NCBI GenBank assembly: GCA_948468985.1
Contig: CAOKKG010000001.1
Coordinates: 57,043 to 121,042, forward strand
Source of the DNA: an uncultured Eubacteriales bacterium
GTDB taxonomy: Bacteria > Bacillota > Clostridia > Christensenellales > Christensenellaceae
Direction: 5' to 3'
Length of the DNA: 64,000 nt
The position numbers and the translations under genes were made by a program. Numbering within the stretch: position 1 is the stretch's first letter; each line of letters begins with the position of its first letter. Below are positions 1-64,000 of this stretch, in pieces. The notes below the pieces were generated by a model. It did not search any database. It saw only the letters and a program-made list of their open reading frames with translations, and was not told the origin of the DNA.

Positions 1-1
1 G

Positions 2-406
2 ACCTCCCGCATGCTCATCTGGCTGTCCTTCGGCTTTATGAGCATGACGGGTGGGTTGCTGTTCCTGCTCTCACGGCAGATGATGCAACTCTTCACGCCA
101 GATGCCGATGTCATCGCGCTCGGCGCGTCCGCGTTGCGCATCGTCGCGCTGTCCGAGCCAGTGTTCGGCATTTCCATCATCCTGGAAGGCATCTTCAACG
201 GCGCGGGCGACACGCGCCTCCCCTTCCTGTACAGCCTCATCGGCATGTGGGGAATCCGCATCCTCGGGACCTTCCTGTGCGTGCATGTATTCCACCTGGG
301 GCTGAACGCCGTGTGGCTGTGCATGGTTGGCGACAATGTCTGCCGCGGCATCCTGCTCGCCCTGCGATTCCGAAAAAGGGGGCTTTCACACACCATCCCT
401 GCATAA
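2..406 (+). CDS. MATE family efflux transporter, C-terminal part (5' end outside window)
   Basis: Only the last ~135 residues are present; the reading frame is open to the left edge, so the start lies outside the window. The fragment has alternating hydrophobic segments, a central loop reading GAGDTRLPF (the G-x-GDT-x-x-P motif found in the second half of MATE exporters) and a basic C-terminal tail. MATE proteins are 12-helix Na+- or H+-driven exporters of cationic compounds in the inner membrane. A strong hairpin terminator follows the stop directly. Substrate cannot be inferred from the fragment. Family assignment is fairly firm, function inferred. Confidence 0.8.
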   Translation, partial: TSRMLIWLSFGFMSMTGGLLFLLSRQMMQLFTPDADVIALGASALRIVALSEPVFGISIILEGIFNGAGDTRLPFLYSLIGMWGIRILGTFLCVHVFHLGLNAVWLCMVGDNVCRGILLALRFRKRGLSHTIPA

Positions 407-433
407 AAAGGCAGCCAAATGGCTGCCTTTTTT
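405..433 (+). terminator. Rho-independent terminator (usable from both sides)
   Basis: The hairpin AAGGCAGCC-AAAT-GGCTGCCTT is flanked by A and T runs. It ends the MATE gene on the plus strand and abuts the stop codon of the convergent acetyltransferase on the minus strand. Confidence 0.85.
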
Positions 434-1188
434 CAAGCTCTATTTTTTTGAGGGCGGATCGACATCTCCACCCATGCCGGGAGGAACCCGCACGTGACCG
501 CATTTCGGGCTGAGGGCACATTGGCCCAGGTGGTGCAATAGAACGGCACCTTGCCACGGCGCAGAATCTCCTGTGCCAAGTGGCTGGTCAGCGCCGCGGC
601 GACTCCCCGCCGTCGATAGGCGGGGAGCACATCCACGCCAATCTGCCACATCTGCGGTGCGTCAGCCGAACATCCGACCAGCCCTACCAGCCTGTCGCCG
701 TCATAGGCACCCACGCCCAGCACATCCAGTGCCCGCCGCTCCGCGCAGAGCGCATTACTCCACGCCGGGCGGTACAGCTCCGCAAAATCCGCCGGATATA
801 GCACCCGCAATTCGTATGCGCACGGTTGCAAGGACAGGCGCTCCAGCCTGGGCAGGTAGTATTCCGATAGAAACGCCACCTCCTGCCCGGCCGCCGCCAG
901 ACACTCATTTAGGCGGTACAGATCCGGCGTGCCTAAGGCGCAATACCATTCCCTGCCCCGCAGATATTCCGCTACCGCCATGCACAGCTTCTCATGGACG
1001 GCGGCGACAATGCCACTCCCATAGGACAGCAGGATCCCGCTCGTTGATTCCTTATAATATTTCTTGGCCTCCGGCCCCAATCGCCAGGGGAAGACCCGGT
1101 TTTCCTCCGCAAGGAAGTCCGCCGCGCTGCACCCGAGGTCACGCGCGGACTGTTCCATCGCGATCCGCAAAATTTCCTGATTCGTCAT
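433..1188 (-). CDS. GNAT family N-acetyltransferase
   Basis: This 251-residue protein has a C-terminal GNAT fold. Around residues 180-215 a beta strand (IGVDVLP) is followed by the acetyl-CoA pyrophosphate-binding loop YRRRGVAAALT (R/Q-x-x-G-x-G/A type) and a helix, then the N-S-x-x-x-x-x-x-C-GF stretch typical of motif B. The N-terminal ~130 residues are specific to this subfamily and unassigned. An SD-like GAGAGGAAA precedes the ATG. It may be co-transcribed with the small ORF just upstream. The acceptor substrate is unknown; a small amine or protein N-terminus is possible. Confidence 0.75.
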   Translation of the reverse strand: MTNQEILRIAMEQSARDLGCSAADFLAEENRVFPWRLGPEAKKYYKESTSGILLSYGSGIVAAVHEKLCMAVAEYLRGREWYCALGTPDLYRLNECLAAAGQEVAFLSEYYLPRLERLSLQPCAYELRVLYPADFAELYRPAWSNALCAERRALDVLGVGAYDGDRLVGLVGCSADAPQMWQIGVDVLPAYRRRGVAAALTSHLAQEILRRGKVPFYCTTWANVPSARNAVTCGFLPAWVEMSIRPQKNRA

Positions 1189-1200
1189 GGTTTCCTCTCG

Positions 1201-1317
1201 TCAGACGGAATATTCCGGCGCGGCGGTCGCGCGAGTGCCTCCGTCCATTCCTGCACCGAATGCGCGCCCACAAGGCGTTTGCCCCCACTCCTCTAAAAAC
1301 CGATCCATCTTTCCCAT
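1201..1317 (-). CDS. possible 38-residue protein upstream of the GNAT gene
   Basis: A short open frame starts with ATG five bases after a strong GGGAGG ribosome-binding site and ends with TGA 12 bases before the GNAT start codon. The product begins MGKMDRFLEEWGQTPCGR and is rich in Gly and Ala. It has no recognisable domain. The good SD and tight spacing to the next gene suggest a translated leader or a small co-transcribed protein; chance cannot be excluded at this length. Confidence 0.35.
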   Translation of the reverse strand: MGKMDRFLEEWGQTPCGRAFGAGMDGGTRATAAPEYSV

Positions 1318-1359
1318 TGTTTCCTCCCTGCAATCCTTTTTTCTTTCCAATCCATCCAT

Positions 1360-1389
1360 TGCCCAAAGCCGCGGCAGGATGCTATAATC
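1360..1389 (+). promoter_or_regulatory. Putative sigma-A promoter for pepT
   Basis: TTGCCC (1360-1365), an 18-bp spacer and TATAAT (1384-1389) lie about 65 bp before the peptidase T start. Confidence 0.6.
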
Positions 1390-1453
1390 TTACTATAAGC
1401 ATAGCACAGTTTGCCGGTTTTTAAAACAGGCGGCGTACATTTCGGAGGTATTT

Positions 1454-2671
1454 ATGGACGCATTGCAGCGATTCTTACGGTATGTCTCTTTTGAAACCAC
1501 TTCGTCGGAGGAATCCTCCACCGTGCCCAGCACGCCGGGGCAGAAGGCCCTGGGCGCCGCGCTCGTGGAGGAAATGCGGGCCATGGGCATTGCCGACGCG
1601 CATATGGATTCCTTTGGCTATGTATACGGGAGCATCCCCGCGACAGACCCCGCCGCGCCGCGCATCGGGCTCATCGCGCATATGGACACCTCGCCGGACA
1701 TCACCGCCAAGCATGTCCGCCCCCGCATCGTTTCCAACTATGACGGCGGCGACATCGTGCTCAACGCGGAACAGGACATCCGCCTTTCCCCGGCGGAATT
1801 CCCCTCGCTGTCCGCCTGCGTGGGGCAAGACCTGGTCGTGACCGACGGCACCACCCTGCTCGGAGCGGACGACAAAGCCGGCGTAGCCGCGATCCTCACC
1901 GCAGCGGAACGCATCCTCGCAAGCGACAAGCCGCACGGCGCGGTCAAGATCGCCTTCACACCGGATGAGGAGATTGGCCGCGGCGCGGACCACTTCGATA
2001 TCCCCGGCTTTGACGCTGACTACGCCTATACCGTGGACGGCGGCGCGCTCGGCGGGCTGGAATATGAAAACTTCAACGCCGCGCAGGCGGATGTCACCGT
2101 ATACGGCAAGAACATCCACCCCGGTTCGGCCAAGGGCAAGATGAAAAACGCCATTCTCATCGGCATGGAATTCAACGCTATGCTGCCCGTATTCGAGATC
2201 CCGGCGTTCACCGAAGGCTACGAGGGCTTTGCGCATCTGATGCAGTTCGACGGCAGTGTGGAACTCACGCGCCTGCACTACATCCTGCGCGATCACGACG
2301 CGGACAAGCTCGAGACGCGCAAGGCGCGGTTCCTCGCCAACATGGCGTTCCTGAACGAAAAATACGGTGCGGGCACGGTCAAGGTATCCATCGTGGACAA
2401 TTACCGCAACATGAAGGAAATGCTCCTCCCGCACATGCATGTCGTGGAGGAGGCCAAGCAGGCGATGATCCAAGCGGGCGTGACCCCGCATGTCGAACCG
2501 ATCCGCGGCGGCACGGACGGTGCGCGCCTGTCCTATGAAGGATTACCCTGCCCCAACCTGTTCACCGGCGGCGAAAACTTCCACGGACGGTACGAATACC
2601 TGTCCGTCTATGCGCTCAACAAATGCGTCGAGGTACTCTGCAACCTGATCGGCAACGCAGCTATGCAATAA
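1454..2671 (+). CDS. pepT: Peptidase T (tripeptide aminopeptidase)
   Basis: The 405-residue protein matches the usual PepT length and M20B layout. Metal ligands are visible: H76 and D78 in IAHMDTS, the bridging Asp in GADDKAG (~139-140), the catalytic Glu in TPDEEIGRG (~172-173), and the C-terminal G-G-T-D-G and F-H-G motifs. The enzyme is a cytoplasmic dinuclear-zinc aminopeptidase that removes the N-terminal residue from tripeptides. A GGAGG ribosome site precedes the ATG. The methyltransferase gene follows 25 bp downstream, probably in the same transcript. With the M42 and M3 peptidases elsewhere in this window it points to active peptide use. Confidence 0.95.
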   Translation: MDALQRFLRYVSFETTSSEESSTVPSTPGQKALGAALVEEMRAMGIADAHMDSFGYVYGSIPATDPAAPRIGLIAHMDTSPDITAKHVRPRIVSNYDGGDIVLNAEQDIRLSPAEFPSLSACVGQDLVVTDGTTLLGADDKAGVAAILTAAERILASDKPHGAVKIAFTPDEEIGRGADHFDIPGFDADYAYTVDGGALGGLEYENFNAAQADVTVYGKNIHPGSAKGKMKNAILIGMEFNAMLPVFEIPAFTEGYEGFAHLMQFDGSVELTRLHYILRDHDADKLETRKARFLANMAFLNEKYGAGTVKVSIVDNYRNMKEMLLPHMHVVEEAKQAMIQAGVTPHVEPIRGGTDGARLSYEGLPCPNLFTGGENFHGRYEYLSVYALNKCVEVLCNLIGNAAMQ

Positions 2672-2696
2672 TAACCGAAAAGGAAACCTTTATTAT

Positions 2697-3446
2697 ATGT
2701 CTGAACCAAAAAATTCCTACGGCCGCCTGTGCACGGAGATGTACGAGATCCTGCACGCGCAGGCGCCGCAGGAGGAACTCGATTTCTATCTCTCCTATGC
2801 CCGTCCGGGCGACGCCATTTTGGAAGCACTCTGCGGGAGCGGCCGGTTCTTCCTTCCCTTTTTCGAACGGGGGTTCGACATCCAAGGAATGGACGCCTCG
2901 CCGGACATGCTCGCAAAGCTCCGGAAAAAATGCCCAAACGCCCCCGCCGTGTGCGCGGACATCGCCGCCTATACGCCGGATCGGGCCTACGATTACATCT
3001 TCATCTCCTCCGGCTCGGTTTCGCTCTTCACGGACCTCGCCCTCTGTCGGCGCATTTTGGCGCAGCTGAAAAGCTGGCTCGCGCCCGGCGGAAAGCTCGT
3101 GTTCGCCGTCGAAACCGTGGCCGACCGATGCCCGGACGACACCGATTACCGGGAAGCCGTCGCCGTTCCCATGCAGGGTGGCCATCGGATCGTGCTCCGC
3201 ACCAAGAATCATTACGACCCCGCGACGCAGACGCAATACTCCCCCGGGTTCTATGAGCTCTATGCAGGGGATGACTTGCTGGAACGGGAATTCATGGATT
3301 TCCAAACGCACCTCTACCGTTTCGGCGAGATGGAGGCGATCCTTGCCGGGCTGGACTTTGCCGCCGTGTGCACCTATGCCTCGTTCGACAAGCATCCTGC
3401 TGTGGACGATTCCAGCGAAATGTTCCTGTTCGAATGCAGCCTCTAA
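2697..3446 (+). CDS. Class I SAM-dependent methyltransferase
   Basis: The 249-residue protein has a Rossmann methyltransferase core: motif I reads EALCGSGRFFLPF (~residues 42-54), followed by an acidic strand end (DIQGMDASPDML), then a motif II-like YDYIFISSGS (~98-107) and a motif III-like LKSWLAPGGKLVFAVET (~123-140). These bind S-adenosylmethionine. The acceptor is unknown; the layout resembles small-molecule methyltransferases of the UbiE/YcgJ type rather than RNA methyltransferases. It is probably co-transcribed with pepT and ends at a bidirectional terminator. Confidence 0.8.
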   Translation: MSEPKNSYGRLCTEMYEILHAQAPQEELDFYLSYARPGDAILEALCGSGRFFLPFFERGFDIQGMDASPDMLAKLRKKCPNAPAVCADIAAYTPDRAYDYIFISSGSVSLFTDLALCRRILAQLKSWLAPGGKLVFAVETVADRCPDDTDYREAVAVPMQGGHRIVLRTKNHYDPATQTQYSPGFYELYAGDDLLEREFMDFQTHLYRFGEMEAILAGLDFAAVCTYASFDKHPAVDDSSEMFLFECSL

Positions 3447-3460
3447 GGCGCTTCCCCATC

Positions 3461-3491
3461 AAAAAAAGACATCCCGCAGGATGTCTTTTTT
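3461..3491 (+). terminator. Bidirectional Rho-independent terminator
   Basis: The hairpin AAAGACATCC-CGC-AGGATGTCTTT is flanked by A and T runs between the convergent methyltransferase and esterase genes. Confidence 0.85.
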
Positions 3492-4662
3492 ATGTCTTTC
3501 TTTCGTTGCGCTTCGGCGGCTCGGTCACGAGCGGCGTCGGTCGGAGAATGCGGCAATGCGCCGGATTGACATCCTCTCCATGATAGAACCAGGCGAGCGC
3601 CTGCGGGAGCATGTATTTTAAGAAGGTCAGGCTATGCCCCATCTCGTTGATCATCAAGCGGAAGTCATAACCGCGGTAGTTGAGCGCGCTCGCTACATCG
3701 CTGTCGGCCAGAATCCAGTCGCCGAAGATGATGTCGGCATCGTATTTGCCGACGCACATGCAGGTGCGCAGCGCCTTTTTCTCATCCGTCGTCCGGATGA
3801 TCGACGGCCAAATGTTGCCGCCGCGGATGTTGCCAAAACTGGGGCTACCCGCGATGACATTGCCAAACAGGTGGTTGTCGTACCACGCCACTGCAAACGA
3901 GGCGATGCCGCTCGAGCTCAACCCGACGACGCTGTGCCCTGCGGGGTCCGCGGTAATCTGGTATCCCGCGAGCGCCTTCGGCAGAAATTCCTCTGCCAAA
4001 AAGCGGGAAAACCAATCGCTCACCGTGTCGTATTCCATGCTGCGGTTGGTAATGCCCTTGCCCGTGCCATAGACCGGCTCGCCCGGACCGGGGTATCCCG
4101 GCGTCAAAAACACCGCGACCGTGAGCGGGATCTTGCCGTCCGCGATCAAATTGTCCAATAGGTCGGTCACATTGTCCCGATCTGCGGGCAGGGAAAGCTC
4201 TCCGTCCGCCGGAACCGCGTCCAACAAATCGCTCATGGTGACGCGCTTGCCGTCCTTCGGGCGGATGGGCTCCGTACAGGCCTCGCGCATGTACATCTGC
4301 CCATCCAAAAACAGGATGAGGTCGGCTGGCGTCGAACCGTCGTACTGCGCCGGGGTATACACCCAATATTTGTGCTTGACACCCGGATAAAACAGGCAGT
4401 CCTCCATCGTGTGCCCGACGATGCGCCCGTGCGGGACATCCTCTCTGCGGCGATAGTCCGCGGGCAGCGGGTACAGGTCCTTGTTCCACTCTGCCCGGCC
4501 CATAGCCATCTCGTCCCGTTCATGCCACCCCGTAATCGGATAGTCCAACATGCAGTGGAACGCCTCATAGCTGCTCTTGGGGAGCGTTACCGTGACATAT
4601 TCCTCTTCCGGTTTGTCCGTCCGAGCACAAAGCTGCCAGACCTCGTCTTTCTTTTCTCCCAT
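3490..4662 (-). CDS. Putative esterase / alpha-beta hydrolase (enterochelin-esterase-like)
   Basis: The 390-residue protein has a central GLSSSGIAS element (nucleophile serine in G-x-S-x-G context), a preceding LILFLDGQMY strand with the oxyanion-region Asp-Gly, and a C-terminal NEMGHSLTFLKYMLPQAL carrying the likely catalytic His. This is the arrangement of the Fes/esterase-D family of serine hydrolases. The longer in-frame start at 4710 is rejected because it lies inside the upstream terminator; the ATG at 4662 (MGEKKDEVW) has an upstream AAAGGG. No signal peptide is seen. There are no siderophore genes nearby, so a role in iron release is not supported; a cytoplasmic carbohydrate-ester or peptide esterase is equally possible. 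Confidence 0.75.
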   Translation of the reverse strand: MGEKKDEVWQLCARTDKPEEEYVTVTLPKSSYEAFHCMLDYPITGWHERDEMAMGRAEWNKDLYPLPADYRRREDVPHGRIVGHTMEDCLFYPGVKHKYWVYTPAQYDGSTPADLILFLDGQMYMREACTEPIRPKDGKRVTMSDLLDAVPADGELSLPADRDNVTDLLDNLIADGKIPLTVAVFLTPGYPGPGEPVYGTGKGITNRSMEYDTVSDWFSRFLAEEFLPKALAGYQITADPAGHSVVGLSSSGIASFAVAWYDNHLFGNVIAGSPSFGNIRGGNIWPSIIRTTDEKKALRTCMCVGKYDADIIFGDWILADSDVASALNYRGYDFRLMINEMGHSLTFLKYMLPQALAWFYHGEDVNPAHCRILRPTPLVTEPPKRNERKT

Positions 4663-4688
4663 CCTCTTCTTAACCCTTTCTTTTCTTA

Positions 4689-4727
4689 TAAAAAAAGAGC
4701 AGAACACCATGTTCTGCCCTTTTCCTT
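4689..4727 (-). terminator. Rho-independent terminator of the pduL gene
   Basis: On the minus strand, GGGCAGAACA-TGG-TGTTCTGCTC is followed by a T run. It lies between the pduL stop and the esterase start, which argues for separate transcription. Confidence 0.8.
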
Positions 4728-4728
4728 G

Positions 4729-5307
4729 TCAGAATACGATCTCGCCCTGGCAGCCGCTTCTACCGATCAGCGCCGCATTTGCCTCGTCGGTGTCCACATG
4801 CATCGCCAATGCATAGGACGGGCTGACGCGGACGACCACATCGTCAAAGATGAGCGGACGCGCCGTGTCCACGCGAACCTTGACAATCTGCTTATCCTGC
4901 ACGCCCAGGCGTTCCGCATCGGCCGGAGTCATGTGGATGTGCCGCTTCGCGACAATCAGTCCCTTATCCAGCTTGAGCTCGCCCGCCGGCCCCTTGAGGG
5001 TGATGGGCGCGCTGCCTTCGAGGTCGCCGCTTTCCCGCACCGGGCCGATCGCGCCCAGCGTGAAGCAGTCGGTCATGGAAACCTCGACCTGGCTTTCCTT
5101 GCGCTCCGGCCCCAGGATGACAACATTGGAGATCGTGCGCTTCGGACCTACGATGTCGACCCGTTCTTCACATACGAACTGTCCCGGCTGCGAAAGATCC
5201 CGGACATATGTCAATTTCTTGCCTTCGCCAAACAGCACAGCGACATCTTCCTTGGAAAGATGCACATGGCGTGCGGAGACTTCTACCAAAAATGATTTCT
5301 CGGACAT
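4729..5307 (-). CDS. pduL: PduL-type phosphate acyltransferase (phosphotransacylase)
   Basis: The 192-residue protein has the two PduL half-domains. Zinc-ligand histidine motifs are visible as SARHVHLS near the N-terminus and AKRHIHMTPADAE in the second half, with HVDTDEANAA near the C-terminus. PduL converts acyl-CoA plus phosphate to acyl-phosphate and CoA, and is not homologous to Pta. The start is set at MSEKSF because AGGAGG sits 8 bp upstream; the longer frame lacks one. No shell proteins or propanediol genes flank it and no N-terminal encapsulation extension is seen, so it is probably the housekeeping phosphotransacetylase of acetate formation rather than a microcompartment enzyme (inference). 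Confidence 0.9.
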   Translation of the reverse strand: MSEKSFLVEVSARHVHLSKEDVAVLFGEGKKLTYVRDLSQPGQFVCEERVDIVGPKRTISNVVILGPERKESQVEVSMTDCFTLGAIGPVRESGDLEGSAPITLKGPAGELKLDKGLIVAKRHIHMTPADAERLGVQDKQIVKVRVDTARPLIFDDVVVRVSPSYALAMHVDTDEANAALIGRSGCQGEIVF

Positions 5308-5360
5308 ATCATTTTCCTCCTTTGTTTCTACCCTTATTCTACTATACGCGTTCCCGATTA

Positions 5361-5873
5361 TCAATACGAACTTTCGCCCGCACGGCCTGCCGCCGCGCGT
5401 TCATAGACAAGGAAGCGGTACTCTACGCCGTTTTCGGAAAAAAGCTCGCTCTCTTTGCGGCATTCCCACCCACCGAGCTTATCCAGGTCTGGAAAATAGG
5501 TATCCGCTGCAAAGGTCTTGTAAATCCGGGTCAGATAGATCTTTTGCGCATAGGGGAGCAGCAGGCGGTATATCTCTCCGCCGCCGATGCAAAAGACCTC
5601 GCCCTCCGCCTTGTCCACAAGGCGTGCCTGCAATTCCTCCACCGTATGCACGACCGCTGCACCCTCCGCCGCATAGTCTGCGCGGGAAAGCACGATGTTT
5701 TCGCGGTTTTTGAGCGCACCGCCGGGCAGACTCTCAAAAGTCTTGCGCCCCATCACGACCGTCTTGCCGCGCGTCGTCCGCCGGAAAAATTTCATGTCGC
5801 CCGGCAGATGCACCAACAACCCGCCCTGGTTACCGATCGCCCACTGTTCGTCCGCCGCCAAAATAAAGTTCAT
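5361..5873 (-). CDS. folA: Dihydrofolate reductase
   Basis: At 170 residues this is normal DHFR length. It begins MNFILAADEQWAIGNQGG (family motif A-x-x-x-x-x-x-IG), continues with LPGDMKFFRRTT (substrate-site region with the catalytic Asp) and VVMGRKTFESLP (NADPH-binding motif), and has FCIGGGEIYRLLLP in the second cofactor loop. It reduces dihydrofolate to tetrahydrofolate with NADPH in the cytoplasm. It lies 12 bp after thyA, whose reaction generates dihydrofolate, so the two form a functional operon. Confidence 0.95.
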   Translation of the reverse strand: MNFILAADEQWAIGNQGGLLVHLPGDMKFFRRTTRGKTVVMGRKTFESLPGGALKNRENIVLSRADYAAEGAAVVHTVEELQARLVDKAEGEVFCIGGGEIYRLLLPYAQKIYLTRIYKTFAADTYFPDLDKLGGWECRKESELFSENGVEYRFLVYERAAAGRAGESSY

Positions 5874-5884
5874 CCGCGCCTCCT

Positions 5885-6721
5885 TCAGATCGCCACCGGG
5901 ATCTTGCCAATCCCCTTGAGGCTCTCATACCCTTCCAGGTAGACATTATCCGTCGTGAAGGCATAGAAATCCGTCACACCGTCCGCGATCACAAGCCTTG
6001 GCGCGGGCAGACAGTCCGCCTCACGTTCCAGCAGCTTTTCCACGATTGGGACATGCCGATCATAGATATGCGCGTCGGCCACGACATGCACGAGCTCACC
6101 CGCCTCCAGCCCGCTCGCCCGTGCGAACATATGCACCAGCGCCGCATATTGGCACACATTCCACCCGTTCGCCGTCAACATGTCCTGCGAGCGCTGGTTC
6201 AAGATGCAGTTGAGCGTGCGCCCCGTGACATTGAAGGTCAAGCTGTATGCGCAGGGGTAGAGCTGCATCTCGCTCAGATCCGCGTGATTATACAGGTTGG
6301 TCAGGATACGCCGGCTCTGCGGATTGTGCTTCAGGTCGTATAGCACGCGGTCGACCTGGTCGAACATGCCCTCGGGATAGCGGTGCTTGACGCCCAATTG
6401 ATACCCATAGGCCTTGCCGATCGTCCCGTTTTCGTCCGCCCACTGGTCCCAGATGTGGCTGTGCAGATCGGCAATACGGTTGGATTTCTTCTGCCAAATC
6501 CAGAAAATCTCGTCCAGCGCCGCCTTGAAATTGATCTTGCGCACAGTCAGGATAGGGAATTCCTCACGCAGGTCGTAGCGATTGACGAGCCCGAAGCGCT
6601 TCACCGTGTGCGCCGGCGTGCCGTCTGCCCAATGCGGCCGTACAGGCAAGTCCGTGTCCCAGGTTCCGTTCTGCAAAATATCTCGGCAGTTCTGTAAAAA
6701 TATCGTATCCGCGCGGCTCAT
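5885..6721 (-). CDS. thyA: Thymidylate synthase (ThyA type)
   Basis: The 278-residue protein converts dUMP and methylene-tetrahydrofolate to dTMP and dihydrofolate. The catalytic cysteine lies in LYPCAYSLTF, where Ala-Tyr follows the Cys instead of the His-Ala of E. coli ThyA. RSQDM (phosphate-binding Arg-Ser and Asp), NVCQYAALVHMFA and HVVADAHIYDRH are clear family signatures. The start is set at MSRAD because AGGAGG lies 6 bp upstream; the longer frame has no such site. It forms an operon with folA downstream. Confidence 0.95.
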   Translation of the reverse strand: MSRADTIFLQNCRDILQNGTWDTDLPVRPHWADGTPAHTVKRFGLVNRYDLREEFPILTVRKINFKAALDEIFWIWQKKSNRIADLHSHIWDQWADENGTIGKAYGYQLGVKHRYPEGMFDQVDRVLYDLKHNPQSRRILTNLYNHADLSEMQLYPCAYSLTFNVTGRTLNCILNQRSQDMLTANGWNVCQYAALVHMFARASGLEAGELVHVVADAHIYDRHVPIVEKLLEREADCLPAPRLVIADGVTDFYAFTTDNVYLEGYESLKGIGKIPVAI

Positions 6722-6765
6722 AGACGCCTCCTGTTGTTTCAAAATTTGATAAAACGCGCCTTATT

Positions 6766-6794
6766 ATTATAGCGCCGTTATTCTTTCGTAACAA
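6766..6794 (-). promoter_or_regulatory. Putative sigma-A promoter for thyA-folA
   Basis: Minus strand: TTGTTA (6794-6789), 17-bp spacer, TATAAT (6771-6766). The leader to thyA is short, leaving no room for a riboswitch. Confidence 0.7.
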
Positions 6795-7144
6795 GGTTTT
6801 TATATCTGCAAGGCGATTGCACCTTTTTTGCTCTCTTTTTGAAAACCCGGCTTTTTGTTTTGTCAACCCTTTCCCGTTTCTATTTCTCTATCCTATCGCT
6901 TTGCCTCTGGCCCCATTTTGCCCCGGAAAGCGCCTGCTGCTTGCAATTCCTCCATCCGAAAAACGCATCACAAGAAGCCGCATCTGGCCTCGCCAGAACC
7001 GTCAAAGAGCCGCGGACCTCACCTCCGCTTCCTCCATATACCCACCCCTGCATAAACAACGCCTCTCCCTTCCATTACTTCCCATTCCACATCCCCGCCG
7101 TTTTGTGGTATGATAGATAAAAGTTTGATTTTGAGGTTTTTTGT
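6795..7144. other. Intergenic stretch without a recognised gene
   Basis: About 350 bp of pyrimidine-rich plus strand. Short open frames here have no ribosome site or family resemblance. A TATGAT near 7107 may be the -10 of the carboxypeptidase promoter, without a clear -35. Confidence 0.4.
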
Positions 7145-8089
7145 ATGGCTGCACAACGCCCCCTGCGCCCCGCGCGCCCACAAACAAGTCACCGCCCCCC
7201 GTCCCCTCCGCCTTATGCGCGGCGGCATCCGGGCTCTCCGCTCATCGACCGCGGCGGCCATCGTCGGCGTCGCCGTCTGCACAGTCGGCGGCTCTTTGGC
7301 GCGCTAACAGTACTGCTGGTCGTGCTGAGCGGGTATCTGCTCTGCCGGTTCGTCTTTTTCAAAAAGGCGCTCCCCGTCACCGCGCCAGATGTATCGCAGC
7401 GCACAGACTCCTCCAGTGCGCTGCATTCCGGCCCGGTAAGCGATCCGATCAATCCCGCCCCATCGGGCACGGACGAGGCATATGACCGCGCCTATGCGAT
7501 TGCCAAGACAGTACTGCTCGTCAATTTCGACCACCCGAACTATGCGGAACCGACCGACCTGGTCTCGGTCACGGGTATGCTCCCTGCCTGTGTCACAGTG
7601 AATTCCGGCGCGACAAAAGTCACGCAGGAGACCGCCCAGGCGCTCAGTGAGCTGTTCCGGGCGGCAGAGGCCGATGGGATCACAACCTTCATCCTGAACA
7701 GTGCCTACCGCGACCGCGCCACGCAACAGAGCTTTTGGGACAACCGCCTAAAAAAGGATCCGACCTATGGCGACGATGTCTATGCCAACCCGGTCAAGAC
7801 CGTCCCCGCGACGGCCAGCGAACACTGCACGGGACTTGCTGTCGACATCCTCTGCGACAGCGTCCCGCATGGCACCAGCGATTACAAAGACACACGCGAG
7901 GCTAAATGGCTCGCCGAGCACGCCTATCAATACGGTTTCATCCTCCGGTACCCGGACGACAAGCAATCCGTGACCGGCGTTATGTTCGAGCCATGGCACT
8001 ACCGCTATGTCGGCAAAGAGGCCGCCGCGGCCATCTTTGAAAGCGGCCTCTGCCTCGAGGAATACCTGGCGCTCTACGACCTCGCCTGA
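7145..8089 (+). CDS. Membrane-anchored D-alanyl-D-alanine carboxypeptidase (VanY / M15 family)
   Basis: The 314-residue protein starts with a very basic ~45-residue cytoplasmic segment, then one hydrophobic anchor (residues ~57-75, LTVLLVVLSGYLLCRFVFF), a Ser/Thr/Pro linker and an extracellular peptidase domain. The M15B zinc site is visible: SAYRDRATQQ, the ASEHCTGLAVDI element (H-x6-D) and EPWHYRYVG with the third His. Such enzymes trim the terminal D-Ala of peptidoglycan pentapeptides. No van resistance genes are nearby, so a cell-wall remodelling role is more likely. The DNA glycosylase gene follows 20 bp downstream. Confidence 0.9.
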   Translation: MAAQRPLRPARPQTSHRPPSPPPYARRHPGSPLIDRGGHRRRRRLHSRRLFGALTVLLVVLSGYLLCRFVFFKKALPVTAPDVSQRTDSSSALHSGPVSDPINPAPSGTDEAYDRAYAIAKTVLLVNFDHPNYAEPTDLVSVTGMLPACVTVNSGATKVTQETAQALSELFRAAEADGITTFILNSAYRDRATQQSFWDNRLKKDPTYGDDVYANPVKTVPATASEHCTGLAVDILCDSVPHGTSDYKDTREAKWLAEHAYQYGFILRYPDDKQSVTGVMFEPWHYRYVGKEAAAAIFESGLCLEEYLALYDLA

Positions 8090-8109
8090 CGCATTTTTCG
8101 GAGGAAGCT

Positions 8110-8637
8110 ATGCCAAACGATAACGATATTTCCCGCTGTGCCTGGGCGAACGACGCCCTGCTCATCCAATATCACGACACGGTCTATGGCCGCCCACACA
8201 AAAGCGACACCGCACTGTTTGCCAAGTTCTGCCTCGAGGGCTTTCAGGCCGGCCTTTCCTGGCGCACAGTGCTGGCTAAGCAACCCGCGTTTGAACGCGC
8301 GTTTTGCGGCTTTGACCCGTGGCGCTGTGCGGAGCTTTCCGACGCGTACCTGGATTTTCTGATGCAGGACGCCGGCATCATCCGCAACCGCCGCAAGATT
8401 TATGCCGTCCGGCAGAATGCGCAGGCACTTTTGTGGCATTACCCAGCGCCGGGCGACTTCCGGCGGCTCGTTTATAGCGGCATCTTGCCAGAGACGCTCA
8501 GCCGGCAGCTCAAACAGCAGAGCTTTTGCTTCTGCGGCCCGACCATCTGCGAATCCTTCCTCATGAGCGTCGGCGCAATCGAGGCGCACGAGCCCGGCTG
8601 CGCCCTCTTCGGAACACATGCCGCGCCCCTACCGTGA
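8110..8637 (+). CDS. tag: DNA-3-methyladenine glycosylase I
   Basis: The 175-residue protein carries the Tag signature: an early Cys (RCAWAN) and His (YHDTVYG) plus HEPGC near the C-terminus, which together form the structural zinc site of the family, and the conserved LEGFQAGLSW core with the helix-hairpin-helix region. It excises 3-methyladenine from alkylated DNA in base excision repair. The usual EWG after YHD is replaced by VYG, a modest deviation. GGAGG lies 6 bp before the ATG. It is probably co-transcribed with the upstream carboxypeptidase although the functions are unrelated. Confidence 0.92.
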   Translation: MPNDNDISRCAWANDALLIQYHDTVYGRPHKSDTALFAKFCLEGFQAGLSWRTVLAKQPAFERAFCGFDPWRCAELSDAYLDFLMQDAGIIRNRRKIYAVRQNAQALLWHYPAPGDFRRLVYSGILPETLSRQLKQQSFCFCGPTICESFLMSVGAIEAHEPGCALFGTHAAPLP

Positions 8638-8665
8638 TTTCACAGCAAATCGCAAAAATCGGGGC

Positions 8666-8694
8666 TTGCCGCATCGGCCTCGGTCGGGTATACT
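8666..8694 (+). promoter_or_regulatory. Putative sigma-A promoter for the ProB-like kinase
   Basis: TTGCCG (8666-8671), 17-bp spacer, TATACT (8689-8694), 32 bp before the start codon. Confidence 0.65.
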
Positions 8695-8726
8695 GAAAGA
8701 AGATTGTAAAATAAAGGAAGACCCCG

Positions 8727-9557
8727 ATGACAAATTTGAATTTTGATGTGGTCGTCAAGATCGGATCGATGGCCATGATCCGCGAAGACACCAATGAGAT
8801 CGACTATAACCGCATTTCCAGCCTTGCCCGCGCCCTGCGCCCGGGGTATATCCTCGTCAGCTCCGGTGCGACCGAGATCGGGCGCATCGACTACTTGCAC
8901 CGCAACGGCAGCGAGCTGCGCGGCGACCTGGAGGAGATCAAAACCGACTATTCCGCCCAGGGGCAGGCGCTGTTGATGTCGCTCTACCGACAATTTGCCG
9001 ACCCGCGCTATTCCCTCCGACAGGTACTGGTCGAGCACATGCATTTTAACGACCGGGAGAAGGCGGATCACCTCCGAAAATTTTTTTACCGCGCCGCCAA
9101 CCAGAACGCGATCCCGATTGTCAACTACAATGATCCCCTAAGCAACGAGGAAACGCGGCGCATGGAGATCGCCGCCCTGCGCGAGGAGCGTACCGGTATC
9201 GTCGAATGTGTGGACAATGACGAAACGGCTGCCGTCGTCGCCTCGCTCGTCGGCGCAAGGCGGCTCGTCATCCTGACCTCGACCAACGGGATCTACCGCG
9301 ATGTGCACGACCCCTCGACGCTGATCCCGGAGATCTCCGGCGGGAGCGTGCAGGAAATGGAGGCAAAGATCGATGAAGCCATGTCTTTTTGCCAGGGGGC
9401 TTCCCGCGTCGGCGCCAATGGAGCCAAAGCCAAACTGCTCTACGCCAAGCAGGCCATCGAGAACGGCACGGAGGTCCGCATCGCCAACGCGAAATATCCG
9501 CTCGACGCCATCCTGAGCGGAGATGCGCCTAGCACACGCCTGTTCCTGCGGAAATAA
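8727..9557 (+). CDS. Amino-acid kinase family protein, glutamate 5-kinase-like
   Basis: The 276-residue protein has the amino-acid kinase fold: VVKIGSMAM at the N-terminus (phosphate-binding Lys-x-Gly-Ser), VSSGATEIG (~residues 46-54), a central PIVNYND / CVDNDETAAVVASLVGA pair matching the N-x-N-D and D-N-D-x-x-(S/A)A-x-V-A motifs of ProB, LTSTNGIY, and GANGAKAKLLYA near the end (the G-x-G-G-M-x-x-K loop). It is the length of glutamate 5-kinase without the C-terminal PUA domain. No proA or proC is adjacent. It may be a true ProB or a kinase of another small acid; uridylate kinase is less likely. Confidence 0.65.
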   Translation: MTNLNFDVVVKIGSMAMIREDTNEIDYNRISSLARALRPGYILVSSGATEIGRIDYLHRNGSELRGDLEEIKTDYSAQGQALLMSLYRQFADPRYSLRQVLVEHMHFNDREKADHLRKFFYRAANQNAIPIVNYNDPLSNEETRRMEIAALREERTGIVECVDNDETAAVVASLVGARRLVILTSTNGIYRDVHDPSTLIPEISGGSVQEMEAKIDEAMSFCQGASRVGANGAKAKLLYAKQAIENGTEVRIANAKYPLDAILSGDAPSTRLFLRK

Positions 9558-9590
9558 CAAAAAAGAGAGCCGCTTTGGCTCTCTTTTTTG
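9558..9590 (+). terminator. Rho-independent terminator
   Basis: AAAGAGAGCC-GCTT-TGGCTCTCTTT with flanking A and T runs. It ends the kinase gene and may also serve the convergent CARDB gene. Confidence 0.85.
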
Positions 9591-9613
9591 TTGCGTTGCA
9601 CAGTTTCGTTTTT

Positions 9614-11404
9614 TTAGAAATTATTGCGGTCCACAAAGTCCGAAGAGCGGTTAATCCGCTTGGGGGTAGCGGGCTTTCCGCGCTTGCGCTGCGGGAATTC
9701 CTCGATCTCCGGCTTTTCCTCCATGGGCTCAATTTCCATATCGCGCGGTAATGCGCGCTCTACCGGCTCCTCCGCGGGCGCTTCCTCCGGGAATTCCGGC
9801 TCTTCCGGCAATTCCTCCGGCGCCTGTACCGGCGCTTCAACCGGCTCTGCCGCCTGTTGCGGCGTCCGCACGACCGCCCGGCGCACCACCGGCCGTTCCT
9901 GTGCTTCCTTTTCCGCCGCCTGCGCCTTCTTTTCTTTACCGATCAGCACAAGCAGCGTCACGCCGCCGCCAATCAAAAGCAGGACGATGATGATGACAAT
10001 CCACAGCAGCGCGCCAAGACCGTTGGACTTCTTCGGATTGACCTCCACCTCGATGGCGTTGGCCGACACCATGACGGTATAGCCGTCCGGGTCTACACCC
10101 GTCATCTTAAAGTAATAGGTCTTGTGGCCGTCCAGCTCTGCCTTGAGCTCATAGGTATAGCTGGTCTCTCCGGGGTAGAGCGCGGCAATCGTCCCGAGCC
10201 CCAAATCGCCGATCGAATCCTCCGTTAGCGCCACATCGGTAAAGGTCGCGTCCGTCTCGTTCTTGAGCGTCAGCGTGAACTTGATGAGGTTTTCCTTCTT
10301 ATACGCGCTGGTATCCGCCGTCACGATGAGCGAGAGCTTGCCAGTATAGTCCTGCGCGGGCTTTTCTTGTACGACGATGTTGATCGGGTTGGAAGTATAG
10401 GTATATTCCTTGCCCGCCGCATCCTCCGCCTTGAGCTTGAAAGAGAGGATGCCACTCTCCTCCAGTGTGATGGGAAACTTGGCCTCCAGCGTGCCGCCAG
10501 CCGGCAGCTTGGTGCTGGAAAGTGCAATCGTCTCGCCATTCGAGGCCGTAAGCGCCAGGTTCTGCATGTCGACATTGCCGCTGTTCGTCATGGCAATGGT
10601 GAAATTGATCTCCTCATCCGCAGCCGGATAGGCGTTGGACACCGATGCCACCACGCTCAGGAGCACTTCGTCCACATTGATCGTAATCGCGTCCATGTTT
10701 TTGGTGTACTTTTTGCCGTCGGCCGTATAGGTGAGCACCGGCTCAATGAGCGTCGTCTCAGTGATCGTCGCCGAATAGGTGACTACCTTGCTGTTACCCG
10801 CCTCCACCGAAAAGGCACTGCAGATGCTCTTGCCCTTGTTGAGCTCGCTGGCTGTGATCGTCGCGTTTTCGATCTTGACATTGCCCTTGTTTTCGATGGC
10901 GAAGGTCAGCTTGACCTTGCCGCCGCTTTCGACCTCGGTTTTGTCTGCCTTCACCGCCGTAGAAACATTGACCGAAGCGGCCTTCTTCGCGACCTTAAAG
11001 GAGCTCTTCTTGCTGCGCTGTTCCCCGTTAAACGTGTATTGCAGCTCGACTTCGATGTCCTTATCCAATCGATCCGACGACACATTGTACGAGTTCTTGT
11101 AGCTTTCCGTCGAACCCGCCGTGATCGTGCCGTAGTCCGCCACGGTGTTGCCGCCGATCTTCAGCTTGGCGTTTTGAATGTCGCTGCCGCCATTGGTGAT
11201 TGCGATGTCCAGCGTGACATCTCCGCCGCTCACCATCGAGGTCGGAGAATAGCTTTTAATCGCCAGGTTCACATTCTCTACCGGCTTTTCCTCGCCGCCG
11301 CTTTCTCCCGTGTTCAATCCCTCTGCAAAGGCCACCGACGGTAGCGCGCATGCGGCGCATACCGTCAACATGACGGCCAATAAAAAGGATATTGCCTTTT
11401 TCAT
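9614..11404 (-). CDS. Secreted, membrane-anchored CARDB-repeat surface protein
   Basis: The 596-residue protein begins with a signal peptide (MKKAISFLLAVMLTVCAAC, cleavage probable after SVAFA), then four or five beta-rich repeats of ~100 residues of the CARDB/COG1361 kind. Each repeat shows an N-G-G/K-G-N-V-x-I-x-N-A-x-L pattern, e.g. ENKGNVKIENATI and TNSGNVDMQNLAL. One transmembrane helix (LLWIVIIIVLLLIGGGVTLLVL) follows, with a positively charged stop-transfer and a ~100-residue cytoplasmic tail rich in Glu and Pro. GGGAGG 5 bp upstream fixes the start; an earlier in-frame start is rejected. Repeats of this kind mediate adhesion or display. Partner unknown. Confidence 0.75.
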   Translation of the reverse strand: MKKAISFLLAVMLTVCAACALPSVAFAEGLNTGESGGEEKPVENVNLAIKSYSPTSMVSGGDVTLDIAITNGGSDIQNAKLKIGGNTVADYGTITAGSTESYKNSYNVSSDRLDKDIEVELQYTFNGEQRSKKSSFKVAKKAASVNVSTAVKADKTEVESGGKVKLTFAIENKGNVKIENATITASELNKGKSICSAFSVEAGNSKVVTYSATITETTLIEPVLTYTADGKKYTKNMDAITINVDEVLLSVVASVSNAYPAADEEINFTIAMTNSGNVDMQNLALTASNGETIALSSTKLPAGGTLEAKFPITLEESGILSFKLKAEDAAGKEYTYTSNPINIVVQEKPAQDYTGKLSLIVTADTSAYKKENLIKFTLTLKNETDATFTDVALTEDSIGDLGLGTIAALYPGETSYTYELKAELDGHKTYYFKMTGVDPDGYTVMVSANAIEVEVNPKKSNGLGALLWIVIIIVLLLIGGGVTLLVLIGKEKKAQAAEKEAQERPVVRRAVVRTPQQAAEPVEAPVQAPEELPEEPEFPEEAPAEEPVERALPRDMEIEPMEEKPEIEEFPQRKRGKPATPKRINRSSDFVDRNNF

Positions 11405-11539
11405 AAAAACCTCCCACTCTTTTGGGTTATCTGCATGAACGATTCGCACTTACATCCTGCAAATCTTGCTATAATATACACGCTTCCCGGCAAGTCTAAA
11501 CGATGATGCGGCATTCTGTCAAACCTGTCCCGCGCGATT

Positions 11540-12202
11540 TTACAAAAGATTCACTTCTCCGCCAAGCTCGATCCGTGCGTATTCCGTCCGGAGGAATTCC
11601 GGACAGACACCCCCGGCGGAAATCTCCGCCATCCGCTTTATCAGCTGTTCCTGCGCGCCCGGCGGCAAGTGCACCTCTACGCACACCCGGTCGGTATATT
11701 CCGTGGACAGGATCCGGCACCCTTCGCCGCGCAGCGCCGCCTCCGCCCGCCCCCAAAGGGGAAAAGGGAACACGATGCGGAAACGATCCATCGGCTGAAA
11801 GCAGATCTTTTGTGCCGCCTTCACCGCCTCGGACACGCTCGAGGTATAGGCGCGCACCAGCCCGCCCGCGCCCAGCAGCGTGCCGCCAAAATAGCGCGTC
11901 ACCACCGCCAGCACATTGGTGAGTCCGCTCTTTTTCAGGGCTTCCAGCATGGGGACGCCCGCCGTTCCCTGCGGCTCGCCGTCGTCACTGCACCGGCTGA
12001 GCTCGCCCATGCGGCCGATCACATAGGCGCTGCAATTGTGCGATGCGTCCCAGTACTGCTTTTTGCAAGCGTCCAACACGGCCTGTGCCTCCTCCGGCGT
12101 CTGCGCCGGAAATAGCCTGCCATAGAATTTGGACTTCTTGATAACCTGCAATATCTCGCAGGGCTGCTCGATCGTCGTATAGGCGCAAAAATCCTGTATC
12201 AA
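11540..12202 (-). CDS. yigZ: YigZ/IMPACT family protein (UPF0029)
   Basis: The 220-residue protein shows the IMPACT-domain signature: [44 protein letters not shown] (family motif D-D-G-E-P-x-G-T-A) and [19 protein letters not shown] (R-Y-F-G-G-x-x-L-G-x-G-G-L-x-R-A-Y). These are followed by a DUF1949-like C-terminal ferredoxin fold. The molecular role of the bacterial family is not settled; ribosome or RNA contact has been proposed. Its ATG overlaps the tyrS stop by 4 bp, so the two are translationally coupled. Confidence 0.9.
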
Positions 12203-13437
12203 TCCCGGATCACCACTTTGTGATAGACCTTCTTGCCCTTGCGCAACAGGATCGCCCCGTCCTGCACATCCGCCGGCCCGAGTTCTAGAAATTCATCCTC
12301 AACTTTGTTCCCGTTGACCGAGACGCCGCCGCCCTGAATGAGGCGCCGTCCCTCGCCGCGGGACTTGGTGAGACCCGTCTTGACGAGCAGGTCCAACAGC
12401 AGTTTGTTTTCCTCCAATTCCGCCTGCGAGAGCGTGGTCGTCGGCATCGCCGCGTCCTCCCCACCGCCGGCAAACAGCGCACGCGCCGCCGCCATCGCCT
12501 TTGTCGCTTCCTCTTCGCCGTGTACCTGCCGCGTGATTTCGAACGCAAGGCGTTCCTTGGCCTCGTTGATCTTCGCATCCTGCAGGCTACCCAGCCGTTC
12601 CACCTCGTCCATCGGCAGGAAGGTCAGAAGCGCTAGGCAGTTCTTGACATCCGCGTCGTCCACATTCCGCCAGTATTGGAAGAATTCATACGGGCTCGTC
12701 TTTTCCGGATCCAGCCAGAGCGCGCCGCTCTCCGTCTTGCCCATCTTCTTGCCGTCGCTCTTCAAGAGCAGCTTGAAGGTCAGGCCATAGGCTTCCTTTT
12801 GTTCCTTGCGGCGGATGAGATCTGCCCCGGCCAGGATGTTGCTCCATTGGTCGTCCCCGCCCATTTCCAATTTGCATCCATAGCGGCGGTTCAGTTCCAA
12901 AAAGTCATAAGCCTGCATGAGCATGTAGTTGAATTCCAGGAATGTCAGGCCCTTTTCCATGCGGCGTTTATAGCATTCCGCCGTCAGCATACGGTTGACC
13001 GAAAAGTGCGCGCCCACTTCCCGCAGGAAGTCGATGTAGTTGAGCGGGCGCAGCCAATCGCCGTTGTCCACCATCACCGCACCGTTGGGCTTGTCTTGCG
13101 AAAAGTCCAAAAATTTTCCAATCTGCTTACGGAACTGCGCCACATTGTGGTCGATCATCTCGGTCGTCATCATCTTGCGCATATCCGTCTTGCCGGACGG
13201 GTCGCCAATCATGCCCGTGCCGCCGCCCAGCAGGACGATCGGCTTATGCCCCGCCCGCTGCATGTGCGCCATCGCCATGAGCGCCACAAAGTGTCCGACA
13301 TGCAGACTGTCCGCCGTCGGGTCAAACCCGATGTAGAAGCTCACCTTTTCGCGGCCGAGCATTTCCTCCAGCCCTTCGTGCGTCACCTGCTTAATAAATC
13401 CGCGTTCCGAGAGCGTTTCAAATACATTCTTTTCCAT
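12199..13437 (-). CDS. tyrS: Tyrosyl-tRNA synthetase
   Basis: The 412-residue class I synthetase charges tRNA-Tyr. The HIGH motif appears as HVGH (~46-49, in [10 protein letters not shown]) and the KMSKS motif as KMGKT (~230-234, in [10 protein letters not shown]). [14 protein letters not shown] and [10 protein letters not shown] mark the tyrosine-binding pocket, and the C-terminal ~75 residues form an S4-like RNA-binding domain ([14 protein letters not shown]). It heads a two-gene operon with yigZ. A ~170-nt leader precedes it but lacks a recognisable T-box sequence. Confidence 0.97.
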
Positions 13438-13455
13438 AAATCGTTACTATCCTTT

Positions 13456-13545
13456 TTATTCTTTCGCAATCCGCGTATTCGTTTCCCTTGAGCCAACGGT
13501 GTTTTCCTTTTTCCGTCCGCCATATGCCAGGGCCAGTCTGCCCAT
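13456..13545 (-). CDS. possible 29-residue leader peptide upstream of tyrS
   Basis: Within the tyrS leader an ATG follows a run of G residues that could act as a ribosome site. It opens a frame beginning MGRLALAYGGRKKENTVG that ends 19 bp before the tyrS start. The peptide contains a single Tyr codon and is basic. No family is recognised. It could be a translated leader; the evidence is only position and SD-like sequence. Confidence 0.25.
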   Translation of the reverse strand: MGRLALAYGGRKKENTVGSRETNTRIAKE

Positions 13546-13611
13546 ATAACATACCCCCCCTGCGCCGCGTTTTCGGCGCGATCGTGCCGATCCTCTCATA
13601 TTCTTTCTACC

Positions 13612-13640
13612 ATTATATCGGGCTTTTTCACTTCCATCAA
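13612..13640 (-). promoter_or_regulatory. Putative sigma-A promoter for tyrS-yigZ
   Basis: Minus strand: TTGATG (13640-13635), 17-bp spacer, TATAAT (13617-13612). The predicted leader is ~170 nt and contains the hairpin GCGCCG-CGTTTT-CGGCGC (~13562-13579) not followed by a T run. Confidence 0.7.
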
Positions 13641-13821
13641 GGGATATTTCACTTCTTCGACGCCGCCGGCTCCGTGGGGCAAACTTTTTTTGCAAAAATC
13701 CCTTTTATTCGCGCCTAGCCGCTGGTATAATGAATGTGTATGTAATTTATTGCAATTCATTCCAGAGCTGCGCCAACCCCGCTGTTTCATGGATGCAATC
13801 GCTTATAAGGAGGACATTTTC

Positions 13822-14514
13822 ATGCAATTTTCCAAAGAAGTGGAAGAAATGGTATGCGTCAAAAAGGGCCCCCATCACGGTCCCGCGCCCATTCCGGAAG
13901 AAGGCAAATGGGTAAAAGCCACGCAGATCACCGATATTTCCGGCCTGACGCATGGCATCGGCTGGTGCGCGCCGCAGCAGGGCGCCTGCAAGCTGACGCT
14001 GAATGTGAAAAACGGCGTCATTGAGGAAGCGCTGATCGAGACCATCGGCTGCTCGGGCATGACGCATTCTGCCGCCATGGCCGCCGAGATCCTGACCGGT
14101 AAGACCATTTTGGAAGCGCTCAACACCGACCTCATTTGCGACGCGATCAACACGGCAATGCGCGAACTGTTCCTGCAGATTGTCTATGGCCGCACGCAGA
14201 CGGCCTTCTCGGAAAATGGCCTGCCCGTCGGCGCCGGGTTGGAAGACCTCGGCAAGGGCCTGCGCAGCCAGGTCGGTACGATGTACGGCACCAATGCCAA
14301 GGGCGTCCGCTATCTGGAAATGGCCGAAGGCTACTGCCTGGAAATGGGTCTGGACGCAGACGGCCTGGTCATTGGATATAAATTCGTGCATTTGGGCAAG
14401 ATGATGGAAGCGATCCGCAAGGGCATGGACCCCAAGGAAGCGTACGAAAAGAACATCAGCACCTATGGCCGCTATGACGAAGCTGTGGAATATATCGATC
14501 CCAGAAAAGCGTAA
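13822..14514 (+). CDS. NifU/IscU-like iron-sulfur cluster assembly scaffold homologue
   Basis: The 230-residue protein has a NifU-N/IscU-like core at residues ~40-105: LTHGIGWCAPQQGACKLTL, then IETIGCSGMTHSAAMAAEILTGKTILEAL. The latter matches the G-C-G-x-x-x-x-S-x-x-M-x-x-x-x-x-G-K-T segment of Fe-S scaffolds, with the cluster-type Cys. The C-terminal half (~110-230) is not seen in classical scaffolds. AAGGAGG 8 bp upstream fixes the start at MQFSKEVEE. It precedes the GGGtGRT gene by 11 bp, so the two are co-expressed and probably work together. No suf or isc genes lie nearby, so this is likely a specialised scaffold or metal-site protein. Confidence 0.75.
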   Translation: MQFSKEVEEMVCVKKGPHHGPAPIPEEGKWVKATQITDISGLTHGIGWCAPQQGACKLTLNVKNGVIEEALIETIGCSGMTHSAAMAAEILTGKTILEALNTDLICDAINTAMRELFLQIVYGRTQTAFSENGLPVGAGLEDLGKGLRSQVGTMYGTNAKGVRYLEMAEGYCLEMGLDADGLVIGYKFVHLGKMMEAIRKGMDPKEAYEKNISTYGRYDEAVEYIDPRKA

Positions 14515-14525
14515 GGAGGAAGATC

Positions 14526-15524
14526 ATGGTACAGTTTGAAGGTTACGAAAGAAGAATTGCGAAAATCGAAAAGTGCCTTGCCGAATACGGATTCTCCTCT
14601 CTGGAAGAGATGAAGGCATATACCGTAGAAAAGGGCCTGGATGTCGACAGCATCGTCCGCTCGATCCAGCCGATCGCGTTTGAAAACGCCGTTTGGGCGT
14701 ATACGCTGGGCGCGGCCATCGCGCTCAAGAAGGGCTGCAAGAAGGCTTCCGACGCCGCAGAGGCGATCGGCATCGGATTGCAGGCATTCTGCATCCCCGG
14801 CTCCGTCGCTGATCAGCGAGAAGTCGGCCTTGGCCACGGCAACCTGGCAGCCATGCTGCTCCGCGAAGAAACGAATTGCTTCTGCTTCCTGGCCGGTCAT
14901 GAATCCTTTGCCGCGGCGGAAGGCGCCATTGGCATCGCCAAGACGGCCAACAAGGTCCGCACGAAACCGCTCCGCGTCATCCTGAACGGCCTGGGCAAGG
15001 ACGCCGCTGCAATGATTTCCCGTATCAACGGATTCACGCATGTGGAAACGGAATATGACTACTATACCGGCGAATTGAAGGTGCTTTGGGAAAAGCCCTA
15101 TTCCAATGGGGAACGCGCGGCCGTCAAGTGCTATGGCGCGGACGATGTCAGCGAGGGTGTGGCGATTATGCGTCACGAAGGCGTTGATGTTTCCATCACC
15201 GGCAACTCCACCAACCCCACCCGCTTCCAGCACCCGGTGGCAGGCACCTACAAAAAATGGGCGATTGAGCACGGCAAGAAGTACTTCTCCGTGGCTTCCG
15301 GCGGCGGCACAGGCAGAACGCTGCACCCCGACAACATGGCGGCCGGCCCGGCTTCCTACGGCATGACGGACACGATGGGCCGCATGCACGGCGATGCGCA
15401 GTTCGCAGGCTCCTCCTCCGTTCCCGCACACGTAGAGATGATGGGTCTCATCGGCATGGGCAACAACCCCATGGTCGGTGCGTCCGTTGCTGTTGCCGTT
15501 GCGGTTGAGCAGGCGATGAAATAA
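14526..15524 (+). CDS. GGGtGRT protein (uncharacterised family), target of the neighbouring integration
   Basis: The 332-residue protein carries the name-giving ASGGGTGRTLHP motif near residues 260-270. Other striking segments are ETNCFCFLAGHESF (two Cys and a His), GHGNLAAMLL, ITGNSTNPTRF and the C-terminal GIGMGNNPMVGA-like repeat of V and A. It is soluble, with no signal peptide or membrane segment. Its function is not established; its consistent partner is the NifU-like scaffold gene just upstream, suggesting a metal-cluster protein. The last 38 codons and stop (15408-15524) are duplicated at 19655-19771, at the far end of an integrated element. Confidence 0.8.
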   Translation: MVQFEGYERRIAKIEKCLAEYGFSSLEEMKAYTVEKGLDVDSIVRSIQPIAFENAVWAYTLGAAIALKKGCKKASDAAEAIGIGLQAFCIPGSVADQREVGLGHGNLAAMLLREETNCFCFLAGHESFAAAEGAIGIAKTANKVRTKPLRVILNGLGKDAAAMISRINGFTHVETEYDYYTGELKVLWEKPYSNGERAAVKCYGADDVSEGVAIMRHEGVDVSITGNSTNPTRFQHPVAGTYKKWAIEHGKKYFSVASGGGTGRTLHPDNMAAGPASYGMTDTMGRMHGDAQFAGSSSVPAHVEMMGLIGMGNNPMVGASVAVAVAVEQAMK

Positions 15525-15628
15525 TCGCATAACAATGCGGTTTTTAGGCATATAAAAGCCAATTCATTTTAGATTTACGGTTAGACACATCATTTGTGCA
15601 AAAATACAGATGATGTGTCTAATTTTTT
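15407..15628 (+). repeat. Left direct repeat (attL-like): GGGtGRT gene end plus terminator
   Basis: It matches 19654-19874 in the same orientation. The first 18 bp (15407-15424) are identical, the next ~100 coding bases are similar with mostly synonymous differences, a ~35-bp segment is diverged, and the last 68 bp (15561-15628) have one mismatch, including 49 identical bases (15580-15628). The repeat covers the last 38 codons of the gene, its stop and the terminator. Confidence 0.85.
15583..15628 (+). terminator. Inverted repeat / terminator after the GGGtGRT gene, likely part of att site
   Basis: The perfect 11-bp inverted repeat AGACACATCAT / ATGATGTGTCT (15583-15593 and 15610-15620) with a 16-nt loop is followed by a T run. 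A further GGACACATCA lies just downstream, so the motif RGACACATCA occurs three times before the recombinase gene, as expected for recombinase binding sites. Confidence 0.6.
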
Positions 15629-15663
15629 GTTTGGACACATCACAGTGATGGGAGCAATCTAAA

Positions 15664-16449
15664 ATGAAGAAAATCCAAATGCTAAAAGAAAAGAATTTGA
15701 CCTTTAAGGATGGGTGCGAAAAATACCTTGACAATTGTAGGCAAAGAAACTTGAGAGAGGGAACAATTCGCCATTATAAGCAGTCTTACACACAGTTTTA
15801 TAAAATCATTCCTCCAGAAATGCCACTCAATGAATTTACAGAAAAGACCTATACTGATTATGTCAAACATCTCACCGAAACGCTGGAAAACGATATAAGC
15901 ATTAACTCCTATCTGCGAGATTTAATTACAACGCTTCATTTTCTTATGAGAGAAGAATATATCTCCCATTTCAAAATGAGAGCAATCAAAGTTGATAAAA
16001 GACCAATTGAAACCTATACTGAGAAAGAATTAACAAAGCTACTGAAAAAGCCCAATATGAAAAAATGTTCGTTTACAGAATACAAGAATTGGGTAATGAC
16101 AAACTTTCTCTTTTCTACCGGCGTAAGGCAGAGAAGTTTACAAAATATCAAGATAAAGGATATAGATTTTGATAACAAAGTTGTATATGTAAACTTCACA
16201 AAAAACAGAAAACCGCTAATTATTCCCCTCAACCAAACTATGGTGCGGATTTTAGAGGAATATTTAACATACAGACAGCACACAAGCACAGAGGAATATT
16301 TGTTCTGTAATGTCTTTGGACAAAAGCTAACCAAATCAACCTCTTATCATATGCTCTATGAATATAATAAATCCAGAGGCGTTAAAACTACTGGAATACA
16401 CCGTTTCCGCCACACATTGGCAAAACAATGGATTATAAATGCTCCTTAA
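15664..16449 (+). pseudogene. Tyrosine recombinase / integrase, truncated at the C-terminus
   Basis: The 261-residue frame has a SAM-like N-terminal core-binding domain (~10-100) and most of the catalytic domain. The first catalytic Arg is in FSTGVRQRSL, the beta-hairpin Lys in FTKNRKPLIIP, and the H-x-x-R pair in GIHRFRHTLAKQW. The frame ends four residues later (IINAP) at the junction with an opposing gene, so the following L-G-H box and the nucleophilic Tyr are missing. A complete enzyme would be expected to continue ~40-60 residues. As read, it cannot cleave DNA. It belongs to an AT-rich element and sits beside the left repeat, the usual place for an integrase. Confidence 0.8.
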
Positions 16450-16621
16450 TCTGTGCCATAATATAGCGATACTTTTCCTCCTTTGGCTTTAAGCCGTTGC
16501 GGTAGTGATATAGCGTTGTATATCCTATTCCTGTGATATTTGCTAATTCAACAATAGGCACTCCCACCAATGGGAAGTATTTTAGTATCTGCTGAAACTC
16601 TTTTAATTCTCTTTCTCTCAT
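16433..16621 (-). CDS. Small helix-turn-helix protein
   Basis: The 62-residue product reads VPIVELANITGIGYTTLYHYRNG in the middle, a clear helix-turn-helix, followed by a basic C-terminus. GGAG lies upstream of the ATG. It converges on and overlaps the truncated recombinase end by 17 bp, marking the likely deletion junction. It may be a control protein of the element or the remnant of a larger one. Confidence 0.5.
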   Translation of the reverse strand: MRERELKEFQQILKYFPLVGVPIVELANITGIGYTTLYHYRNGLKPKEEKYRYIMAQIKEHL

Positions 16622-17202
16622 TTTTTTTAGTCTCCTTTTTCCGTTGTGGCGGAGGGTGCGTTTTGGGAAATTTACTGTTTTTCTTTTTCGATTTCTGCCA
16701 TATCTCCCACATACTCCCCACGAATTATTTTTTCGCGCTTTCCGTTGTTGGGGAGCGCGCTGTTTTGGTTCGTTTTGTTTTTCTTGCTGATTGATATACT
16801 TCTACCAGAGGAACGCCAAAAAGAATAAATCTCTTTGGAGAGTTCCTCCCAACTTCTACCGTCGGAAAACACCTCTTTGCGAACTGATAGGTTTTCGTTC
16901 CTACTGCCTTAAATGACTGTTTAACTCACGCAACCCTTGTTAAACCAGCAATTTCTCCACTCCCAACTTTTAATGGTATATCCCTACCATACAGATTTAG
17001 TTTCTGTTTTGACGTATCAAAAGGGGAAGCAATTTTGCTTCGTTTTGTTTTCACGAATACATTTTCTGCGTTGGCTGTATCAAACCTTATTAACCCTTTG
17101 GTGGCGGTTGTATGCTTTCATTCCCTTTATTCTGTTTTCCTTTCACTGATAAGTAGAGTTATGCTTTGTACTCTCTAAAAAATGGAGACAATTTTTCAAA
17201 TT
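16622..17202. other. Degenerate AT-rich region of the element
   Basis: No intact gene is supported. The minus strand carries fragments with protein-like composition in shifting frames, e.g. a 66-codon frame at 16672-16872 containing FSDGRSWEELSKEIYSFW, preceded by stop-interrupted pieces. This looks like a decayed gene, possibly a replication or mobilisation protein of the element, but the family cannot be identified. Confidence 0.4.
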
Positions 17203-17466
17203 TTATTTGCGATAAAATACCTCTCCAAAGTATTGTTCTTTATGCTGTGGCTCGCTTCCGTCATTGCGGAAGGGCGCAGTAGAAAAAGACAATTCTCCAT
17301 TGTATTTCTCTATGAGATAGCCCAATTTTTTCAGTTTAGAGATTGCGTCATAATATGCCGTCTTTTGAAAGCCTGTAGCACTCTCAAAGGTTTGTTTGGT
17401 TAAGGTGATACATTCCTCGCTTTGACTTGCCAGATAGAGATAAAGGGCAAATTCGCTCATTGTCAT
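17203..17466 (-). CDS. Winged-helix DNA-binding protein (87 residues, possibly a fragment)
   Basis: The product begins MTMSEFALYLYLASQ and contains LTKQTFESATGFQKTAYY followed by ISKLKKLGYLIEKYNG, the helix-turn-helix-wing pattern seen in replication or regulatory proteins of small mobile elements. Its ATG overlaps the stop of the upstream lipoprotein gene (ATGA), so the two are coupled. The wing is followed by only ~20 residues; it may be truncated. Confidence 0.5.
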   Translation of the reverse strand: MTMSEFALYLYLASQSEECITLTKQTFESATGFQKTAYYDAISKLKKLGYLIEKYNGELSFSTAPFRNDGSEPQHKEQYFGEVFYRK

Positions 17467-17834
17467 TGCTTGTATTGCTTCCTGCCATTAAGGTTTGTTT
17501 GTACTTCTGGTATATAATAATCATACCCAACAATAACCGTCAGATCAGAATTACTTGTTGCTGTATTGCTAAATTCCCCTGTAAATATTCCTTGAAGATA
17601 AACCTCATTTGTTTCATCTCCAAAATCATCAACATAGTGAACAATTTGCCAACTTGATGAAGCTTCGGTTTGGGTAGGCTCAACTGTCAGTTCTGGCTTT
17701 TGGTTATCTGTTTCAACTGGCGATGTTTCTGTTGGCTCTGTTGTATTCGATTCTTTTGTCTCTGGCGTTGAAGAACACCCCACAATTCCTAAAACCATTA
17801 TAATGGCTAAAATCCCAATCAATATTTTTTTCAT
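17463..17834 (-). CDS. Small lipoprotein
   Basis: The 123-residue protein has a typical lipoprotein signal: Lys-rich start, hydrophobic stretch and lipobox VGCSS. A Thr/Glu/Pro-rich linker follows, then a beta-rich segment WQIVHYVDDFGDETNEVYLQ and TGEFSNTATSNSDLTV. The latter resembles a recurrent extracytoplasmic domain in clostridial mobile elements. The start is placed at the second Met, 10 bp after AAAGGAG; a GTG two codons earlier is too close to it. Role unknown. Confidence 0.6.
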   Translation of the reverse strand: MKKILIGILAIIMVLGIVGCSSTPETKESNTTEPTETSPVETDNQKPELTVEPTQTEASSSWQIVHYVDDFGDETNEVYLQGIFTGEFSNTATSNSDLTVIVGYDYYIPEVQTNLNGRKQYKQ

Positions 17835-17858
17835 TTTCACTTTGCTCCTTTAATTTAG

Positions 17859-18050
17859 TTATTTCCTTTTAGGTGGAACTGCGTTCCTTGGAATTCTCCA
17901 AGGACTCCCAACGTCATCATGGTCTACACCATCAATTTTTCCCTCTCTACACCATTTAGTAATTGTGTTTTGAGAAACACCCCATAACTTTGAGGCTTCT
18001 TTTGTTCCCATAAAAAAATTCTCGTTTTCGCACAAATTAGTATCTTCCAT
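17859..18050 (-). CDS. Excisionase-like helix-turn-helix protein
   Basis: The 63-residue protein has a MerR-like winged helix: MGTKEASKLWGVSQNTITKWCREGKI, then a short wing with SPWRIPRNAVPP. This is the pattern of Xis or MerR-type excisionases. The start is set at MEDTNLCE, 11 bp after AGGAGGG. It is transcribed divergently from the XRE regulator. In an element with a recombinase it is the natural candidate for the excision factor. Confidence 0.65.
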   Translation of the reverse strand: MEDTNLCENENFFMGTKEASKLWGVSQNTITKWCREGKIDGVDHDDVGSPWRIPRNAVPPKRK

Positions 18051-18074
18051 ATCACTAACGCCCTCCTTTTTATC

Positions 18075-18116
18075 ATTATAAATAACCAAATGACAAGTGT
18101 CAATGTCGTTACGACA
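18075..18116 (-). promoter_or_regulatory. Consensus promoter with two operator-like palindromes
   Basis: Minus strand: TTGACA (18103-18098), 17-bp spacer, TATAAT (18080-18075), a perfect consensus promoter for the Xis-like gene. The palindrome TGACA-AG-TGTCA (18091-18102) overlaps the -35 box, and TGTCGT-T-ACGACA (18104-18116) lies directly upstream of it. They sit between the divergent Xis-like and XRE genes and are likely repressor sites. Confidence 0.65.
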
Positions 18117-18177
18117 GTTTGAAATGGTTTATGCTGTTTGTTGCCTTCAATAAAATTATTATAGGAGGTAACAGAAA

Positions 18178-18405
18178 TTGAAAAATGAATATAAACAGTA
18201 TTATGAAAAGTTTGGTCTTAATGTAGTCTATTATCGCAAGCGTAAAAAACTTACACAGTTACAATTAGCAGAATGTATAGATATATCCAGAAGTCATATA
18301 AGCGCTATTGAGTTAGGGAATATTGGTGTGTCCTTTGATGTGCTTTTTAAAATGTGTGAAGTTCTAGATATTACACCAAAACAACTATTTGATTTTAGAG
18401 ACTAA
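18178..18405 (+). CDS. XRE family transcriptional regulator
   Basis: The 75-residue protein is a single Cro/CI-type helix-turn-helix (residues ~14-68): VVYYRKRKKLTQLQLAECIDIS, then RSHISAIELGNIGVSFDVLFKMCEVLDI. The start codon is TTG, supported by AGGAGG nine bases upstream. It is probably the repressor acting on the palindromes in the divergent promoter region. The WYL regulator starts 17 bp after its stop. Confidence 0.85.
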   Translation: MKNEYKQYYEKFGLNVVYYRKRKKLTQLQLAECIDISRSHISAIELGNIGVSFDVLFKMCEVLDITPKQLFDFRD

Positions 18406-18421
18406 CTCAAAGGAGAACCCA

Positions 18422-19453
18422 ATGCCTCGCACCACATCCCAAAAGAAAAAGCTATTTGCCCTTTATCAAATCCTTTATCAATACACAGACGATAACAACG
18501 GCTTAACAATGACAGAAATCCTCTCAAAGCTTCAAAACAGAGGAATTTTAGCAGAACGGCGCAGTATTTACGACGATATAGAAATTCTTAAGAATGATTT
18601 TGATATAGATATTGAAGCAAGAAAGACAACCACAACTCGCTATCACCTCCAAAGCAGAGAGTTTGAATTAAGCGAACTAAAGCTATTAGTAGATAGCGTT
18701 CAAGCCTCAAAATTTATCACCGAAAAGAAAACATATTCCCTCATCAAAAAGCTGGAAAAGCTATGTAGCAAATACGAAGCACAATCCATTCAAGGGCAAG
18801 TATATCTCACCAACCGCATTAAGAGTATGAACCAGAGTATTTACTACAATACAGGAGACATACACAAAGCCATTACAGAGGGCAAGCAAATTTCCTTTCA
18901 ATACCTTACTTATACTATTGCCAAAGAAGAAGCGTTCCGCAGAGGAGGAGCGCACTATCAAGTTTCGCCCTTTGCGTTAATCTATGCCGAAGAAAATTAC
19001 TATCTGCTTGCCTTTGACAGCAAAACTCAAATATTCAAGCATTACAGAGTAGATAGAATGAAGAACATTCAAGTATCTGCTAATGACAGAGAGGGCGTAG
19101 AGCAATTCAAACAAATAGATATGGCACGCTATACAACCCAAACATTTTCAATGTTCGGCGGAGAAGCGGAAAAGCTAATCCTTGAATTTTCAAATAATTT
19201 GATAGGCGTTGTCATAGACAGGTTTGGCAAAGATATACCTACCCGCAAAACAGACGAAAAACACTTCCAAGTGTCCGTTGATGTTGTGGTGAGCGAACAG
19301 TTTTTCGGTTGGCTCTTTGGTTTAGGAACTGGCGCAAGGATTGTTTCTCCTCAATCGGTGGCGGAACGTATGAGAAAGTCATTGGAAGATGTGAAAAAGA
19401 TTTACGAAGTGGCGGAAAGTTCTCAAAGGTTGTTAAAAGATGCAGGACTTTAA
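18422..19453 (+). CDS. WYL-domain transcriptional regulator (YafY-like)
   Basis: The 343-residue protein has an N-terminal winged helix (residues ~7-60, GLTMTEILSKLQNRGILAERRSIYDDIEIL), a helical linker, a WYL domain (~145-225, KQISFQYLTYT, SPFALIYAEENYYLLAFDS and the Arg pair in HYRVDRMKNI) and a C-terminal WCX extension. WYL domains sense ligands, often nucleic-acid-like, in regulators of mobile elements and defence loci. AAAGGAG upstream fixes the start at MPRTTSQ. It is AT-rich like the rest of the element and is its last intact gene before the right repeat. Confidence 0.85.
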   Translation: MPRTTSQKKKLFALYQILYQYTDDNNGLTMTEILSKLQNRGILAERRSIYDDIEILKNDFDIDIEARKTTTTRYHLQSREFELSELKLLVDSVQASKFITEKKTYSLIKKLEKLCSKYEAQSIQGQVYLTNRIKSMNQSIYYNTGDIHKAITEGKQISFQYLTYTIAKEEAFRRGGAHYQVSPFALIYAEENYYLLAFDSKTQIFKHYRVDRMKNIQVSANDREGVEQFKQIDMARYTTQTFSMFGGEAEKLILEFSNNLIGVVIDRFGKDIPTRKTDEKHFQVSVDVVVSEQFFGWLFGLGTGARIVSPQSVAERMRKSLEDVKKIYEVAESSQRLLKDAGL

Positions 19454-19653
19454 TCAAAAGTTGCCAAAACATATTACCTTTCTATACGGAAATATTAAAA
19501 TTTAGCAGAATGTCATTGCAAAAAAGGTATTGATTTACCCGTAAAACAGAGGTAATATTAAATTACGAAAAGCACAGTAAATGTGTGCTGTAAATTAAAA
19601 AATGATGGGACTTACCTTTTGAAAAAGCCCATAAAATAGCGGTTTTCTTGCTT
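19454..19653. other. AT-rich tail of the element
   Basis: About 200 bp without a gene. It contains a short inverted repeat GCACA-GTAAA-TGTGTGC, no T-run terminator, and ends at the right direct repeat. Confidence 0.4.
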
Positions 19654-19874
19654 AGGCTCCTCCTCCGTTCCGGCTCACGTAGAGATGATGGGACTTATAG
19701 GAATGGGCAACAACCCCATGGTCGGCGCTTCCGTTGCGGTTGCCGTCGCGGTGGAAGAAGCGATGAAATAAGGCTTAACAAAGCCGTTTTTCAGCAAGTA
19801 AAAAATAATTCATTTTAGATTTACTGTTAGACACATCATTTGTGCAAAAATACAGATGATGTGTCTAATTTTTT
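19654..19874 (+). repeat. Right direct repeat (attR-like): second copy of the GGGtGRT gene end
   Basis: This copy encodes in frame the last 38 codons of the GGGtGRT protein (19655-19771), from GSSSVPAHVEMMGLIGMGN to the stop. It differs from the intact gene only at Gln to Glu near the end plus synonymous changes. It is followed by the same 68-bp terminator block (19807-19874). There is no upstream part and no start codon, so it is a remnant, not a gene. Confidence 0.85.
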
Positions 19875-20066
19875 ATATTTTAACACAAAACTGCGATGCA
19901 ACCGCTACCTCTAACCGTAAAATCCGGTAAAAACATCTTGCATAGAACAGAGATTCTGTATACCCTTTTGAAAATTACTGCTTTTCGCATATCAATCTCC
20001 ATAGAAATTTTTAATCTATATCCAGTCTTAAAAACTCTATACAAACCATGTACGGCCTATATATTC

Positions 20067-20108
20067 TTGAATTCCTTCACGCTTTTTAGTATAATAAGTA
20101 TACTAAAA
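20067..20108 (+). promoter_or_regulatory. Promoter with overlapping palindromic operator for the M3 peptidase
   Basis: TTGAAT (20067-20072), 17-bp spacer, TATAAT (20090-20095). The perfect 10-bp inverted repeat TTTTAGTATA / TATACTAAAA (20084-20093 and 20099-20108) covers the -10 box, so a bound protein would block transcription. The leader to the start codon is ~110 nt. Confidence 0.65.
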
Positions 20109-20209
20109 TTATTTGTGCGCAATCATTCGCCATAAAACTACAGTCTCTACAAAGGGCGCTTCCCATACGATCAGAACCGATACAGATGCGTGCCAAAAGG
20201 AATTTTTGT

Positions 20210-21919
20210 ATGATGCGAAAAAACAAAAAACAATTATTATGTGTTCTATGCGCGCTCTCTCTCTTCCTGTTCTCCAGTTGTAAAATTTTATCACCTTTCC
20301 CGAAAACATGGAAGGGCCCGACAACGGAACACTCTTCTTCGCAGACGGACAGAGAGCCGTATACCAAGCGTCATTATTCCGGGGATATTGAACATTTTGA
20401 TATCCCTCTCGAAGAGCGTCCCAGAGATTCTTTTGATAAACGTGCTTTTCTTGTCGCTTTTTTTGAGCTTAAGGACATTATACAATCTGCGTATGATGAA
20501 GCAAATGAAGCAAAGCTTCTTGCGCTCTATGAGAAAATAAAGTCTGGCCTGTTAAATCTTAAAACAGATGTCAGCCTTGCGAAGTATGATTATTATCTTG
20601 ATGTCACTAATCAGGAAAATGCCGGATTCTATGCCGACAAAGAGGAACTTTACAACAGTTATTTTGCCAAAAGCCTTTCTCTTTTTAAAACCGTTTTCTC
20701 AACAGAATATGCTGATGCCTTCCGTTCCCATGTCGGAGACTGGTGCGCGGACACCTTTGCAGCTGGTAGCCGTATTCTCTCGGAGGATCAAAAGGCTCTA
20801 AAAAATAAAATCAACGAGCTTAAGCAGGAATATGACACTCTGATTTTTCAAAGCACAGACAGCGCGGCACTCAAGGAGCTGTATTTAGAGCTTGTCAATG
20901 CCAACAATGAGTACGCCCGTCTGTGCGGTTATAATAGCTATGTGGACTATGCCTATGCTGAAGTGTTTGCACGGGATTATACGGCGGAGAATATCCAAGT
21001 TATAGAAGATGAGATTATAGACGAGTTTCTCCCGCTTTACACTGCATATACGGCTTATATAACTGATAATGGAAGCGTTTTTGATGCCTATCAGGAAAAC
21101 CACGACAGTGGAGAAGAGATGTTCACCAGACTAAAAAACTGCATCAAACATATATCCCCTGAACTTAAGGAATCTCTAGATCACCTGCTGCAAAATATTC
21201 TATATGATGCAGATGAATCAGATACAAAGCTTTTCAACTCCTGTTTTACACAGGAGATATATAGTTATAACGACGCATACATTTTCATCTCACCGAACCA
21301 TACTGTTTCCGATTATATAACGGTTCTTCATGAATTTGGACACTACAACCGCGCCTATTACACTGCCACAAGTAATCCTTTCCGTCCGAAAGGAACTGAT
21401 GACATCGAAGAGATCATGTCTCAGGGACTCCAACTGCTTTGTTATGATTATTATGGAGATTATCATGAGAAATACGGATCCGCACTTGCCGCGCAAACAA
21501 TCTTTCAGAAGATGACTGCCATTCTTGACGGCTTCGCTGTGAATGAAGCCGAATACCGTTCCTATACAACACCCGATTTGACCATTGAAAAACTCGATGC
21601 AATCTGGGCAGAAACTTTTGAAAAATACGGAAGGCCGTTTGAGGACACCTCTTGGACACAGATATCCCAAGTATTTCAAAAACCGTTTTACTATATCAGC
21701 TATGCAACATCCGGCCTTGCTTCTTTTGAGATATTCGCAGAATCGAGAAAGGATTTTAATATAGGAATCGAAAAGTATATGACGATTACCTCGCTTCCAA
21801 AAGGTACTAAATTTATTGAAGCGTTAAACATAGCAGAGCTTCAAAACTTTTTTGAAAAAGGAGTAATCTCAGAGCTATCAGACATTCTGGCGGATGCATT
21901 GGGCGTCCAAAAGAAATAA
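20210..21919 (+). CDS. Lipoprotein M3-family metallopeptidase (oligoendopeptidase F-like)
   Basis: The 569-residue protein begins with a lipoprotein signal ending in the lipobox FSSC, so it is secreted and lipid-anchored. The zinc site HEFGH lies at about residue 375 (TVLHEFGHYNRAYY), with the downstream Glu ligand probably in DIEEIMSQGLQLL. The mostly helical remainder, with repeated SYVDYAYAEVFARDYT-like segments, fits the thimet/oligoendopeptidase fold. M3 enzymes are usually cytoplasmic; an exported lipoprotein form is less common. AGGA lies upstream of a double ATG (20210/20213). Its base composition is AT-richer than the chromosome, suggesting acquisition with or beside the element. Confidence 0.85.
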   Translation: MMRKNKKQLLCVLCALSLFLFSSCKILSPFPKTWKGPTTEHSSSQTDREPYTKRHYSGDIEHFDIPLEERPRDSFDKRAFLVAFFELKDIIQSAYDEANEAKLLALYEKIKSGLLNLKTDVSLAKYDYYLDVTNQENAGFYADKEELYNSYFAKSLSLFKTVFSTEYADAFRSHVGDWCADTFAAGSRILSEDQKALKNKINELKQEYDTLIFQSTDSAALKELYLELVNANNEYARLCGYNSYVDYAYAEVFARDYTAENIQVIEDEIIDEFLPLYTAYTAYITDNGSVFDAYQENHDSGEEMFTRLKNCIKHISPELKESLDHLLQNILYDADESDTKLFNSCFTQEIYSYNDAYIFISPNHTVSDYITVLHEFGHYNRAYYTATSNPFRPKGTDDIEEIMSQGLQLLCYDYYGDYHEKYGSALAAQTIFQKMTAILDGFAVNEAEYRSYTTPDLTIEKLDAIWAETFEKYGRPFEDTSWTQISQVFQKPFYYISYATSGLASFEIFAESRKDFNIGIEKYMTITSLPKGTKFIEALNIAELQNFFEKGVISELSDILADALGVQKK

Positions 21920-21931
21920 AGGTAGATTGAG

Positions 21932-21966
21932 GCACAAAAGATGGATGATATGTCCGTCTTTTGTGC
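21932..21966. repeat. Inverted repeat after the M3 peptidase
   Basis: Perfect 10-bp arms GCACAAAAGA / TCTTTTGTGC with a 15-nt loop, followed on the plus strand by A rather than T residues, so it is not a canonical intrinsic terminator. Confidence 0.5.
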
Positions 21967-21992
21967 AAAAAACTCCCGTAGACTTTATAGGC

Positions 21993-22232
21993 CTATTGAT
22001 TCGTTTTTCTTTTTATATAATTATAGTTATTATATGAATTTGAGATAGCCTTGAGGTACAATTCCAACGCTGTCGTATATCTTTTTATTTCACTAGGCGC
22101 ATAATCAATGGATGCGCCTTTCCTTTTCCCCTGTTTTGAATGACAAGAGGTTATTCTTGTGGAGCTATTCGATATAGCGGTTCCGTTTTCATTGACCAAG
22201 TCAATCGTTCTTCCCCTATTTTTTGCCAGCAA
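21993..22232 (-). other. Possible gene remnant in an AT-rich gap
   Basis: A 79-codon minus-strand frame contains GKRKGASIDYAPSEIKRYTT and a Tyr/Asn-rich tail. Composition is protein-like but there is no convincing ribosome site and no family is recognised. The rest of the 21.97-22.42 kb gap shows nothing else; it may be decayed mobile DNA. Confidence 0.2.
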
Positions 22233-22427
22233 TCATAAATTCATCTACACTTTTATAAAAATGTCGTTTATCTTCAGCCTACCTTACTGCAATAAAAATC
22301 TCATATATCCGTTCTTTCGCAAAGATGCCAACACAAGAATTATATTCATCCAGCCAAGTTGAACAAAAAAGAATTTTCGAAAAATAGTCCCTTCTTTTTC
22401 TGTTTTGTAAAGTGTCCCCCTTCTCCC

Positions 22428-22456
22428 TTGCGGTAAACTTCCTTTTCGCGTATAAT
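22428..22456 (+). promoter_or_regulatory. Putative sigma-A promoter
   Basis: TTGCGG (22428-22433), 17-bp spacer, TATAAT (22451-22456), ahead of the zinc-ribbon gene. The GC-rich chromosomal composition resumes about here. Confidence 0.7.
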
Positions 22457-22496
22457 ACGAACAGAAATTTCCACAAACCAGGTTTGGAGGATGGAT

Positions 22497-22889
22497 ATGA
22501 ATCATTTGAAATGTTCGTATTGCGGATGCATTTTTGATGCCGATCTGAAACGCTGCCCCGATTGCGGCACCAAGGTGAAGCGGCGCGACGCCGAGCAATA
22601 CTACACCGGGCCGCTGGACCTCAAGACGGTAATGACCGCATGCAGCGTTCCCGAAAAGGACCTTCTCTGTGCCATTTTGGACGCGGAACAGATCCCCTAC
22701 CTCCTGGACTTCCCGGAGGGCGGCGTGTCCTCCATCCTGGGCGACACGGCTTCTCAGCTCATCCATATTCAGGTCAGAGAGTCCGACTTTGCGCGGGCAC
22801 AGGCGCTGCTCCAGGAGGCAGCGGAGGAGGGAGAGGAGATCGATTGGGACACGATTGATGTCGGCGAGCCGGAGGACGAAGACGAGTGA
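22497..22889 (+). CDS. Zinc-ribbon protein with DUF2007-like C-terminal domain
   Basis: The 130-residue protein starts with a zinc ribbon (CSYCGCIFDADLKRCPDCG: two C-x-x-C knuckles), a short linker and a DUF2007-like signal-transducing domain in which an ATAC-V-x-E-x-D-L-like strand leads to ILDAEQIPYLLDF. It ends in a strongly acidic tail. The start is placed at the second ATG, six bases after GGAGG; the first ATG directly abuts that site. The role is unknown; the family is thought to act as a small regulatory or folding adaptor. Confidence 0.7.
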   Translation: MNHLKCSYCGCIFDADLKRCPDCGTKVKRRDAEQYYTGPLDLKTVMTACSVPEKDLLCAILDAEQIPYLLDFPEGGVSSILGDTASQLIHIQVRESDFARAQALLQEAAEEGEEIDWDTIDVGEPEDEDE

Positions 22890-23100
22890 TTGCCCGGCAT
22901 CCTTGCCACGCGGAAATTAGATTTCCCTTGGGCACATGCCAAAAGTGGTACACAGAGATTCCCGTCTCCGCTCCATTCAACAAAGGCCCCTTAGAGGATG
23001 CGGTTCTCTTTTTCCGTTCCGCGTTCCGACAAGCATCGAGCTTCCTCGTTTCCGGGAAAGATTCCGCACGACAGGCATTGGAGGATCGCAAAAATTCGCA

Positions 23101-23131
23101 ACAAAAAACAGAGCATTTCTGCTCTGTTTTT
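23101..23131 (-). terminator. Rho-independent terminator of the SRP RNA gene
   Basis: Minus strand: ACAGAGCA-GAAA-TGCTCTGT followed by a run of T residues, 15-20 bp after the SRP RNA 3' end. Confidence 0.85.
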
Positions 23132-23145
23132 ATTTGCTTAAAAAA

Positions 23146-23411
23146 CCGTACACCCGGCGTTGTGCTGTCTGTACAGCAGGGATGTCGGCAGCCAGCTCAG
23201 GGCAGATGGCTCTGCGGCACACAAGACAATCCACTTACTGCTGCTTCCGTCAGGACCTGACAGGGTTCATGGCGTCTTGTTGCACAGGATCCACCCCTCA
23301 ACACTACTTACCGGTTCCATACACTGCCCAGGGCAGCCCGCGGCCGGGGATTCCGCCTCGCTATAGCGGATTGCGAGTACAGGGCACCGCTAACTCCCCG
23401 CCTAGTACGGC
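23146..23411 (-). ncRNA. ffs: Signal recognition particle RNA (large Firmicute type)
   Basis: On the minus strand the RNA begins GCCGTACTAGGCGGGGAGTT, the Alu-domain start of Firmicute 6S-like SRP RNAs. It continues through AGCGGTGCCCTGTA and the CCGCTATAGCGAGG loop, and contains the S-domain core GTCAGGTCCTGACGGAAGCA (asymmetric loop with AGCA) that binds Ffh. The ends pair (GCCGTAC with GTACGG). About 266 nt is the expected size for RNAs with both Alu and S domains. It forms the scaffold of the particle that targets membrane and secreted proteins. Confidence 0.93.
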
Positions 23412-23417
23412 TTTTTC

Positions 23418-23446
23418 ATTATACCGCACTTTCCCGCAGTCTGCAA
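23418..23446 (-). promoter_or_regulatory. Promoter of the SRP RNA gene
   Basis: Minus strand: TTGCAG (23446-23441), 17-bp spacer, TATAAT (23423-23418), placed 7 bp before the predicted RNA 5' end. Confidence 0.85.
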
Positions 23447-23495
23447 CCACTTCCCGCGTTTTCAAAAAATCGTAACATTTTCCGCGCAGGTGGTA

Positions 23496-23535
23496 CGAAA
23501 AAAGCGCCCTCCCGCGAGGGAAGGACACTTTTTTA
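23496..23535 (-). terminator. Probable terminator after upp
   Basis: Minus strand: an imperfect hairpin around CCCTC-GCG-GGAGGG extended by AAGTGTCC / GGCGCTT, ending in a T run. Confidence 0.6.
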
Positions 23536-23541
23536 TTCTTC

Positions 23542-24171
23542 TTAGAGGGTACCGAAGATGCGGTCGCCCGCGTCGCCGAGGCCGGGCACGATATAGGCGT
23601 GCTCGTTGAGCTTTTCATCCACCGCCGCCGTGTAGATGTCGACATCCGGGTGCGCCTCCTGCAATGCGTGGATGCCCTCCGGCGCGGAGACCAAACACAT
23701 GAACTTGATGTTCTTGCCGCCGCGCTGCTTAATGAGCGAGATTGCGTCAATCGCGCTGCCGCCCGTCGCCAGCATCGGGTCGACCACGATGAGCTCGCGG
23801 TTTTCGATGCCCTGCGGGAGCTTGCAATAGTATTCCACCGGCTTATGCGTCTCGGGGTCGCGGTACAGGCCGATGTGCCCGACCTTTGCCGCCGGGACCA
23901 GGCGGTGCAGCCCGTTGACCATGCCGATGCCGGCGCGCAGGATGGGCACAATGACGAGCGCCTTGCCCGCGATCATCTTCTGCGTCGTCTTGCAGATCGG
24001 CGTCTGGATCTCCACATCCATGAGTGGCAGATCGCGCGTCACTTCATACGCCATGAACATGGCGATCTCGTCCAACAGCTCCCGGAAATCCTTGCTGCTC
24101 GTCTCTTCCTTACGCATAAGCGTAAGTTTATGCTGAATCATGGGGTGGTCTATCACATGCAGTTCGCTCAT
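23542..24171 (-). CDS. upp: Uracil phosphoribosyltransferase
   Basis: The 209-residue protein matches Upp length. It shows [11 protein letters not shown] (~80), the PRPP-binding loop [16 protein letters not shown] (~130) and the uracil site [16 protein letters not shown] at the C-terminus. It converts uracil and PRPP to UMP for pyrimidine salvage. The start is set at MSELHVI with AGGG eight bases upstream. It is the last gene of the rho-to-upp minus-strand cluster, 24 bp after rpiB. Confidence 0.96.
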
Positions 24172-24195
24172 TGCCGTTTCCCTCACCTTTTGTAT

Positions 24196-24654
24196 TTATT
24201 TATTATACTTCTTTTCGATTTCTGTAATCTTGTCAATCCGGCGCTGATGCCGCTGTTCATAGGAAAAATCCGTGTTCAGGAACTTATCCACGATCATCAC
24301 CGCCAGGCCGGGCCCGATCGTCCGCCCGCCAAGCGCCATCATGTTCGCGTCGTTGTGTTCGCGGGTCATCTGCGCGCTGTACACATCCGACAGCATAGCA
24401 CAGCGGATGCCCGGCACCTTGTTTGCCGAAATGCCGATGCCGATGCCCGTCCCGCAGATCACGATCCCGCGATCTGCCTCTTTATTCTTGATCGCCTCCG
24501 CGACCTTGAGCCCAATGTCCGGATAGTCGACCGACGCCGCGCTGTATGTGCCGTAATCCGTATAGGTATAGCCCTTTTCCTTGAAGTATTCGATAATCTC
24601 GCTCTTCAGCTCTACGCCGCCATGATCCGCGCCAATGGCAATCTTCATGTTCAT
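24196..24654 (-). CDS. rpiB: Ribose 5-phosphate isomerase B
   Basis: The 152-residue protein starts with IAIGADHGGVELK (RpiB/LacAB signature), has VICGTGIGIGISANKVPGIR with the catalytic-base Cys and phosphate-binding glycines, and NDANMMALGGRTIGPGLA. It interconverts ribose 5-phosphate and ribulose 5-phosphate in the non-oxidative pentose phosphate pathway. It lies 21 bp after the phosphatase gene and 24 bp before upp, an arrangement widely seen in Firmicutes that links PRPP precursor supply with uracil salvage. Confidence 0.95.
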   Translation of the reverse strand: MNMKIAIGADHGGVELKSEIIEYFKEKGYTYTDYGTYSAASVDYPDIGLKVAEAIKNKEADRGIVICGTGIGIGISANKVPGIRCAMLSDVYSAQMTREHNDANMMALGGRTIGPGLAVMIVDKFLNTDFSYEQRHQRRIDKITEIEKKYNK

Positions 24655-24675
24655 GTCTGCTTCCTCTCTTGTTTT

Positions 24676-25170
24676 CTATATTTCAGGTGCTCTTTCCAAC
24701 CTTTGAATCAGCTTTTCGATGCATGACCGAATCTCTGCCGCGCAGGCGCGGTAGGTATCCAGATCCTCCCCATATGGGTCGTCGATATTATAATACTCTT
24801 CGTCCGCTTTTTCAACTGCCCCTTCTTCGACAAACTGCTTTAGCAGCGCCATCTTGTCCGCCGCCTCGGGGAACATGACCTGCATCTGCTCCAGGCCATA
24901 GACATCCATCGTGAGCACCATATCCGCCCAGTCCACGAGCTCCTGCGTCACCTGCTGCGCACGGTGCCGGTCGATGCTTAGTCCCAGCTCGTACATCACC
25001 GTGCAGGCATTTTTTGCCGGTTCGCTCCCGTCAAAGGCAAAGGTCCCGGCCGATTCGGTCTTGACTGCGCCCCGTAGTCGGTCGCTATCGCTCACCGCCT
25101 CATCCAGCATCGCTTCCGCCATCGGGCTTCGGCATGTATTTCCGGTGCATACCAGCAATATGTTTTTCAA
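24676..25170 (-). CDS. ywlE: Low-molecular-weight protein (arginine/tyrosine) phosphatase, YwlE-like
   Basis: The 164-residue protein starts with [16 protein letters not shown], the C-x5-R phosphatase loop. The Thr after the Cys-x-Gly-Asn matches YwlE-type arginine phosphatases rather than the Leu/Ile/Val of tyrosine phosphatases. The acid catalyst is the Asp in DDPYG (~128). The start codon is TTG, seven bases after AAGGAGG. The first 71 bp overlap the end of the threonylcarbamoyl-AMP synthase gene. Arginine phosphatase activity is inferred from the loop and synteny; tyrosine phosphatase activity is possible. Confidence 0.85.
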   Translation of the reverse strand: MKNILLVCTGNTCRSPMAEAMLDEAVSDSDRLRGAVKTESAGTFAFDGSEPAKNACTVMYELGLSIDRHRAQQVTQELVDWADMVLTMDVYGLEQMQVMFPEAADKMALLKQFVEEGAVEKADEEYYNIDDPYGEDLDTYRACAAEIRSCIEKLIQRLERAPEI

Positions 25171-26227
25171 CTTCTTCCTCCTTACCGGCGTCTACCACAT
25201 CAAACCCCGCTGCGCGGATCATGCGGTTGGCAATGGCCAGGCCAATGCCTGTATGCTCCATCCCTTCAAAATAGATTGCGTCGATCCCCTCCTTATCCGC
25301 CTCGCGCAATGCACCGAACAGCGAGCTCGCCACCTCCTCCGGCGTCTTTCCAAGCGAGCGAACGCGGCGACCGTCATACAGGCCAATCCGTTCCTCCATA
25401 CAGAAGATGCAGGGAATCCTGCAAAATTCTTCCTCCTTATCATACATGGATTTGACGGCGTTTGCAATAGCCATTCCGCCGCCCTGCACGATGCAGACCT
25501 TTGCCTTCGGCGCATAGTGTTTGTACATCATGCCCGGCGAGGGGGCGTTTTCCCCCGGCGCGACGCCGTGCAGCACCGCGTGAGAAACCTCCACCGACCC
25601 CGCCACGGCGCGGATCATTTCCGCTGTGACGCCGCCCGGCCGCAAAATGACGGGCACGCCCACCGTCACCTGGCAAACCGTCGATTCCAGCCCGACACGG
25701 CACGGCCCGCCATCCAAAATCACCGGCACCTTGCCCGCGAAATCGTCCAGGCACTGCGCGGCCGTCGTCGTGCTCGGCTTGCCGGAGAGGTTCGCGCTGG
25801 GTGCGACGACGATTTTGCCGCTTTGGCGCAAGAGGTTCCGCGCATATTCGCTTTCAGGCATGCGCACCGCGATCGTCCGGAGCCCGCCTGAGACCACCGG
25901 CGGGAGCAGCCCGCTACTTTGGAGCACAATCGTAAACGGCCCCGGCCAAAAGGCGCGCATCAATTTCCACGCCAGCGGCGAGATGTCCCGCGCAATCCGC
26001 TCTACTTGGGCAAAGTCCCAGATATGCGCAATGAGCGGATTGTTGGACGGCCGCCCCTTAACCTCATAGATCTTTGCCACCGCGTCTGCATTTTCCGCGT
26101 CCGCGCCGATGCCATAAACCGTCTCAGTCGGGAAGATCACCAACCCACCCTGCTGCAATTCCCGGCTCGCCGCCGCCATCCCCGCCTCGTATTGCGTCTC
26201 TAAGTCAAACACCTGTGTCTTCATCAT
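25100..26227 (-). CDS. ywlC: L-threonylcarbamoyladenylate synthase (Sua5/YwlC)
   Basis: The 375-residue two-domain protein has an N-terminal YrdC domain (~15-200: [57 protein letters not shown]) and a C-terminal Sua5 domain reached through [13 protein letters not shown]. It makes threonylcarbamoyl-AMP from Thr, bicarbonate and ATP, the first step of the t6A37 tRNA modification. Its ATG overlaps the prfA stop (ATGA) and its 3' end overlaps ywlE by 71 bp. Both links imply coupled expression in the prfA operon. Confidence 0.95.
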
Positions 26228-27294
26228 TCCTGCACTTCCTTTAGATACGCTTCCTTGTCCGCATAGATGAGCGCTTCGATGACCTCATCCATGTCGCCGT
26301 CCAAAAAGGCCTCGAGCCGATAGATCGTGAGCCCGATGCGGTGATCCGTCACCCGCCCCTGCGGGAAGTTATAGGTGCGGATGCGCTCGCTGCGGTCGCC
26401 GCTTCCGATTTGATCCCGGCGGTTTTTCGCGTGTTCGGCGTCCGCCGCCTGCTTGGTTAACTCATATAGGCGGCTATAGAGCACCTTCATCGCCTTTTCC
26501 TTGTTCTTGAGCTGCGACTTTTCGTCCTGACAGGTCACGATCATCCCGGTGGGCAGATGTGTGATGCGCACCGCCGAGTCCGTCGTGTTGACAGACTGCC
26601 CGCCGTGCCCGCTCGCGTGGAACACATCGATACGGATGTCGTTCGGGGCGATCTGCACATCCACTTCCTCTGCCTCGGGGAGCACCGCCACCGTCGCCGC
26701 AGAGGTGTGGATGCGCCCCTGCGTCTCGGTCTCGGGTACGCGCTGCACCCGGTGTACGCCGCTTTCATACTTCAGACGGGAAAATGCGCTCTTACCCGCC
26801 ACACAGAGAATGGCCTCCTTGACGCCGCCCAGCTCCGTAAAGTTCGAGGAAAGCATCTCCATCGAAAAACCGTGCCGTTCCGCATAGCGCGTATACATGC
26901 GCAAAAGATCCGCCCCAAAGAGCGCCGCTTCCTCGCCGCCTGTCCCCGCACGGATCTCCAAAATGACATTCTTTTCGTCGTTCGGGTCCTTCGGGATGAG
27001 CAGCAGCTTGAGCGCCTCCACAAGCTCGCCCTGCGCCGATCGAGCCGCCGAAAGCTCCTCTGCCGCCATCGTGCACAGTTCCTCATCCGTCTCTTCGCGC
27101 AGCAACGCCTCCAGCTCTTCGATCTCGCGCCGAACCGCTTCGTATTCCTCATATTTTCGTACGACCTCTTCCAGCTCTGCGTGTTCGCGCATGCCTCTGC
27201 GCCACACCTCCTGGTCGGCAATCACCGCCGGATCCGCCAATTGCTGGGAGAGTTCCTCGTACCGTGCCTTTAATGCCTCTAATTTTTCAAACAT
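26224..27294 (-). CDS. prfA: Peptide chain release factor 1
   Basis: The 356-residue factor recognises UAA and UAG. Domain 3 carries the GGQ motif ([19 protein letters not shown], Gln methylated by PrmC), the anticodon-like region has [15 protein letters not shown] with the P-x-T type tripeptide, and the N-terminal helical domain is present. The start [14 protein letters not shown] is chosen over a 44-residue upstream extension because it gives the canonical length and GGGAG precedes it. It overlaps prmC by 8 bp; the modifying enzyme and its substrate are thus encoded together. Confidence 0.96.
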
Positions 27295-28153
27295 CCGTGT
27301 TTTCGCTCCCATCTCCTGGCCAGCGCGCCCAAACGATCCGATCCAGCCCGGCATAGTCCCGCTCCAGCTGTACCTGGGAAAACCCCTGTGCATGGAGGAG
27401 TCCCGCGACCGCCTCTGCCTGGTCATAGCCGATCTCCTGCGCCAGGTATCCGCCCGCCCTCAGGTGCCTGGGCGCCTCCCGGGCGATGCGGCGATAGAGA
27501 TCTAGTCCATCCTCCCCGCCCAGCAGGGCCAATCGGGGCTCATAGTCCCGCACCTCCGGTGACAAGCCGGCATACGCCGCCCGCGTGATGTACGGCGGAT
27601 TCGCCGTGATGAGGTCGTACCGTTCCGGCAGGTTTTCAAACAGATCGCTTTTCACAAATCTGACCTCGACCTGCTGCCGCTGCGCATTGATCACTGCGAC
27701 CTCCAACGCCTCCGGACTGATGTCCGACGCGCAGACCTCTGCCCCGCCGAGCTTGGCCAGACTCACCGCAATACAACCGGACCCCGTGCACAGGTCGAGC
27801 ACGCGCTGCAGCCCTTCCATACGCATTTTAGAAAGCGCCTGCTCTACAAGCAATTCCGTTTCCTGCCGCGGAATGAGCACCCCTGGCCGCACGAAGAAGG
27901 AAAGACCCATAAAAGAACGCTCGCCCAGGATATAGGCGAGCGGTTCCTTTTGTTCCCGGCGGCGCAGGATCTCCAAAAGTCGCGCCTCCTCAGCTGCGCT
28001 TACTTCCCGCTGTCCCTCCAAGTACAATTGCCCCACCGAGCAATCCAGCACAGTAGCAAGCGCATAGCGCGCTTCGGCCTGTGCTTCCTCGGGCGGGATG
28101 CCAAAGCTCTCCATCCGTACCTGGAGCCGGCGCAACGCCTCAAGCCTGCGCAT
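27287..28153 (-). CDS. prmC: Release factor glutamine methyltransferase
   Basis: The 288-residue protein has an N-terminal helical substrate-binding domain (~1-75), then a Rossmann methyltransferase with motif [25 protein letters not shown] and the catalytic NPPY motif (ITANPPYI) that places the glutamine amide. [17 protein letters not shown] is the family signature before motif I. It methylates the GGQ glutamine of RF1/RF2. The start MRRLEAL is chosen by length; it overlaps the DUF1385 gene by 14 bp. Confidence 0.95.
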
Positions 28154-29135
28154 GGATCTCCTGCGCTTGCTGCCGCGCCGCCGCTTCGCCCCGGGCATAG
28201 CGGACGCGGAGCGCCTCCACTTCCTCCGGCGACTTTTCGCCGAGCGCTGCCTCAAAGGCGACGATCGCCACCTCCATCATGCCTGCGTCCGGTTCCGCCG
28301 TAGTCAGTCGCTGTAATTGCAGCCCCGGCCAGCGCAGGATGCGCGCAAACAGGCTGTCGCCCTTTGCCAGCAGCTTCAAGACCTCGTACGACACCCCGGC
28401 TACCAGCGGGAGCAGCAGGATGCGCACGCCCATACGCAGCAGCAGTGAATCACCCACCGGCACGCAGGAATAGACGAGTGTTGAGATCACCATGACGAGC
28501 AGCAGGTAACTCGTCCCGCAGCGCGGGTGCAGGCGCTTTTGCGGCGCCACATTTTCCACGCAGAGCGGAAGGTCGTTTTCATAGCAGAAGATCGTCTTGT
28601 GTTCCGCTCCGTGATAGCGAAACACTGTCTTGATGTCCGGGAGCAGGGACACCGCCAAAATATAGGCGAGAAAAATGACGATCCGGATGCAGCCGTCCAA
28701 GAGATTGATCAAAAACCGGCTTTGAATTGCCCGGCGGAACAACCCGGTAATCAGCGTCGGCAACACAAAAAATAGCCCGACCGCCATCACGAGCGCCACC
28801 AGCACGGCGAAGAAGATCATGACATCCTCCGCCGCCTTGCCCGTCTTTTTGGCAATCGCCTGTTCCAGTTTCGAGGGTGCATAGTCCTCCTCCGCCGCGC
28901 CGGCCATCTTGGCCGAATCCGTGAGTACACGCACACCCCCCACCATCATATCGATAAAGGAAAGCACGCCCCGCACGACCGGGATCTTATAAAACACCGA
29001 GGTATGCTGCTTATTTTGCCAAACCTTTAATTCGATCTCGCCATCCGCCTTGCGGACCGCGAGAGCGCTCTTTTTTGGCGAGCGCATCATGATGCCGTCC
29101 ATCACGCCCTGCCCGCCCACAGAACTTTTCTTCAT
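28140..29135 (-). CDS. DUF1385 membrane protein
   Basis: The 331-residue protein opens with the family signature VGGQGVMDGIMMRSP. It has a charged segment, two long hydrophobic stretches (DVMIFFAVLVALVMAVGLFF and a second around FLINLLDGCIRIVIFLAYIL), the motif FRYHGAEHKTIFCYE and further helices with HPRCGTSYLLLVMV. This conserved polytopic protein of Firmicutes and Thermotogae is regularly found between rpmE and prmC and has no established biochemical function; the invariant H-x-A-E-H-K suggests a metal or catalytic site in the membrane (inference). Confidence 0.9.
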   Translation of the reverse strand: MKKSSVGGQGVMDGIMMRSPKKSALAVRKADGEIELKVWQNKQHTSVFYKIPVVRGVLSFIDMMVGGVRVLTDSAKMAGAAEEDYAPSKLEQAIAKKTGKAAEDVMIFFAVLVALVMAVGLFFVLPTLITGLFRRAIQSRFLINLLDGCIRIVIFLAYILAVSLLPDIKTVFRYHGAEHKTIFCYENDLPLCVENVAPQKRLHPRCGTSYLLLVMVISTLVYSCVPVGDSLLLRMGVRILLLPLVAGVSYEVLKLLAKGDSLFARILRWPGLQLQRLTTAEPDAGMMEVAIVAFEAALGEKSPEEVEALRVRYARGEAAARQQAQEIHAQA

Positions 29136-29205
29136 CGTTCGCCTTTCTCCGTCAATTTTTCGTATATAAAAAAACAGACCGACAGGCGGTCTATTTTTTG
29201 ATACA

Positions 29206-29406
29206 TTAATCGATTCCGTATCTCTTCTTGAAACGGTCCACACGCCCACCTGTATCCACGAGCTTCTGTTTGCCCGTAAAGAACGGATGGCACTTGGAGC
29301 AGACATCGACCTTCATCTCTTTCTTGACGGAGCCGGTCACGAAGGTTTCGCCGCATGCGCACTTTACAACGCATTCTCCGTACTGAGGATGTATATTAGG
29401 CTTCAT
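29206..29406 (-). CDS. rpmE: 50S ribosomal protein L31 (zinc-binding form)
   Basis: The 66-residue protein has the C+ zinc ligands: KCACGETF and [21 protein letters not shown]. The last motif is the L31 signature. The start is placed at MKPNIHPQ, eight bases after GAGGTGA; an ATG two codons earlier is too close to that site. It sits between rho and DUF1385 as in many Firmicutes. Confidence 0.96.
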
Positions 29407-29493
29407 TAGCATTCACCTCTTCCTTTTATAGTAAGCATAAATAGTATACCTAGAAACCCCCGGCAATGCAAGGGATTTTTGTGAATTTTTTCT

Positions 29494-30936
29494 TCAATGG
29501 CGAGAATTGTTCATCCGATAACCCTGCTTTTCCAGGCTGCGCTGCCCATCCTGCAACAATTTCAAAAATTCCGCGTTGCTCCGCGTCCGGGAAAGCATGG
29601 AAAGCACTGCCTCAATCCCTTCGGCCGATTCCCCGGCCGCCAGGCTGCGGCGCATGACCCACACGCCCTCCAGTTCCTCCGGGCTTAGGAGCTTTTCTTC
29701 TCTGCGCGTCCCAGACTTCGCGAGGTCGATCGCCGGGAAGATGCGCTTTTCCGACAGCCGTCGGTCGAGGTGTAGCTCCATATTCCCCGTACCCTTGAAT
29801 TCCTCAAAGATGATGTCGTCCATGCGGCTTCCCGTTTCCACGAGTGCCGTCGCCAGGATTGTGAGGCTGCCGCCGTGTTCAATATTGCGTGCCGCGCCGA
29901 AGAACCGCTTCGGCTTATACAGCGCCGCCGGGTCCAGCCCGCCCGAAAGCGTCCGCCCCGAAGGCGGCACTGTCAGATTGTACGACCGCACCAACCGCGT
30001 GATGCTGTCCAACAGGATCACGACATCCTTGCCGTGTTCGACCAGGCGCTTCGCCCGTTCGATGACCATCTCGGACACGCGGGTGTGGTTTTCCGGCCGC
30101 TCGTCAAAGGTCGAATAGATGACATCCCCGCGGATCGAGCGCTGCATGTCCGTCACTTCTTCCGGGCGCTCGTCGATGAGCAATACCAATAGCTCCACCT
30201 CCGGGTAATTTTCCGTGATGCGGTTTGCAATTCTTTTCAGGATCGTCGTCTTGCCTGCTTTGGGCGGTGCCACGATGAGTCCGCGCTGTCCTCGGCCGAT
30301 CGGCGACGCCAGGTCGATGAGGCGAACGGACAGGTCGCCATCCTCGCCCGCGTGTTCCAGCGTATACCGCTTCTCTGGGAAAATCGGCGTCAGGTCATCA
30401 AAATTCGGCCGGCGGAAGCACTGCCGCACCGGGTACCCGTTGATCGTGTCCACATACAGCATGGCCAACAGTCGATCTGCCTCCTTGGGCGGACGCGTCT
30501 TGCCCGAGATCTTGTCGCCCGGGCGCAGCCCTAGCTTGCGGATCTGCATCATGGACACATAGACATCCTGGCTGCCGGGTAGATAGTTTTCCTTGCGCAA
30601 AAAACCGTATCCGTCGGGGTGGATTTCCAAAATGCCTTCCGCCTCACCGCCCGCCTCTGTGCGGGATTCCTGCCGCGGCCGGGGATTCCGTTCCTCGCGT
30701 GCTTGCCGCGCCTCTCCCCGAGGCGCCTCCGCCCCCTTAGCCGGATCCGTATCCGCCGGGACTTTTGCAGCCTGGATGTCCTCCTGCGTCGCCGAGGGCG
30801 TCTGTCCCGCCTGTAAATCCTGTATTTTTTGCAGCAATTGGTCTTTGCGATAGACGGTGACCGATTTGATCCCCGCCATCTTGGCAATCTCCCGCAGGTC
30901 AGCCAGCGTTTTTTTGGAAAGGTTCTCCAATTCCAT
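29494..30936 (-). CDS. rho: Transcription termination factor Rho
   Basis: The 480-residue protein has an N-terminal Rho-N helical domain ([18 protein letters not shown]), a low-complexity Arg/Glu/Pro insert (~60-105), the cold-shock-like RNA-binding domain ([26 protein letters not shown]) and the hexameric ATPase with P-loop [12 protein letters not shown], Walker [13 protein letters not shown] and the Q-loop/R-loop region [24 protein letters not shown]. It terminates untranslated transcripts. The start at MELENLS follows GGAGAAGG. The arginine-rich insert is typical of high-GC lineages. Confidence 0.97.
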
Positions 30937-31130
30937 ATCCTTCTCCATTCAATGGATTTTTAAGTCGAGTTTTTGTGAAATTTGCCCGTAGGGGCGGCAA
31001 ATTGATCCGGGGACCCGGACTTTCTTTGGAAAGAAAACAAAAATAAAACGAATTGCTTTTATTATGAGGATTCCCCGGGAAATTGTCAAGGAAAGTCCGC
31101 CACTCTCGCGAAAACTCCCCAAAAATACAC

Positions 31131-31160
31131 AAAAAAACCGGAGAAGACTCTCCGGTTTTC
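31131..31160 (-). terminator. Rho-independent terminator of the metallo-hydrolase gene
   Basis: Minus strand: AACCGGAGA-GTCT-TCTCCGGTT followed by T residues, immediately after the stop codon. Confidence 0.85.
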
Positions 31161-31161
31161 A

Positions 31162-31821
31162 CTACGCTTCCTGCTTTGCCGACGGATCCATCCAGATCAC
31201 GCGCGTCCGCTTTTTCTTATCCGCCGCAACATAGGAAAATTCGCTCTTCCCCAGCTGCGAGCAATCGAAATACCCCTTCACGGCCTCCTCAAACAAGTGT
31301 CGCCGCGCGACATCCACCGTGAGCCCCGGTGTCTTGTAATGCATAGGCAGGATGATGTTCGGCTCCACCCGGCGGCAGATTTCAAGCGCCTGCACCGCAT
31401 CGATTGTGTAATTCCCGCCCACCGGGATCATGAGCACATCCGTTCCCAGAAGTTCCTGATACAGCGTCTCGTCCGGCACATGCCCAAGATCGCCCAGGTG
31501 CGTCAATGTGAGCCCCTCGGCCCGCACCCGAAAGATCAGATTCCCGCCGCGCTTCTCGCCGTGCGCGTCGTCGTGAAAGCTCGGAATGCCCCGGATCTCC
31601 ACACCGTCCACCGCATAGGTCCCGGCCTTGTCAAACACCCGGAAATCCCCCGTAAGCGCGTCTACGGCATTGTGGTCGAAATGTCCGTGGCTCACCGTCA
31701 CAAGGTCTGCCCGGATCTTCGGCATCCGATAACCAATATTGCAAAATGGGTCAAATACAAGACATCTCCCGTCCTCCAGCGTTACCCGAAAGCAAGCATG
31801 TGCAATCCATTCAATGACCAT
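31162..31821 (-). CDS. UPF0173-type metal-dependent hydrolase (metallo-beta-lactamase fold)
   Basis: The 219-residue protein has an early HACFRVT segment, the zinc-binding VSHGHFDHNAVD motif (H-x-H-x-D-H), a second His in LTHLGDLGHV with the bridging Asp, and a C-terminal PMHYKTPG with the last His. This is the compact UlaG/YtkL-like group of cytoplasmic hydrolases. The substrate is unknown. AAGGAG fixes the start at MVIEWIA, overlapping the DUF1934 gene by 11 bp. Confidence 0.85.
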   Translation of the reverse strand: MVIEWIAHACFRVTLEDGRCLVFDPFCNIGYRMPKIRADLVTVSHGHFDHNAVDALTGDFRVFDKAGTYAVDGVEIRGIPSFHDDAHGEKRGGNLIFRVRAEGLTLTHLGDLGHVPDETLYQELLGTDVLMIPVGGNYTIDAVQALEICRRVEPNIILPMHYKTPGLTVDVARRHLFEEAVKGYFDCSQLGKSEFSYVAADKKKRTRVIWMDPSAKQEA

Positions 31822-32272
31822 CGTTTTCTCCTTCCCGTTTCCTGTTTTGTATATCCCTGTATCGCCGGGCATATTCCACGCGCAGCCGATTGACTGCCTG
31901 TGTATCCGCAATGCTCGTGATATATTCGAGTTCGATCTTTCCCTGTTCCGCTTCCTTTTGCACATGCACCAGCGTCGGATAGACCTGCACGGCCACGACC
32001 CCCACCGGTGTTTGATAGAAGCTGGAGTACGCCTGCTTTTCCCGCAGTACCACGATTGCCGCGTCGCCGGTTCGGGATTCCGGCTTTTTCAAGGTGACTT
32101 CTTTGCCGGACAAGGTGATCTCCATCCGGTCGTCCTCCCCACCCGTTCCGAGGTATGAAAGAACCGTTTGTTCATCCTGCATTTCCACGGTGCCCCGAGT
32201 GAAGAATTCCGTCTCCTCCGTCTGGCCCCACCGCGTCAGGCTGCCTACTACATTGATGACAACATTCTCCAT
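31811..32272 (-). CDS. DUF1934 (YwiB-like) beta-barrel protein
   Basis: The 153-residue protein begins MENVVINVVGSLTR and continues with alternating strands (VLSYLGTGGEDDRMEITLSG, TPVGVVAVQVYPTLVHV, GKIELEYITSI), the lipocalin-like pattern of the DUF1934/YwiB family. It is cytoplasmic, of unknown function. It overlaps the downstream hydrolase by 11 bp, so the two are co-translated. Confidence 0.8.
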   Translation of the reverse strand: MENVVINVVGSLTRWGQTEETEFFTRGTVEMQDEQTVLSYLGTGGEDDRMEITLSGKEVTLKKPESRTGDAAIVVLREKQAYSSFYQTPVGVVAVQVYPTLVHVQKEAEQGKIELEYITSIADTQAVNRLRVEYARRYRDIQNRKREGENDGH

Positions 32273-32392
32273 TGTTTCCTATGATTTCCGTTTCATTTTT
32301 ATTTGTACAATAGTATACTACCTTTTCCGTTTTTGCAAGCATTTCTTTCCTGAAATCTTCTTTTTTTACGAATTCTTTCAATTTTCAAACTT

Positions 32393-32905
32393 TCATTCCC
32401 ATTGGAACAACTGCCCCACCCATTCGAGCAGCAGCGAGGTATATTCCACCTCTTCCCCCGCCCCCTCGTCCGACAGGAGGCAAAGTGGCGGGAACATCAC
32501 GCACCACCAGTTTGCGCCCGCGCCCTCGCCCAGCACGACCCGCACTGCGTCGTAGTCTCCCGCCGGATACACAAGGCCTTCATATTGCTTGTCCGGAAAG
32601 GCGGCCTCCGCTACTTCCACCGTTGCTCGATAGGGAACACCCGCCGCCCGCAGCGCGTCGTCTGCCGTTTCCCGCAGCGCCTCCGCCTCCCGTCGGGCCG
32701 CCTCCCAGGCCGCGGCCTTGCTCTTGTACACCCGGAAGTCCTCGCCATGCTCTGCAAGGATCTGATCGCGTACCGCCAATTTCACCCGCTGATCCATCGG
32801 GGAATCGCTGTTCGCGATCACATGCAGCCGCAGCGGGTCGATCGCATTCGCCAACAGTGGCAGCAGCAAACAAAGCATCAACAGCATTCCACAAATTCTT
32901 CGCAT
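32393..32905 (-). CDS. spoIIR: Stage II sporulation protein R
   Basis: The 170-residue protein starts with an uncleaved or signal-type hydrophobic segment (GMLLMLCLLLPLLANAI), then the SpoIIR domain: LRLHVIANSDSPMDQRVKLAVRD, a helical region and the hallmark ANWWCVMFPPLC. In sporulation SpoIIR is made in the forespore under sigma-F, exported to the intermembrane space and triggers SpoIIGA to process pro-sigma-E. It appears monocistronic. The hallmark segments make the call firm. Confidence 0.95.
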   Translation of the reverse strand: MRRICGMLLMLCLLLPLLANAIDPLRLHVIANSDSPMDQRVKLAVRDQILAEHGEDFRVYKSKAAAWEAARREAEALRETADDALRAAGVPYRATVEVAEAAFPDKQYEGLVYPAGDYDAVRVVLGEGAGANWWCVMFPPLCLLSDEGAGEEVEYTSLLLEWVGQLFQWE

Positions 32906-32967
32906 CTTTTGATCTGCCTTTCCAATCTTTTCCGTTAGTATTGGCAGATTTTTCCCGCACTATGCAA

Positions 32968-32996
32968 AAAAACTGCCGGCGCAGAGCCGGCAGTCC
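32968..32996 (-). terminator. Rho-independent terminator
   Basis: Minus strand: CTGCCGGC-TCTGC-GCCGGCAG followed by a T run, after the DUF2156 gene. Confidence 0.85.
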
Positions 32997-33005
32997 GAAG
33001 GCCGC

Positions 33006-33887
33006 TTATTTTTGGAAGGTCAGTTTGTATACCTCGTTAAAATGCACCGGGTGGTAGGATTCCTTCGCCTTGCGCAGGCCCTCGTGCCCCATGTCCTCCT
33101 CGCGGTTGACAAAGCGGGTATCCGCCCAGGCATTTTTCAAAAATTCCTGATTGATCGCCGCATACGCGCCGTTATAGCGGACATCCGCCTTTTCGATGAT
33201 GATGTGCGCGGTGTCCGGCGCGGTCAATTCCCCGATGGAAAACGCGCAGATCTCCCCGTTCACGCGCAACGCCCCGGCCCGCAGCCCGAGCGCATCAAAG
33301 TTATCCATCAGGGTGTGGATCACCTGCTCCTCATCAAAGAACGGTGTGTTGACATCCGTATGTTCGGCGAACCAGGCGTCCATCATCGGTTGACACTGCG
33401 AAAAGTTCTCCCCGTTCAGCGACACATATTCGTAATCATAGGTCGAGGTGAACTTGGAAAGATGATTGCGCTTGCTGTGATACTTTTTCCCGGGCAATTC
33501 GATGAGATCCTGCGTGCGGTACACATAGTCAAAGTCCCCGCGGGAAGCCTCCATTTCGAACATCTCCGGGCATTCGGCCTCCACCTGTGGCAACACCTCC
33601 GACGGCACATAGAAGCGCTCGATGCCAAGTTCCTCCCGCAGCGTCAAAAACGCACGGCGCAGCTTTGCCTCCTCCGCACCGAGCGGGAAAAAGCCATAGG
33701 CCTCCTCCGGCGAGGTCGGCGGCAGCGCAACGACGCAAAACGCACCGTCGATTTCCGCATAATGCAGATGCGAGCAGTCCTTGGCCATATAGATGTTGCT
33801 GAAGCGATAAAACGAAGTGGGGATGTCCCTCAGCAGCTGCTCGTATCGTTCCTTTAGGTCCAAAGTGAATTCTTTCAATTCTATCAT
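33006..33887 (-). CDS. DUF2156 / phosphatidylglycerol lysyltransferase C-terminal domain protein
   Basis: The 293-residue protein has two GNAT-like halves. Visible family features are SNIYMAKDCSH, DFDYVYRTQDLIELPGKKYH (the conserved P-G-K-x-x-x-x-K-R-N), KRNHLSKF, and near the C-terminus NREEDMGHEGLRKAKESYHP (N-R/W-E-x-D-x-G). This domain transfers aminoacyl groups to lipids in MprF, but free-standing copies lack membrane helices and their substrate is unknown. The start is set at MIELKEF; a TTG seven codons earlier lies within the ribosome-site region. Confidence 0.85.
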   Translation of the reverse strand: MIELKEFTLDLKERYEQLLRDIPTSFYRFSNIYMAKDCSHLHYAEIDGAFCVVALPPTSPEEAYGFFPLGAEEAKLRRAFLTLREELGIERFYVPSEVLPQVEAECPEMFEMEASRGDFDYVYRTQDLIELPGKKYHSKRNHLSKFTSTYDYEYVSLNGENFSQCQPMMDAWFAEHTDVNTPFFDEEQVIHTLMDNFDALGLRAGALRVNGEICAFSIGELTAPDTAHIIIEKADVRYNGAYAAINQEFLKNAWADTRFVNREEDMGHEGLRKAKESYHPVHFNEVYKLTFQK

Positions 33888-34038
33888 AAACTGTTTTTTC
33901 TCCCCCAAAATTGGATTCCCATAAATTTCTTTTCCATTATATCATATCTCCCGCCTAACTTTTCACCAATTTCGCAAAAAGTTTTGTCTTTCGGGAAGGA
34001 TTTCTGCCCTCCACGCCGAATATATAAGTATAGAACAA

Positions 34039-34434
34039 GGGGCCGTTACCATCCCCCGTTGATCTAACTTTTTTAGAAAGAGGTGAGTCCCATGCAGCAA
34101 GAAGCTGTGGCCGAAGAGGAATGTTGCTCCCACGCGGAGGCTGCGTGGACTTTCGGCGGATAAACAGAATTCCCTCTCATGGGGACATGGCAATGCGAGG
34201 TGGCGTTTTTTACCTTTCTTCGCTGCCGGCTGTGTTTCTGTGCAACGTGCATCGGCGTCCGTCCATCGGCGCGCATAGGTCTTTTCCGCAGGCGGAAGGA
34301 ATTTTGCACTTTCTCGTTGACTGTATGATGAGTATTCATTTCCCTATAGGCTCCGATCGCGGGTAACCCCGGATCGCGTGTTGACAAACATGGTAAATTT
34401 GTCTCGGCCGGCATTCGCCGGCCTTTTCTTTTTC
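34039..34434 (+). ncRNA. Candidate structured non-coding RNA with intrinsic terminator
   Basis: There is no credible open frame. The plus strand shows long-range pairing between the ends: GTTACC (34045-34050) with GGTAAC (34362-34367) extended by GGG/CCC across a 2-nt bulge. Local stems include GCCGAAG / CTTTCGGC enclosing CCACGC / GCGTGG (~34109-34158). A terminator GGCCGGC-ATTC-GCCGGCC plus T-rich tail follows. The size of ~330-400 nt and absence of coding potential suggest a stable RNA. It lacks the conserved sequences of RNase P RNA, tmRNA and SRP RNA. The raiA-type RNA found in many Firmicutes is a hypothesis I cannot confirm by eye. Confidence 0.55.
34405..34434 (+). terminator. Rho-independent terminator
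   Basis: GGCCGGC-ATTC-GCCGGCC followed by TTTTCTTTTT on the plus strand, where no protein gene ends; it therefore supports an untranslated transcript. Confidence 0.85.
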
Positions 34435-34450
34435 CCAAAAATGCGGTTTC

Positions 34451-35950
34451 TCATACCCGCATGCCCAGCAATGTCGTGTCTGCATCCGCCACAAAGCCCA
34501 CATTGCGCCGTGTGCGCACGGAGAGTCCGTGATTATGGAAGGTGCAGAACAGCTCTAGCACATAGCAGGTCTCGTAGAACGCCAGGACGAGGTGATATAC
34601 CTCGCCCTCCCACGCACCGGCGCAGGCAACCCGGAAAAACAGGAGTTGCGTATGCGTGTCGGTCTGCGGCGTTTCCCGCACCGCCGTTTTTCCGTATTCC
34701 CAATACCCCGCGCCGATCTTCAGTTCCGTCGACTCGCCAGCGACCCCCAACCGGAGGGAATCTTCCGCACCGAATTGGAACTGCATACCCGTAATCTCGA
34801 ACAGGTTTGGCGAAAACACATACCGCTTACCCGAGAACTGCTGTGCCAGCGGCATATCCCAGGAACTCACGCCGTCTGGCAGGTACAGCTGCGGCAACTC
34901 CCCCGCCGCCGGGAAAGGCAGGGTGTCCTCTGCATCCCCGCCACCGCAAAGCGCCTCTTTCAAGTCCCCGAGCAGCACATCCAGCGCCCGCATATAGGCG
35001 CGGCTTCCGCCCAGCATGACAAACACGGCGTCCTGCGCCGGGAACACAACATACATCTGCCCAAACGCGCCGATCCCGGCGTAGTCGCCGTCCTCCCCCA
35101 GGATCCACACCTGATACCCGAAGTGCTTTTCCCACTTGGCCGACCGGTTGCCGATGCGAATCTGCGGCGAGGTCATCCGCGCGATATAGTCCGCGCTCAG
35201 AAGCTGCCGCCCCTCCCAGACGCCCTTTTGCAGCAAAAGCTGCGCAAATTTGGCCAGATCCTCCGCCGAAAGACTCATGCCCCATCCGCCCACATTACGG
35301 CCCTGGCTGCATTCCTGCCACGACACGCGGGAAAACCCGAGCGGCGCAAACAGGCGCGGGGCGAGGTATTCCTCCAATCTCTGCCCCGCCGCCTTTTGCA
35401 AAATGGCCGAGAGCATATAGGTGCAGGCGCTGGAATAGAGAAACCTTTGCCCCGGTTCCTCCGCGACATAGCTGCGCAGGAAGTCCTTTGCCCAATCGAC
35501 CGTATCCGAAAATTGGAAATTCGCATAGGAATAGGGGAAGTCGTTGACCACTGCGCCCGGGTATTTGCGTTTGAAATCGTCCGGCGCGGCGTCAAACCCC
35601 GCCGACAGTGTCAATAGGTGCCAAATGCGCATCTTCCGCATGTTTTCACAGGGATGCGCGGGGAGGTATTCCGGGAAATAGTCCGTCACGAAGTCCTCTA
35701 GGCGCAGCAGGCCCTCCTGTTCGGCAAAGCCGATGGCCGCGGCCGTAAAGCTCTTACTCACCGAAAACAGGCTGTGCACCTCGCCCGCCCGGTATGGTTC
35801 CCGGTACCGCTCGGCCACGACCTTGCCACCCTTTAGCACCAATAGAGCATGCACACCATAGCGCGGCACCGCTAGCTTTTTAAGCGCTGCCTCCATCCGT
35901 TTTGCATCGATTCCCGCCGCTGCGGGCGTCGTCCGTTCCAGTTTGTTCAT
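34451..35950 (-). CDS. Serine hydrolase of the beta-lactamase (class C) family
   Basis: The 499-residue protein has the S-x-x-K nucleophile motif in SLFSVSKSFTAAAIG (~residue 68), the Y-x-S/N-type element FLYSSACTYMLSAIL (~172), and the loop VFPAQDAVFVMLGGSR in the position of the third motif, followed by a ~150-residue C-terminal beta-rich domain. No signal peptide is seen, so it is probably cytoplasmic. Members include esterases, D-aminopeptidases and penicillin-binding-like enzymes; antibiotic resistance is not implied. It appears to be monocistronic. Confidence 0.8.
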   Translation of the reverse strand: MNKLERTTPAAAGIDAKRMEAALKKLAVPRYGVHALLVLKGGKVVAERYREPYRAGEVHSLFSVSKSFTAAAIGFAEQEGLLRLEDFVTDYFPEYLPAHPCENMRKMRIWHLLTLSAGFDAAPDDFKRKYPGAVVNDFPYSYANFQFSDTVDWAKDFLRSYVAEEPGQRFLYSSACTYMLSAILQKAAGQRLEEYLAPRLFAPLGFSRVSWQECSQGRNVGGWGMSLSAEDLAKFAQLLLQKGVWEGRQLLSADYIARMTSPQIRIGNRSAKWEKHFGYQVWILGEDGDYAGIGAFGQMYVVFPAQDAVFVMLGGSRAYMRALDVLLGDLKEALCGGGDAEDTLPFPAAGELPQLYLPDGVSSWDMPLAQQFSGKRYVFSPNLFEITGMQFQFGAEDSLRLGVAGESTELKIGAGYWEYGKTAVRETPQTDTHTQLLFFRVACAGAWEGEVYHLVLAFYETCYVLELFCTFHNHGLSVRTRRNVGFVADADTTLLGMRV

Positions 35951-36089
35951 CGCGTTTTTCCCTCTGTGCGTTCTTTTCGTCCCTATTATACTACAATACC
36001 CTGCCCCGAAAAAAGAGTTCCCTGCATTTTACTTTTTCCCCCCGCTGTGCTATTCTTATGAGAAAAATGAATTTTCGGGAGGGTTCCCT

Positions 36090-36497
36090 ATGGATACACA
36101 AGCCTTTTTGGAACAGTTTCATAAGACAGATGCCTTCAGCCGCGCACTCGGCATCCGGGTGCGCACACTCCGGCCGGACCTCGTCGAGGCAGAGATGGAT
36201 GTCGGCGCGGACAAGCAGAACTATATGGGGCATCTGCACGGGGGCGCATATTTTTCGCTCTGCGATGTCGCCGCCGGGCTCTGTGCCTCTGCAAACGGCG
36301 AGCAATGCGTCACGTTGGACGCCAGCATCCACTACCTGCGTGGGGCCACGGGTGGGAAGATCCTGGGCCGCGCCACGCCTGTTCGCCGCGGACGGCGGAT
36401 CTGCGTGTGCAGCCTGCAGATATCCTCCGAAAACGGCGCCCTGCTCGCCACCGGCACCTTCACCATGTACATGACCGGTGTACCCATAAATTTCTGA
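36090..36497 (+). CDS. PaaI family hotdog thioesterase
   Basis: The 135-residue protein has the hotdog fold: an N-terminal helix, the family signature NYMGHLHGGAYFSLCDVAAG (H-G-G-x-x-x-x-L-x-D), then ASIHYLRGATGGKILGRATP and a terminal strand CSLQISSENGALLATGTFTMY. It hydrolyses acyl- or aryl-CoA thioesters; the preferred acid is unknown. GGGAGGG lies 5 bp before the ATG, excluding the 49-residue upstream extension. Confidence 0.85.
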   Translation: MDTQAFLEQFHKTDAFSRALGIRVRTLRPDLVEAEMDVGADKQNYMGHLHGGAYFSLCDVAAGLCASANGEQCVTLDASIHYLRGATGGKILGRATPVRRGRRICVCSLQISSENGALLATGTFTMYMTGVPINF

Positions 36498-36613
36498 ACA
36501 AAACCGAAGTTTGCTGGAAAATGTAAACTTTTTGGGGCGCGCATATACAATTTTGCACGATTGGCGTATAATTGCCTTGTTCCTGGCAACAAATCAAGGA
36601 AATCAGAGAGCGT

Positions 36614-38311
36614 ATGAAACAGAAACTTCAAAACTTTTGCAACATCATAAAACAGGCTGTCTCGGCCGGGCTTTCCAAGCTGTCCGGCAAACGGGGCCGC
36701 GCTTCCGGCCGCAAGGTGCACACTTGGGCCGCGCCGCAGGCATTGCAGTCCGCCGTGCACAGCGCATCGCAGTACTATACGAGCCTCGGCAAGCACCGTC
36801 TGCTCTATGTGCTCACGGCCTGCCTCTTGCTCGTCATGACGCCGGTGTGCATTGCATTGTGCATCCCTTTCCATTCCGCTTCCGCGGGGACGGACGATTC
36901 GCTGCACATCAACAGCACGGGCGTGCTGTCCGCCGCGGCGGTGGAGGCGGCCGAACCGGCAAAGATCTATTCCGCCGACCCCGGCTTTGTCAACCCGGTC
37001 GTCGCGCAGATGCAGGAACGCCTGATGGCGCTTTCCTATATGGGAGACGACGAACCTTCCAATTATTATGGCGACGAAATGGTCGAGGCAGTGAAGCGTT
37101 TCCAGCGCACGCATGGCCTCGAGATGACGGGTATCGCGGATTACGAGACCTTCGACCTACTTTTTTCGGACAAGGCAAAGCCGTATGCCGTTTCGGAAGG
37201 CGCAGAAGGTAACGATGTCGCCGATTTGCAGGCGCGTCTTGTCGAACTCGGATACCTGAAGGAAGCCACCGGCATCTTTGACGCGGCGACGACCGCCGCC
37301 GTCAAGAAGTTCCAGCAGCGCAATGCCCTGTCCGTCGACGGCACAATCGGGCAAAAAACGCGTGAGGCGCTGTATTCCGAGGATGTCAACGCCTACGCCT
37401 TCTATGTTGGCGAGGAAAGCAGCGAAATTCTCTCTCTGCAGCAGCGGCTTCACAATCTCGGATACCTCACGACGACCCCAGACGGCAAGTATGGCAAAGA
37501 TACGGTGAGCGCCGTCAAGCGCTTCCAGGAGCGCAACGGCCTGATCTCGGATGGGTATCTCGGCACGGCGACCAAGGAGCTTTTGCTCTCGGACAATGTG
37601 CAGGCAAACAGCATCGGCCTAGGAGACAGCGGCAGCGATGTCACCCGCATCCAGGAACGCCTGGTCGCGCTCGGCTATCTGCGCAGCGCCACGGGATATT
37701 TTGGGGAAAGCACGGTGTCTGCGCTCAAGTCCTTCCAGCAGCGCAACGGCCTGTCCGCCGATGGAAAATTCGGCGCATCGACCAACCATAAGCTGTTTTC
37801 GGACTCCGCTGTCAAGGCGCCCGTATCGACCCCCAAAAAGAACAATAACAGCGGCAATAAGAACAATTCGAACAAGAATAACAGCGGCAATAAGAACAAC
37901 AATTCCGGCAGCTCCTCCGGCGGCGGAAACTACAGCTACTCCGGCTCCGGCAGCGTCTCGGCGCTCATCGCTGCGGCAGAATCCCGCCTCGGGTGCAAGT
38001 ATGTGCTGGGCGCCAAGGGCCCGAACCAATTCGACTGCTCCGGCCTTGTCTACTGGTGCCTCAACAATGCCGGCGTTAAGCAGGGCTATATGACCTCGGC
38101 CGGATGGCGCAATTGCGGCAAGTATCAGCGCATTAACAGCCGCAGCGAAGTCAAGGCGGGCGACATCCTGGTCTTTAGGGGGCATGTCGGCATCGCCGTC
38201 AGCAACAGCATGATGATCGACGCCTCGACAAGCAAGGGCAAGGTCGTCAAACGCACCTCCTACGGCACCTATTGGGACACCCGTTGGATTTGTGCCTACC
38301 GCATCTTCTAA
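36614..38311 (+). CDS. Membrane-anchored NlpC/P60 endopeptidase with four peptidoglycan-binding repeats
   Basis: The 565-residue protein has a basic cytoplasmic N-terminus, one membrane segment (~62-90, LLYVLTACLLLVMTPVCIALCI), then four PG_binding_1 repeats of ~70 residues. Each repeat has the pattern LQ-x-R-L-x-x-L-G-Y-L...T...A-V-K-x-F-Q-x-R-N-G-L-x-x-D-G-x-x-G (e.g. QQRLHNLGYLTT and QERLVALGYLRS). An Asn/Ser/Lys/Gly linker (~400-440) follows, then an NlpC/P60 domain with Cys in FDCSGLVYW, His in RGHVGIAV and a further polar residue. It likely cleaves stem peptides of peptidoglycan, with the repeats holding it to the wall. Spore or vegetative role is undetermined. Confidence 0.9.
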   Translation: MKQKLQNFCNIIKQAVSAGLSKLSGKRGRASGRKVHTWAAPQALQSAVHSASQYYTSLGKHRLLYVLTACLLLVMTPVCIALCIPFHSASAGTDDSLHINSTGVLSAAAVEAAEPAKIYSADPGFVNPVVAQMQERLMALSYMGDDEPSNYYGDEMVEAVKRFQRTHGLEMTGIADYETFDLLFSDKAKPYAVSEGAEGNDVADLQARLVELGYLKEATGIFDAATTAAVKKFQQRNALSVDGTIGQKTREALYSEDVNAYAFYVGEESSEILSLQQRLHNLGYLTTTPDGKYGKDTVSAVKRFQERNGLISDGYLGTATKELLLSDNVQANSIGLGDSGSDVTRIQERLVALGYLRSATGYFGESTVSALKSFQQRNGLSADGKFGASTNHKLFSDSAVKAPVSTPKKNNNSGNKNNSNKNNSGNKNNNSGSSSGGGNYSYSGSGSVSALIAAAESRLGCKYVLGAKGPNQFDCSGLVYWCLNNAGVKQGYMTSAGWRNCGKYQRINSRSEVKAGDILVFRGHVGIAVSNSMMIDASTSKGKVVKRTSYGTYWDTRWICAYRIF

Positions 38312-38346
38312 CAACAAAAAGCAGCAGGTTTCGCCTGCTGCTTTTT
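38312..38346 (+). terminator. Rho-independent terminator
   Basis: AAAAAGCAGCAGG-TTTCG-CCTGCTGCTTTTT directly after the NlpC/P60 stop codon. Confidence 0.9.
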
Positions 38347-38403
38347 GGTTTATCCTTTAGATAGAAAGCACAGCCTTTCAATTCCCTTAGAGGTATATAT
38401 GCC

Positions 38404-38991
38404 ATGCTTGATAAGAGCGTTCCGTTTCTGAATATCCTGATGTGCCGCCCGGCAGGCACCCCTATCCCACAGTACGCCTTGCCGGAGGGTTACTCCTTTT
38501 CGATGTTCGCGCCCGGCGACGAAAAGGAATGGGCGGAAATCGAAGCATCCGTCCTGGAATTCCCGCGCGGGGTGGATGCGCTCGTACATTTCCAACATCG
38601 TTTCCTCTATGCGCCGCAGGAGGTCGCGCGCCGCTGCCTGTTCATCCAAAACCCGGCAGGCGAAAAGATCGCCACCGCGACCATCTGGTGGGAATATTCC
38701 GGCAAGCGCCGCGACCCGTGGGTGAGCTATGTCGCCGTCAAGCCGGACTATCAAGGGCTCGGCCTCAGCAAGGCGCTGTTGAGCCGCCTGTTGGAGCTCT
38801 CGGCCGAGATCGAGGGTGACCGTAAGGTCTATCTGCATACGCAGACCTGGAGCCACCGCGCCGTCAAGCTGTATGAAAAGTTTGGTTTCTACATCACGAA
38901 GGAGCCAAACCTCTTCAAATATGCCAACAATCAATACGAGGAGGCCACCGCGCTACTGGCCGAGATCTACAGCAGATATCCGGCCCGATAA
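38404..38991 (+). CDS. GNAT family N-acetyltransferase
   Basis: The 195-residue protein has motif A as VSYVAVKPDYQGLGLSKALLSRLLELS (Q-G-L-G-x-S/A), a preceding strand EKIATATIWWEYSG, and motif B as TQTWSHRAVKLYEKFGFYIT (Y-E-K-x-G-F). A GAGG lies ~11 bp before the ATG. It is a cytoplasmic acetyl-CoA-dependent acetyltransferase of unknown acceptor, lying between two terminated units and apparently transcribed alone. Confidence 0.85.
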   Translation: MLDKSVPFLNILMCRPAGTPIPQYALPEGYSFSMFAPGDEKEWAEIEASVLEFPRGVDALVHFQHRFLYAPQEVARRCLFIQNPAGEKIATATIWWEYSGKRRDPWVSYVAVKPDYQGLGLSKALLSRLLELSAEIEGDRKVYLHTQTWSHRAVKLYEKFGFYITKEPNLFKYANNQYEEATALLAEIYSRYPAR

Positions 38992-39003
38992 GCAAACTTT
39001 TGC

Positions 39004-39032
39004 TTGTTTCCTGGGCGTTTGTTTGCTATAAT
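39004..39032 (+). promoter_or_regulatory. Putative sigma-A promoter for the class II aldolase
   Basis: TTGTTT (39004-39009), 17-bp spacer, TATAAT (39027-39032). The leader is ~70 nt. Confidence 0.75.
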
Positions 39033-39110
39033 GAATTTGTTGAGTTGAATGGAAAGGGCTCTGTCCTTTTTCCTATATTTATCTTGAAAGGATGAAAAGA
39101 GGTAAATCGT

Positions 39111-39989
39111 ATGTTAGTATCTATGAAAGAAATTCTCGATCGCGCAAGCAAGGAAAACTATGGCGTTGTAGCTCCGAATGTATGCAGCGAGCTTGACGCG
39201 CGCGCGGTCATCGAAATCGCGGAAGAGCTTCACGCTCCGATCATTCTGGATGTTGCGCACGGCGCGACGCCGGACATCAAGTTCCTGGGCAGCTATCTGA
39301 CGATTCTGGCGGATAAATCCAATGTCCCGGTTGCCATCAACTTGGATCATGGCGCAACCTATGAACACGCGATTGACGCGATTGCCGCCGGCTTCACCTC
39401 CATCATGGTGGACCGTTCCAGCCTCCCCTACGAGGACAATGTGGCACAGGTCAAGGAACTCGTCAAAGTTGCGCACGCCACGGGTGTCAGCGTCGAAGCA
39501 GAGCTTGGCCATGTTGGTCAGGGCGACAACTATGCAGTAGACGGCAAGCAGGCATTGACGGATCCCCAGGAAGCCAAGAAATACATTGAAGAAACGGGCA
39601 TCGATATGCTGGCAGTCGCTGTTGGCACGGCACATGGCGAATATGTCGGCACGCCGCACATCGACTTTGAGCGCCTCGTCGCTATCAAGGAAGCGGTTGG
39701 ACAGGACTTCCCGCTCGTGCTGCACGGCGGCTCCGGCTCCGGTGACGAAAACCTGGCCAAGGCTTGCACGCTGGGCATCAACAAGGTTAACATCTATACC
39801 GACCTGGCCAAGGCTGCTGTCAAGAAGGTCAAGGAAATGCCGCGCGCAGGCATGATTTGGCCGGCCATCATTTCCGGCATCAAGGAACAGATTGGCTACT
39901 ACATCGAACTGTTCGGCGGCAAGGGCAAGGCTTGGACGCCGGTGGATAAGGGCATTTCCGGCAAGGTCGTCGACCTGATCGAAAAGTAA
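39111..39989 (+). CDS. fba: Class II fructose-bisphosphate (ketose-bisphosphate) aldolase
   Basis: The 292-residue zinc aldolase shows APNVCSELDARAVIEIA, the catalytic NLDHGATYEHAIDAI (Asp and zinc His), VEAELGHVGQGD, AVGTAHGEY and VLHGGSGS with two further zinc histidines, and the phosphate-binding NIYTDLAKA. It cleaves fructose 1,6-bisphosphate or a tagatose/ketose relative to DHAP and an aldehyde. The KbaY/GatY-like length leaves substrate open; glycolytic use is most likely since no sugar operon flanks it. It ends at its own terminator. Confidence 0.92.
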   Translation: MLVSMKEILDRASKENYGVVAPNVCSELDARAVIEIAEELHAPIILDVAHGATPDIKFLGSYLTILADKSNVPVAINLDHGATYEHAIDAIAAGFTSIMVDRSSLPYEDNVAQVKELVKVAHATGVSVEAELGHVGQGDNYAVDGKQALTDPQEAKKYIEETGIDMLAVAVGTAHGEYVGTPHIDFERLVAIKEAVGQDFPLVLHGGSGSGDENLAKACTLGINKVNIYTDLAKAAVKKVKEMPRAGMIWPAIISGIKEQIGYYIELFGGKGKAWTPVDKGISGKVVDLIEK

Positions 39990-39999
39990 TCTTTGCGAT

Positions 40000-40030
40000 C
40001 CGAGAGGAGGCAACTGCCTCCTCTTTTTTT
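40000..40030 (+). terminator. Rho-independent terminator after fba
   Basis: GAGAGGAGGCA-ACTG-CCTCCTC followed by a T run. Confidence 0.85.
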
Positions 40031-40058
40031 GTGTCTCGCTGCTTCCCGGCAAAACGGC

Positions 40059-40087
40059 TTGTAAATTTTCTGTGCATGAATTACAAT
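40059..40087 (+). promoter_or_regulatory. Putative promoter of the Na+-pump operon
   Basis: TTGTAA (40059-40064), 17-bp spacer, TACAAT (40082-40087), 35 bp before the start. Confidence 0.65.
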
Positions 40088-40122
40088 AGAAACGAAAACT
40101 TTCACACAAAGGATTTTGAACG

Positions 40123-41268
40123 ATGGAAAAATTTTTGACCAACATGGTCGCATTGTTTGAAAATGTGACCAACATCACCTGGCAGATGGCCGTCATGTGG
40201 ATTATCGGTGCAATTCTCATCTACTTGGCCATCAAAAAGGAAATGGAGCCCTCGCTGCTGTTGCCCATGGGCTTTGGCGTCATCCTTGTCAACCTGCCCA
40301 TGTCCGGCGCGATTACGCAGGGGACGGAGGAGGGCGCCCTGAGCGTCCTGTTTGACGCCGGCATCGCCAACGAGCTGTTCCCGCTCATCCTCTTTATTGG
40401 CATCGGTGCCATGATCGACTTCGGCCCGCTGCTCTCCAACCCCAAAATGCTGCTCTTCGGGGCGGCGGCGCAGTTCGGCATCTTCTTCACGCTGAGTATG
40501 GCGCGCCTGTTCGGCTTTGAGTTGGTAGACGCCGCCTCCATCGGCATCATCGGTGCGGCGGACGGCCCGACCTCTATCTTCGTGGCAAACTATTTCCATT
40601 CCAACTACTCGGCTGCAATCACTGTGGCGGCATATTCCTATATGGCGCTCGTCCCCATGATCCAGCCGCCGGTCATCAAGATGATTACCACCAAGAAGGA
40701 ACGCATGATCCGCATGAAGTATGAACAGAAGGACATCTCCCCGGCCGTGCGCATCCTGTTCCCGATCATCGTCACCATGATTGCCGGATTCGTCGCCCCG
40801 AAGTCCGTCGCACTGGTCGGCTTCCTGATGTTCGGCAACCTGATCCGCGAATGCGGCGTGCTCCGCTCGCTGTCCGAAACGGCGCAGAATGTCCTCGCGA
40901 ACCTGATCACCATCTTCCTCGGGATTACCGTTGCGGTCAACATGAAGGCCGAGACCTTCCTATGCTGGGAGACGCTGCTCATCTTCGCGCTGGGCCTCAT
41001 CTCCTTCATCTTTGACACCATCGGCGGCGTGTTTTTCGCCAAATTCCTCAACCTGTTCAGCAAGAACAAGATCAACCCGATGATCGGTGCGGCGGGCATT
41101 TCCGCGTTCCCGATGGCGTCCCGCGTCGTCCACAAGATGGGCCGCGACGAGGATCCGGGCAACTTCCTGCTCATGCATGCAGCGGGCGCGAATGTCGCCG
41201 GGCAGGTTGGTTCGGTCATCGCCGGCGGGTTGGTCATGACACTCGTCAGCGCGGCTCTTGGGCTGTAA
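40123..41268 (+). CDS. oadB: Sodium-translocating decarboxylase beta subunit (OadB/GcdB family)
   Basis: The 381-residue polytopic protein has the family hallmarks FPLILFIGIGAMIDFGPLLSNP and the Na+-site region AASIGIIGAADGPTSIFVANYF (the conserved G-A-A-D-G-P-T). These are followed by SAAITVAAYSYMALVPMIQPP and an internal-repeat half with AAGISAFPMASRV. The beta subunit decarboxylates carboxybiotin and exports Na+. The gamma subunit is encoded 16 bp downstream, but no carboxyltransferase or biotin-carrier gene is present, so the substrate (oxaloacetate, methylmalonyl-CoA, glutaconyl-CoA) cannot be read from context. Confidence 0.93.
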   Translation: MEKFLTNMVALFENVTNITWQMAVMWIIGAILIYLAIKKEMEPSLLLPMGFGVILVNLPMSGAITQGTEEGALSVLFDAGIANELFPLILFIGIGAMIDFGPLLSNPKMLLFGAAAQFGIFFTLSMARLFGFELVDAASIGIIGAADGPTSIFVANYFHSNYSAAITVAAYSYMALVPMIQPPVIKMITTKKERMIRMKYEQKDISPAVRILFPIIVTMIAGFVAPKSVALVGFLMFGNLIRECGVLRSLSETAQNVLANLITIFLGITVAVNMKAETFLCWETLLIFALGLISFIFDTIGGVFFAKFLNLFSKNKINPMIGAAGISAFPMASRVVHKMGRDEDPGNFLLMHAAGANVAGQVGSVIAGGLVMTLVSAALGL

Positions 41269-41284
41269 GGGAAGGAGGCAACAC

Positions 41285-41419
41285 ATGTCCATCAATTTTT
41301 CTGCATTCCTGGATTCTCTGACCATCATGCTGAGCGGCATGGTCGGCATCTTCGCCGTCATGCTCGTCCTCTATGCGGTCATTATCCTCCTGGGCAAGGC
41401 TTTCGCCCCCAAGAAGTAA
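41285..41419 (+). CDS. OadG-family sodium pump gamma subunit (44 residues)
   Basis: This tiny gene starts ATG six bases after GGAAGGAGG, 16 bp behind oadB. The product has a short polar N-terminus, one transmembrane helix (MLSGMVGIFAVMLVLYAVII) and a Lys-rich end (FAPKK). Position, size and topology are those of the OadG/gamma subunits that stabilise Na+-pumping decarboxylases. The MVGIFAVM-type core is family-like. The long soluble tail of classical OadG is absent. Confidence 0.8.
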   Translation: MSINFSAFLDSLTIMLSGMVGIFAVMLVLYAVIILLGKAFAPKK

Positions 41420-41440
41420 TCGCGAAAACTTTCGCTATGC

Positions 41441-41475
41441 CAAAACCCCCTGTCCGGTCGGATAGGGGGTTTTTC
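41441..41475 (+). terminator. Rho-independent terminator of the oadB operon
   Basis: AAAACCCCCT ... AGGGGGTTTTT hairpin with T run, 20 bp after the gamma subunit. Beyond it, 41476-41687 contains no supported gene. Confidence 0.85.
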
Positions 41476-41687
41476 TCTGCGCTTCTATATGTTTTTCATT
41501 GTGTCGTGCTCAAAGACTGCGCCCGCTTCCCGCATGTTTTGGGGGTATTCCCTCTTTCCGGCAAACGCCCACGGAATGCCTCCTCCCTTGCGGATGCGGT
41601 GAGCCAGGGCACTCAGGCAAGGAGGATTTATGCTCGCATCTTCGCACTTGACTGGTTATGCAAAAAGCCCTCCGGTAGATGGTGCGC

Positions 41688-42593
41688 TTAGCCCTCTATC
41701 GTCTTGCCCGGCAGCTGCGCCAGGATGATGGCTACGAACATCAACACGCACCCGATCGCCTCACGCGCCGAGGGCACCTGATGCAGCAGCACGATCCCCG
41801 CCAGCACGGCGAACACAGACTCCAGGCTCATGAGAAGCGATGCCACAGCCGGTTTGGTCTCCTTCTGCCCCAGTACCTGCAAGGTATATCCCACCCCGCT
41901 GGACAGCACCCCGCCGTAAAGGAGCGGCGCCCAGGCCGCGAGGATGTTTCCCATATCCAGCGGCCGTTCACAGAGCAGCATGGGGACAAATGAGGTCAGC
42001 CCCGCCACAAAAAACTGAATGCAGGAAAGGCGCAGGCCGTCCAACTTGCCCGCGAAGTGGTCAACCACCAAGATGTGCACGGAAAAGCCCAGCGCGCACA
42101 GCCCCACAAAGCCGTCCCCCATCGAGAGTGATAGCTTGTCCTTCATGCACAAGAGGTATAGCCCTGCCGCCGCAAGCGCAATGCAGCCCCAGGTGCGCAG
42201 CGGCACCTTCTTTCCAAAGAAAAGCCCCAGCACCGGGACAATCAAGATATACATCGCCGTGATAAATCCTGCCTTGCCGACCGTCGTGTACTGCACACCG
42301 ACCTGCTGAAACATGCTAGCCACGCCCAGCGCCAAGCCACAGCAAAGCCCGGCCAGCCAGAGCTTTTTCCTTTCCGCCCCCGTCATCGGCCGATAGGTCC
42401 CCGCCCGCTTCTGCCGCCGATTGGCCGCCCAGATCACCGGCAAAAGTGAGACCGCCCCGAGGAAGGAGCGGATCGTCTGATAGGTAAACGGGCCAATATA
42501 TTCCATGCCCACGCTCTGCGCGACAAAGGCGCTGCCCCAGATGACCGCCGTCAAGAGCAGGAGCAGGTCTCCGCGCATGTGTTTTTTCTGCAT
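41688..42593 (-). CDS. DMT superfamily transporter (EamA family)
   Basis: The 301-residue protein has ten hydrophobic helices in two EamA repeats. The first begins LLLLLTAVIWGSAFVAQSVG (family W-G-S-x-F), and the second repeat ends with VLSSGVGYTLQVLGQKE and LEPVFA-like SLESVFAVLAGIVLLHQ. It is a metabolite or drug exporter of the inner membrane; substrate unknown. The start is set at MQKKHMRG, preceded by GGGAG; a long 117-residue upstream extension runs through the divergent promoter and is rejected. Confidence 0.9.
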   Translation of the reverse strand: MQKKHMRGDLLLLLTAVIWGSAFVAQSVGMEYIGPFTYQTIRSFLGAVSLLPVIWAANRRQKRAGTYRPMTGAERKKLWLAGLCCGLALGVASMFQQVGVQYTTVGKAGFITAMYILIVPVLGLFFGKKVPLRTWGCIALAAAGLYLLCMKDKLSLSMGDGFVGLCALGFSVHILVVDHFAGKLDGLRLSCIQFFVAGLTSFVPMLLCERPLDMGNILAAWAPLLYGGVLSSGVGYTLQVLGQKETKPAVASLLMSLESVFAVLAGIVLLHQVPSAREAIGCVLMFVAIILAQLPGKTIEG

Positions 42594-42621
42594 AACTGTT
42601 TCTCCCTCTGATATTTTCCTC

Positions 42622-42650
42622 ATTATACCCCGCCCTGCCCCGCCCGACAA
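42622..42650 (-). promoter_or_regulatory. Putative promoter of the DMT transporter gene
   Basis: Minus strand: TTGTCG (42650-42645), 17-bp spacer, TATAAT (42627-42622). Confidence 0.7.
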
Positions 42651-42662
42651 GGATTTTCCCAT

Positions 42663-42691
42663 TTGCCTTTTGCCCACGCGTATCGTATACT
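42663..42691 (+). promoter_or_regulatory. Putative promoter of the P-loop kinase gene
   Basis: TTGCCT (42663-42668), 17-bp spacer, TATACT (42686-42691). It is back-to-back with the divergent DMT promoter. Confidence 0.7.
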
Positions 42692-42722
42692 GAAGGTAAT
42701 CCATCGAAAGGAGCGTGCACCT

Positions 42723-43235
42723 ATGATCTATCTGATTGCCGGCGGCACCCACACGGGGAAAACCCACTTGGCGCAGCAGCTGCTTGAAAAGTACCACTTT
42801 CCCTATCTGTCCATCGATCATCTGAAAATGGGATTGATCCGTAGCGGCCAGACCTCCCTGACGCCAGCGGACGATGCCAAGCTCACGGCGTATCTTTGGC
42901 CGATTGTACGCGAGATTGTCAAAACCGCGATTGAGAACCGGCAAAACCTTATCGTCGAGGGGTGCTACATCCCCTTTACCTGGCAGGAGGACTTTTCACC
43001 GGAATACCTCCGGGACATCCGCTTTTTCTGCCTGATCCTCTCGGAAGGATATATCCGCGCGCATTTCGATGCCATCCGCGACTATGCCAATACGATTGAG
43101 CAGCGCACAGACGATTCCGCGCTCTCTCCCACCGACCTGATTCAGGAAAACGCGGAAACACTGGCCGCCTGTCAAAAATACGGGCTCGACCACCTGCTCG
43201 TGACTGACGCCTACCCGACCGAGTGTCCCCTCTAA
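42723..43235 (+). CDS. P-loop small-molecule kinase-like protein
   Basis: The 170-residue protein begins MIYLIAGGTHTGKTHLAQQL, a Walker A loop at the very N-terminus. It continues with a Lys/Asp-containing SIDHLKMGLIRSG and a Walker B-like NLIVEGCYIPF (E-G as in adenylate/2-phosphoglycerate-kinase-like folds). The C-terminus carries a small lid-like helical segment and an Asp-His-Leu-Leu. It resembles adenylate-kinase-fold enzymes of unknown substrate; nucleotide binding is firm, kinase activity inferred. Zeta-type toxin is less likely because no antitoxin gene accompanies it. Confidence 0.7.
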   Translation: MIYLIAGGTHTGKTHLAQQLLEKYHFPYLSIDHLKMGLIRSGQTSLTPADDAKLTAYLWPIVREIVKTAIENRQNLIVEGCYIPFTWQEDFSPEYLRDIRFFCLILSEGYIRAHFDAIRDYANTIEQRTDDSALSPTDLIQENAETLAACQKYGLDHLLVTDAYPTECPL

Positions 43236-43239
43236 AAAC

Positions 43240-43275
43240 AAAAACCCCCATCGCAAAGGCGATGGGGGTTTTCTC
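43240..43275. terminator. Bidirectional Rho-independent terminator
   Basis: AAAACCCCCATCGC-AAAG-GCGATGGGGGTTTT between two convergent genes, with A/T runs on both sides. Confidence 0.9.
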
Positions 43276-43285
43276 TTATTTCCGG

Positions 43286-44020
43286 TTATTCCGCGCGCTG
43301 GCAATCTGCCACAAAGGAGCGGAACAGCTCCAAAAAGGCCGGATCCTCCTGCGCCATATTTTCCGGGTGGAACTGCACACCCCAGATAGGTGCGTCTTCC
43401 CGCTCGATCGCCTCAACGATTCCCTCGGGAGACCACGCCGTGACCCGGAAGCCCTCCGCCACGCGGCCCAGCGCCTGATGATGGAAGGAATTCACGCCGA
43501 TTTCTACCTTGCCGAACACGCGCGCCATACGGCTGTCCGGCTCCAGTGCCGCCTTGTGCCAGGGCGATGGACGGTGTTGCATATCGCCAAAGTGGGTCGG
43601 ATATGCCGGAAAAGCCGTCGAGATATCCTGGATCATGTCGCCGCCAAAGGCGACATTCAATACCTGCATCCCCCGGCAGATCCCGAAGATGGGCTTAGAA
43701 AGCGCTGCCGCATGGCGTACCATGGCAAGCTCTGTCCGATCGCGTGCTTCGCTTGTGTGCCCGAGCTTTTCCGCCGGTTCCTGCCCATAGAACTTGGGGC
43801 AGACATCCTCTCCGCCGGGCAGCATCAGGCCGTCGATCAGCGCGGCATATGCCTCCGTCAGCGCCTCATCCCCGAGCACCGGGATGAGCACCGGCAGGCC
43901 ACCCGCCTGGATAACCGAGCGGACATAGTCGCGCCCCAGCGACTGCTGGCCGAGCGGCGGATTTTCCGCGTTCGGGTAAAACGACATCGTGATGCCGATC
44001 TTGGGTTTTCTCGCCTCCAT
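43286..44020 (-). CDS. Gamma-glutamyl-gamma-aminobutyrate hydrolase-type class I amidotransferase (peptidase C26)
   Basis: The 244-residue protein has the nucleophile elbow IFGICRGMQVLNVAFGG (Cys ~112), an oxyanion LMLPGGEDVCPKFY and the catalytic His-x-Glu in GVQFHPENMA. These identify the PuuD/peptidase C26 group that releases glutamate from gamma-glutamyl conjugates such as gamma-Glu-GABA. No other polyamine-degradation gene is adjacent. Three M42 peptidase genes lie just upstream in the same direction, suggesting a peptide/amino-acid salvage block. Confidence 0.9.
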   Translation of the reverse strand: MEARKPKIGITMSFYPNAENPPLGQQSLGRDYVRSVIQAGGLPVLIPVLGDEALTEAYAALIDGLMLPGGEDVCPKFYGQEPAEKLGHTSEARDRTELAMVRHAAALSKPIFGICRGMQVLNVAFGGDMIQDISTAFPAYPTHFGDMQHRPSPWHKAALEPDSRMARVFGKVEIGVNSFHHQALGRVAEGFRVTAWSPEGIVEAIEREDAPIWGVQFHPENMAQEDPAFLELFRSFVADCQRAE

Positions 44021-44040
44021 GTTTCCCCCCCTATGCCCCG

Positions 44041-45048
44041 TTATGCACCGGGCAGTTCCTTGCTGGCTGCCATGGCGCGCAGCAATTCCACCGCCTGCTC
44101 CACATCCGTGCGGTCAACAACCTCTGCCGGGGTGTGCACATAGCGCGAGGGGATGGAGATGCAGCCCGCGAGCACACCGCTGCGCGTCCGCTGCACCGCC
44201 GCCGTATCCGTGCCGCCTGCGCGCAGCACCTCCCGCTGGAAGGGGATCCCTGCCTGCTCTGCGCAGTCGATCATGAACTTGCGCACGCACTGCGGGACGA
44301 TCACCGAGGAATCCATCATCTTGATGGCCGGGCCCTTGCCGAGTGCGACGCTCATTGCCGGCATTTTGGGCGTATCGCCTGTCAGCGTCACATCCAGGTT
44401 GATGTTAAGGTCGGGCTCGATCGCATAGGCCGCCGCGCCGGACCCGCGCAGGCCGACTTCCTCCTGCACCGTGAATACGACATACACATCGTGCGGGGAG
44501 GACAGCTGCTTCATCGCCTCGACCAGGATCGCGCAGCAGACGCGGTTATCCATTGCGCCCGAAGCCATGCGCGAGCCGAGGTCAACGAAGTTGCTCACAA
44601 ACACGCACATATCGCCGACCTGGACCTTTTGCTCGGCTTCCTCGCGAGTCGCGCAGCCGATGTCGACATACATATTGGGAAGCGACGCCACCGCCTTTGC
44701 GTCGCGCGTCTCCGGCGTTTCGAAATAGATCACGCCGTGTACGCCGTTTTCAAAGACCACTTCCCGCGCCACGCTGAGCGAAGGGAGGATTCCACCGACA
44801 TTGCCGATGCGCAAAAAGCCGTTCTCGTCGATATCCACGACGATAAAGCCGATCTGATCCATATGCGCGGACAGCATCAGCTTTTTGCCGGAAGTCCCTC
44901 TCTTATGCGCGATCAGGTTGCCGAGCGCGTCCGTATAGACCTCGTCGCAATAGGGGCGGATTTCCTCCGCCAGCACCGACGCGACCTTCCCCTCATTGCC
45001 CGAAGGCCCGAAGGCCTGCAAAACCTTTTTCAGCATTGCTTCAAACAT
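44041..45048 (-). CDS. M42 family metallo-aminopeptidase (copy 3 of a tandem)
   Basis: The 335-residue protein has the M42 metal site: AHMDQIGFIV (His, Asp), GAMDNRVCCAIL (bridging Asp), TVQEEVGLRGSGA (catalytic Glu and ligand Glu) and YVHTPAEVVD (last His). A PDZ-like insertion lies at ~65-160. M42 enzymes form large tetrahedral particles in the cytoplasm and trim short peptides (TET aminopeptidase, glutamyl or deblocking aminopeptidase). Its start overlaps the preceding paralogue by 8 bp, so it is translated from the same mRNA. Confidence 0.92.
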   Translation of the reverse strand: MFEAMLKKVLQAFGPSGNEGKVASVLAEEIRPYCDEVYTDALGNLIAHKRGTSGKKLMLSAHMDQIGFIVVDIDENGFLRIGNVGGILPSLSVAREVVFENGVHGVIYFETPETRDAKAVASLPNMYVDIGCATREEAEQKVQVGDMCVFVSNFVDLGSRMASGAMDNRVCCAILVEAMKQLSSPHDVYVVFTVQEEVGLRGSGAAAYAIEPDLNINLDVTLTGDTPKMPAMSVALGKGPAIKMMDSSVIVPQCVRKFMIDCAEQAGIPFQREVLRAGGTDTAAVQRTRSGVLAGCISIPSRYVHTPAEVVDRTDVEQAVELLRAMAASKELPGA

Positions 45049-46057
45049 TTTTCTTCACCTCTTCATACTTGCGCGCCTGCAAAAACGCATCTGCCAATTT
45101 GACCGTATTTTCAAAATCCGCCATCGACGCGACCGAAACCGGCCCGTGGATATACCGACAGGGCACCGAAAGCCCGATCGCGAGCGCCCCGGCGCAGGCC
45201 TTGTGGATCACGCCGGCGTCCGTGCGGCCGTTCGTCCCCCGCCGCACCTGATGCGGGATATTTTGCTGCTCCGCCATCTGCTTCATCGCGCGGAAGAGCT
45301 GCGGGTTCACGATTGTGCCGTTGTCCATCATCGAGATTGCCGGTCCCTTGCCCACTTCTGTGACCTGCTGATGCGATTCCGCCTCGGGCATGTCGTTGGC
45401 CGTCGTCCCCTCGAGGATGAGCGCCAAATCCGGCTGCACCCGGTATGCCGCGGCCTCTGCGCCGCGCGCACCGACCTCCTCCTGCACCGTGAACACGGCA
45501 TAGAAGTCGCAGTCATAGTCCCGCTTCAAAAGCTCCAGCACCACAGCACAGCCCAGACGGTCGTCCAGTGCCTTGCCCTTCATCATGCCGTCACCGAAAT
45601 AGGAAAACTGCGTATCAAAGCAGATTGGGTCGCCCACCTTGACATATTTCATCGCGTCCTCGCGGCTCTCTGCCCCGATGTCGACGAACAATTCATCGTG
45701 CGGGATCGCCTTTTGCAGGTCCTCGCGCTTTTGCAAATGGATTGCCTTAGCGCCGATCACGCCCGGAATCTTGCCCGCGCCCACGACCACGCGCTTGGAC
45801 ACGCACACCCGGGAATCAATCCCGGCCGAGGTATAGGCCAACAACCCGTCGTCGAGGATGCCCTTCACAAGCATGCCCACTTCATCCATATGCGCGCAGA
45901 CCATGACTTTTTTCCCCTCGCCCGCTTTGTGGACATAGAGGTTGCCCATCGCGTCCGTCCAGGTCTCCCCATAGGGCGCGGCCAGCTCGCGCAGGATCCG
46001 GCGAATCTCCTTCTCGCTGCCGCTTACACCCATCGCTTCACTCAATCGTCTAAGCAT
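45041..46057 (-). CDS. M42 family metallo-aminopeptidase (copy 2 of a tandem)
   Basis: The 338-residue protein has AHMDEVGMLV, GKALDDRLGCAVV, TVQEEVGARGAEAA and CRYIHGPVSVAS as the four metal/catalytic motifs. It is clearly paralogous to its neighbours but well diverged, implying different specificity. The start MLRRLSE follows GGAGG by six bases; a GTG five codons earlier overlaps that site. It overlaps both neighbouring genes. Confidence 0.92.
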   Translation of the reverse strand: MLRRLSEAMGVSGSEKEIRRILRELAAPYGETWTDAMGNLYVHKAGEGKKVMVCAHMDEVGMLVKGILDDGLLAYTSAGIDSRVCVSKRVVVGAGKIPGVIGAKAIHLQKREDLQKAIPHDELFVDIGAESREDAMKYVKVGDPICFDTQFSYFGDGMMKGKALDDRLGCAVVLELLKRDYDCDFYAVFTVQEEVGARGAEAAAYRVQPDLALILEGTTANDMPEAESHQQVTEVGKGPAISMMDNGTIVNPQLFRAMKQMAEQQNIPHQVRRGTNGRTDAGVIHKACAGALAIGLSVPCRYIHGPVSVASMADFENTVKLADAFLQARKYEEVKKNV

Positions 46058-47088
46058 AGTGCTTCCTCCCACTTTTCGTCGATGCTGCCGATCATCCCGC
46101 TCAGCACCTTCGCGCAGTTATGCAGCGTCTCCATCCGAATGGTCTCCACCGAGGTGTGCATATACCGAAGCGGCGGCGATACCAACCCGCAGGGGATGCC
46201 GCCCCGCTGGATCTGCATGAGCCAGGCGTCCGTGCCCGTATGCCCCATGACCGCCTCGACATCCGTTTCGATGTTCTGCTCCTTCGCCGCATCCTCCAAC
46301 ATCGCGAACAACTTTTCGTGGATATTGCTCCCGCGGGTCAAGAGGACTTTGTCCATCGGCGTCGTTTCAAACGGCTTGACGCCGGGCGTCGGCCCGTGGC
46401 AGACATCGATGGCGATCGCCATGTCCGGGTGTACCGAATACGCACCCAAAGCCCCGCCGAGGCCACTCCGTTCTTCCTGCACTGAGGCACAGAACACAAC
46501 CGAGCATTGCAGCTTGCGGCGCTGCAAGCGCTCCATGCATTCCATCATGACGGCGACGAGCGACCGGTCATCCAGCGTCTTGGAAGACACATAGCCGTTC
46601 TTGAGGCTGAGCGGCGGCTTGGGCGCAAAGGTGATATAGTCCCCCTCGTGTACCCAGGCGCGCACCTGCTCCACCGGATACCCCACATCGCAGATCAGGT
46701 CCTCAATGCGGTAGGCTGCGCCGGTCTTGCCCTTGGTAAGATGTGGAGGGATCGCACCGATCACGCCGGGCAACGGCTTTTCGCCCAGCACGAGCACTTC
46801 GCTGCCGGGCAGCACGCGCGGGTCGACCCCACCCACGGGCATCATGCGCAGCATGCCGTTTTCCTCAATCCCCGTGACCATGAGCCCGATCTCATCCATA
46901 TGCGCCATGACGAGGATCTCCGGGCCGACCTTTTCCCCGATGCGCCCATAGACATTGCCGTAGCGATCCTGCCAGACATCCTGTGTGTATTTCAAAAAAC
47001 ACTGTCGTATCCATTCGCCGACCGCCTGCTCGTCGCCGGTGACCCCGGGCAGCGAGCAAAGCTTTGCGATGGTCTGCAACATATCCAT
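46042..47088 (-). CDS. M42 family metallo-aminopeptidase (copy 1, promoter-proximal)
   Basis: The 348-residue protein shows AHMDEIGLMV, KTLDDRSLVAVMM, ASVQEERSGLGGALGA and LRYMHTSVETIRM. In the third motif the usual E-E-V-G is E-E-R-S-G; the Glu pair itself is retained. AAGGAG precedes the ATG. As first gene of the three it sets transcription of the tandem. Three overlapping paralogues may form hetero- or homo-oligomeric particles that together degrade oligopeptides (inference). Confidence 0.92.
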   Translation of the reverse strand: MDMLQTIAKLCSLPGVTGDEQAVGEWIRQCFLKYTQDVWQDRYGNVYGRIGEKVGPEILVMAHMDEIGLMVTGIEENGMLRMMPVGGVDPRVLPGSEVLVLGEKPLPGVIGAIPPHLTKGKTGAAYRIEDLICDVGYPVEQVRAWVHEGDYITFAPKPPLSLKNGYVSSKTLDDRSLVAVMMECMERLQRRKLQCSVVFCASVQEERSGLGGALGAYSVHPDMAIAIDVCHGPTPGVKPFETTPMDKVLLTRGSNIHEKLFAMLEDAAKEQNIETDVEAVMGHTGTDAWLMQIQRGGIPCGLVSPPLRYMHTSVETIRMETLHNCAKVLSGMIGSIDEKWEEALCLDD

Positions 47089-47187
47089 ACTGCATACACT
47101 CCTTTGAAAATAATGATCCTATGCAGAAGTATACCACGTTTTTTTGCATTTTTCACGCGAAAAAGCCGCATTTTCCGCGTTTTGCGC

Positions 47188-47216
47188 TTGCAAAATGCCA
47201 ACCTGGCATATATACT
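47188..47216 (+). promoter_or_regulatory. Putative sigma-A promoter for asd
   Basis: TTGCAA (47188-47193), 17-bp spacer, TATACT (47211-47216), 76 bp before the start. The leader is too short for a lysine riboswitch. Confidence 0.7.
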
Positions 47217-47291
47217 GAATGCAACTATTTCCTTTTTGTACGCTGGGGCCATGGGCCCTGCCATACATTTTCATTTTGGAGGTTTCTCTCG

Positions 47292-48371
47292 ATGAAGCAA
47301 TACAATGTAGGCGTCATCGGCGCGACCGGCATGGTCGGCCAGCGCTTTGTGAGCCTGTTGGAACACCACCCCTGGTTTCATGTCACTGTCCTCGCGGCTT
47401 CTTCCCGCTCTGCCGGCAAGACCTATGCGGAAGCGGTCGGCGCGCGTTGGGCTATGCCCACGCCGATCCCGGAAGCATTGACGGGACTTGTTGTGCGGGA
47501 CGCCGTCGCCGATGCAGAGGCGATCGCACGCGATGTCGATTTCGTGTTCTGCGCCGTCGACATGCCCAAGGCAGAGATTCGCGCGCTTGAAGAACGCTAT
47601 GCCAAGCTGGAATGCCCAGTGATCTCCAACAATTCCGCGCACCGGCACACCAAGGATGTTCCCATGATCGTCCCCGAGATCAACGCCGAGCACGCCCAAA
47701 TCATCGACGCGCAGAGAAAGCGCCTCGGCACCAAGCGCGGCTTTATCGCCGTCAAGTCCAACTGCTCGCTGCAAAGCTATGTGCCCGCGCTGCACCCACT
47801 GCTCGGTTTTGGCGTCACCAAAGTGCTTGCCTGCACCTATCAGGCGATTTCCGGCGCCGGCAAAACCTTTGCGACCTGGCCGGAGATGGTGGATAATGTC
47901 ATCCCCTATATCGGCGGGGAGGAGGAAAAGAGCGAGATTGAGCCGCTCAAGCTGTGGGGGCACATCGAGGGCGACGAGATCGTCGAGGCCACGACGCCCA
48001 GCATCACCACGCAGTGCCTGCGCGTCCCGGTGAGCGACGGCCACATGGCGGCGGTGTTCATGTCCTTTGAGCACAAACCTTCCATCGAACAGATTCGCAA
48101 GGCCTGGGCGGAATTCCGCGGCCCGGCGCAGGAGCTGGAGCTCCCCTCTGCGCCCAAACAGTTCCTCCACTATTTCGAGGAACCCGACCGCCCGCAGACC
48201 AAGCTCGACCGCAACCTGGAAAACGGCATGGCCGTCTCCATCGGCCGCCTGCGCGAGGACACGCAGTATGACTATAAATTCGTCTGCCTCTCGCACAACA
48301 CGCTGCGCGGCGCGGCAGGCGGCGGCATTTTGATGGCCGAATTGCTGGCAAAGCTCGGGTATCTAGACTAA
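47292..48371 (+). CDS. asd: Aspartate-semialdehyde dehydrogenase
   Basis: The 359-residue protein starts with the NADP-binding VGVIGATGMVGQRFVSLL and has the catalytic Cys in VKSNCSLQSYVPALHPLL (~159), TYQAISGAGKTF, and the His-containing RVPVSDGHMAAVF. Length and the S-N-C-S context match the archaeal/yeast-type Asd subgroup. It reduces aspartyl phosphate to the semialdehyde for lysine, threonine, methionine and diaminopimelate. TTGGAGG fixes the start. The aldo-keto reductase gene follows 3 bp later. Confidence 0.95.
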   Translation: MKQYNVGVIGATGMVGQRFVSLLEHHPWFHVTVLAASSRSAGKTYAEAVGARWAMPTPIPEALTGLVVRDAVADAEAIARDVDFVFCAVDMPKAEIRALEERYAKLECPVISNNSAHRHTKDVPMIVPEINAEHAQIIDAQRKRLGTKRGFIAVKSNCSLQSYVPALHPLLGFGVTKVLACTYQAISGAGKTFATWPEMVDNVIPYIGGEEEKSEIEPLKLWGHIEGDEIVEATTPSITTQCLRVPVSDGHMAAVFMSFEHKPSIEQIRKAWAEFRGPAQELELPSAPKQFLHYFEEPDRPQTKLDRNLENGMAVSIGRLREDTQYDYKFVCLSHNTLRGAAGGGILMAELLAKLGYLD

Positions 48372-48374
48372 GCC

Positions 48375-49553
48375 ATGCAATACAGCACCATCCCTTCGAG
48401 CGGGGACCGTGTCTCCGTCCTCGGATACGGCTGCATGCGCTTTACGCGCAAGGGCGGCGCCATCGACCAAGAAAAGGCCGAGCGGGAAATGATTTACGCC
48501 ATAACGCATGGCGTAAATTATTTCGATACCGCCTATATCTATCCGGGCAACGAGGCCGCGCTGGGCAAGCTCTTCCAAAAGGGCTGGCGCAGCCGGGTGT
48601 TCCTCGCTACCAAGATCCCGCACTACAAGATCCGCTCCCTTTCCGACCTGGAGCGGATTTTTGCCGAGGAGCTTTCGCGCCTGCACACCGACTACATCGA
48701 CTACTACCTCATGCACATGCTCCCCAGCGTGCAGACCTGGCAGCGCCTGTGTACACTCGGCGTCTCGGACTGGCTGGAACAGAAAAAGCGCGAGGGGGTC
48801 ATCCGGCACATCGGCTTTTCCTTTCACGGCGGGACAGAGAACTTCAAGGCGCTCATCGACACCTATCCGTGGGACTTCTGCCAGATCCAGTATAACTACA
48901 TCGACGAATTCGCGCAGGCCGGGCGCGCCGGGCTTTCCTATGCCGCCGCCCGGAATATCCCCATCATGATCATGGAACCCCTCAAGGGCGGCCGTTTGGC
49001 AAACCGCCTGTCCAAAGAGGCCGTGGATGCCTTCGCCGCCTCCGGCAAGGATCGATCTCCTGCCGAATGGGCGCTTCGATGGCTGTGGGCGCAAAAGGAG
49101 GTCTTCCTCGTCCTATCCGGGATGAATGACCTCTTGCAATTGGAGGAAAACATCCGCATCGCCTCCCTCCCTCGGGAGGAAATGCTGGACGCAGCCGACC
49201 TCCCCTATTTCGAACGGGCGGTACAAGCCATCCGACGGGACACCAAGATCGACTGTTCCGCATGCGGCTACTGCATGCCCTGCCCTGCCGGGGTCGACAT
49301 CCCCGTGTGTTTTCGCTGCTACAACAACCTCTATGCCGAGGGGTGGTATATCGGGTTTAAGGAATACCTCATGTGCACGACGCTCAAGCCAACGCTGACC
49401 ACCGCCTCCCGCTGCATCGGCTGCGGCCGCTGTGAGCAGCATTGCCCGCAAAAGCTGCCCATCCGCGAGGACCTAAAAAAGGTACGAAAAAAGATGGAAA
49501 CGCCTCTGTACAAGATTATCCGGGGCGGCGCAAAGCTGTTGTATAAGTTCTAA
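48375..49553 (+). CDS. Aldo/keto reductase with C-terminal 4Fe-4S clusters
   Basis: The 392-residue protein is a fusion. The TIM-barrel aldo-keto reductase (~1-270) shows LGYGCMRF, YFDTAYIYPGNE (catalytic Asp and Tyr), FLATKI and HMLP in the place of the catalytic His region. The C-terminus carries cysteine groups CSACGYCMPCPAGVDIP and RCIGCGRCEQHCPQKLPI, ferredoxin-type 4Fe-4S motifs. Such fusions occur in strict anaerobes and probably pass electrons between Fe-S clusters and a carbonyl substrate. It lies 3 bp after asd, but a role in that pathway is not shown. Confidence 0.88.
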   Translation: MQYSTIPSSGDRVSVLGYGCMRFTRKGGAIDQEKAEREMIYAITHGVNYFDTAYIYPGNEAALGKLFQKGWRSRVFLATKIPHYKIRSLSDLERIFAEELSRLHTDYIDYYLMHMLPSVQTWQRLCTLGVSDWLEQKKREGVIRHIGFSFHGGTENFKALIDTYPWDFCQIQYNYIDEFAQAGRAGLSYAAARNIPIMIMEPLKGGRLANRLSKEAVDAFAASGKDRSPAEWALRWLWAQKEVFLVLSGMNDLLQLEENIRIASLPREEMLDAADLPYFERAVQAIRRDTKIDCSACGYCMPCPAGVDIPVCFRCYNNLYAEGWYIGFKEYLMCTTLKPTLTTASRCIGCGRCEQHCPQKLPIREDLKKVRKKMETPLYKIIRGGAKLLYKF

Positions 49554-49564
49554 CATCCGCCATA

Positions 49565-49597
49565 ACAAAAAGGCAGCCACTTGGCTGCCTTTTTTTG
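49565..49597. terminator. Bidirectional Rho-independent terminator
   Basis: AAAAAGGCAGCCA-CT-TGGCTGCCTTTTT between convergent genes. Confidence 0.9.
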
Positions 49598-49598
49598 C

Positions 49599-50762
49599 TT
49601 ATTCGGTTTTTTCTGCGTCCGCCGCGGCGCCTGCATCGGGGCGGATCTCCTCTCGGAGCACCTGATAAATCGCCGCCGTAATGGGAACGGCCAGCATCAT
49701 GCCTAGAATGCCATATAACACCCCGCCGACCATCACGGCTGCAAACACCCAGATCCCCGGGAGGTGCATGGAGTTACCGACCACGCGCGGGTAGATCAGG
49801 TTCCCCTCCAACTGCTGCAGCAGGATGAGATACCCCACAAACAGCAACGCCTTCCAGGGCGATACTGTTAGGATCAACAGGAAACCGACCGCGCCGCCGA
49901 TATACGATCCGGCGATCGGCACCAGCGCCGTCCCGCCCACGATCACCCCCGTCATCACCGCATAGGGAAAGCCTAGGATCCACATACCAAGCGTGCAGAG
50001 CAACCCCAAAATCAGCCCCTCCGTGCACTGGCCGACGATGTAGCGGCGAAAGCAGTCGTTTAGGATGCGCTCCGCCCGAGCGACCTTTGCCTGCGCCGCC
50101 GGAGGAAGGTAGTGCCCCTTGAGGCGTGCATATTGCCGAAGCAATGTCGGCTTGCTCCCGAGCAGATAGGCCGAAAAGATCACGCCGACGATGACCCGCG
50201 CGACCGAGCTCACGAGGCCGCCGACCCAGCCGACCGTCCCGCCGATCCCGCTCGTAATAAGCTTTGTGAGCTTTGTAAAGATCTGTTCCAGGTCAATCCG
50301 CTTCACGACATCGAGGAAGTCCTGCGTCGTAATCGGCAGCTCCTCCACCCAGGCCTGCAATGCGTCCGCCGCGCGCGGAAGCTCCGCCAACAGCAGCTGG
50401 ATGCAGGTAGACAGCGCGGGGATTACCACCCAGAAGAAGGCGGTGATGAGCGCTGCTCCCGTGAGGTAAGCCAGCGTCAGGCATACGCCCCGCCGCATGC
50501 GCACCCAGAGCCGCGCCTTGCACCGCGGGAACAGAAGCCTCTCATAGAAACAGACCAGAATGTTGACTACATAGGCGATGCACAGCCCCAAGAAGAGCGG
50601 CGCCAGTGCGCCCAGCAGATGGCCGATGCCTTTTTCCAGCGACGGCCAATAGTAAATCGCCAAATATAGGAGGAACACGGCCAGCAGCGCGCACAACGGC
50701 TTTTTGCGCCTGAGCCGCATGTACCAGGGTTCCTTGTGCGGTGTGTTCTCCTGCCTGTTCAA
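49599..50762 (-). CDS. AI-2E family transporter
   Basis: The 387-residue membrane protein has an N-terminal pair of helices (LCALLAVFLLYLAIYYW; LLGALAPLFLGLCIAYVVNIL), a long amphipathic region, and the family core FRRYIVGQCTEGLILGLLCTLGMWILGFPYAVMTGVIVGG followed by IPIAGSYIGG-like VPIAGSYIGGAVGFLL and EGNLIYPRVVGNSMHLPG. Members export autoinducer-2, Na+ or other solutes; function here is unassigned. The start codon is read as TTG, seven bases after GGGAGG and overlapping the nudC stop; an ATG 14 codons later is the alternative. Confidence 0.88.
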   Translation of the reverse strand: MNRQENTPHKEPWYMRLRRKKPLCALLAVFLLYLAIYYWPSLEKGIGHLLGALAPLFLGLCIAYVVNILVCFYERLLFPRCKARLWVRMRRGVCLTLAYLTGAALITAFFWVVIPALSTCIQLLLAELPRAADALQAWVEELPITTQDFLDVVKRIDLEQIFTKLTKLITSGIGGTVGWVGGLVSSVARVIVGVIFSAYLLGSKPTLLRQYARLKGHYLPPAAQAKVARAERILNDCFRRYIVGQCTEGLILGLLCTLGMWILGFPYAVMTGVIVGGTALVPIAGSYIGGAVGFLLILTVSPWKALLFVGYLILLQQLEGNLIYPRVVGNSMHLPGIWVFAAVMVGGVLYGILGMMLAVPITAAIYQVLREEIRPDAGAAADAEKTE

Positions 50763-51589
50763 ATCCTGCCCTCCCGAAACGCTTCAATCATCTCGCTGCC
50801 GATACTGGCGTGATCCATCCGCGCGGGGATGTCCGCCCGTGCGACCCATTTCGCAGCCGAGATCTCCTCTTCCTGTAAATGGAACGGCGGCCGCGGCCCA
50901 TCCAGCTCCGCCGTAAAGCCGATCATCAGCGTGTCCGAAAAGCTCCATGGCTGATTGGCGTAATAGCGGATGTTTTTGATCCGCACGCCGACCTCCTCCA
51001 TCACTTCCCGTTTCACCGTCTGTTCCAGCGTCTCACCCACCTCAACATAGCCCGAAAGCAGGTGGTACCGCCCGGTCGTGGAAAGCTGGCTGCGGATCAT
51101 AAGCAGGTCTTCTCCATCCCGCACGGCCACGATGACCGCTGGATTGATGCGCGGGTATTCGCGACACCCGCACTTGGTGCAGACCAGCGCGCGTTCCCGC
51201 TGGCTTGCCCGCATAGGCGCGCCGCAGGCGCCACAATAGCGGTGCTGCCCCTCCCATCGGCCAAGCTGCCACCCCGTCACACCGGCAAAGCCCACCCATG
51301 GGGCCAGTTCACGCAGCAAGCGCACCTTTTGCAGGATGAGCTCCCGGCCTGGCAGCGCCTGCGGCAAGCGAGAGAGCAGGTAGAAGCCCTGCCCATCGAT
51401 GGAAAAGAGCCGTTCCGCCCCCTCTGCCGCCTCCAGTGTCAGGTCTGAAAACTGCGGGATCCGCCAGCCCTTGCCCTCCTGGCAGAGCAGGATGGTATCC
51501 TTCTCGTAATACAGTGCCGCATCCCCTTCGCCGGGGGCGCTTTGCAAAAACGCATTGTCATATCTATGCGGTGCGATCTCATGAATCAT
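50759..51589 (-). CDS. nudC: NAD(+) diphosphatase (NudC-like Nudix hydrolase)
   Basis: The 276-residue protein has an N-terminal domain, a four-Cys zinc ribbon (YCGACGAPM ... CTKCGCREYPRINPAVI) and the Nudix box GYVEVGETLEQTVKREVMEEVG, then the NudC hallmark YANQPWSFSDTLMIGF. It hydrolyses NAD(H) to NMN(H) and AMP, and relatives remove NAD caps from RNA. AGGAGG lies eight bases before the ATG. It sits between the FGGY kinase and the AI-2E transporter, coupled to the latter by stop-start overlap. Confidence 0.93.
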   Translation of the reverse strand: MIHEIAPHRYDNAFLQSAPGEGDAALYYEKDTILLCQEGKGWRIPQFSDLTLEAAEGAERLFSIDGQGFYLLSRLPQALPGRELILQKVRLLRELAPWVGFAGVTGWQLGRWEGQHRYCGACGAPMRASQRERALVCTKCGCREYPRINPAVIVAVRDGEDLLMIRSQLSTTGRYHLLSGYVEVGETLEQTVKREVMEEVGVRIKNIRYYANQPWSFSDTLMIGFTAELDGPRPPFHLQEEEISAAKWVARADIPARMDHASIGSEMIEAFREGRI

Positions 51590-51610
51590 TTCCCATTCCT
51601 CCTTTGCAAT

Positions 51611-52891
51611 TCAGCATCTCTCCCTCGCCAGGCGGGCCAGCCCATAGAGCGCTTCGTCCTGCCTAGCTGGGCAAACGACCGAAAGCCCCGTTCTATGGGC
51701 GAGCGCCTGCTGCAGATAGACCCATTTCGTCAACCGTCCACCGCATAGCAAGAGCCGGCTGATCTTTGGCTCGATCTCTAAAAATTCCCGTACGGCCTTT
51801 CCATAGGCCTCTGCCAGCGCGTCCAGTCCCGCGGCCAGCAGGCTCTGCGGCGTCAGGTTATGCGCGCCGATGCTCGCAATCACTCCCGCGCCGCCGCCGG
51901 AAAAGTATTCCGGCGTGATGTGCAGTCCCGCCGCATCCAGAGGCGGCCCCGCCTGCAGTGCTTCCCAGACCGCCTGCGCTTCCACCGGACCCCCGGTAAC
52001 CAACGCTGCGCAGTCTCCCACAAACCGCACGAGTAGATCCAGCGTCCGGCCGCCCGGCTGCCGCGTCTTGGTGAGCAGCGACTGCCCGTGGAAATACGGA
52101 CGCTCCTCCATCTCCGACTGCCCCGGCCGGTTGGACGGCATGCACAGGATGCCCGCTGTCCCGAGCGTCAGGATGATGCTATTCGCCGTGTCCTCCCCCA
52201 GGCCATAGACGCTTGCCTGATGGTCGCCGATGTCGCCGTACAGCGGGATACCCCGATAGGCTCCCGCCACCTCGGTATGCGGAATCACCCGCGGCAGCAT
52301 CAGCCGCTCCGCCCCGATGCGCCGCTGTGTCTCGCGGTTCCAGTCGTGCGCTTCGCAGTCATATAGCCCGAGAGACGCCGCCATGCTCTCGTGGCAGACA
52401 TGCGCCGTCCCACCGGAAAGCCGGTACAACAAATATCCGCCCAGTGTGTGCAGCAGGCGGTCCTCCCCGAGCGGCGCCCCTTTGTGCCGCGCAAAAAAGC
52501 TGCATGCGCAAAGTCCCGCCTTAAAGCGCGTGCCCATCCGCCGGATGGCCTCCGGCCCGATCCGCAGGGCGATCTCGGAAAGTTCCGGCTCGGCCAGCCG
52601 GTCCTGCCAGCTCACATACGGAGAAGGTTCCCCTCCCGCCAGATCCGTCATCACATACCCGTGCATCTGTGAATCCAGATAGATCGCCCCGGCACCGGGA
52701 AAGCGCATCAGAGCATCGTCAATCATCTCCTGTGCCAGTGCCGCAATCGCCGTGGCATCCACCTCAAACCGTGCGTCCTCCCCGGTGGGCAGGCGGCTCG
52801 GCATCGGCCGCGACTTCTTTTCCAACATCTGCTCGCCCTCGAACACGGCGCATTTCAAATAGGTACTCCCTACATCGATTGCAAGAATCAT
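51611..52891 (-). CDS. FGGY-family carbohydrate kinase
   Basis: The 426-residue protein has the ASKHA fold: N-terminal phosphate-1 loop AIDVGSTYLKCAVF, a sugar-site YLDSQMHGYV, PLYGDIGDHQASVYG and NSIILTLGTAGIL (phosphate-2), and the adenosine-site LLLCGGRLTKWVYLQQALAHR. It is shorter than xylulose or glycerol kinase (~500 residues), like the sedoheptulose/unknown-sugar FGGY group. Substrate unknown. It is the first gene of a minus-strand unit with nudC and the AI-2E permease. Confidence 0.88.
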   Translation of the reverse strand: MILAIDVGSTYLKCAVFEGEQMLEKKSRPMPSRLPTGEDARFEVDATAIAALAQEMIDDALMRFPGAGAIYLDSQMHGYVMTDLAGGEPSPYVSWQDRLAEPELSEIALRIGPEAIRRMGTRFKAGLCACSFFARHKGAPLGEDRLLHTLGGYLLYRLSGGTAHVCHESMAASLGLYDCEAHDWNRETQRRIGAERLMLPRVIPHTEVAGAYRGIPLYGDIGDHQASVYGLGEDTANSIILTLGTAGILCMPSNRPGQSEMEERPYFHGQSLLTKTRQPGGRTLDLLVRFVGDCAALVTGGPVEAQAVWEALQAGPPLDAAGLHITPEYFSGGGAGVIASIGAHNLTPQSLLAAGLDALAEAYGKAVREFLEIEPKISRLLLCGGRLTKWVYLQQALAHRTGLSVVCPARQDEALYGLARLARERC

Positions 52892-52995
52892 CGTCTTTCT
52901 CCTTTTGCACTATTCTACCGTGTTTTTTCGCGTTTGGCAAACGCGGGATATTCCCGCCCCGTTCCGCATATGCTTGCACAAAAGGAGGCGTTTTC

Positions 52996-53928
52996 ATGCC
53001 GACGACAAGACCCTATCGCAGAACCTCTCTGCTGCTCAAAGGACACACGCCAGGGATCCTCACGCTGGAGCAGCAGAGTGCTCTTTCCTATGCGCTGCAA
53101 GGCACTCACCTCCCGCAGGGCGCGGCGCTCCTCCTGTTTTTCCGGGGGCAGCCGCCCATCCGGACGACCGCGACGCGGGGGAGCCTGCCCGCCCGCTCGA
53201 TTGACGACTTACAGGGCGCGGCGCTCTGTTCCGCGGAGCGAATCCATGCACAGGCACAGGCCGCCGGATTTGATGTGTCCGCCGCCTGCCGGCAATACTG
53301 GGACGCGCAGCCCGAAGAGGCTTCTCCCGACACGACTGCCGAAGCAGGCTCAATTTCCCCGCACACCGTCCCCAGCGAAGGGCAACCCGTGGCGCAGGAA
53401 GCCACCGAAGTAGGCATTCGTGCCCCCTCCTCTGCCGCTCCCTCGCAAGGCACCGCAAAAACAGGCATACACACCGTTCCTATGCAGGGAGAAACCGCTG
53501 TGCAAAGGGAGACCCCCACCGCTTCCCTGTGCACCGCTTCCGCCGCCCCGCTGCCGGATCCCTTTGGCGGTTATATCAAAAACGCCGTTTGGAAGCGGAT
53601 CTCCTATCCGTACTTCGCAAACGGCAGTCACTATCTGTCGGGGGAAATTTTATGTGAGGGAAGAACGGCAGTGCGCCTGCTTGCCATCCCCGGGGAGTAC
53701 GCCGTGTCCCCGCCGGCCTGGCTTGCAGGCTTTGACTGCTTTTGGCAAAGCCCGCACACCCGCCAGGGGTATTGGCTGTTCGCCTGTGACAGCGCTACAG
53801 GCCAGCCGGTCTCTATCCGATCGCTTTGTGCATATCCAGCACCAGGCGGATCTCCACCCGCCGCGTCAGTACCTCCCGGTAAGCATAACAGTAGCGCCGC
53901 TTCTGCGCCTCCTCCTGTACCAAGATGA
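52996..53928 (+). CDS. Uncharacterised protein with Thr/Ala/Gln-rich linker and conserved C-terminal domain
   Basis: The 310-residue protein starts six bases after AAAGGAGG. Residues 1-95 form a mixed alpha/beta segment, 100-195 a low-complexity Pro/Ala/Thr/Gln/Glu linker, and 196-285 a compact domain beginning DPFGGYIKNAVWKRISYPY and containing SGEILCEG, IPGEYAVSPP and GYWLFACDS. This latter pattern recurs in uncharacterised clostridial proteins as far as I recall. No signal peptide or membrane segment. The last ~39 codons overlap the convergent veg gene by 116 bp. No function can be assigned. Confidence 0.6.
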   Translation: MPTTRPYRRTSLLLKGHTPGILTLEQQSALSYALQGTHLPQGAALLLFFRGQPPIRTTATRGSLPARSIDDLQGAALCSAERIHAQAQAAGFDVSAACRQYWDAQPEEASPDTTAEAGSISPHTVPSEGQPVAQEATEVGIRAPSSAAPSQGTAKTGIHTVPMQGETAVQRETPTASLCTASAAPLPDPFGGYIKNAVWKRISYPYFANGSHYLSGEILCEGRTAVRLLAIPGEYAVSPPAWLAGFDCFWQSPHTRQGYWLFACDSATGQPVSIRSLCAYPAPGGSPPAASVPPGKHNSSAASAPPPVPR

Positions 53929-54067
53929 CAAATACTTCGGGGTATACGCCTTCCAGCACACCATAGGCGTCCAACACCTTGTTGCGCTCTCCCACGGCGT
54001 GCAGATGCACGATACCGCCTTGATACGCCCGCAGGCGATCCTGAATCTGTTGTAATTGACTGGGCAT
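53813..54067 (-). CDS. veg: Veg protein
   Basis: The 84-residue protein matches the Veg family: an N-terminal helix IQDRLRAYQGGIVHLHA, then SH3-like strands ERNKVLDAYGVLEGVYPEVFVILV and YCYAYREVLTRRVEIRL. Veg is a small, highly expressed Firmicute protein linked in Bacillus subtilis to biofilm regulation and spore outgrowth; its biochemistry is unknown. AAGGAG lies five bases before the ATG. It is followed by a convergent overlap with the uncharacterised gene on the other strand. Confidence 0.85.
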   Translation of the reverse strand: MPSQLQQIQDRLRAYQGGIVHLHAVGERNKVLDAYGVLEGVYPEVFVILVQEEAQKRRYCYAYREVLTRRVEIRLVLDMHKAIG

Positions 54068-54166
54068 ACTTCTTCTCCTTTTTCCCTAGCCTGCCCCGTT
54101 TTCCCCCGGCCTATCCGCGCTCGACGCGTATTCTGCATAAAATTACAAAAATCCCGTATCTCCGAT

Positions 54167-54311
54167 TGTGCATAACTTTGGGACAAATAAAAAAGTTATG
54201 CACATTATCCACAAACCTGTCGAACAATCGGATAGAAAAGGGATTTTTCCTGTGGATAAATCCACAATTCTATCCACATTATCCACATTTTCATGGTTTG
54301 CATGTGCATAA
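54167..54311. promoter_or_regulatory. Cluster of seven DnaA boxes with a 0A box
   Basis: TTATNCACA boxes occur at 54167-54175 (-), 54196-54204 (+), 54205-54213 (+), 54251-54259 (-), 54279-54287 (+) and 54303-54311 (-), with CTATCCACA at 54270-54278. Three are the strict TTATCCACA. A Spo0A box TGTCGAA lies at 54218-54224. The cluster lies between spo0A and veg and is flanked by AT-rich DNA. Confidence 0.8.
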
Positions 54312-54356
54312 CTTTTGCCAATGATGAATATTCTGTTATAAACTTGCGTATCAGCC

Positions 54357-55127
54357 TCAGGCAGACTCCTCGAGCATCAACCGATCGGCAATAAGCGCTA
54401 TGAATTCTCCGTTAGTCGGCTTATCATTTTTGGTGTAGATGTTATACCCGAAGATTGTGTTCAGATTCTCAATCCTGCCGCGGTTCCAGGCCACCTCGAT
54501 CGCGTGGCGAATCGCCCGCTCCACCTTGCTCGGCGAGGTCTCAAAATTCCGCGCGATCGAAGGGTACAGCTGCTTAGTAATGCTGTTAATAATCTCTGGT
54601 TTTTTGATGACCAGCTTGATCGCTTCCTTCAAAAACTGGTATCCCTTGATATGTGCCGGAATGCCGATGGACAGGAATATGCTCGTGATGCGCTCGTCGA
54701 GCGACTTGCTCCGCACCAGCGCCGGCTGCTTTTGGATGTCCAGCTTGCGCAGGTCAAAGAAGTCCAACAGCCGCTGATACAGCGTATCCATGCTGAACGG
54801 TTTGTTCATATAATAGGTCGCGCCCAGCGCGATCGCACGCGCATAGAGACTTTCGCTACTGACTGCCGAGAGCATGATAATCTTGGGCATTGGGCCGTAT
54901 TCCCCGCCGGAGAGCTTCTCCAGCAAAAAGAAGCCGTCTGTCTGTGGCATGATCAGGTCGGCTACAATCGCGTTGGGATGTAGCAATTTGACCATCTCCA
55001 ATGCCTCTCTTGCATTTTCCGCCGTTCCTACGACCTCGATTTCCTGCTGTGCATTCATAAAAGCACTGATTTCCGCCGCCAAGGGCGCGTTGTCGTCTAC
55101 AATCAATAATCTGATCTGTTTTGCCAT
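54357..55127 (-). CDS. spo0A: Sporulation master regulator Spo0A
   Basis: The 256-residue response regulator has an N-terminal receiver domain (LLIVDDNAPLA with the acidic pair, phospho-Asp in NAIVADLIMPQ ~56, Lys in KPF ~108) and the Spo0A effector domain. The latter shows GIPAHIKGYQFLKEAI, the recognition helix SKVERAIRHAIEVAWNRG and ENLNTIFGYN. Phosphorylated Spo0A commits cells to sporulation. The usual neighbour spoIVB is absent here; veg and an ABC operon flank it instead. A DnaA-box cluster with a 0A box lies directly downstream. Confidence 0.97.
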   Translation of the reverse strand: MAKQIRLLIVDDNAPLAAEISAFMNAQQEIEVVGTAENAREALEMVKLLHPNAIVADLIMPQTDGFFLLEKLSGGEYGPMPKIIMLSAVSSESLYARAIALGATYYMNKPFSMDTLYQRLLDFFDLRKLDIQKQPALVRSKSLDERITSIFLSIGIPAHIKGYQFLKEAIKLVIKKPEIINSITKQLYPSIARNFETSPSKVERAIRHAIEVAWNRGRIENLNTIFGYNIYTKNDKPTNGEFIALIADRLMLEESA

Positions 55128-55264
55128 TGGTTTTTCTCCAAATTTCTTTTTTATTTTGCTGCAGCGTCATTCTCTTATTTTTCCATCTCACTCTATTCGC
55201 ATTATATCACATGCTTTTTCAAAAAAATATAGCAGCAAACCGGCAGAAAGATTTTTTTTTGCAA

Positions 55265-55302
55265 GAAAAATGCCCCTCCTGTGCAAAGAAGGGGCATTTT
55301 TG
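55265..55302 (-). terminator. Rho-independent terminator of the ABC operon
   Basis: Minus strand: AAAAATGCCCCTT ... AGGGGCATTTTT hairpin with T run, directly after the GldG-like gene. Confidence 0.85.
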
Positions 55303-55303
55303 A

Positions 55304-56755
55304 TCATTTCCTCCACTTTCTTGTCCTGAGCCGCCATCCGGCGAACACCACACCCATCGGGAGCAGCAGAAACGCAAGACTCCACAGCAAAACCTGCATC
55401 GTGCGCCCGCCCAGCAGGCGGTGCGGCACCGACAGCGCCTTGCCCTCGATCGATACCGCCGGCGTCAGGGGCGAGAGTTCTTCCAAAAGGCCCTCAAAAA
55501 ACGCCCAGTTGCCGGAGATGCCGATCGTTTCGTCGCCTACCATTAGTGAGTCCGTGAGCACCGCCAGGCGGGAATCCCCCTGTACGGCCAGCGCGCCGAC
55601 CACAAAGCGCCCCTTGGTGTCCGTGCCCTGCTGGAAGTTGAAGTCCTCTACCTTTTGCGCCAACCCTTTGGCAAAGCAGACTCCCTCGGTCACCAATAGG
55701 GGGCTTACCTGTGTGTCCGCTCCCGCATCCGCCACATCCTCCACATCCAGGATGTCGAGGCTGGCGGCCTCGTTGATAATCACTTCGCTCTCCTGCATGC
55801 CCGCCAGCATTGGCCGGACGCGCAGCGAGGTCCGCCGCAGGTTGATCGTGCGCACATCGCCCGAGAAGAGCAGATCGTCGTTGACTTGCATCCGATACTG
55901 CCAGAGCAACTCGGAAAAGAGGGGTAGGCTCGTCGAATAGACCTGCAGCACCCCCTGCGTCGTGTTGAAGCTGGCACGGTCAAACAGGAGGAGTACCCGC
56001 CCACCCGCCTGCATAAACTGTGCAATGGCTTCGTATTCGCTGTGCTCCAGATCCGCCTTGGGCGACACCGCAACGAGGATGTCCGTCTTGGGGTCGAGCG
56101 CCTTGGTCGAGGAGGCCAGGCTCCATTCCGCCACCTGATAGTTGCCCATGTCGAGCAACTGCAGGAAGGATTGTAAATCCCTTTCCGCCGTCTCTCCATG
56201 CCCGACCAGCAGCCGTACATTGCAAAACGCCCCCTGCACAATCCCCTGAATGGCGGCGGTGAGCTTTGCCTCCGCCTTAAAAGCGACCGCCTGCCCCGCC
56301 TCGTCCCAGAGGTACATATCCTCCTGCGAAAAATACTGCACGAGCGTCTGCGCTTGGTTGGTGATCCAGATCCCCTCCTTTTCTGTCGACAGCAGGGAGA
56401 TATCCGGCAGTAGCTGCCGCATGCCCACCGGGATCGACATCACATGCACATAGGGAGAAGCCGCGCCGTATTCGCGCAGCATTTGCTCAATACGCGCGTC
56501 CTCATTTCCTGGGGAATATACCATATACAGGTAGATGTCTTCGCTCAGATTTTGCAGAATCTGCTCGGATGGTGTCGAAAGCGTATAGACGCCGTTACAT
56601 GTCAGGTCGACCTTCCAGGCGTGCTTCTTTTCCAGCGCAGGCAGAATCAGGTTTGCGGCAATCAGCACCACCGCCAGAGCACCCCAAAAAAAGCGCCCGC
56701 CAAGATCCGCGCTCCACGCGCGCGGGCTCCGCTTTGCCCCATTTTTTTTGCTCAT
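55304..56755 (-). CDS. GldG-family extracytoplasmic component of an ABC transporter
   Basis: The 483-residue protein has an N-terminal membrane segment (FFWGALAVVLIAANLILPALE), then a large outside domain with DLTCNGVYTLSTPSEQILQNL (the D-L-T-x-x-x-x-Y-S/T-L-S start of the family), VRLLVGHGETAERD, ILVAVSPKADLEHSEYEAI and LLFDRASFN. It ends with a second helix (LLWSLAFLLLPMGVVFAGW) and a basic tail. This matches the GldG/IFT52-like domain of ABC-2 systems. It overlaps the permease stop by ATGA. Role: probably export or surface assembly; gliding is not implied. Confidence 0.88.
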   Translation of the reverse strand: MSKKNGAKRSPRAWSADLGGRFFWGALAVVLIAANLILPALEKKHAWKVDLTCNGVYTLSTPSEQILQNLSEDIYLYMVYSPGNEDARIEQMLREYGAASPYVHVMSIPVGMRQLLPDISLLSTEKEGIWITNQAQTLVQYFSQEDMYLWDEAGQAVAFKAEAKLTAAIQGIVQGAFCNVRLLVGHGETAERDLQSFLQLLDMGNYQVAEWSLASSTKALDPKTDILVAVSPKADLEHSEYEAIAQFMQAGGRVLLLFDRASFNTTQGVLQVYSTSLPLFSELLWQYRMQVNDDLLFSGDVRTINLRRTSLRVRPMLAGMQESEVIINEAASLDILDVEDVADAGADTQVSPLLVTEGVCFAKGLAQKVEDFNFQQGTDTKGRFVVGALAVQGDSRLAVLTDSLMVGDETIGISGNWAFFEGLLEELSPLTPAVSIEGKALSVPHRLLGGRTMQVLLWSLAFLLLPMGVVFAGWRLRTRKWRK

Positions 56756-57462
56756 ATCCGCCGCTGCCTCCACATCCGCAAAGATTGTGCCGTCAATATC
56801 TGAAACAGCGCCGCCGCCGAGAGGAAATAGACCGCCGCCGAATAGCTGAACAGTCCGCCGCCAAACTCCGCAAAATGCCCGAACAGCGAGATGCAGGAAA
56901 GCAGCTTTTGCAGCAACACATTGTTCAAATGCGGCAGCAGCACATCGATAATCCACCAGGCGAACAACCCGGCCACGCTCACCAGCAGCGCGCGGAACGC
57001 ATGCCGCGACATGGACGAGACCCAGACGCCGAACGCGCACACCGCCGCCCCCAGGAGCAACACCCCCAGGTATAACAGCAGCACCTCCGTCCAATAGATC
57101 CCCGACAGCGTCATCAGAATCATCGGCAGCAGCAGCGTCAGCGTCGCAAACAGCGAAAATGTCAAAAAAGCCGCGAAGCATTTGGCAAAGATCACGCTCT
57201 GCATGCGCACGCCCGAGGAAAACAACAGCCTGTCCGTCCCCTGGTTCTTTTCTTGGGAAAAGCTGTTCATCGTGAGCAAAGGAATAAACAGCAGTAGGAT
57301 ATAGACGATCTCCGTGTAGACCGCCCGGACGCTCCCGATCTCCTGCGAGAACAGGACATCGCCCAGATACAGTCCGGCATAGAGCATCAATGCCGCCGCC
57401 ATGCCATAGAGAAACATATTGTGAAAATAGCTATGCAATTCCCGCTTGATGATTGCCTGCAC
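56752..57462 (-). CDS. ABC-2 type permease (GldF-like)
   Basis: The 236-residue protein has six hydrophobic helices and the GldF/ABC-2 features FFQEK-like SFSQEKNQGTDRLLFSSGVRMQSVIFAKCFAAF (cytoplasmic coupling region) and a last helix pair. It lies between the ATPase gene (3-bp gap) and the GldG gene (4-bp overlap), so the three form a complete ABC-2 system. Substrate unknown. Confidence 0.88.
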   Translation of the reverse strand: MQAIIKRELHSYFHNMFLYGMAAALMLYAGLYLGDVLFSQEIGSVRAVYTEIVYILLLFIPLLTMNSFSQEKNQGTDRLLFSSGVRMQSVIFAKCFAAFLTFSLFATLTLLLPMILMTLSGIYWTEVLLLYLGVLLLGAAVCAFGVWVSSMSRHAFRALLVSVAGLFAWWIIDVLLPHLNNVLLQKLLSCISLFGHFAEFGGGLFSYSAAVYFLSAAALFQILTAQSLRMWRQRRI

Positions 57463-57465
57463 CGC

Positions 57466-58416
57466 TCACACACCCTCTCCCTGGTTCTGTCCGGTCAATT
57501 GGAGGAAGATGTCCTCTGGCGAAATGTGCAGATAGCGCATTTCCAGCACGGGGACCTGTGCCGCCGCCGCCGCAAACCACACCTGTGCGCGGATGTCCTC
57601 CTGCCCGTCGGAATCGATCAGGATGTCCCACACGCCCTTTTCCGGCGCCGAGCGGAAATCGATGTCCAAGATCCCTGGGATAAACTGGAATGCCGCCTTG
57701 GCCTTGGCCGGTGCGCAGGCAACCCGGAGGCGCACCCGCGCCTTGGCGTCCGTGCGCGCAAACAGGTTGCTGCCAGACTCGTTGGCAATCCGCCCTTTGT
57801 TGAGCACAATCGTCCGCTTGCAAAGCTCTGAAAAACCAAAAATCGACCGGGAAGCCACGACAAGCGTCGTCCGCTGCGCCACCGCCCGCAAGAGCGCCTG
57901 CTGTCCTACAATCTCGTCCATACGCAGGCCGGCAAAGGGTTCGTCGATGAACAGCACCTCCGCCTCCGGCGCCAGCGCCGCCGCAAGAGCCGCCCGGGCA
58001 CAGTCCTGTGCGCCCAGCGTCTGCAGCGAATATTCCGCGAGCGGCAAAATGCCCACGAATTGCAGCGACTCCTCCACACGGTGGCGCGCCTTCTTCCCGC
58101 TCCCGAGCCCGTGCAGCCCCGCCAGAAAGCAGCCGTATTCCCGCACCGTCATGTCCGGGTACGGCGTACAGTTCTGCGGGATATAGGCGATCTTGGCGCG
58201 ATAAGCCATCGGCTGCCGGCGCAGGTCCGCACCGTCGCATTCAGCGTTGCCCGTATAGTTCAAAAGGTATCCCGAAAGAATGTCCAGAAGCGTCGTCTTC
58301 CCCGCGCCCTCCAGGCCGAAGATCCCCGTCGTCTCTCCAGGCGAAATATGAAAAGAAATGCCGCCGAGCGCGGCAACATCCCCATACTGCTTTGCCAGGT
58401 CTTTCACCGTCAGCAT
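57466..58416 (-). CDS. ABC transporter ATP-binding protein with degenerate signature motif
   Basis: The 316-residue protein has Walker A GLEGAGKTTLLDIL (~35-48), Q-loop IPQNCTPYPDMTVREYG, Walker B EVLFIDEPFAGL and a switch region ASRS in place of the usual H-loop His. The ABC signature, normally L-S-G-G-Q, reads TLGAQDCARAALA. A C-terminal ~90-residue domain (RVACAPAKAKAAFQF ...) matches the DUF4162-like tail of GldA/export ATPases. ATP binding is likely, but the altered signature and missing H-loop His suggest weak or partner-dependent hydrolysis. Confidence 0.85.
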   Translation of the reverse strand: MLTVKDLAKQYGDVAALGGISFHISPGETTGIFGLEGAGKTTLLDILSGYLLNYTGNAECDGADLRRQPMAYRAKIAYIPQNCTPYPDMTVREYGCFLAGLHGLGSGKKARHRVEESLQFVGILPLAEYSLQTLGAQDCARAALAAALAPEAEVLFIDEPFAGLRMDEIVGQQALLRAVAQRTTLVVASRSIFGFSELCKRTIVLNKGRIANESGSNLFARTDAKARVRLRVACAPAKAKAAFQFIPGILDIDFRSAPEKGVWDILIDSDGQEDIRAQVWFAAAAAQVPVLEMRYLHISPEDIFLQLTGQNQGEGV

Positions 58417-58588
58417 CCTGCGTCTCCTCCCTTCGCCACGAAATCTATTCTAAGTATAGCAAAGGGCATATTTTCCCGGTGTAAATAAATTATGAATAAA
58501 CATTTTTTGCCTAGCGGGCATTTTTTGCAGGTTTTTTCGATAGATATAACTAGACCAAAGCGTAATTACGCGACATGCGGAGGAACCT

Positions 58589-60103
58589 ATGGATTTGAAC
58601 AGCAAAACAATCACGGCGGAGCACAGCCAATGGACGCGGGACCTCCAGGTCCTTGTCGAGGGCAGCCTGTCTCTCCCAGAGGGGATGACGCCGATACAGA
58701 GCCTCCTGGAAGTATCCGGGACAAATGAGATCACAGAAACCACCCTGGAAAACGGAAAGCTCTCGCTGTCCGGCGTCGCCTATTTCAAGATCCTCTATCT
58801 GGATGCTGAGGGTGGCTTTTCCGGCTTTGACGCGGAAAGCGAATTTTCCCGCACGATAGAGCTGCCAGATGCGCCGGACGAGGCGCAGGTCCTGGCCTGG
58901 GGGACATTCTCGGACATTTCTGCGGAACAGTCCGACCCGTCCCACATCGCCATCCACAGCGTGATCGATGTAGATATCTACCATGGCGCGAACGCACAGT
59001 ATTCCCTACTGGATATACCGGCTGATGACCCCGGCCTGCACGCCAAACAGCAGGCATGCCGCCTAGCGACGCTCTCCTGCGTTCGCGCTGCAAAGACCTA
59101 TGTGCAAGCGCAGGTGCGTGTCCCGCAGAGCATGCCGGCCGTCAAGCGCATCCTGTCCGAGCGCGGCTATGCCATGCTGCGCAAGGTCACGGTCGAGGAA
59201 GGGCGCGCCGCCGCGGAGGGCGAGCTCCGCATCTTCCTCATCTACGAAAGCATGGACAAAAACGCGCCCCTGCAGACCTTTGAGGAGACGCTACCCTTTG
59301 GCGATGTCCTGCACGACGACGCGCTCCGAGCGGATTCGCAGGTCTTCTGCCTGGCAAATCTAGAAACGCTGGCCAGCGAAATCGACGCGCAGGATGGCGA
59401 CCTCATCAACATCTCCGCTGCAATCGGATTGCACTGGATCGGCCGCGCTTTTTCCGAGACTTCGGTCGTGACCGACCTGTTTGACGAGCGCCACGAAACG
59501 CAGCTTTCGCACACGGCGCTATGCGGCTGCCTGCTCTCGGAAGGCACCTGCCTCAAAAAGATCTTGCGGCTCAGCGCCGAGATCCCCGCCGGATCGCCGG
59601 AGGTCTCCCGCATCCTGTTCTCGAGCGCCTACCCTAGCATCCTTTCAGCGCATGCCGAAGGCGGCGTACTGCACCTGGAGGGCGCAATCCATCTGCTGCT
59701 ATGCTACACCACGGCGCAGGCTGGCATTCACAGCACGGCGCTGCTCTTGCCATTCGAAACAGAGCTTTCCTATCCGCAGGCTCTGGACGGCGCGGCGCTG
59801 TTCTTCCAGAGCTTTTGCGAATACACGCTGGCCGAGGGCTCCGGGCGGGAGATCGAGCTCAAATGCTGCCTCGACCTGTGCGCATGGGAATGTGCCTCGC
59901 AAGAGGTCTCTGCCGTATCCGCCGCCTCATTAAGCCCGCTTGCTGAGCCGAAGCCTTGCGGGATCCTCGTCTACTATCCCGATGGGACAGAGAGCCGCTG
60001 GGACATCGCTAAAAAGTTCAAGGTCGACCCGGCGGAAATCGCCCATGCGGAAGGCGATGGCCCGCTCCCCAGGGGAAAAAAGCTACTCCTCTTAAGCCGC
60101 TAA
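58589..60103 (+). CDS. sipL: SipL-like spore coat assembly protein (SPOCS/DUF3794 + LysM)
   Basis: The 504-residue protein contains three DUF3794/SPOCS regions (~30-150, ~170-300, ~310-430: e.g. TPIQSLLEVSGTNEITET, NISAAIGLHWIGRAF, EGAIHLLLCYTT) and a C-terminal LysM (~455-503: ILVYYPDGTESRWDIAKKFKVD). This is the domain order and size of Clostridioides difficile SipL, which binds SpoIVA on the forespore and is needed for coat localisation. With spo0A and spoIIR it supports a clostridial sporulation programme. An AGGAGG-like CGGAGGAA precedes the ATG. Confidence 0.85.
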   Translation: MDLNSKTITAEHSQWTRDLQVLVEGSLSLPEGMTPIQSLLEVSGTNEITETTLENGKLSLSGVAYFKILYLDAEGGFSGFDAESEFSRTIELPDAPDEAQVLAWGTFSDISAEQSDPSHIAIHSVIDVDIYHGANAQYSLLDIPADDPGLHAKQQACRLATLSCVRAAKTYVQAQVRVPQSMPAVKRILSERGYAMLRKVTVEEGRAAAEGELRIFLIYESMDKNAPLQTFEETLPFGDVLHDDALRADSQVFCLANLETLASEIDAQDGDLINISAAIGLHWIGRAFSETSVVTDLFDERHETQLSHTALCGCLLSEGTCLKKILRLSAEIPAGSPEVSRILFSSAYPSILSAHAEGGVLHLEGAIHLLLCYTTAQAGIHSTALLLPFETELSYPQALDGAALFFQSFCEYTLAEGSGREIELKCCLDLCAWECASQEVSAVSAASLSPLAEPKPCGILVYYPDGTESRWDIAKKFKVDPAEIAHAEGDGPLPRGKKLLLLSR

Positions 60104-60142
60104 GGCCTCGCCCTGTTTTTTCGTCGTGCCCGGAAAAAACGC

Positions 60143-60171
60143 TTGACACCTCTTCGCATACTCTTTATAAT
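60143..60171 (+). promoter_or_regulatory. Consensus promoter of tRNA-Ser
   Basis: TTGACA (60143-60148), 17-bp spacer, TATAAT (60166-60171): perfect sigma-A consensus, 20 bp before the mature tRNA. Confidence 0.9.
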
Positions 60172-60190
60172 AATAAGGCAGTGGCTTGTT

Positions 60191-60282
60191 GGAGTGGTAT
60201 CGAAGAGGTCATAACGAGCACGACTGGAAATCGTGTTGCCGTGATGAGCGGCGCGCGGGTTCGAATCCCGCCCACTCCGCCA
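60191..60282 (+). tRNA. tRNA-Ser, anticodon GGA
   Basis: Acceptor stem GGAGTGG / CCACTCC with encoded CCA end, anticodon arm CACGA-CTGGAAA-TCGTG giving GGA (reads UCC and UCU), a long class II variable arm (TGCCGTGATGAGCGGCG) as expected for serine, and T-loop GGGTTCGAATCCC. 92 nt including CCA. Confidence 0.96.
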
Positions 60283-60320
60283 AAATGCCGCAGGCTTACG
60301 AAGGCCTGCGGCATTTTTTA
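60283..60320 (+). terminator. Rho-independent terminator after tRNA-Ser
   Basis: AAATGCCGCAGGC-TTACGAAG-GCCTGCGGCATTTTTT. Confidence 0.9.
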
Positions 60321-60345
60321 TCGCCTTGGATGTGCGCGCCCAGCA

Positions 60346-60374
60346 TTGTAGTCCCTTCTATCCCATGGTATAAT
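60346..60374 (+). promoter_or_regulatory. Promoter implying a leaderless transcript
   Basis: TTGTAG (60346-60351), 17-bp spacer, TATAAT (60369-60374). The expected transcription start (6-8 bp after the -10) coincides with the ATG at 60382, and no Shine-Dalgarno sequence precedes it. Confidence 0.6.
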
Positions 60375-60381
60375 GGAAATT

Positions 60382-61827
60382 ATGATTTATAACATCGACT
60401 TTGACCTGTGCGCGGTGGTCATTTCCGTCATCTCGCTGTTCTTCATCCTCCTCAAAAAGGGGTTACAGCGCGAAAGCAACCGCCTGCTCTTCTATATCAT
60501 CCTCGCCTCACTGGCCTCCGCCGTCTTTGACATTTGGAGCTCCTTTGGCAATTCGCACATCCGCAATTACAGCGATACCTACCGGGATATTTTGAATTTT
60601 CTGTTCCTATTTTTGCACACCAGCACTTCCTGTCTGTTTGCGTGGTATATCCTGGTGCTGCTGGGATTGCACCGGCATCTTTCCCGATGGAAACTCTGCC
60701 TGTTCCTCTTACCGGAGGTTTTTGGCATCTTTCTCCCGCTCGCGCTTAACCCGCTGTTCCGCTGGGTCTTTTACTATGATGCGGCCGGGATCTATTGTCA
60801 TGCTTTTATGATCTATCTGCTCTATTTCTGCGGATATCTGTACATGCTCTTTTCCATCTACCTGTTGCTGTGTCATCGCAAGCTGCTCGTGCAGTCCCAA
60901 CACCTGATTGCTCTTGGCTTGCTCATCTTTGGCATTGTACCTATTATTGTGCAACAATTTTTCTTTCCACACCAACTGTTGGAATTATTTTTTCAATCCA
61001 TCGGTATTTTTGGATATCTTTTAGCCATCGAAAATTTGGATGATATCTATGATTTCTCCACCCGCACTTATAATCGGGTCGCTTTTCTGCGTGACACAGC
61101 ACATTTACTGTCACGCCAAGAGCCCTTCCGCGTCCTAATTGTCAAGCTCTCCCGTCTTTCATATTTGGAGATGGCGCTTTCCGATTTACCCTATTCCAAT
61201 GGATTTATCGCATCTATTGCCGAATACCTGCACAAACTATATCCTCAGCAGAAAATCTACCACTGCATACAAGGACATCTCTGTCTACTACAACCTCTCG
61301 CGGAGAACTATCCATCCACAGAAAACGCTCTACCCTTTCCGGATACCCACAATTATCGCAACCAGGAATTCTCCATCCCCTTGGAGCACTGCAGTATCGA
61401 TGTGCCTAATGAAGCCACATCTCTGCAAGAGATTCTCCGCGCCATTGAGCTCCCATATGACTCACAGGAGATACCCGCCCGCATCACGGCGGGGGAACTC
61501 CCTCTCGACAAGTTGCCCCCCGAGGAGAACCCCTCCCATCGACAGTTCACCGAGGAAATGATGGAAATGCTCTCCGCCTTCATCGGCGGGGCTGCTCTGC
61601 TGACGCCCGCGGAATGGAACGTCTTTCAATACTATATCGACAAGCGCGAGATCTCGGAGATTCCCTCTCTCGCGTTTATCAGCATCAACACCGTACGCAA
61701 GCACAATAAGAGCATCTATAGAAAGCTTGGTGTGTCCACGCGCGAGGAATTGCTGCTCTACCTCGATCTGTTGCGCCGCAGTCATCGGCTGGAAGAGCTG
61801 TACCGTGCCTGCCACCAAAAAAAGTGA
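60382..61827 (+). CDS. Membrane-bound LuxR-type transcriptional regulator (7 helices + HTH)
   Basis: The 481-residue protein has about seven N-terminal transmembrane helices (residues ~5-225; e.g. VVISVISLFFILLKKG, FLFLFLHTSTSCLFAWYILVLLG) and a soluble middle region (~235-380). The latter begins YDFSTRTYNRVAF, reminiscent of a decayed GGDEF domain. It ends with a LuxR/GerE helix-turn-helix (~415-470, LTPAEWNVFQYYIDKREI, SINTVRKHNKSIYRKLGV). A membrane sensor fused directly to a DNA-binding domain would act as a one-component system from the membrane. A 9-bp upstream ATG overlaps the -10 box and is rejected. Signal and targets unknown; the downstream lipoprotein gene is a plausible target. 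Confidence 0.75.
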   Translation: MIYNIDFDLCAVVISVISLFFILLKKGLQRESNRLLFYIILASLASAVFDIWSSFGNSHIRNYSDTYRDILNFLFLFLHTSTSCLFAWYILVLLGLHRHLSRWKLCLFLLPEVFGIFLPLALNPLFRWVFYYDAAGIYCHAFMIYLLYFCGYLYMLFSIYLLLCHRKLLVQSQHLIALGLLIFGIVPIIVQQFFFPHQLLELFFQSIGIFGYLLAIENLDDIYDFSTRTYNRVAFLRDTAHLLSRQEPFRVLIVKLSRLSYLEMALSDLPYSNGFIASIAEYLHKLYPQQKIYHCIQGHLCLLQPLAENYPSTENALPFPDTHNYRNQEFSIPLEHCSIDVPNEATSLQEILRAIELPYDSQEIPARITAGELPLDKLPPEENPSHRQFTEEMMEMLSAFIGGAALLTPAEWNVFQYYIDKREISEIPSLAFISINTVRKHNKSIYRKLGVSTREELLLYLDLLRRSHRLEELYRACHQKK

Positions 61828-61873
61828 CACTTGTACATATTTCTTACATTTTAATAAGTTTTTTCCGTATTAT

Positions 61874-61906
61874 CATAAAAGTACCCTTGGGGTACTTTGC
61901 TTTTTT
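61874..61906 (+). terminator. Rho-independent terminator
   Basis: AAAGTACCC-TTG-GGGTACTTT followed by GCTTTTTT, after the LuxR-type gene. Confidence 0.8.
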
Positions 61907-61966
61907 CTGTGTTTTGCTATACTGAATATGAGATAAATTTTAGTGGAAAGGAGTTTATTTACACGT

Positions 61967-62527
61967 ATGCGAGTAAATGTATGGCGCACAAAAAAATTGG
62001 CGTTGGTATTGGTTGGACTACTCATGCTTTCCCTCTGCACGGCATGCGGAGCGAAGGGTAAGAATCAGGATCCCACCAAGATTACGGGTGAAGTCTTTGA
62101 CGCGGGTAATGTGAGCGCAATGGCTCCAAAGGGCTGGAAAGCATTCCCCGTTTCAGATGTTTTTGATGCATATGAAGGGGATAATAATCCAAACTCGATT
62201 TACCTTTGCAAGGGTGCCAAGAACGAATTTGACCTCTTTTCAAAGCCGCTTGTAACCATCACCTATTATGGGCCAGACACCATCTACTACTCTGCAAAAA
62301 GCCTGTTTGAGGATGCCAAGGATATTGAAGGTTTCACACTTGGCGATTACGATTGGACGGGGTATGAGTATGCAAGCTTTGAAGACGCCAATACCATTAT
62401 GGTGGAAGCGGTCAAAGATGATATCACCATCACCGCTTGCTTCCTCACAAAAACAGGGAATCAGACGCTCTCTCTAGAGGATCCTGATATTCAGGCCATT
62501 CTCGCAAACATCAAAGTCACAGAATAA
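61967..62527 (+). CDS. Lipoprotein of unknown function
   Basis: The 186-residue protein has an Arg/Lys-rich start, a hydrophobic segment (LALVLVGLLMLSLCTACG) and lipobox CTAC, so it is exported and lipid-anchored. The mature part reads MAPKGWKAFPVSD, YLCKGAKNEFDLFSKPLVTITYYGP and WTGYEYASFED, a small alpha/beta domain seen in other clostridial lipoproteins. AAAGGAG lies ~13 bp upstream of the chosen ATG; a GTG within that site is the alternative. It precedes a small membrane protein gene by 29 bp. Confidence 0.7.
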   Translation: MRVNVWRTKKLALVLVGLLMLSLCTACGAKGKNQDPTKITGEVFDAGNVSAMAPKGWKAFPVSDVFDAYEGDNNPNSIYLCKGAKNEFDLFSKPLVTITYYGPDTIYYSAKSLFEDAKDIEGFTLGDYDWTGYEYASFEDANTIMVEAVKDDITITACFLTKTGNQTLSLEDPDIQAILANIKVTE

Positions 62528-62556
62528 ACGCACACTCTTGTGCAGAAAGGTATTTT

Positions 62557-62964
62557 ATGGAACAAAACATTCAGCCGCAGGGCAAAAATTTCCTTAAAGT
62601 TACAGGCATTTTAATGATCATCGCTGGGGCGATTGCGATTATCACCTCGTTGATTGCAATTGCAGGCATTGCATTTTTGATTTCCATTGGTGCAGGGACG
62701 CCCTTCCTCTATGTTGCCAGCATCTTCATGGTTCTAAGCTCTGCTATGGAATTGGTTGCCGGAATCCTCGGCGTTAAGAATTGTGCGCGTCCGGATAAGG
62801 CACAATCTTGTATCGTTTGGGGTGCAGTCGTTGCTGCATTCTGTGTCCTTGGTAGCATCCTCACCGTGGTTGGCGGTGGCTCCTTCCCTGTCTTTTCCTT
62901 GCTACTCGGCTTGGTTTTGCCGGCATTGTATATCATTGGTGCGGTAAAGAATCAGCAGAAGTAA
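62557..62964 (+). CDS. Small four-helix membrane protein
   Basis: The 135-residue protein has four predicted transmembrane helices (VTGILMIIAGAIAIITSLIAI, FLYVASIFMVLSSAMELVAGIL, CIVWGAVVAAFCVLGSILTVV, FSLLLGLVLPALYIIGAV) joined by short loops, with C-A-R-P-D-K between helices 2 and 3. The repeat-like MELVAGILGVKN pattern is common in uncharacterised Firmicute membrane proteins. It follows the lipoprotein gene and is probably co-transcribed. Confidence 0.7.
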   Translation: MEQNIQPQGKNFLKVTGILMIIAGAIAIITSLIAIAGIAFLISIGAGTPFLYVASIFMVLSSAMELVAGILGVKNCARPDKAQSCIVWGAVVAAFCVLGSILTVVGGGSFPVFSLLLGLVLPALYIIGAVKNQQK

Positions 62965-62975
62965 GTTTCTATTTT

Positions 62976-63011
62976 TTCAAAAAGGACGCCTTCCTGTGGC
63001 GTCCTTTTTCG
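62976..63011 (+). terminator. Rho-independent terminator
   Basis: AAAAAGGACGCC-TTCCTGT-GGCGTCCTTTTT. Confidence 0.9.
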
Positions 63012-63054
63012 TGCCAAAATACGCAAAAACCTTTTGTGCTGCACTTTCCAATTG

Positions 63055-63222
63055 ATGTTACGCAAATCATCGAGGGTTTTACGCGTTCCAAAAAGCTTTT
63101 ACAGGTGGATCAATGCCTTTGCCCACTCCCTAATCCTAGCGGTCAGCATGGGGATCTTGAGCCACGTCTGGCTTATCGACAGGAAGGGGCTGGCCACCGC
63201 CATCACCTATTGCGGCATGTGA
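63055..63222 (+). CDS. possible 55-residue membrane peptide or gene fragment
   Basis: The frame from ATG 63055 gives a basic N-terminus, one hydrophobic stretch (AFAHSLILAVSMGILSHVWL) and a short tail. There is no ribosome site, and it lies between two terminators. It may be a remnant of a larger membrane protein gene or chance. Confidence 0.2.
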   Translation: MLRKSSRVLRVPKSFYRWINAFAHSLILAVSMGILSHVWLIDRKGLATAITYCGM

Positions 63223-63267
63223 CTCGATGGGACTTTTGCTCATCAATCTGCATCAGCGCCGCGCCAA

Positions 63268-63305
63268 AAAAGCGCATAATAAAAAAGTTCCCCGCGGGGA
63301 ACTTT
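63268..63305. terminator. Rho-independent terminator of glmS (bidirectional)
   Basis: AAAAAAGTTCCCC-GC-GGGGAACTTTTTT. Confidence 0.9.
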
Positions 63306-63319
63306 TTTATTATCTATGT

Positions 63320-64000
63320 TTATTCCACGGTGACCGACTTTGCCAGGTTGCGCGGCTTATCGACATCGCACCCCTTGCAAACCGCTGTATAGTATCCATA
63401 CAGCTGATACGGCACCGCCGCGAGGATCGGCGCGAACAGATCTTCTGCATCCGGCAGTTCGAGCACAACATCCGCCGCCTTTTGCAGCAATTCTTTGTTG
63501 TGCTTCTGCGTCATCGCCACGACAAACGCGCCGCGCGCCTTAACCTCCTTGATGTTGCTCACGAGCTTTTCCAAAAGCGCGCTCTGCGTTGCCAGCACCA
63601 TGACCAGCGTATTCTTTTCGATGAGCGCGATCGGGCCGTGCTTGAGCTCTCCCGCCGGATAGGTCTCCGAATGGATATACGAGAGCTCCTTGAGCTTTAA
63701 GGAGCCTTCCATCATGAGCGCATAGTCCATGCCGCGGCCGAGGAAGAATTCGTTGACATCCATGAACCGCTGCGAAGCGAGCTGCTGCACCACAGCCTTA
63801 TCTGCCAGCACCTCTTCCAGCTGCTTCGGCAATTTTTTCAGATTCTCCACAAACGCCGCATACTGCGCTACATCCAATTCGCCGCGCATCCGGCCGATCT
63901 CCGCCGCAATCATGTACAGGCACAAGACCTGCGTCAAATACCCCTTGGAGGTCGCGACGGCCACTTCCATGCCCGCCTGCGTATGCATCGCAAAATCCGC
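63320..64000 (-). CDS. glmS: Glutamine-fructose-6-phosphate aminotransferase, C-terminal part
   Basis: The last ~226 residues are present; the frame is open to the right edge. Visible are VATSKGYLTQVLCLYMIA, FLGRGMDYALMMEGSLKLKELSYIHSE (sugar-isomerase domain with the R-G-x-x-Y), AYPAGELKHGPIALI-like YPAGELKHGPIALIE and the C-terminal DVDKPRNLAKSVTVE, the exact GlmS ending. It makes glucosamine 6-phosphate for peptidoglycan. A glmS ribozyme, if present, would lie outside this window. Confidence 0.97.
   Translation of the reverse strand, partial: ADFAMHTQAGMEVAVATSKGYLTQVLCLYMIAAEIGRMRGELDVAQYAAFVENLKKLPKQLEEVLADKAVVQQLASQRFMDVNEFFLGRGMDYALMMEGSLKLKELSYIHSETYPAGELKHGPIALIEKNTLVMVLATQSALLEKLVSNIKEVKARGAFVVAMTQKHNKELLQKAADVVLELPDAEDLFAPILAAVPYQLYGYYTAVCKGCDVDKPRNLAKSVTVE

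Follow-up and report, generated by a model that had tools for sequence, protein, structure and literature searches.

The GGGtGRT locus and its duplicated gene end

The window analyzed here (the whole stretch of DNA, 64,000 nucleotides long) contains a GGGtGRT gene followed by AT-rich DNA in which the end of the gene recurs ~4.25 kb downstream. The features are as follows.

14526..15524, + strand: GGGtGRT gene (PF14057), the target; a full-length frame of 332 aa
15407..15628, + strand: gene-end copy 1, spanning the last 38 codons, the stop codon and the hairpin; putative attL; direct repeat, 88%
15435..15455, + strand: proposed crossover core GAGATGATGGGTCTCATCGGC in codons EMMGLIG, with the dyad GATGA-N6-TCATC; placed from the left edge of displaced copies elsewhere and a conserved stretch
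15581..15622, + strand: hairpin TTAGACACATC-loop-GATGTGTCTAA, then a T-run; fold -25.9 kcal/mol, z -7.5
15664..16449, + strand: tyrosine integrase, 3'-truncated, 261 aa; PF00589 8e-24 and alignment with relatives
16433..16621, - strand: small ORF of 62 aa, converging on the integrase and overlapping its broken end; no family
17203..17466, - strand: 87-aa ORF; weak match to a MAGa4850-family ICE protein (28.7 bits, cut-off 55)
17463..17840, - strand: lipoprotein-like ORF of 125 aa; weak NCBIfam matches, all below cut-off
17859..18089, - strand: HTH_17, excisionase-like protein; PF12728 1.2e-9, below the NCBIfam 'excise' cut-off
18178..18405, + strand: XRE-type regulator (HTH_3); PF01381 4.5e-12
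18389..19453, + strand: WYL/WCX regulator; PF13280 3e-11, PF25583
19654..19874, + strand: gene-end copy 2, which has a separate hairpin at 19827-19868; putative border of units A and B; direct repeat, 88%
20186..21919, + strand: M3-oligoendopeptidase-like gene, 577 aa; TIGR02289 115.9 bits, under the cut-off of 442, and GC

The GGGtGRT gene, present in 191 of the 391 Clostridia genomes searched, matches PF14057 over residues 4-330 of 332 (651.9 bits; Pfam cut-off 27). A repeat search identifies two families in register, 15407-15524/19654-19771 (118 nt, 88% identity) and 15527-15628/19773-19874 (102 nt, 89%), with the copies 4246-4247 nt apart, and blastn merges both into a single match (222 nt, 87.8%, E 1e-75). 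Copy 2 consists of the last 38 codons, the stop and the following hairpin without the gene body, as the first-pass annotation of this DNA had proposed from the letters alone; its view that the gene is kept intact also holds, the 332-aa frame being full length and the target end duplicated around the insert.

Over the last 30 codons of the two window copies, 11 of 12 differences lie at third codon positions. Copy pairs pooled from ten loci give 92 of 103, or 109 of 147 once the decayed G472 pair is added; because that pair contains an indel but was compared ungapped, the pooled count is given both ways. This silent-site pattern, present despite the missing body of copy 2, indicates that both ends were formerly working gene ends. 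We considered copy 2 as a pristine host end but dropped this because it has an element-type hairpin, and it is therefore likely to mark a second, older unit.

The genes predicted between the copies with Xis-like, XRE and WYL character were all found (PF12728, HTH_3 and WYL plus WCX), and the DNA there is AT-rich as described, with a GC content of 0.32-0.40 compared to 0.52-0.60 leftward. The element end placed at 19874 did not stand, however: GC remains at 0.36-0.43 from 19874 to 22500 and synteny with G002 returns only at ~22491, so the AT-rich stretch runs to ~22.49 kb and includes the M3-oligoendopeptidase-like gene. This gene has no Pfam match and is possibly cargo of an older unit; no third gene end was found in 21800-22700, which, like the hairpin of copy 2, counts against the integration proposed below. 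Among the Pfam and NCBIfam matches of the window ORFs tested, which do not comprise all short ORFs, there are no relaxase or conjugation genes and no phage structural genes. The gene following GGGtGRT in G002 and G014 was considered as cargo and dropped, as a 526-aa ORF occupies the same place in both (76% DNA identity); by eye it is a putative glucose-6-phosphate isomerase.

A truncated integrase and its relatives

The window integrase starts 140 nt past the GGGtGRT stop and matches PF00589 over profile positions 4-139 of 172 (84.8 bits, cut-off 27.1). The recombinase expected between the copies is thus present but incomplete, stopping shortly past HxxRH and lacking both the GHSS histidine and the catalytic tyrosine that occur in 13 aligned relatives; because the tyrosine is missing, the window element is likely grounded and immobile. 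The integrase has a single match in its own genome, scores far below the threshold for IntI-type integrases (TIGR02249, 30.6 bits versus an NCBIfam cut-off of 265), and has one match each in the plasmid and phage record collections, both ~29% identical.

Seventeen integrase relatives were located in named genomes, and in all 16 that are testable a GGGtGRT end lies no more than 2.2 kb upstream. The integrase starts ~100-220 nt from that end in 14 of these; L048 and L052, in which 1-2.1 kb separates the two, count against the integration proposed below. The 391 Clostridia genomes contain 19 integrase places, the seven strongest all at GGGtGRT and the 12 weaker ones elsewhere, with nine of the latter following tRNA genes. 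In the tree the GGGtGRT-associated integrases group as a single clade (support 100/99), which spans many genera at this gene end. A protein search with the G009 integrase returned 1113 homologues (120 of them listed), and provides no gene context. The tRNA-targeting relatives (L059, L216-L223, L225), with integrases 34-42% identical, have the same order of target end, repeat and integrase and differ in that the target is a tRNA gene; the entire GGGtGRT clade has apparently exchanged tRNA genes for a single protein-coding target.

The hairpin following the stop codon

The hairpin after the stop is likely a terminator and is possibly also an integrase-binding repeat. In the 18 family genomes the element-type hairpin occurs at GGGtGRT ends only, and 9 of 17 such ends are without it. 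Loci located by their integrase (L043-L058) offer a non-circular check, and in 15 of 16 the hairpin follows the GGGtGRT end; the exception is L057, the sequence of which begins inside the integrase. Of 39 distinct hairpins, the 30 that are 38 nt long were aligned; the collection pattern fixed GACACAT and ATGTGTC, so that pairs 2-8 are invariant through selection.

Of the 26 loci carrying an element-type hairpin, 20 have the best or tied-best match to a hairpin arm at gene position 911-917, although these loci are related and hence are not independent tests; the misses are L047, L050, L052, L053, L058 and G505. For nine other hairpins (G557, G014, G010, G011, G012, G550, G471, G003 and G001) no match place falls at the core among those displayed, at most three tied places per hairpin. 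G002, whose hairpin has GACACATC arms but which lacks an integrase, likewise misses the core and was placed in neither group. In several tRNA-targeting relatives the repeat at the hairpin's place resembles their own target.

Crossover site, flanking DNA and arrays

The crossover likely falls within the codons EMMGLIG, in the proposed core (GARATGATGGGNCTNATCGG). Displaced copies in most other loci start at GARATGATGGG or a few bases ahead of it, and the left edge of the repeat (15407) was for this reason dropped as the crossover. Two observations count against the proposed core: the displaced copies of L054 and G505 start to its right, and the 24-nt stretch that begins precisely with the core ranks no higher than 52 of 996 in conservation. 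We infer the site from such comparisons because no same-species pair, one strain occupied and the other empty, was found.

The DNA past the stop is 93% identical to that of G009, from another genus, and at most 65% identical to that of the same-genus genomes G002, G005 and G006. Insert-free loci, which the first-pass annotation had proposed to look for, were recovered in part: integrase-free GGGtGRT ends occur in other species of the genus, related genomes also have ends without the hairpin, and two congeners of G505 (G550 and G590) have ends without an insert, but no same-species strain without the insert was found. In the sister genome G004, contig C6 has the order element right end, gene end, integrase, representing either a tandem or a circle junction. 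Other loci contain arrays with 2-5 gene ends, some of which carry phage-, TIR- or Fic-type cargo, and the sister-clade contig L207 encodes a terminase and a portal. Some units are integrase-less (the first unit of L045, G472 and unit 1 of G505). Two further loci count against the integration proposed below: the proximal end of G505 keeps a congener-like flank for ~107 nt past the stop, and in G557, with an integrase at GGGtGRT, a second end was not found within 37 kb.

Origin of the duplicated end

We conclude that the stretch is, very probably, a decayed integrative element that entered by site-specific recombination at the GGGtGRT 3' end. Integration at this end with the frame preserved, as the first-pass annotation had it, is strongly supported by the adjacency of the integrase clade, the integrase-free ends and the silent-site differences. 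The recombinase is a tyrosine integrase of the GGGtGRT-dedicated clade, as the adjacency survey shows, and the element would enter inside the last codons of the gene, its attachment site supplying a replacement gene end. Crossing over in the ~20-nt dyad in the EMMGLIG codons, 30 codons ahead of the stop, would fuse the host gene body with the last codons, stop codon and hairpin brought by the element, leaving the former gene end beyond the element. Repeated insertion at one core would then generate tandem arrays with a gene-end copy at every unit border, like those observed in other loci. Of the two units in the window, A (15.4-19.65 kb) is missing the end of its integrase and is likely immobile, and the predicted unit B (19.65 to ~22.5 kb) contains no integrase.

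A plain tandem duplication, the alternative named in the first-pass annotation, is ruled out as the sole cause by the third-position pattern together with the integrase association. In this view the gene end was copied locally, or by unequal crossing over, and the AT-rich genes lying between are unrelated. A direct repeat of one gene's end that is 88% identical would fit, and the broken window integrase shows no activity there, but we consider this extremely unlikely given that the differences are nearly all at third positions despite a bodiless second copy, that the post-stop DNA is closer to another genus than to its own, and that the same integrase clade sits at the GGGtGRT end elsewhere. 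The copies could also be scars, with the island kept only by homologous recombination between gene ends on larger transferred DNA and the integrase a passenger. The integrase-less units agree with this, yet it too seems very unlikely, as the 100-220 nt spacing in 14 of 16 loci is the usual attL layout and displaced copies start at nearly identical codons in many loci.

A separate question is whether the hairpin is element-borne or is native to the GGGtGRT gene, as its own terminator or regulatory site that the integrase merely uses. Its occurrence without an integrase in G002, G008, G014 and G017, and its position in G505 after a congener-like flank at proximal and distal copies alike, favor a native origin. 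We nonetheless regard this as unlikely, since the hairpin is missing from more than half of the family's GGGtGRT ends and from the distal copies of L058 and L054, which are followed by different 3' flanks, and several tRNA-targeting relatives have a target-like repeat in the same place.

Relationship to known systems

SCCmec-type composite islands at rlmH similarly consist of stacked units bounded by copies of a gene 3' end, some without a recombinase, but they use serine recombinases and have a far shorter gene-end repeat. Use of the GGGtGRT gene end as an integration target was not found in the literature searched. Integration into protein-gene 3' ends is itself already known: the Escherichia coli prophage e14, according to the passages concerned in PMC6379469, integrates in icd, supplies its last codons and leaves a 163-bp duplicated end on the far side. 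The window shares with e14/icd, as portrayed there, the insertion inside a protein-coding gene, the replacement last codons and the duplicated gene end; it differs in that e14 is a single element, confined to one gene and one host lineage, whereas here many genera have an integrase of one clade at the same gene, units are stacked into arrays and the stop is followed by a hairpin of common sequence.

The first-pass annotation regarded a protein-coding gene as an unusual target, but such 3' ends are not rare as such: among 73 tyrosine-integrase elements of streptococci, 30 are in housekeeping-gene 3' ends and nine in tRNA genes, in the portion of PMC4701971 that deals with them. As in the streptococcal ICEs described there (at rpsI, guaA, lysS and others), a tyrosine integrase lies beside a repeat and a protein-gene 3' end is targeted. 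The ICE direct repeats given in that portion are 12-54 bp in contrast to the imperfect ~220 bp here, and, unlike those ICEs, the window ORFs tested gave no conjugation gene among their Pfam/NCBIfam matches.

A broader scheme is possible, if somewhat doubtful, in which GGGtGRT ends serve as the landing sites for a system of cassette arrays, one that arose when an integrase targeting tRNA genes met an anticodon-stem-like dyad in the EMMGLIG codons. Each unit would comprise the last codons and a hairpin with arms copying the core half-site, the hairpin acting as both new host terminator and recombinase binding site; the repeat next to the integrase gene would record the target of each family member, so that targets could be read from sequence, and small integrase-less units (TIR, PBECR4) would be moved in trans, stacking defence-like cargo behind an Fe-S-associated gene.

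GGGtGRT is an integration hot spot within a conserved, uncharacterised gene, and a second GGGtGRT end or a GACACATC hairpin can serve as a marker of such islands. That the repeat next to the integrase looks like the target core, both in the GGGtGRT clade and in several relatives that target tRNA genes, offers a testable rule by which the insertion place of an integrase may be predicted.

Structure of the GGGtGRT gene-end repeats

The end of the GGGtGRT gene (PF14057) is present twice in the window, each copy containing the final 38 codons, the stop codon and a hairpin with a T-run. Nucleotide alignment confirms the direct repeat described in the first-pass annotation (87.8% identity over 222 nt), and the region is organized as follows:

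15407-15628, copy 1, end of the GGGtGRT gene
Between the copies, unit A, AT-rich DNA with ORFs for an integrase, an excisionase-like HTH protein, an XRE regulator and a WYL regulator
19654-19874, copy 2, a gene end without a gene body, in direct orientation
19875-22490, right of copy 2, AT-rich stretch with an M3-oligoendopeptidase-like gene

The integrase ends just past HxxRH and has neither the GHSS histidine nor the catalytic tyrosine, both of which are kept in the 13 aligned relatives; it is the single match in its own genome (91 contigs, 92% complete), and the window copy of the element is presumably immobile. Low GC content extends to 22500, and synteny with G002 (same genus, without the integrase) restarts at ~22491, so that the foreign-like stretch spans ~7 kb and includes the M3-peptidase-like gene. 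The segment at 19875-22490 is likely to be a second unit (B) stripped of its integrase and final gene end. The observation and the mechanism of the first-pass annotation stand, except for how old the right-hand copy is and how far the island reaches; AT-rich DNA continues to ~22.5 kb, beyond the right-hand copy at which the annotation ended the element.

Integrases at the GGGtGRT gene

Six peptide patterns, which reach close relatives only, were run against one genome per species (84,980 in all) and identified 17 loci with an integrase relative (61-93% identity). The GGGtGRT gene or an end copy lies upstream in 16 of these, within ~220 nt of the integrase at 14 loci and at 1-2.1 kb in L048 and L052; the remaining locus (L057) begins inside the integrase. 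Among 396 genomes of the same order, four have a match at 1e-40: those in the window's genome (G000), its sister (G004) and a genome of another genus (G009) sit at GGGtGRT, and G246 has two copies (41% and 37%), neither with a GGGtGRT end in the surrounding sequence examined. In a class sample of 391 genomes, 191 of which contain the GGGtGRT gene, 17 have matches at 1e-60 in 19 places. The seven strongest (L209-L215, including G000 and G009) are all at GGGtGRT, and none of the 12 weaker ones (L216-L227) is, nine of them lying ~100-190 nt after a tRNA gene.

In a tree of 40 integrases, the 24 GGGtGRT-located rows form one clade (support 100/99) together with two viral contigs, both of which start at the integrase; the nearest row outside it (L216) is located after tRNA-Leu. 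The integrase protein of viral contig L208 is identical to that of G557, which is itself at GGGtGRT. We infer that the integrase target may have switched from tRNA genes to GGGtGRT; the tree does not show this direction, being rooted at its midpoint and having long branches beyond the clade. Broken integrases occur at GGGtGRT in several lineages (L015, which is G004 contig C6, L021, L040 and L058). That of G004 is broken after residue 235, beside an LPXTG-like ORF, and the damage elsewhere includes the N-terminus in G009, frameshifts in G015 and two separate ORFs in L058.

After the second gene end of genome G505 (L229:5176-6677) comes a tyrosine integrase of a different type (Phage_int_SAM_3) with only short matches to the GGGtGRT-clade integrases. 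A 45% identical relative in G641 (L246) lies convergent to the gene, 169 nt separating its 3' end from the GGGtGRT stop, and these placements raise the possibility that a second integrase type uses this gene end. The type is present in 3 of 291 genomes, and in G624 it is on a contig separate from the GGGtGRT gene.

Arrays and cargo

Counted per contig, there are five gene ends on JAFTPF010000011 (L045 and L054), three each in L049 and G505, and two each in L058, G603, G411, G412, G472, L048 and the window.

Cargo of gene-end arrays
Between ends, L045: TIR protein
Between ends, L058: Fic and resolvase
Between ends, L049: resolvase and ABC transporter
Between ends, L054: WYL
Between ends, G472 (read in L079): PBECR4
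Right of second end, G472: Polbeta/HepT-like pair

No integrase was seen in the L045 TIR unit or the G472 PBECR4 unit. Viral contig L206 (IMGVR_UViG_3300018878_002442) has phage-structural-like ORFs, read by eye, and then an end copy and a clade integrase, twice over, indicating that phage-like and non-phage units use a common site. L207, from the sister clade, encodes terminase and portal genes.

Divergence of the gene-end copies

The window copies differ at 12 nt in the last 30 codons, and 11 of these differences fall in third positions (binomial against one third, 5e-5). Across 11 genomes or contigs in which the gene's end was compared with the other copies, third positions account for 109 of 147 differences, and for 92 of 103 once the decayed G472 pair is set aside; some gene ends are common to several pairs, which are not all independent, and the G004 copies are on separate contigs. 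Selection in place cannot preserve the reading of a bodiless copy, so every copy was formerly a working gene end, a history that would follow from elements bringing in gene ends from other genomes. A plain tandem duplication, which the first-pass annotation named as the explanation that would count against it, is rejected because the differences concentrate at third positions although copy 2 is bodiless. The window DNA 3' of the stop is 93% identical over 60 nt to that of G009 (another genus), and at most 65% identical over the alignable 29-31 nt to that of the same-genus G002, G005 and G006.

The hairpin

Element-type ends have the stop followed by GACACATCAT-loop-ATGATGTGTC and a T-run, and the window hairpin folds at -25.9 kcal/mol (z -7.5). 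It follows the GGGtGRT end in 15 of 16 integrase-found loci, the other (L057) starting inside the integrase and thus unable to show it; G557, whose integrase is 50% identical, has a hairpin with different arms. The pattern has nine sites, spread over eight of 18 family genomes and every one directly after a GGGtGRT end, with zero control matches. It is present in 30 of the 391 class genomes (reversed control, four); of 30 places given a locus, 15 are at a GGGtGRT end and 15 elsewhere, mostly with other spacers, and coordinates place an additional one (G496:C79) at GGGtGRT. Across an alignment of 30 hairpins, the outermost base pair reads A-U in 19, G-C in 10 and G-U in one, the inner pairs are variable, and the innermost five are broken in 4-19 rows. 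The covariation score and share of paired cells lie above all 500 shuffles and two further measures are matched or exceeded by 53 and 215 of 500, in an alignment of related sequences in which pairs 2-8 are set by the selection pattern.

The hairpin probably acts as a terminator and may also be an integrase-binding site. That it is native to the GGGtGRT gene rather than confined to elements seems unlikely. Speaking against confinement to elements, it is present without the integrase in G002, G008, G014 and G017, and in G505 a congener-like flank precedes it at proximal and distal ends alike; speaking for it, the hairpin is missing from the distal copies of L058 and L054.

Probable crossover site and target echoes

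Displaced copies start at GARATGATGGG or no more than ~6 bases earlier in L045, L054 (two), L048, L049 (copy 2), L058, G603, G505 (copy 2), G411 and G412. Similarity reaches further left in the window, G004 and L049 (copy 3), two distal copies (L054 and G505) start further right, and the G472 copy is decayed. From these boundaries the crossover would be placed in the core, codons EMMGLIG. In eight hairpin-less GGGtGRT genes, the 24-nt segments at 904-906, spanning GAGATGATGGGCCTCATC, share top conservation within the gene with those at 931-933, and the 24 nt counted from the first base of the core come 52nd of 996. Two neighbouring Met codons make the core hard to vary, which may be a reason for its use as a target. 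It contains the dyad GATGA-N6-TCATC, and tyrosine recombinases use dyads of this kind.

The hairpin arm ATGATGTGTC is similar to the core ATGATGGGTC. Among 26 related loci, 20 have the arm's best match within the gene at the core, either as sole or as joint best. Genome G659 (L242), unmatched in the hairpin pattern search, has a hairpin of the usual layout 56 nt after the GGGtGRT stop with arms GTCCCATCATT/AATGATGGGAC, nearly a core copy; the best match of AATGATGGGAC (9/11) is at the core. Spacers between target and integrase were compared with the tRNA by best 10-mer at ten tRNA loci (L059, L216-L223 and L225), and the match falls in the anticodon arm, sole or tied, in nine. This is rare in shuffles (at most 5/100) for six (L059, L218-L221 and L223, with L219-L221 having one common tRNA type) and not significant for L216 (22/100), L217 (14/100) and L225 (97/100); L222 failed (100/100). 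At a locus with tRNA-Ser as the target, the spacer repeat CACACGATT...AATCGTGTG resembles that tRNA's anticodon arm. The anticodon-arm echoes at several loci parallel the hairpin's echo of the core, and the sequence resemblance suggests that such repeats may be bound by the integrase.

Relationship to known elements

Published accounts report that prophage e14 supplies the icd end, leaving a 163-bp copy (PMC6379469), that half of streptococcal tyrosine-integrase elements occupy the 3' end of a tRNA or housekeeping gene and have repeats of 12-54 bp (PMC4701971), and that target restoration is common to many islands (PMC12884075). Titles and abstract openings on GGGtGRT include no integration topic, and those on integrase targets and core or arm repeats do not include GGGtGRT; island databases may list the site. 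The repeat, the clade-target association, the silent divergence and the arrays are direct observations, and the latter three support the mechanism first proposed, integration at the GGGtGRT 3' end. The window contains the remnant of an element whose kind is known; its target, for which we found no description in the literature surveyed, is served by a dedicated integrase clade, with units stacked in arrays.
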